Source: Pilatotrama ljubarskyi (lineage: Eukaryota; Basidiomycota; Agaricomycetes; Polyporales; Polyporaceae). From it: 14,262 bases of DNA. The translations under genes were made by a program, and so were the position numbers. The notes beneath the pieces are model-generated. The model was not told where the DNA came from, searched no databases, and was given only the letters and a program-made list of their open reading frames with translations. Shown piece by piece: positions 1 to 14,262 of this stretch (positions within the stretch are counted from its first letter, which is position 1; each line of letters opens with the position of its first letter). The stretch is from contig MU277691.1 in the NCBI GenBank assembly GCA_022385805.1, forward strand, positions 375,833-390,094. Direction: 5' to 3'.

Positions 1-142
1 TTGCTAATAGCTTCGCGGAAGTCCTCCCCCGTGCGTACTCCGAACTCCGGAGTTTCTCAGCCCCGAACTCCGAGTCCTAGTCCGAACTCCGGCCTACTCA
101 GTTCCCAACTCTGGAGCTCCCTAGTCCGCACAGCCCTAACAT
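1..142 (+). repeat. 3' end of a gypsy-family LTR, + orientation
   Basis: This stretch is related to the end of the minus-strand gypsy LTR at 783-1410 but lies in the opposite orientation. Bases 1-43 match the reverse complement of about 851-893 almost perfectly, sharing the core CCTCCCCCGTGCGTACTCCG. Both copies end in a near-identical GCACAGYCCTAACA. The part between has diverged and carries a different number of CGGAGT-type words. The left part of this LTR lies outside the window. No TGG-type primer-binding site follows position 142, so it is more likely a solo or 3' LTR than a 5' LTR. The homology is seen directly; its status as solo or paired LTR is open. Confidence 0.7.
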
Positions 143-782
143 CGAGCCACTGTATACAATAGGTCCGGGTGCGGGCCGGCCTCCTTCCGTTCTGGGAAAA
201 TAGGCGCCCATTTGGCGTGGCTGGTGTGGCTGAGGTTGCCCCTCACTGTCTCGGGCATCTCGGGCATTCCGGGTACTGTCTTCTCTACGTCACTGGGCTG
301 GCCTGGGCACTTGAGTTCGGCAGTTCGGGCAGTCTCACCAGGCTACGTCACTCTCCCAGGCTGGGCTCTCCTTCTGGACATCTCCTACTGCTCCGGCAAC
401 TATTCCGGTGTCTTCCGCTCGTTCGCGTGGTTTGGGCGCTTAACGGGCGCTTATCTCGGCGTTGGTGTAAATATTCTTCGGGAGCATAATTTCTGCATAG
501 TTTCGGGGGTGTCTACTTAACTCTTCTGTTTGGCAGGGCTTGGCACGCAGCGGAAAGCCCGCTAGGCTCAACCTGTGGAGCACTTGGTAGAGGCACATGT
601 AGTGGTTGTGGGTAGAAAGCGACTTAGAGATCCGCTCCTACAGAGTGGTCTTATATACTACTGTACATGTGGCTGTGCTAGAACTATCTAGAATCTACCA
701 GCCACAAACTCTATTGTTCATGTGTCAGCACCTATGACTAAGTGCGCACAGTTGACTATGCTGCTATTACTAAGCACCTAGT
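143..782. other. Unassigned spacer between two LTRs
   Basis: No convincing gene is visible. The two overlapping + strand reading frames at 169-520 have no recognisable motif and look like chance frames in GC-rich DNA. The segment holds a weak tRNA-like stretch (541-590), a TATATA-like run near 651-657, and the sequence GTATACAATA at 152-161, which also occurs inside the gypsy LTR near 1196. It could be old flanking DNA, or internal sequence of the element whose LTR ends at 142. The five bases CTAGT at 778-782 next to the gypsy LTR are the presumed left target-site copy. Confidence 0.4.
541..590 (+). other. Weak tRNA-like (initiator-Met-like) sequence
   Basis: The order TGGC..GCAGCGGAA, then GCTAGGCTCA, then ACCT..GGAG follows the D-arm, anticodon-arm and variable region of a eukaryotic initiator tRNA-Met, with small indels (the anticodon loop lacks two bases). 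No pairing acceptor stem and no good B box follow, so it is not a functional tRNA. It may be a tRNA-derived SINE head, a tRNA pseudogene or chance similarity. Confidence 0.25.
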
Positions 783-1410
783 TGTTAGGACTGTGCAGAC
801 TTCGGAACTCCGGAGTTCGGAGTACGAGATCGGAGTTGGTCTGGAGATCGGAGTACGCACGGGGGAGGACTTCTGCGAAGCTATTGGCAACGCACGGATA
901 TACAACAGTTGTCCTCAATTTAGGATAGGAGTTGATTCGGGGATGGGCTTGGAGTTAATACTGGACTTCGGAGTACGGAGTGCGAACAAGATCTTCGGAA
1001 GGGAGGATTGGGAGGAACAGAGACGAGACGGGACAGAAGATCAAGTCAGATCGGACTTGACGGGGTACGATCGGACCTGAGGCAGAGATCGGACAAGGAG
1101 GATGGAGTAGACAGATGAGTTGGTATATGAGATATCCAAACTGAGTATCTACTACATTCCGGAGCAGTATAAATAGAAATAGGGCTTATTGTTTCCGTAT
1201 ACAATAAGGAGTACGGAATAGGAAGGAGTAAGTGCGGAGTACGAAAGTAAGGTGTAAAGACAATAGACCTATTGTTGAGAGAACAAACATGAGGCGATGG
1301 TGCAATAGTAACGTGATCAAGATGGGCAGAGTACGGAGTACATGAGCGGAGTACGGCGGAGTATGGCGGAGTACGGGTGCGGACTTCGAGCTTGGGCCCG
1401 GTATGTAACA
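783..1410 (-). repeat. 3' LTR of the Ty3/gypsy chromovirus
   Basis: Read on the minus strand, this 628-bp LTR starts TGTTACATACC and ends GTCCTAACA, giving 5-bp terminal inverted repeats TGTTA/TAACA with the standard TG...CA ends. It is preceded on the minus strand by a polypurine tract and bordered on its far side by CTAGT. Near its start lie three tandem 10-bp units (GCGGAGTAYG, 1346-1375). TATAAATAG occurs on the + strand at 1168-1176; its complement on the minus strand is less TATA-like, so the promoter direction is unclear. The partner 5' LTR is not in the window, so the boundaries rest on motifs and on the related LTR end at 1-142. Confidence 0.8.
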
Positions 1411-1425
1411 GTGCCCTCCCTCTAA
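1411..1425 (-). other. Gypsy polypurine tract
   Basis: On the minus strand TTAGAGGGAGGGCAC directly abuts the TG of the 3' LTR. This is the expected place and composition for the plus-strand DNA primer of an LTR retrotransposon. It also shows that the antisense gene at 1631-2766 lies inside the element. Confidence 0.75.
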
Positions 1426-1541
1426 GCCCGAACCCTTGAGGGCCTATGAATAAGAACATACAGGGTCGGAATAGAAACATACCGGATAAGGAGTACGGAG
1501 TTGGAGTCAGGGTCAAGATCGAGATAGGGAAAATTTCAGCA

Positions 1542-1547
1542 TATAAA
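1542..1547 (+). promoter_or_regulatory. TATA box candidate for the antisense accessory gene
   Basis: TATAAA lies 89 bp upstream of the ATG at 1631 on the same strand, a normal spacing for a fungal TATA promoter with a short 5' UTR. It lies inside the gypsy element, between the 3' LTR and the gene, so the gene may have its own promoter independent of the LTR. Confidence 0.45.
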
Positions 1548-1630
1548 CCAAGCGCGGGAAGCGGGATTGGACTTTGCCTCTCTCGCCCCAACTACCACCA
1601 TCGACTCAGCCCCACACTCTCGTCGTCGCC

Positions 1631-2766
1631 ATGTCCACCACACCCTCGATGTCCGCCGCCGAGCAACTCCGCGCCAAGGAGGCAGAGCTGGAAGCGCTGA
1701 GGAGGAAGGCCGAGGAGGAGATCCACGCGGAGGAGGCGCGAAAGGCGGAGGAGAGGCGGAAGGCGGAGGAGGCGCGCAAGGCAGAGCAGGAGAAGAGGAA
1801 GGCGGAGAAGAAGGCGGAGGAGGCGAAGAAGAAGAAGACGGAAGGCCGCAGAGGCCAGCAAGAAGTGTAAGGCGGCGGTGGCGGAGGACGACTCAGAGGT
1901 GGGTCCCACCATCGAGGTACCACAGCCGGACGGAATACCAATACCGCCTCTCGTTTTCTACGTTCCCAGGTGCGTAGTGCGGAGTTCGGAGTACGGGGTT
2001 GGTGCTAACTTATTTGTTTAGGCAATCCTGCGACCGCTGCGTGCGGCTGAACCTGGAGTGTCGGTTTGGCGACGGCCCGTGGATCTCCTCCTGCGTGCCC
2101 TGCCAGAAGCGGCAGGCAAAGTGCAAGAACGCCAAGGGCATTGCGGACGTGGAGATCCAGGCCCGTCATAACCGGAAACAGGAGGAGCCGACGAGCCCCA
2201 CGCCCAAGCGGGCTAAGACATCTGCCACAACTGCTGGGGACGGTGACGAGGAGCCGACGCCGACCCCATCCGCGGTGAAGGGAAAGGGCAAGGAGGTCGC
2301 GGGACTGTCGTCCACAAAGGTAGCGGAGAAGACGGCGGAGAAGGATGTGGGGAAGGACGCGGAGGACGGAGCGGAGGAGGGTGCAGAGAACGCAGGGGAT
2401 GACCTTCGGGTCTTTCTGGCCCGCGATGGGCGGAGTTGGTCCGTGGATCCGGCGGAGCTCTCCGACCGAGAGCTCCTGGACCACCTCCTCGTCAAAGGAC
2501 AGAAGATGCGGAGAGCTATCGTGCAGCTCTACCGCTTCCTCGACGAGGAGGTCGAACTCCGCAAGGAGTTGCTCACGGAGGACCTGCGCCTGATTAAGGG
2601 CGCGGTCACCAAGGCCGTCGACACCGCGCTCAAACGGTGGACGGACTCCGAAGTCCGCCGCGTAGTCCGCGAGGAGGTCCAAAAGGCCTTCGCGGAGCAT
2701 TTGACGGAGGAAGGCGAGGAGGGTGAAGGCGAGGATGCGGAGGGAGAGGCGGACGAGGCGGAGTAG
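1631..2766 (+). pseudogene. Antisense accessory gene of the gypsy element: coiled-coil, Zn2Cys6-type protein (two exons, frameshifted)
   Basis: The ATG at 1631 sits in a good context (CGCCATGT). Exon 1 (1631-1969) encodes a Lys/Glu/Ala/Arg-rich heptad-like coiled coil. Exon 2 (2022-2766) opens with six cysteines spaced CX2CX6CX10CX2CX6C, exactly the spacing of fungal Zn2Cys6 clusters. Next come a basic stretch (TPKRAK), an acidic low-complexity linker, a helical part with many Arg/Glu, and an acidic tail. The frame entering the intron differs from the ATG frame by one base. Without a correction the ATG frame stops at 1868-1870, so this copy seems to carry about one extra base near 1840-1860, though unrecognised splicing could do the same. 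DNA binding is inferred from the cysteine pattern only. The gene is convergent with pol (90 bp between stops) and lies inside the retroelement. It may be a captured host gene or a long-standing antisense ORF. Confidence 0.65.
1970..2021 (+). other. Intron of the accessory gene
   Basis: This 52-nt segment starts GTGCGT and ends TTTAG, with a classical CTAAC branch sequence at 2005-2009, 12 nt before the acceptor. Removing it joins the proline-rich end of exon 1 to the cysteine cluster without a stop, through a split Arg codon (AG/G). Length and signals fit short basidiomycete introns. It also contains the CGGAGTTCGGAGTACGG word typical of this element. Confidence 0.75.
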
Positions 2767-2856
2767 GTGGACATCGGACAACAGACAACAGACTACGGTA
2801 CTTAATGTAGTCCAAATAACAGATGTTCTTGACTGCAAATTGAGTGTGCGCGTGCG

Positions 2857-4155
2857 TCAAGATAGCTTCTCAAGAGGCCTGGGCTTGGAGGGGTACACGG
2901 CGTGGAAGTCCGCCACCAGCTCCTGAGCATGACCGAATTCTGTCGCGAGGATCCAGGAGGTTTCCTCGTTGGTGCCTTCATAGCCAGCCCAGTGGACTAG
3001 GTAGAGGAGTTGGCAACTCCACCTCCGGCGGTCGATCTTGGAGTCGAGTATCTCCGCGATCTCGTACTCCGGTTCGCCGTCAACGAGCACCGGAGGAGGC
3101 AGAGGTTGGACACGTCTGGGGATGGTGTCCGGAGTTGCTGGTTCTAGCTGGGATACGTGGAAAACGGGGTGTACTGCGCGCATGGACTCCGGAAGTCGGA
3201 GTGTAAAGGAATGAGTTCTGGCCTGTGCGATGATGGGGAAAGGGCCAAGGAACTTCTCGGAGAGCTTCTTTGAAGGCCACGTAGTGCGGATATGCTCTGC
3301 GTGGACATAAACCTGATCTCCGACCTTGAAGTCCGGCGCCGGAAGATGGTGCTTGTCCGCCTGGATCTGGTACCAGGCTTGGGCATTGGCAATCTGTTGG
3401 CGGAGTACGGAGTGAAGCTCATCGAGATCAACCGCGAACCCGCGGGCGCGCGCAGAGGTGAGGTCCCGCTCAGGATGGACGGAGATCGCGGGGTTGTAGC
3501 CCTTGTTTGCGAAGAAGAGCGATATGCCGGTAGTCGCATTGGGCACGTTGTTGTACGCGAACTCCGCGAGGGGTAGGAGTTGGGACCAGTTGTCCTGCTG
3601 ATAGTTGGAGTAGACTCGGAGGTACTGCTCCAGAGTCTGATTGACCCGCTCGGTCTGACCGTCACCTTCGGGGTGGTAACTGGAGGTGAAGTGAAGGTGC
3701 ATGTCGAGGGCCTTTCCGAGGGAGCGGAAGAAGTGAGAGACGAACTCCGAACTCCGATCGGAGGTGATGTGAGAGGAAACTCCGTGCTTGGAGAAGACAT
3801 GGAGGACAAACAAGTCCGCCAACTCCAAGGCGGTCAAGGTGTCGTGGGTAGGAATGAAGATGGCCTGTTTTGTGAGGCGGTCCACAATGACCAGGATAGC
3901 GGTGTAGCCAGCGAAGTTGGGGAGTTGTTCGATGAGGTCCATGGAGATGGAGTTCCAGGGCCTTTCGGGAATCGGGAGTTGTTTCAGCGTGCCGTAGGGA
4001 AGATGGCGGGGGGACTTAGAACGAGCGCAGGTGGTGGAGGACTTGCAGTAATCCCGGACGAAGATCTGAAGTCCGGGCCAGGAGTATTCTCGGAGTACGA
4101 GGGCCTGCGTCTTGTTCTGTCCCCAGTGACCAGCCGTCGGGTGGTCGTGGTTAGC
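2857..4155 (-). pseudogene. Gypsy pol, integrase and chromodomain segment
   Basis: This is the C-terminal part of the polyprotein. It starts after an in-frame TAG at 4156-4158 (probably a former CAG). The zinc-binding region reads NHDHPTAGHWGQNKT then KSSTTC, where the usual CX2C has become SX2C, so one zinc ligand looks lost. The catalytic core keeps D (SISMD), D (TSDRSSEF, usually SDRGSEF) and E (GQTERVNQ). The second Asp and the Glu are 35 residues apart (D62 and E98 counting from the Met at 3942). A GPY/F module (KFLGPFPII) follows near residue 232. A chromodomain (YEIAEILD...LYLVHWAGY...ETSW) spans about residues 293-345 and is the part expected to bind modified histones and steer integration. 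The natural stop is TGA at 2857-2859. The Met at 3942 is internal, not a true start. Confidence 0.93.
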
Positions 4156-5026
4156 CTAGAGTACGCGGAGACGGAGGTCGTCGGAGTTGGGTACGTAGAT
4201 GCGACCGTTGAGCCGGAGTAGTCCATCTTCGTCCCGGGTCCACTTCGGGTTACCCTCAGCGGCGAGTCGAAGAGCTGCAGAGAGCTCCTGGTTGGGGGTC
4301 GTGGTAGATTGAGCGGACTTGATGTCTGAGCGGAGTTGATCAGAGTCTAGGATGAAGGAGGCGCGGAGCACCGGGTCTCGGAGTACAGTCGCGCGGAGAG
4401 AGGTCGCAAGCTGTTCCTGGGTGAAGACCGGTCGGAAATTATGTGGGTTGACTGCGGAGTAGTCACTGCCCCCCTCTTTTGGGTAGACGTCCCAACGTCT
4501 AGTGAGCGCGTTGGGTTTTGCACCTAGTTTTCCCGGGCGGAAGCAGACTACGAGATTGAACTGGGAGAGGAACTCCAACCAGCGGGCTTGCCTACGGGTG
4601 AGGAGCTTTGTAGTGGCGAAGTACTCCAGGTTTGTGTGGTCCGTGACAACTTCGATCGGAGTTGCAGAACCTTCCAGGTAGTGCCACCAGGTCTTGAAAC
4701 ATTCGAAGATCGCGAGGAGTTCCTTGTCGTGGGTGTCGTAGTTCAACTCCGCGTCGGTCAAGGTACGGGAGTGGAAGGCAATGGGGGGGGAGTTCGCTGG
4801 AGTTGGTGGTGAGGAATAAAATTCCGGCGATAGCGTAGTCTGAGGCGTCGGTCTCAATGGTTAGAGGGCGGTCCGGCTCCCAATGGTGCAAGACCGGAGC
4901 TGTAGTGAACGCCTTCTTGAGAGTGTTGAAGGCCTTGCGGCAGTCCTCGGAGAAGTTCCAAGGAACGGACTTGCGCATGAGGCGGGTAAGGGGTAGTACA
5001 ATCTCGGAGTAGTTGGGTATGAACCG
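4156..5026 (-). pseudogene. Gypsy pol, RT connection and RNase H segment
   Basis: After the stop at 5027-5029 the reading frame resumes with RFIPNYSEI and the connection domain (WNFSEDCRKAFNTLKKA). RNase H follows with its acidic residues visible: [18 protein letters not shown] and VVTDHTNL. In the middle a run of eight C on the minus strand (4783-4790) puts the two halves in different frames. Seven C would keep one frame through the conserved PIAFHSRTL motif, so a one-base homopolymer gain is the simplest explanation. The segment ends in the linker before the integrase zinc region. RNase H would remove the RNA strand during cDNA synthesis, but this copy cannot make an intact enzyme. Confidence 0.92.
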
Positions 5027-6178
5027 TCAATAGAAGTTCGCGAATCCTAAGAAGGATTGTACGTCGCGGACTTTGCGGGGTTTGGGCCAATCGAGGATCA
5101 CCTTGACCTTGGATTCGGACATGGTAAGTCCGTCAGGGGAGAGGATGTATCCGAGGTATTCGACGGAGTTGGCGTGGAACTCGCACTTGTCCACGCGGGC
5201 AAACAGCTTGTTCTTCCGCAGGCGGCGGAGTACCTCTTTGACGTGCTCCCGATGTTGCTCGGGGTTGTCGGAGTAGATCAGGATGTCATCGAGGTAGACC
5301 ACGACGCAGACATCGAGTAAGTCCGCGAAGATGTCATTGATGAATCGCTGGAAAGCGGCAGGGGCATTTGATAGTCCGAAGGGCATTACGAGCCATTCGA
5401 AAGACCCATAGGGAGTCCGAAAAGTGGTCTTCCACTCGTCTCCAGGAGCGATGCGGACTAGGTTGTACGCATGGCGGAGGTCGATCTTGGTGTAGATACG
5501 AGCCTTCCGCGGAGTATCCAACAAGTCCGAGACGAGGGGAAGCGGATAGTGGTCCTTCCGGGTGATCTTATTCAGACCCCGGTAGTCCATGCAGAGTCGC
5601 AGAGATCCATCCTTCTTTATGACAAAGAGGACCGGAGCTCCGCAGAGGGAATTTGACGGACGAATGAACCCCAATCGGAGGTTCTCGTCGATGTACTCGC
5701 GGAGGGTGTCAAGCTCCAGCTTGGAGAGGGAATAGATAGGTCTGAGCGGCGGAGTTGCCCCTGATTCGAGCTCGATCTTGAGGTCGTAAGGGCGGTGCTC
5801 TGGTAGCTCGTCCGCTTTGGATTTGCTGAAGATGTCCGCGAACTCATGGTACTCCGCCGGAACTCCTGTGAGGTCCGGGGAAGAGTCCGATACGGACGTA
5901 CTCCGTGCATTGACGAAGTCCGAAGCGGCCAGATTGAGAGTAAAACTCTCGGAACCGGGGAGCTTACACGCGCACGCGAACACGACGGCGTTGATGAGCG
6001 ACACCTGGAGTTCAGAGGGCGGAGAAGTCGGGGTCGGAGGGTCCGGACGACGCTCAACCGGAGTTGGCGGAGTAACCGGAGCTGGATCGGATACGGGACG
6101 TGTCGCGGGTGCGGCTCGGAATTGGATGCTGCGCTTCTTGCAGTCAATCAGCGGATTGTAGGTGGAGAGCCAGCTGTA
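5027..6178 (-). pseudogene. Gypsy pol, reverse transcriptase segment
   Basis: This is a Ty3-type reverse transcriptase. Visible motifs are [29 protein letters not shown] (first catalytic Asp), [31 protein letters not shown] (the YLDD box) and [10 protein letters not shown] in the thumb. The conserved FLGFANFY is cut by TGA at 5027-5029, where relatives have Arg, so CGA to TGA is likely. Upstream the frame runs through a Pro/Thr-rich linker from the protease. The segment starts just after the TGA at 6179-6181. Apart from its flanking stops this stretch is open throughout. Confidence 0.94.
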
Positions 6179-6562
6179 TCACAAGACTGCGGACACGGAC
6201 TTGTCGAGCGGAGTGACATAGAAATCTATATCAATGACTTCACCGGACGGAAAATGAATTGGCAGAGTGGTAATCCGGGTAATGACATGGTTTGAAGTAC
6301 CATCAAACAGGGATAACCGGAGCGGAGATACTGGTTGAGTAGGAACTCCGTGCTTCTCCGCGAACTGGGAGTCCACGAAGCAGTGCGAAGATCCCGAGTC
6401 TATGAGGGTGCGGAACGGAGTTGGGATGGGATCGGAGTAGAGTTGGATTTGTAGGGATGAGGGATCGGAAAGAGCGGACACGTTGAGCCTTATGACCTCC
6501 GTACCAGAGGAGTCAACACGGTCCTCACGGAGTACGGAGTTCGGAGGACCGCGGACTAGTTT
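6179..6562 (-). pseudogene. Gypsy pol, retropepsin-like protease segment
   Basis: The pol frame enters here by -1 frameshifting from gag. The aspartic protease is recognised by TLIDSGSSHCFVD (active-site DSG), followed by beta-rich sequence ending SAVL. The next codon is TGA (6179-6181), followed by [13 protein letters not shown]. In related elements this reads LGYxWLxxxNPxIDW, so GGA to TGA and TGG to TGC changes are likely. The enzyme would cut Gag and Pol precursors into mature proteins. Confidence 0.88.
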
Positions 6563-6565
6563 TTT
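6497..6565 (-). promoter_or_regulatory. -1 programmed ribosomal frameshift signal at the gag-pol junction
   Basis: In the gag frame the minus strand reads A AAA AAC (6565-6559) followed at once by the gag stop TAG (6558-6556). The pol frame is -1 to gag and open across this point. After a 7-nt spacer comes a perfect 8-bp stem CGGTCCTC/GAGGACCG (6551-6544 with 6526-6519), extendable by G-U and C-G pairs. Its 17-nt loop contains CTCCGTAC (6539-6532), which is complementary to GTACGGAG downstream (6504-6497), giving an H-type pseudoknot. A AAA AAC is a known retroviral slippery heptamer. Confidence 0.8.
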
Positions 6566-7632
6566 GGCTCCTGGGCAGCCTCAGCCGGAGCTGCTGCCGG
6601 AGTAGGGGCCAGGGCTGGAGCAGCCTGAGCGGCTCGGGCCTTGGATGCGGAGGAGGTTCTCTTTGGGCAGGCGTTGACAGAGTGTCCAGCGACGCCACAG
6701 AACAGGCATAGATTGTTGGCGTAGCGCCGCTGCCTTTCTTCCGGAGTTAGCTTCCCATCCTTACCCAGCTTGTCGGAGTACGGCTTCGCCGGGGTTTTGC
6801 CAGGGGTCTTGGGCACAGACCCGCCAGGGGCGGACTTCGGTGGAGTAGCTGGATTTTGCGCCGGGGGTGTAGACCGCTGTCCGGACTTAGACGGAGTACC
6901 GGACTTGTGGTTGGAGGACGCCTTGTGAGTGGTCTTCGAGGGCCCAGACTCACGAGCCTGCTCGGCCTTCCGCTCCTAGTAGCGGTTGTCGATCGACTGC
7001 GCGAGATCTCGGAGTTCCACCAATGTGGCGGGTTTACCGACCTCGGAGATGCGGTCTTTGAGGCGGTTCGGAAGTCCGTCGTAGAAGCGATAGCGGAGCA
7101 GGGCATTGCCCCAGCGGACTAGGGTCGCGAGGCGAGTGAACTGCGTAATGTACTTAGCAATCCGTTGATTCTCGCCCATGCGGAGGTTCATGAGCTCGTG
7201 CTCCGCAGCTCCGGACGCATCATAGGGTCCGAAGTTGACGCAGAGTTCCTCCTGGAAGGCTTCATAGGAGGACATGAAGAGCAGCGGGTTAATCATCGCG
7301 CCTTCGAGGAGGTATGGCTCGAACCACTGAAGAGCTGTCCCCTTGAGGAAGGAGATGGTGTAGGTAACCTTCTTCTGATCGGAGTCGAAGGTCCGAGGAC
7401 GGGCTTTGAAGACCAACTCCAGCTGCGCAAAGAACAGTCAGAGTTTCTTGGGATCGGACCCGTCGAATTGGTCCAGCTCACGGACATTGTTCCGCTCACT
7501 CGCTCCGGAGGTAGGAGGAACTATGGTCTGCTGGAGAGTCCGAGCGAACATAGTGATTGCGGAGGTGAGCTGGGGATGGAGGTCCGCCTCCGGAGTTGGG
7601 TGAGTTGGCTCCGGAGCTGCCGGAGTTGTCAT
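6556..7632 (-). pseudogene. gag: Gypsy gag (capsid and nucleocapsid) with two internal stops
   Basis: The start ATG at 7632-7630 is the first in frame after the copia insertion and opens MTTPAAPEPTHPTPEA. The capsid region shows ELDQFDGSDPKKL, then FKARPRTF, FLKGTALQWFEPYL and YITQFTRLATLVRW, typical of the Retrotrans_gag family. The nucleocapsid has a CCHC knuckle, [14 protein letters not shown] (CX2CX4HX4C), near the C-terminus. The full length would be about 358 residues, normal for a gypsy Gag. The frame is cut by TGA at 7438-7440 (relatives have Arg) and TAG at 6976-6978 (relatives have Trp, NRYWERK). The natural stop TAG at 6556-6558 is part of the frameshift signal. Confidence 0.9.
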
Positions 7633-7651
7633 CGGAGGAGGAGGAGGGTAA

Positions 7652-7978
7652 TGACGGTTACGAGCCGACGGCGTACGGACCTAACGGGAGTGGTGCTTCA
7701 GGGGGGGAAACGACTATCATATTCATAGGTAACTACCTAACGGGAGTCTACATAGAAGTCAGCATATGGCATACAGCATACAGGCGGTGAGAAGACTTAC
7801 GGTGCTTCAGCGGGGGAAACGACTGAAGCACCGTCGAGCGAGATGGACGGTATAAGTGGAGGGCGATAATCGATCAGGAGTAGCGCCCAGGCGGAAGCAC
7901 GCACTTCCTAATTAGGACTTCTGCCTGTGACCGGCGGAACTCCTAAAATGGTAGTGCGTCAGCGCTTGTGCGCCAACA
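7652..7978 (-). repeat. 3' LTR of the copia element
   Basis: The complete 327-bp LTR reads TGTTGGCGC...CCGTCA on the minus strand, with TG...CA ends, directly after the polypurine tract. It contains two copies of a 24-bp unit (7692-7715 and 7801-7824, one mismatch here; the other LTR has the unmutated base). It also contains two copies of a 13-bp unit (7679-7691 and 7735-7747). CGGTGCTTCAG and CTGAAGCACCG (7800-7810, 7823-7833) form an 11-bp hairpin. A weak TATA-like TTATAC lies on the minus strand near 7850. Confidence 0.93.
7748..7800 (-). other. Candidate spliceosomal intron inside the copia LTR
   Basis: On the minus strand this 53-bp segment begins GTAAGT and ends TATGTAG, with a GCTGAC branch-like motif (7763-7758) 11 nt from the end. 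The sequences on its two sides (24 bp at 7801-7824 and 13 bp at 7735-7747) occur again at 7692-7715 and 7679-7691 joined with nothing between, as if this segment had been spliced out. It would lie in the transcribed leader if transcription starts below the TATA-like motif near 7850. No transcript evidence is available here. Confidence 0.6.
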
Positions 7979-7990
7979 CTCCCCCTCAAG
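7979..7990 (-). other. Copia polypurine tract
   Basis: CTTGAGGGGGAG on the minus strand abuts the TGTTGG start of the 3' LTR. The pol stop codon TGA (7988-7986) lies inside it, so coding ends within the tract. Confidence 0.85.
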
Positions 7991-8408
7991 CCTGACGCAG
8001 ACCGAGAGTGAACGACAACGCCTTGACACGGGGACGAGGGAGTGCCTTCGTCAAGAGGTCGGCAATCATCTCCGTTGTCGGGCAGTACCGGAATGTGAGC
8101 GTCTTGATATCGACGAGCTCACGGAGGTGATGGTACCGAATGTCAATGTGCTTCGTGCGAGCGTGGAACACATCGGCATTGTCAAGGACTCGGAGAGCGC
8201 TCTGATTGTCGCAGAGCATGAGTGTCGGACCAGTCGGGGGTGTTGTGAGTTCAGCGACGAGAGAGCGGAGCCAGGCAGCCTCGCGCGAGGCGTCAGAGGC
8301 AGCGATGTATTCCGCTTCCGTTGACGAGAGGGCGATTATCGACTGCTTGAAGGAACGCCAACTGATCGCGCCTCCGTTGAAGAGGAAGACGAAGCCGGAG
8401 ATGGAGTG
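7986..8408 (-). pseudogene. Copia pol, RNase H segment
   Basis: After an in-frame TGA at 8409-8411 the frame continues HSISGFVFLFNGGAISW, ALSSTEAEYIAAS (catalytic Glu), MLCDNQSALRVLDN (catalytic Asp) and ARTKHIDIRYHHLRE, then the closing MIADLLTKALPRPR. These are the standard motifs of a Ty1/copia RNase H (RNase_HI_RT_Ty1 type). The natural stop is TGA at 7986-7988, inside the polypurine tract. Relatives have Arg at the upstream stop (DHRHSISG), so CGA to TGA is likely. Confidence 0.93.
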
Positions 8409-9389
8409 TCAATGAGCTTGAGAAGCCCAATCGGCGTCCGTGTACCCAACAAGGCCTTCCGAGTTGAAGCCAAGGGTGAGAGAGCGCTCTCGGGTTCCCT
8501 TTAGATAGCGGAGTACGCGCTTTGCGCCGTCCCAGTGGATACGGGCCGGGTCCGACATGAAGCGTGTGAGTGTTGAGACAATGAACACGATGTCTGGCCG
8601 TGTACCGATAGCTGCATACATAAGGGACCCGATGAGCTTCGCGTACGGCTTGCGCTGCATGTCCGCGCGCTCGTCGTCAGTGAGGTTGTATGCGAAGAGG
8701 TTCGCGTGCGGATCGGCAGGCACAGTGAGTGGGGCAGCGTCCGTCATCTTGAAGCGGACGAGGAGGGTGTCAATATATGCACATTGGGAGAGCGAAATCT
8801 CGCGCGCGGCCCGGTTGCGGTGGATCTCGAAGCCGAGGAGCCAGCGGAGTTCACCAAGGTCGACGATATCGTACTGACTCGCGAGCTGTGCCTTGAGGGC
8901 GACCATTAGGCGCTTGCTGTTCGCAACAAGTGTGCAATCATCAACATGAATGACAATTATGATAACCACACCATCGTCGAACAGGTAGAAGACACCTGGG
9001 TCATAGCTGCTGCGAGTGAGGCCGATCTCGTCCATGAGGACGCAGACCTTGTGATACCACTGTAGCCCCGCTTGTTTAAGGCCGTACAGCGCCTTGAGGA
9101 GCTGCCAGACGAGATGTGTCTTGCCAGGGATCTCGAATCCGGGAGGTTGTTGCATGTAGATCGTCTCGTTGAGGTCGCCATTGAGGTAGGCATTCTTGAA
9201 GTCGATTTGATGAACCTCCCAGTTGTTGGCAGCAGCGAGAGCAAGCACGAGTCGGAAGGATGAGAGACGAGCGGTTGGCGAGGACGTTTGCATGTAGTCA
9301 ACACCATAGACCTGCGAAAAACCTTGAGCACATAGGCGGGCCTTGTACTTGACGACACGGTTGTGTTCGTCGCGTTTTTTGCGCAGAGC
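8409..9389 (-). pseudogene. Copia pol, reverse transcriptase core segment
   Basis: This is an RVT_2-type reverse transcriptase. After TGA at 9390-9392 the frame runs ALRKKRDEHNRVVKYKARL, YGVDYMQTSSPTARLSS, HQIDFKNAYLNGDL (first catalytic Asp), ALYGLKQAGLQWY, IVIHVDDCTLVAN (catalytic pair in HVDD, where YVDD is more usual), LGFEIHRN and LIGSLMYAAIGTRPDI. It ends at GYTDADWASQAH, the beginning of RNase H, at the TGA 8409-8411. The open stretch is long, so the lesions are few and probably recent. Confidence 0.95.
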
Positions 9390-10040
9390 TCATACAGCGC
9401 CGACCACGTTCGCACCCTCCGGGGGCTCAACCAGCTCGTAGGTCTTCATCTTCCTGATGCGCTCGAGCTCTTCCTCCATGGCTTCCCTCCATTGCTCCCG
9501 TTCCGGCCCAGTGATCACATCGCGATAACTTGGTTCGTCTTCAGAGCCCATGGCGGCAAACGCGAAGAGTGGCGCGCTTGAGGACAGCGCTGCATACACA
9601 TCTTCAGCATCCGTTTCACCATCGCTCTCATTCTCCCCCTCAAGATCTACACCTCACCCGTCTTCAGGTGCGGCAATGCGCGCTTCCTCACCGGGGGCAG
9701 ATCTCTGAGCTCGATGTGCGCCACGTCTTCCGGCTGGTCCTGATCCGGAAACTGCCTGCAGCTCCGCGAGCTCGCGGGCCCATCGGGCGGCAGGCTTGCG
9801 TGCACGCTTCGAACCACTGGGCTGCACTTCAGGAGCGGGCGCGCTCGGCTCGGCGGGGACTTGCTCGGGCAGCGCTGCCTCAGCTTTCACTGGATGTCGG
9901 ACTTTTCTCATGCGCATCGCGAGGCCTCCGGAGGCGCTAGGAGGCTCCGAGGCTGATAGCCTTCCGGAGGCGGGATATTTCTTCGGGAGGGCGGCCCTCC
10001 GGCAACCCTCCACCAGCCTCCGCATAGCCTCGCCACGCCG
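9390..10040 (-). pseudogene. Copia pol, integrase-RT linker and RT N-terminus
   Basis: In the RT frame this covers a Pro/Ala/Arg-rich linker, then TGA at 9654-9656, the acidic DLEGENESDGETDAED, and the conserved RT entry SEDEPSYRDVI, REQWREAMEEELERI and YELVEPPEGANVVG. It ends at TGA 9390-9392, where relatives have Trp (TGG). The integrase frame overlaps the upstream part until its stop at 9908-9910. The change of frame therefore lies in the GC-rich stretch about 9911-10040, upstream of which the RT frame is closed by TAA at 10041-10043. Confidence 0.85.
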
Positions 10041-11053
10041 TTAAGCGAGCCGGAGCCTGGCGGAGGGCGGTCCGAGACTGTCTCGAGGGTAGCGCCCTCC
10101 AGATGCAAAATAACTTTTTCCGACAGAGGCGCAGGTTCTGAACGCGTGTGCGCAGAGCTCGGGGCGGCGTCATCATCTGGAGAGGATGTTGGAGCAGTAG
10201 GTGGCCGGGTCTGCAAGGAGAGCGGCTTGCTCGTGTGAGGCAGAGAGTCAGTGGACGTGCTCGGGGTGTCATCCTGTACATCCTCCCCCTCAACCCGGGT
10301 GCGTACACTGACTTCAATACCATCTTTCGGCTCGAAACGAATGTTTCGCTCAACGGAGACGGTCCGACATTCCGGCCAGTAGATACAATGTCCCTTGCTG
10401 TCGAAGTTGAAGCCAACCCAGCGCACGGGTTTTGACTTCAGATCGAGCTTGCCAGCGTTCTCCTGGAAGACCCATACCGCCGCTCCGAAGCGTGGCAGAT
10501 TTGAAAGGTCCGGCTTCTTGCCTGTCGCTAGCTCATGTGGCGTCGAGTTTGGTGTGTTCTTCGACGTCGTCCGGTTGCGAAGCCAGGCAGCATGCAGGAC
10601 AGCCTCGCCCCAGAGGAATTTTGGGAGGCGGGCATCGAAGAGAAGAGCTCGCGCATGTTCAGTGAGCGTGCGGTTGAGGCGCTCCGCTTTGCCGTTCTGC
10701 TGCGGCGAGTCGTGGACTGTGAGGTGGCGCGAGGTTCCCTGTGATTCAGAATGAGCAGTGAACTCATGGCTGGTGTACTTGCCACCACGGTCGCTTTGAA
10801 GCTCTTTGATGGCCATCACACCACGGTGGACCTTGGCCCATGCCTCGTACGCCCCATATCGCGAAAGCGCGTCGCTCTTATTGCGCATGAGCGAGACAAA
10901 TGCTTCGTCGGAGTAGTCATCGAGGAACATGATGAAGTATTGCTTGCCATCCCACGTCTGGACTTGTGCCTTGCCCCATACGTCTGAATGGACACGTTGG
11001 CCGTAGCGCGTACTTGGCGGGCTCGATCGCTCCTTCGGGAAGGGCGCGCGTGT
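9908..11053 (-). pseudogene. Copia pol, integrase segment (5' end cut off by the solo LTR)
   Basis: Native sequence resumes at 11053. TRAPFPKER starts just left of the solo LTR and continues RVHSDVWG (first catalytic Asp), FIMFLDDYSD, IKELQSDRGGKYTS (second Asp) and SPQQNGKAERLNRTL (Glu). The C-terminal part has FLWGEAVLHAAWLRNRT, TPHELATGKKPDLS and FGAAVWVF, as in copia integrases (rve core). The last 50 or so residues before the stop at 9908-9910 are Gly/Arg/Pro-rich and probably out of frame. The reading frame open up to 11239 includes solo-LTR sequence, so its apparent N-terminus is not native. The zinc-binding half lies on the other side of the insertion. Confidence 0.93.
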
Positions 11054-11741
11054 TGTCGCGCAACGTCTGGTCTCGTCGAGGTGGCGACGGAGAGAGAGAC
11101 TTATCGACTCGGGGTCGATATGTGGTGGTGGTGTGAGGGGAGGTGTTATAGGATGTGCAACCTCGATAAGAGTCGAGCTTGCTGCAAAGCTTGTGGGTTT
11201 TCCTTCTTTTCCGACAGAGGCTTCGCCGAGTTCGTACACCTGACAGTTCTAACCGTCGGATTTGGAACTGATTGAATGCCTAAGTATGGACACAGATACC
11301 TAATAGTAGGTCTGTGGTGAATAGAAGTCTCTTACGGAGAGTGCTTCTATTCCCTGAGTGCTGGTCTAACTCTTATCCTAACCTCGCAGAGAGATTTCGG
11401 GCAGAGTCTCCCCTTATATGTCTGAGTGGTGTGTGGTCCTGTCTTGTCTGCTGATGATCGAGGGCTCGTCCTCTGATCCGATGCATCCTGATCCTATGTC
11501 CTGACGCTACTTGCAATTTACTTCTCTGCCTCTGTGGCCTAAGTAAAATTGCCTCGGTAGTGATGAATTAACTGTTTAATTCTATCACTATAGTAGCTAT
11601 GCTTGCTGAATGAAGTCCCTGTGACTTCACTTGCTGACTGGCTGATGACTTGCTTGGTACTTTAGTTCTGACCTTGACGTGTTGTCTCGAATTGCTGCTA
11701 TATTCGTTCGTATCCTTCTATGGCACCTCTTATCAGCCCAG

Positions 11742-11749
11742 TATTTATA
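11742..11749 (-). promoter_or_regulatory. TATA box of the solo LTR
   Basis: TATAAATA on the minus strand, about 80 bp downstream of the nearest TGACTCA-type site. It fits a U3/R boundary if the LTR is in minus orientation. Confidence 0.5.
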
Positions 11750-11826
11750 CTGTTCTGAGAGTGCACTGAGTAATGTACAGTACAAACAAGGGAAAACAAG
11801 TAATTTGAAATAGTAGCCCCTATCTC

Positions 11827-11990
11827 TTACTCATCCTGACTCATTCTGACTCATCTCAACCCCTATTCCTGTCATCCTTCGTAATCGGAGCTTTCTGATT
11901 CGTCAAAGCTTGAGTGTAAGTCATGCTGAGTCATTTTGACTCATGCTCGGCGTGACTAGTGCAGGCTCGGCAATGACTCATACTGACTCA
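11827..11990. promoter_or_regulatory. Cluster of Gcn4/AP-1-like TGA(C/G)TCA sites at 10-bp spacing
   Basis: Perfect TGACTCA or TGAGTCA occurs at 11837, 11847, 11927, 11937, 11974 and 11984, with one-mismatch forms at 11827 (TTACTCA) and 11917 (TAAGTCA). Within each group the starts are exactly 10 bp apart, one DNA turn. TGACTCA is the consensus of bZIP activators such as Gcn4. The cluster lies 78-249 bp upstream of the minus-strand TATA box. Confidence 0.6.
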
Positions 11991-12498
11991 CATGGGCCTA
12001 GGCTGGTCTATCATGATTGCTTGAGAAATCATGAGTCCTTACCTGCCTGGCTCACATTTCATTCTATGGTGCATCTAGTATCTTCTGTACTCTCTTGAAC
12101 ATCTGCTGCATCTCTGAGAACTCTGATTCAGGTTCTAGTAGATCCTTTATCATGTTCCTAGACCATCTATGAAGGATTCCAAATAGGCAGAGGTAATCTT
12201 GATTGATAGACAGAGGCACCCTGTTTCAAACTTGAGCACATATTGGGTTTCTGAACCAGGCCAGGAGTTGTTCGAGTGTTGATTGAGGCTGGAGGAGGGC
12301 ACGACGGTATTGTGAGGCAGGTATTATTAGGAACTCAATATGGCAACACACTTGGGGTGTGGTTTTGCATTCTCTGATGTCTGAGTCTGCGCATGCTGCC
12401 TTAGATAATTCCAAAGTGATCAAACTGGTGCTTCTGGTTGTTCGCCTCACTGGGCTGGTTGGTCATGTCCAAGTACCAATCCACTTTGGTGCTTGACA

Positions 12499-14088
12499 GC
12501 GTCTGCTTTGCTTGCTGACAGATGTCGCAGAACTTGACCTCTGCGCCTTCGAGGTCGACGCCTGTGATGACGCCATGTGCAACCATCTGGTGCAAGATCG
12601 GAGGGTAGGCGTGCCCCATTCGTCGGTGGAACTCGAGGTCCGACAGCGTCGTGGCGGTGGTTTCGGCCACCTGCGGCGTCGTAGTAGGTCGAGTACCATG
12701 GAGGGGATACAGGCCGTTCTGCTCGGCAACTGGGGTCAGTTTGTTGCCGGCAGGCATGGTCAGATGGCAATGGTTCCTCTCGAAGCGTACTTGAAAGCCT
12801 GAGGCGGCGAGTCGGCTGACGGAGATGAGGGCGACGGGCATGGTGGGTGCGTAGAGGACGTCATGGAGAATGAATTCATTTGTGTTGCCGTCATCGTGCT
12901 TGATCGTGACACATACGTCCCCTTCACCTGTGGCATGGAAGACCCGACCGTCTGCGGAATTGATGGGAATGGGAACGATCTCGCGGAACGTAAGGAAGTT
13001 GTCGCGGCAGGGGTCGAAATGGCGAGACGTGCCCGAGTCTATAAGTCGGGTGTAGCGAGAGCGAGGCAGCGCATTTGCAGAGACTCTTGAGAAGTCAGTC
13101 GAGACGAGGCATGCTGAGTCTTCCCAGAACGTGTAGTCTTCAAGACGTGATGGCATTGCTGCACTCGCCTGTACGGTACTCGATGACGCTACCTTTGCGT
13201 TCTCCCCACCACCAGTCTTCGAGCCGCTGTCCGTCTTCTCCTTCTCCTTTCCTTTCCCTTTCCCTCTCCCCCTGCGCCGTCTCGGACCTTGCCCCTCCTT
13301 CCCTCCACCCTTGCTCCAGCACTCCGCCTTCGTGTGGCCTTCACGGTTGCAGTTGAAGCACTTGATCTGCCCGCCGCTTGCGGCAAGAGCGGAGGCGCCA
13401 GCGGACTGCTTGTCATCGAGGGCGAACTCGTCGCGGGCAATCTCAGTGATGGCGTCGATGAGCGCGGTGGATGAGATCGATGTTCCGGCAGTCCGAGCGG
13501 AGGCCATGATGGCACGGATGGCAGGGCGGTAGGAGTTGGGGAGAGTGGCGAGGATGAGCACCTTGTACTGCTCGTCGGGCATGACGCCTCCGGCGGTCGT
13601 GTACTCGGAGCGTAGGCGGGCGAGTTGGGCGAGAACGGAGCGGGGATCGCCTCCTTCCTTGCAGCGGAGCTGTTGCATCTGCGTGAGGATGCTGACTTGC
13701 ACGAAGTCGCCTTGGTTGTCGTATTTGGCCCGAACGACATTCCAGGCTTCGTCGGCGCGAGTCTTCGAGGTGATCTCGAGCTTGAGCGTCTCGGAGACGG
13801 TTTGGAATAGGAGGGACCTGATGGTTGTGTGGTTGCCGGCCCACTTGTCCACAGCGGTCTCGTACCTCTCATCGGCATCGGAGTCGACGCCTGGTGCGGT
13901 CATCGGTGTCGGTAGGCGCTCCCTGCCCTCGAGATAGCGTCGGAGTCCCTTTGCTTGAACGGCCGTGAGGAACTGGGCCTTATATAAAACCCAATTCGAT
14001 CCGTCTTCGTTAAGCGCGGGGACCTTGATGCTTGAGCTATTCTCAGGCTGTGAGATGGGTCGGGGGCGATCTTCTGAATGTCGGCCAT
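12499..14088 (-). pseudogene. gag-pol: Copia Gag, protease and integrase zinc region (5' half of gag-pol)
   Basis: The preferred start is the ATG at 14088 (AAAATGG context; MADIQKIAPD). The early frame and the main frame differ by one base, with the change between about 14030 and 14080. After it come ALNEDGSNWVLYKAQF and GLRRYLEGRE, then the copia-type Gag (UBN2-like: KWAGNHTTIRSLLFQ, ITSKTRADEAWNVV, GDFVQVSILTQMQQL). A CCHC knuckle CFNCNREGHTKAEC follows, then a basic Gly/Lys stretch, the protease active site RLIDSGTSRHFD, and the GAG-pre-integrase part with HRRMGH and CDICQQAKQT (HHCC zinc ligands). The solo LTR interrupts it at 12498. Translation would run on into it and stop at 12401-12403. 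The Met at 13903 is internal. Confidence 0.92.
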
Positions 14089-14098
14089 TTTGGAGCTG

Positions 14099-14113
14099 GC
14101 AGGGCTCATAACC
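14099..14113 (-). other. Primer-binding site for half initiator tRNA-Met
   Basis: The + strand reads GCAGGGCTCATAACC, identical to the anticodon-arm region of yeast initiator tRNA-Met (CAT is the anticodon). The minus-strand RNA is therefore complementary to an internal part of the tRNA, not its 3' end. It lies 3 nt from the LTR. Drosophila copia is known to prime from a cleaved half of this tRNA. The ATG at 14109-14107 inside the site is in frame with the Gag start at 14088. Confidence 0.8.
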
Positions 14114-14116
14114 TAA

Positions 14117-14262
14117 TGACGGTTACGAGCCGACGGCGTACGGACCTAACGGGAGTGGTGCTTCAGCGGGGGAAACGACTATCATATTCATAGGTAACTA
14201 CCTAACGGGAGTCTACATAGAAGTCAGCATATGGCATACAGCATACGGCCGGTGAGAAGACT
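14117..14262 (-). repeat. 5' LTR of the copia element (first 146 bp, truncated by window)
   Basis: Same sequence as 7652-7797 except for three substitutions (equivalent to 7702, 7783 and 7785), with no indels. It contains the joined 13+24-bp unit at 14144-14180 and most of the candidate intron. The window ends inside that intron, three bases short of its GTAAGT donor. The remaining 181 bp or so should continue to the right. Confidence 0.95.

Follow-up and report, generated by a model that had tools for sequence, protein, structure and literature searches.

The Ty1/copia elements (Pseudoviridae), and Drosophila copia in particular, are the described systems closest to the element reported here; Drosophila copia is primed by half of its initiator tRNA. 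An element that passes through RNA is usually considered to lose its introns. The RNAs of HIV-2 and SIVmac contain an optional small intron in R/U5, and we know of no spliced copy in the LTR DNA of these viruses. An intron is also known in the Penelope pLTR, and introners, which are present in fungi, are short spliceosomal introns in mobile DNA that are found in many near-identical copies at unrelated sites. In retroviruses R serves the first strand transfer, and poly(A) signals lie at both ends of the RNA such that the 5' one must be silenced, for which HIV-1 and the foamy viruses use U1 at the major donor (excerpts of PMC12789967). For intron retention in Penelope-like elements an antisense template is favoured and an unspliced sense one is not excluded (excerpts of PMC3846280).

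The copia element of this locus shares with the Ty1/copia elements its gag, an integrase followed by RVT_2, its LTRs, and a primer binding site (PBS) complementary to the anticodon arm of an initiator tRNA. It differs in that R is unbroken in both LTRs of standard Ty1/copia elements, whereas here the 5' R seemingly results from removal of two introns and the LTR holds both forms. Retroviruses suppress the 5' poly(A) signal, whereas an element of this type would splice it out along with the second copy of R. It resembles HIV-2 and SIVmac in the predicted splicing inside a transcribed LTR, although the genomic RNA of those viruses is unspliced. Penelope-like elements likewise have terminal repeats with a promoter-like motif and intron-containing sequence moved by a retroelement, but they use a different reverse transcriptase (RT) and priming, and the excerpts describe no second spliced copy (PMC3846280). 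Unlike introners, the insert described below has a fixed location in the LTR leader, in the first of two copies, in all 12 families. A search of mostly open-access literature, seen in part, returned no LTR with both a spliced and an unspliced leader copy, and a phrase search of the same literature for an intron in an LTR returned only lentiviral-vector work.

The copia element and its two leader copies

The window (the whole 14,262-nt stretch of DNA analysed) contains a copia element on the minus strand, with the following features:

7649-7978, minus: 3' LTR of the copia element (TGTTGG...CATTA), 330 bp, repeated at 14114-14262
7825-7978, minus: U3, placed by the TATA and TC/AG motifs, upstream of the putative start site
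7649-7680, minus: rest of U5; the LTR end lies just before the PBS in the 5' copy
7986-11248, minus: integrase, RT and RNase H region in three open pieces (Pfam rve, SH3_retrovirus, RVT_2), with the integrase piece at 11248-9908 and the RVT_2 piece at 9389-8409
12401-14122, minus: copia gag, Pol beta-barrel and pre-integrase frame (Pfam Retrotran_gag_2, Pol_BBD, gag_pre-integrs)
14099-14113, minus: PBS GGTTATGAGCCCTGC, complementary to the anticodon arm of the host initiator tRNA
14114-14262, minus: 5' LTR with E2, spacer, E1, E2 and U5, ending inside intron 1 at the contig end

The coding domains follow the copia-type order along the minus strand (PF14223, PF00665, PF07727); the last open piece (7986-8408) has no Pfam match, and RNase H is assigned to it by position only. 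A purine-rich stretch directly precedes the TGTTGG of the 3' LTR. The window ends with contig C22, so that the first 24-nt unit of the 5' LTR lies outside the visible sequence; comparison of the two LTR pieces shows 3 differences in 149 positions. As in Ty1/copia elements there is an LTR pair in the window and target-site duplication in relatives: 5-bp direct repeats flank L038 and L040, whose LTRs start with TGTTG, the outer flank of the window element being past the contig end. A tRNA-derived PBS lies beside the 5' LTR; the letters of GGTTATGAGCCCTGC occur at six host loci, on the opposite strand of what appears by eye to be an initiator tRNA gene. Among 7998 candidates scored with the gag frame there are 38 protein matches, the best named being from Trametes pubescens (56%), Meripilus lineatus (43%) and Trametes sanguinea (50%), which makes a basidiomycete host likely.

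About 1.4 kb of other DNA (approximately 11060-12495 of the window) splits the pol frame, separating its pre-integrase piece from its integrase piece; in the relative L038 these two lie nearly side by side. A Ty3/gypsy-type element with a weak chromodomain match occupies 2857-7648 on the minus strand (gag 7437-6976, RT 6178-5027, integrase 4155-2857), and since it starts shortly past the copia 3' LTR, the copia element probably landed in its leader. A 51-nt inverted repeat (1-51 and 840-890, 92% complementary, 788 nt apart) perhaps marks the ends of a small DNA transposon, and by eye a similar stretch lies upstream of the LTR of L101.

The preliminary description of this DNA had reported a spliced and an unspliced version of one short sequence in the LTR, and the sequence bears this out, every piece lying at its stated coordinates. 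On the minus strand a 24-nt unit (7824-7801) is followed by a 53-nt segment (7800-7748) reading GTAAGT...GCTGAC...TATGTAG and by a 13-nt unit (7747-7735), and a second 24-nt unit with one mismatch (7715-7692) is fused directly to the same 13 nt (7691-7679). No mismatch is seen in the second 24-nt unit of the other LTR (14262-14114). The junction falls exactly at GT and AG and cannot be slid, because the flanking bases differ. The 13-nt unit is correctly placed, but the exon is 11 nt long (ACTCCCGTTAG, 7747-7737). The GT that follows ACTCCCGTTAG in copy 1 is the start of a second intron-like segment, overlooked previously, and that in copy 2 is coincidence; copy 1 of E2 ends in YAG/GTA, which is where its match to copy 2 stops. 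The leader is thus divided as follows:

7851-7854, minus: TATA, 30 nt before the putative start A at 7824
7801-7824, minus: E1 copy 1, putative first exon, starting at an initiator-like A
7748-7800, minus: intron 1, 53 nt, GTAAGT...CTGAC...TAG, with a branch-like A at 7759
7737-7747, minus: E2 copy 1 (ACTCCCGTTAG)
7681-7736, minus: intron 2 (proposed), 56 nt, comprising the GTA spacer, E1 copy 2 and E2 copy 2, with end TTAG
7716-7736, minus: spacer (GTAGTTACCTATGAATATGAT), possible poly(A) signal region
7692-7715, minus: E1 copy 2, belonging to the spliced copy, with a single mismatch against copy 1
7681-7691, minus: E2 copy 2, directly continuing E1 copy 2, with the joint at the exact site of intron 1

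The first unit opens at an initiator-like TTC/AGTCG 30 nt after the TATA. Excision of both introns from the transcript would yield E1-E2-U5-PBS, the same as copy 2.

Array-bearing LTR families in the genome

Eleven other LTR families of the genome have the same layout of U3, E1, intron 1, E2, GTA spacer, E1, E2 and PBS. None of them was found by DNA search with the window's LTR, which, intron 1 included, matches only its own element in whole-genome DNA searches (the counts being lower bounds). An RT protein search of the genome gave 35 matches, with 47% identity for the second best, which follows the window's own RT. Four relatives were viewed with wider flanks: L038 and L040 have the layout, as does C18 (L039) once its 5' LTR is included, and C17 (L041) has no array layout.

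A genome scan with GGTTATGAGCC returned 45 sites, compared to 12 for a reversed control pattern, and about 600 bases upstream were read at each (only 149 bases at the window's own 5' site). The array adjoins the PBS at 11 of these sites (C22, where it is cut by the contig end, C69, C51, C18, C29, two on C7, C43, C45, C10 and C25), lies away from the PBS at one (C28), and is represented by the fused form only at another (C87). Six sites are tRNA genes and seven look like chance or other repeats; those without an array comprise 13 of one LTR family, two of another (C17 and C161) and four that are LTR-like. Two more arrays lie beside RT matches, on C166 and on C7 at 558 kb, the latter between two pieces of another element's RT. 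The resulting anatomy table holds 14 loci in 12 families, which form about six clusters by our own reading of the LTR letters. A copia RT is nearby for eight of the 12 (the window, L038, L040, L042, L044, L045, L010 and L050, the last tied to RT through L012, L016 and L027); for L033, L051, L060 and L062 no nearby copia RT could be assigned.

The 13-locus family without an array (L043, L046, L047, L061, L063, L064, L065, L068, L072, L073, L077, L080 and L081) has by eye a donor-like CCACAG/GTAAGC in the leader shortly before the PBS, and may have another kind of leader splicing. Near the copia element L018 (C29) there is a minisatellite of CTCTTCGCGGATGTTCGCAAG-like units at about positions 2500-2660.

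The pattern 'A-insert-B ... AB' does not arise readily by chance. A tolerant detector found it in none of 1840 dinucleotide shuffles of 46 LTR/PBS sequences and flagged ten of the real sequences, eight through the array and two (L050 and L069) through another repeat; an exact-match detector flagged 12. With its low-complexity filter the tolerant detector misses the arrays of L050, L067 and L069, which the exact-match version finds, and that of L042, which was seen by eye; it additionally flags non-array repeats in L018, in L027 and once elsewhere in the window. The spliced-junction pattern is absent from the viral_contigs set, in which none of 47 stretches was confirmed as an RT relative, and no Rfam match was obtained at the gathering threshold.

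In an RT tree of 23 rows, array-bearing rows fall on both sides of the midpoint root, with L007, L008, L009, L010, L014, L018 and L025 on one and L012 and L016 on the other, and thus the layout may be old. The rows L013, L015 and L019 have an assigned LTR without an array (L018, L025, L013 and L019 being labelled by the nearest same-strand PBS site). The states of the 12 labelled rows can be explained with as few as two changes (the other 11 of the 23 are unlabelled), and the midpoint rooting does not distinguish gain of the array from its loss.

Splice-like boundaries and agreement between copies

The boundaries recur with little variation. In all 12 families U3 ends in YTC and E1 starts with AG, and the copy boundary is within 0-2 nt of TC/AG; TATA is present 30-35 nt upstream of E1 in seven families and absent there in five. 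The intron-containing copy is first in every family, and its insert, intron 1, is bounded by GT...TAG, is 52-59 nt long and has a CTNAY motif 11-14 nt before its end. In all 12, E2 copy 1 ends in YAG followed by GTA, after which come a spacer of 9-24 nt and the fused E1-E2, so that intron 2 reads GTA...YAG over 54-66 nt, with identity between the copies ending 0-2 nt past the YAG. By sequence, intron 1 has the properties of a spliceosomal intron, with GT..AG ends, a putative branch point and a host-like length; in the host actin family several exon gaps are ~47-53 nt, and the candidate introns at two of them are 65 and 70-78 nt. Intron 2 fits in its ends and length in all 12 families, but a branch-like CTNAY lies 11-16 nt from its end in only seven, with none near the 3' end in the window family, L038, L050, L060 and L033. 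By sequence, R is predicted to be non-contiguous at the RNA 5' end, whereas a conventional LTR element has one contiguous R at both RNA ends. Short duplications of the E2 end (CTTACAG; TGCGGCTTACAG) occur just after E2 copy 2 in L050 and L069; they lie beside the putative acceptor of intron 2 and are present in some copies of a single family.

Within a locus the two copies agree closely, differing at 4 of 530 positions over 12 loci (one per family); L051 has two differences. Between families the median identity of E1 plus E2 is 0.60, compared to 0.47 for shuffled sequences, which reach at most 0.66; 16 of the 66 family pairs exceed that maximum, and some families are thus kin. The sister families L062/L010 and L050/L033 differ in E1 and E2, yet both copies match within each locus.

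The L050 family, with 41 match rows, gives a closer view. Eighteen rows are full copies, 16 are partial and one is the sister family; two loci (four rows, on C87 and C21) are contracted to E1-E2 only, and one (two rows, on C26) has E1-intron 1-E2. GTAAGT...TAG is kept in 17 of the 18 full copies, the exception being L113. Over the 17 full copies that have equal length (L113 excluded), the E1 copies show 5 differences in 408 positions, and L111 has a private change in both of its E2 copies. The E2 copies disagree at one to three positions in five of the 18 loci (L107, L108, L110, L116 and L117), as expected from mutation after insertion or if copy 2 came from the 5' leader of the second packaged RNA, and recombination is a possible source. 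We considered seven of the partial rows, which have only E1-E2-U5 and start exactly at E1, as retrocopies of spliced RNA, and rejected them: all of these loci (L083-L089) adjoin contig ends or N runs, which points to assembly breaks at the short E1 repeat, and they were dropped as evidence. Variants of the array may consequently be under-counted.

Origin of the copies and a proposed replication cycle

We consider it likely that these elements are LTR retrotransposons that assemble their terminal redundancy by splicing. Copy 2 is best understood as a reverse transcript of the doubly spliced leader that is made anew at every transposition and acts as the 3' R during strand transfer. Transcription would start at E1 copy 1, as suggested by the TATA and TC/AG motifs, and intron 1 and intron 2 (spacer, E1 copy 2 and E2 copy 2) would be removed at the RNA 5' end, giving a mature leader of E1-E2-U5-PBS. 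Half of the initiator tRNA, as indicated by the PBS, would prime minus-strand DNA, copying U5-E2-E1 to the RNA 5' end; this DNA would pair with the uninterrupted E1-E2 of copy 2 at the RNA 3' end and be extended through the spacer, E2, intron 1, E1 and U3. The new LTR would take copy 1 and its introns from the 3' LTR, with copy 2 rewritten from spliced RNA, and rewriting in each cycle would keep the copies alike while families diverge. The spacer probably holds a poly(A) signal, which the 5' end would lose through splicing. Weighing against this reading are the five families with no TATA at 30-35 nt, the five with no CTNAY near the end of intron 2, the E2 disagreements in the L050 family, the partial kinship of the families, and the three RT rows and the 13-locus LTR family that have no array.

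The preliminary description had suggested that a spliced leader was copied back into the LTR. This fits the comparison of the 12 families, with the changes that it is not a rare accident of a single element and that seemingly two introns are concerned. It had also raised the objection that splicing should erase the intron from the next generation of LTRs; the proposed cycle answers this, because copy 1 with its introns would be inherited through the 3' LTR and only copy 2 would be derived from spliced RNA.

A hairpin across the start site may explain how intron 1 survives at the RNA 3' end:

7823-7834, minus: hairpin arm ACGGTGCTTCAG across the putative start site, by eye, pairing with 7799-7810
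7799-7810, minus: hairpin arm CTGAAGCACCGT, holding the GT of intron 1, by eye, with computed energies

Pairing is possible between the part of U3 directly ahead of the start site and the stretch formed by the E1 end and the donor; in the window it joins ACGGTGCTTCAG to CTGAAGCACC/GT, and in L038 it extends by eye over 13 bp. Mean U3-donor duplex energies are -6.97 for matched families, -4.67 for swapped families and -3.36 for shuffled U3; the observed mean was reached by 3 of 20000 permutations of the family pairings, a significance that is overstated because the families are related. The predicted mean probability that the donor is unpaired is 0.26 for RNA beginning at E1, compared to 0.15 and 0.13 with 40 and 80 nt of U3 added, and accessibility is predicted to be lower with U3 in nine of the 12 families, with L044, L051 and L033 equal or opposite. 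The predicted masking of the donor at the RNA 3' end is modest. Together with the covariation this suggests a donor that is free at the 5' end and probably masked by U3 pairing only at the 3' end, where U3 is present.

Variant LTRs bear on the cycle in different ways. In L038 the fused unit is preceded by two intron-bearing units in the 3' LTR and by one in the 5' LTR, and the same five bases flank the element on both sides. The expanded form fits the product expected from unspliced strong-stop DNA pairing with copy 2; a whole-unit LTR difference within one element needs a further slip beyond ordinary reverse transcription. The contracted LTRs at C87 and C21 are expected side products of the proposed mode, and DNA recombination can equally account for them; as direct-repeat recombination yields an identical product, the contracted LTRs at C87, C21 and C26 are no proof of splicing.

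The strongest competing account, which we nonetheless regard as unlikely, is a variant of the splicing-built reading and shares part of its probability. The RNA would stop where the spacer stops, directly ahead of E1 copy 2, and minus-strand strong-stop DNA of the spliced leader would be joined to that end without R homology, adding copy 2 anew in each cycle. Such an end-to-end jump would explain why copy 2 starts within 0-2 nt of the putative cap site in all 12 families, and the 3' LTR of L038 can be read as a unit added in this manner. In one family three states occur at the base that precedes E1 copy 2, one of two such columns among 294 examined, and this speaks for the splicing-built reading as well as for the jump. 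CAATA is kept before the junction in 17 of 18 copies of one family, which suits an inherited junction. Moreover E1-E2 offers 35-48 nt of ready homology, and this suffices without a special jump.

It is considerably less probable that a spliced leader was copied into an ancestral LTR once and that the layout has since been passively inherited without renewal. The array-bearing rows in both halves of the midpoint-rooted RT tree and the E2 disagreements in five of 18 loci of one family are compatible with a single ancient event, but passive copies would drift within loci as much as between families, whereas the within-locus differences number 4 of 530 against a median identity of 0.60 between families.

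The other origin offered in the preliminary description, tandem duplication in the LTR followed by introner-like intron gain in the first copy, is poorly supported and very improbable. The insert does have good splice signals, and 19 of 66 family pairs of intron 1 lie above the shuffled maximum, a somewhat raised identity that splice signals and kinship could explain; the intron 1 of the window is only 0.53-0.67 identical to the other eleven, and shuffled sequences reach 0.65. Insertion would have had to strike the first copy every time, in about six LTR clusters and with units opening at TC/AG in 12 of 12 families, and the second GTA..YAG boundary would be left unexplained. Equally improbable is recombination or deletion among direct repeats of DNA, splicing being uninvolved: the contracted LTRs at C87, C21 and C26 are the leftovers expected of recombination between E1 or E2 repeats, but it would not place the difference exactly at GT/AG with a branch-like motif in 12 of 12 families, and the window junction cannot be slid. 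The introner and indel readings are thus disfavoured by position and boundaries, and less so by the partial dissimilarity of intron 1.

Returning to the splicing-built redundancy, we put forward its complete form only tentatively, at somewhat less than an even chance: that the spliceosome builds the 5' R from two exons, that the LTR stores the spliced form as the 3' R, that a hairpin cut by the start site makes the intron spliceable at the 5' end and protected at the 3' end, that the introns thereby persist, and that the 5' poly(A) signal is spliced out. Introns in these elements appear to persist because one LTR copy stays outside the spliced template. If this is true, splicing would be tied to strand transfer and would offer LTR elements a way around having two poly(A) sites, the LTR would be a DNA record that reveals where silent elements start transcription and where they are spliced, and the dependence of a retroelement on the spliceosome for its terminal redundancy would become testable.
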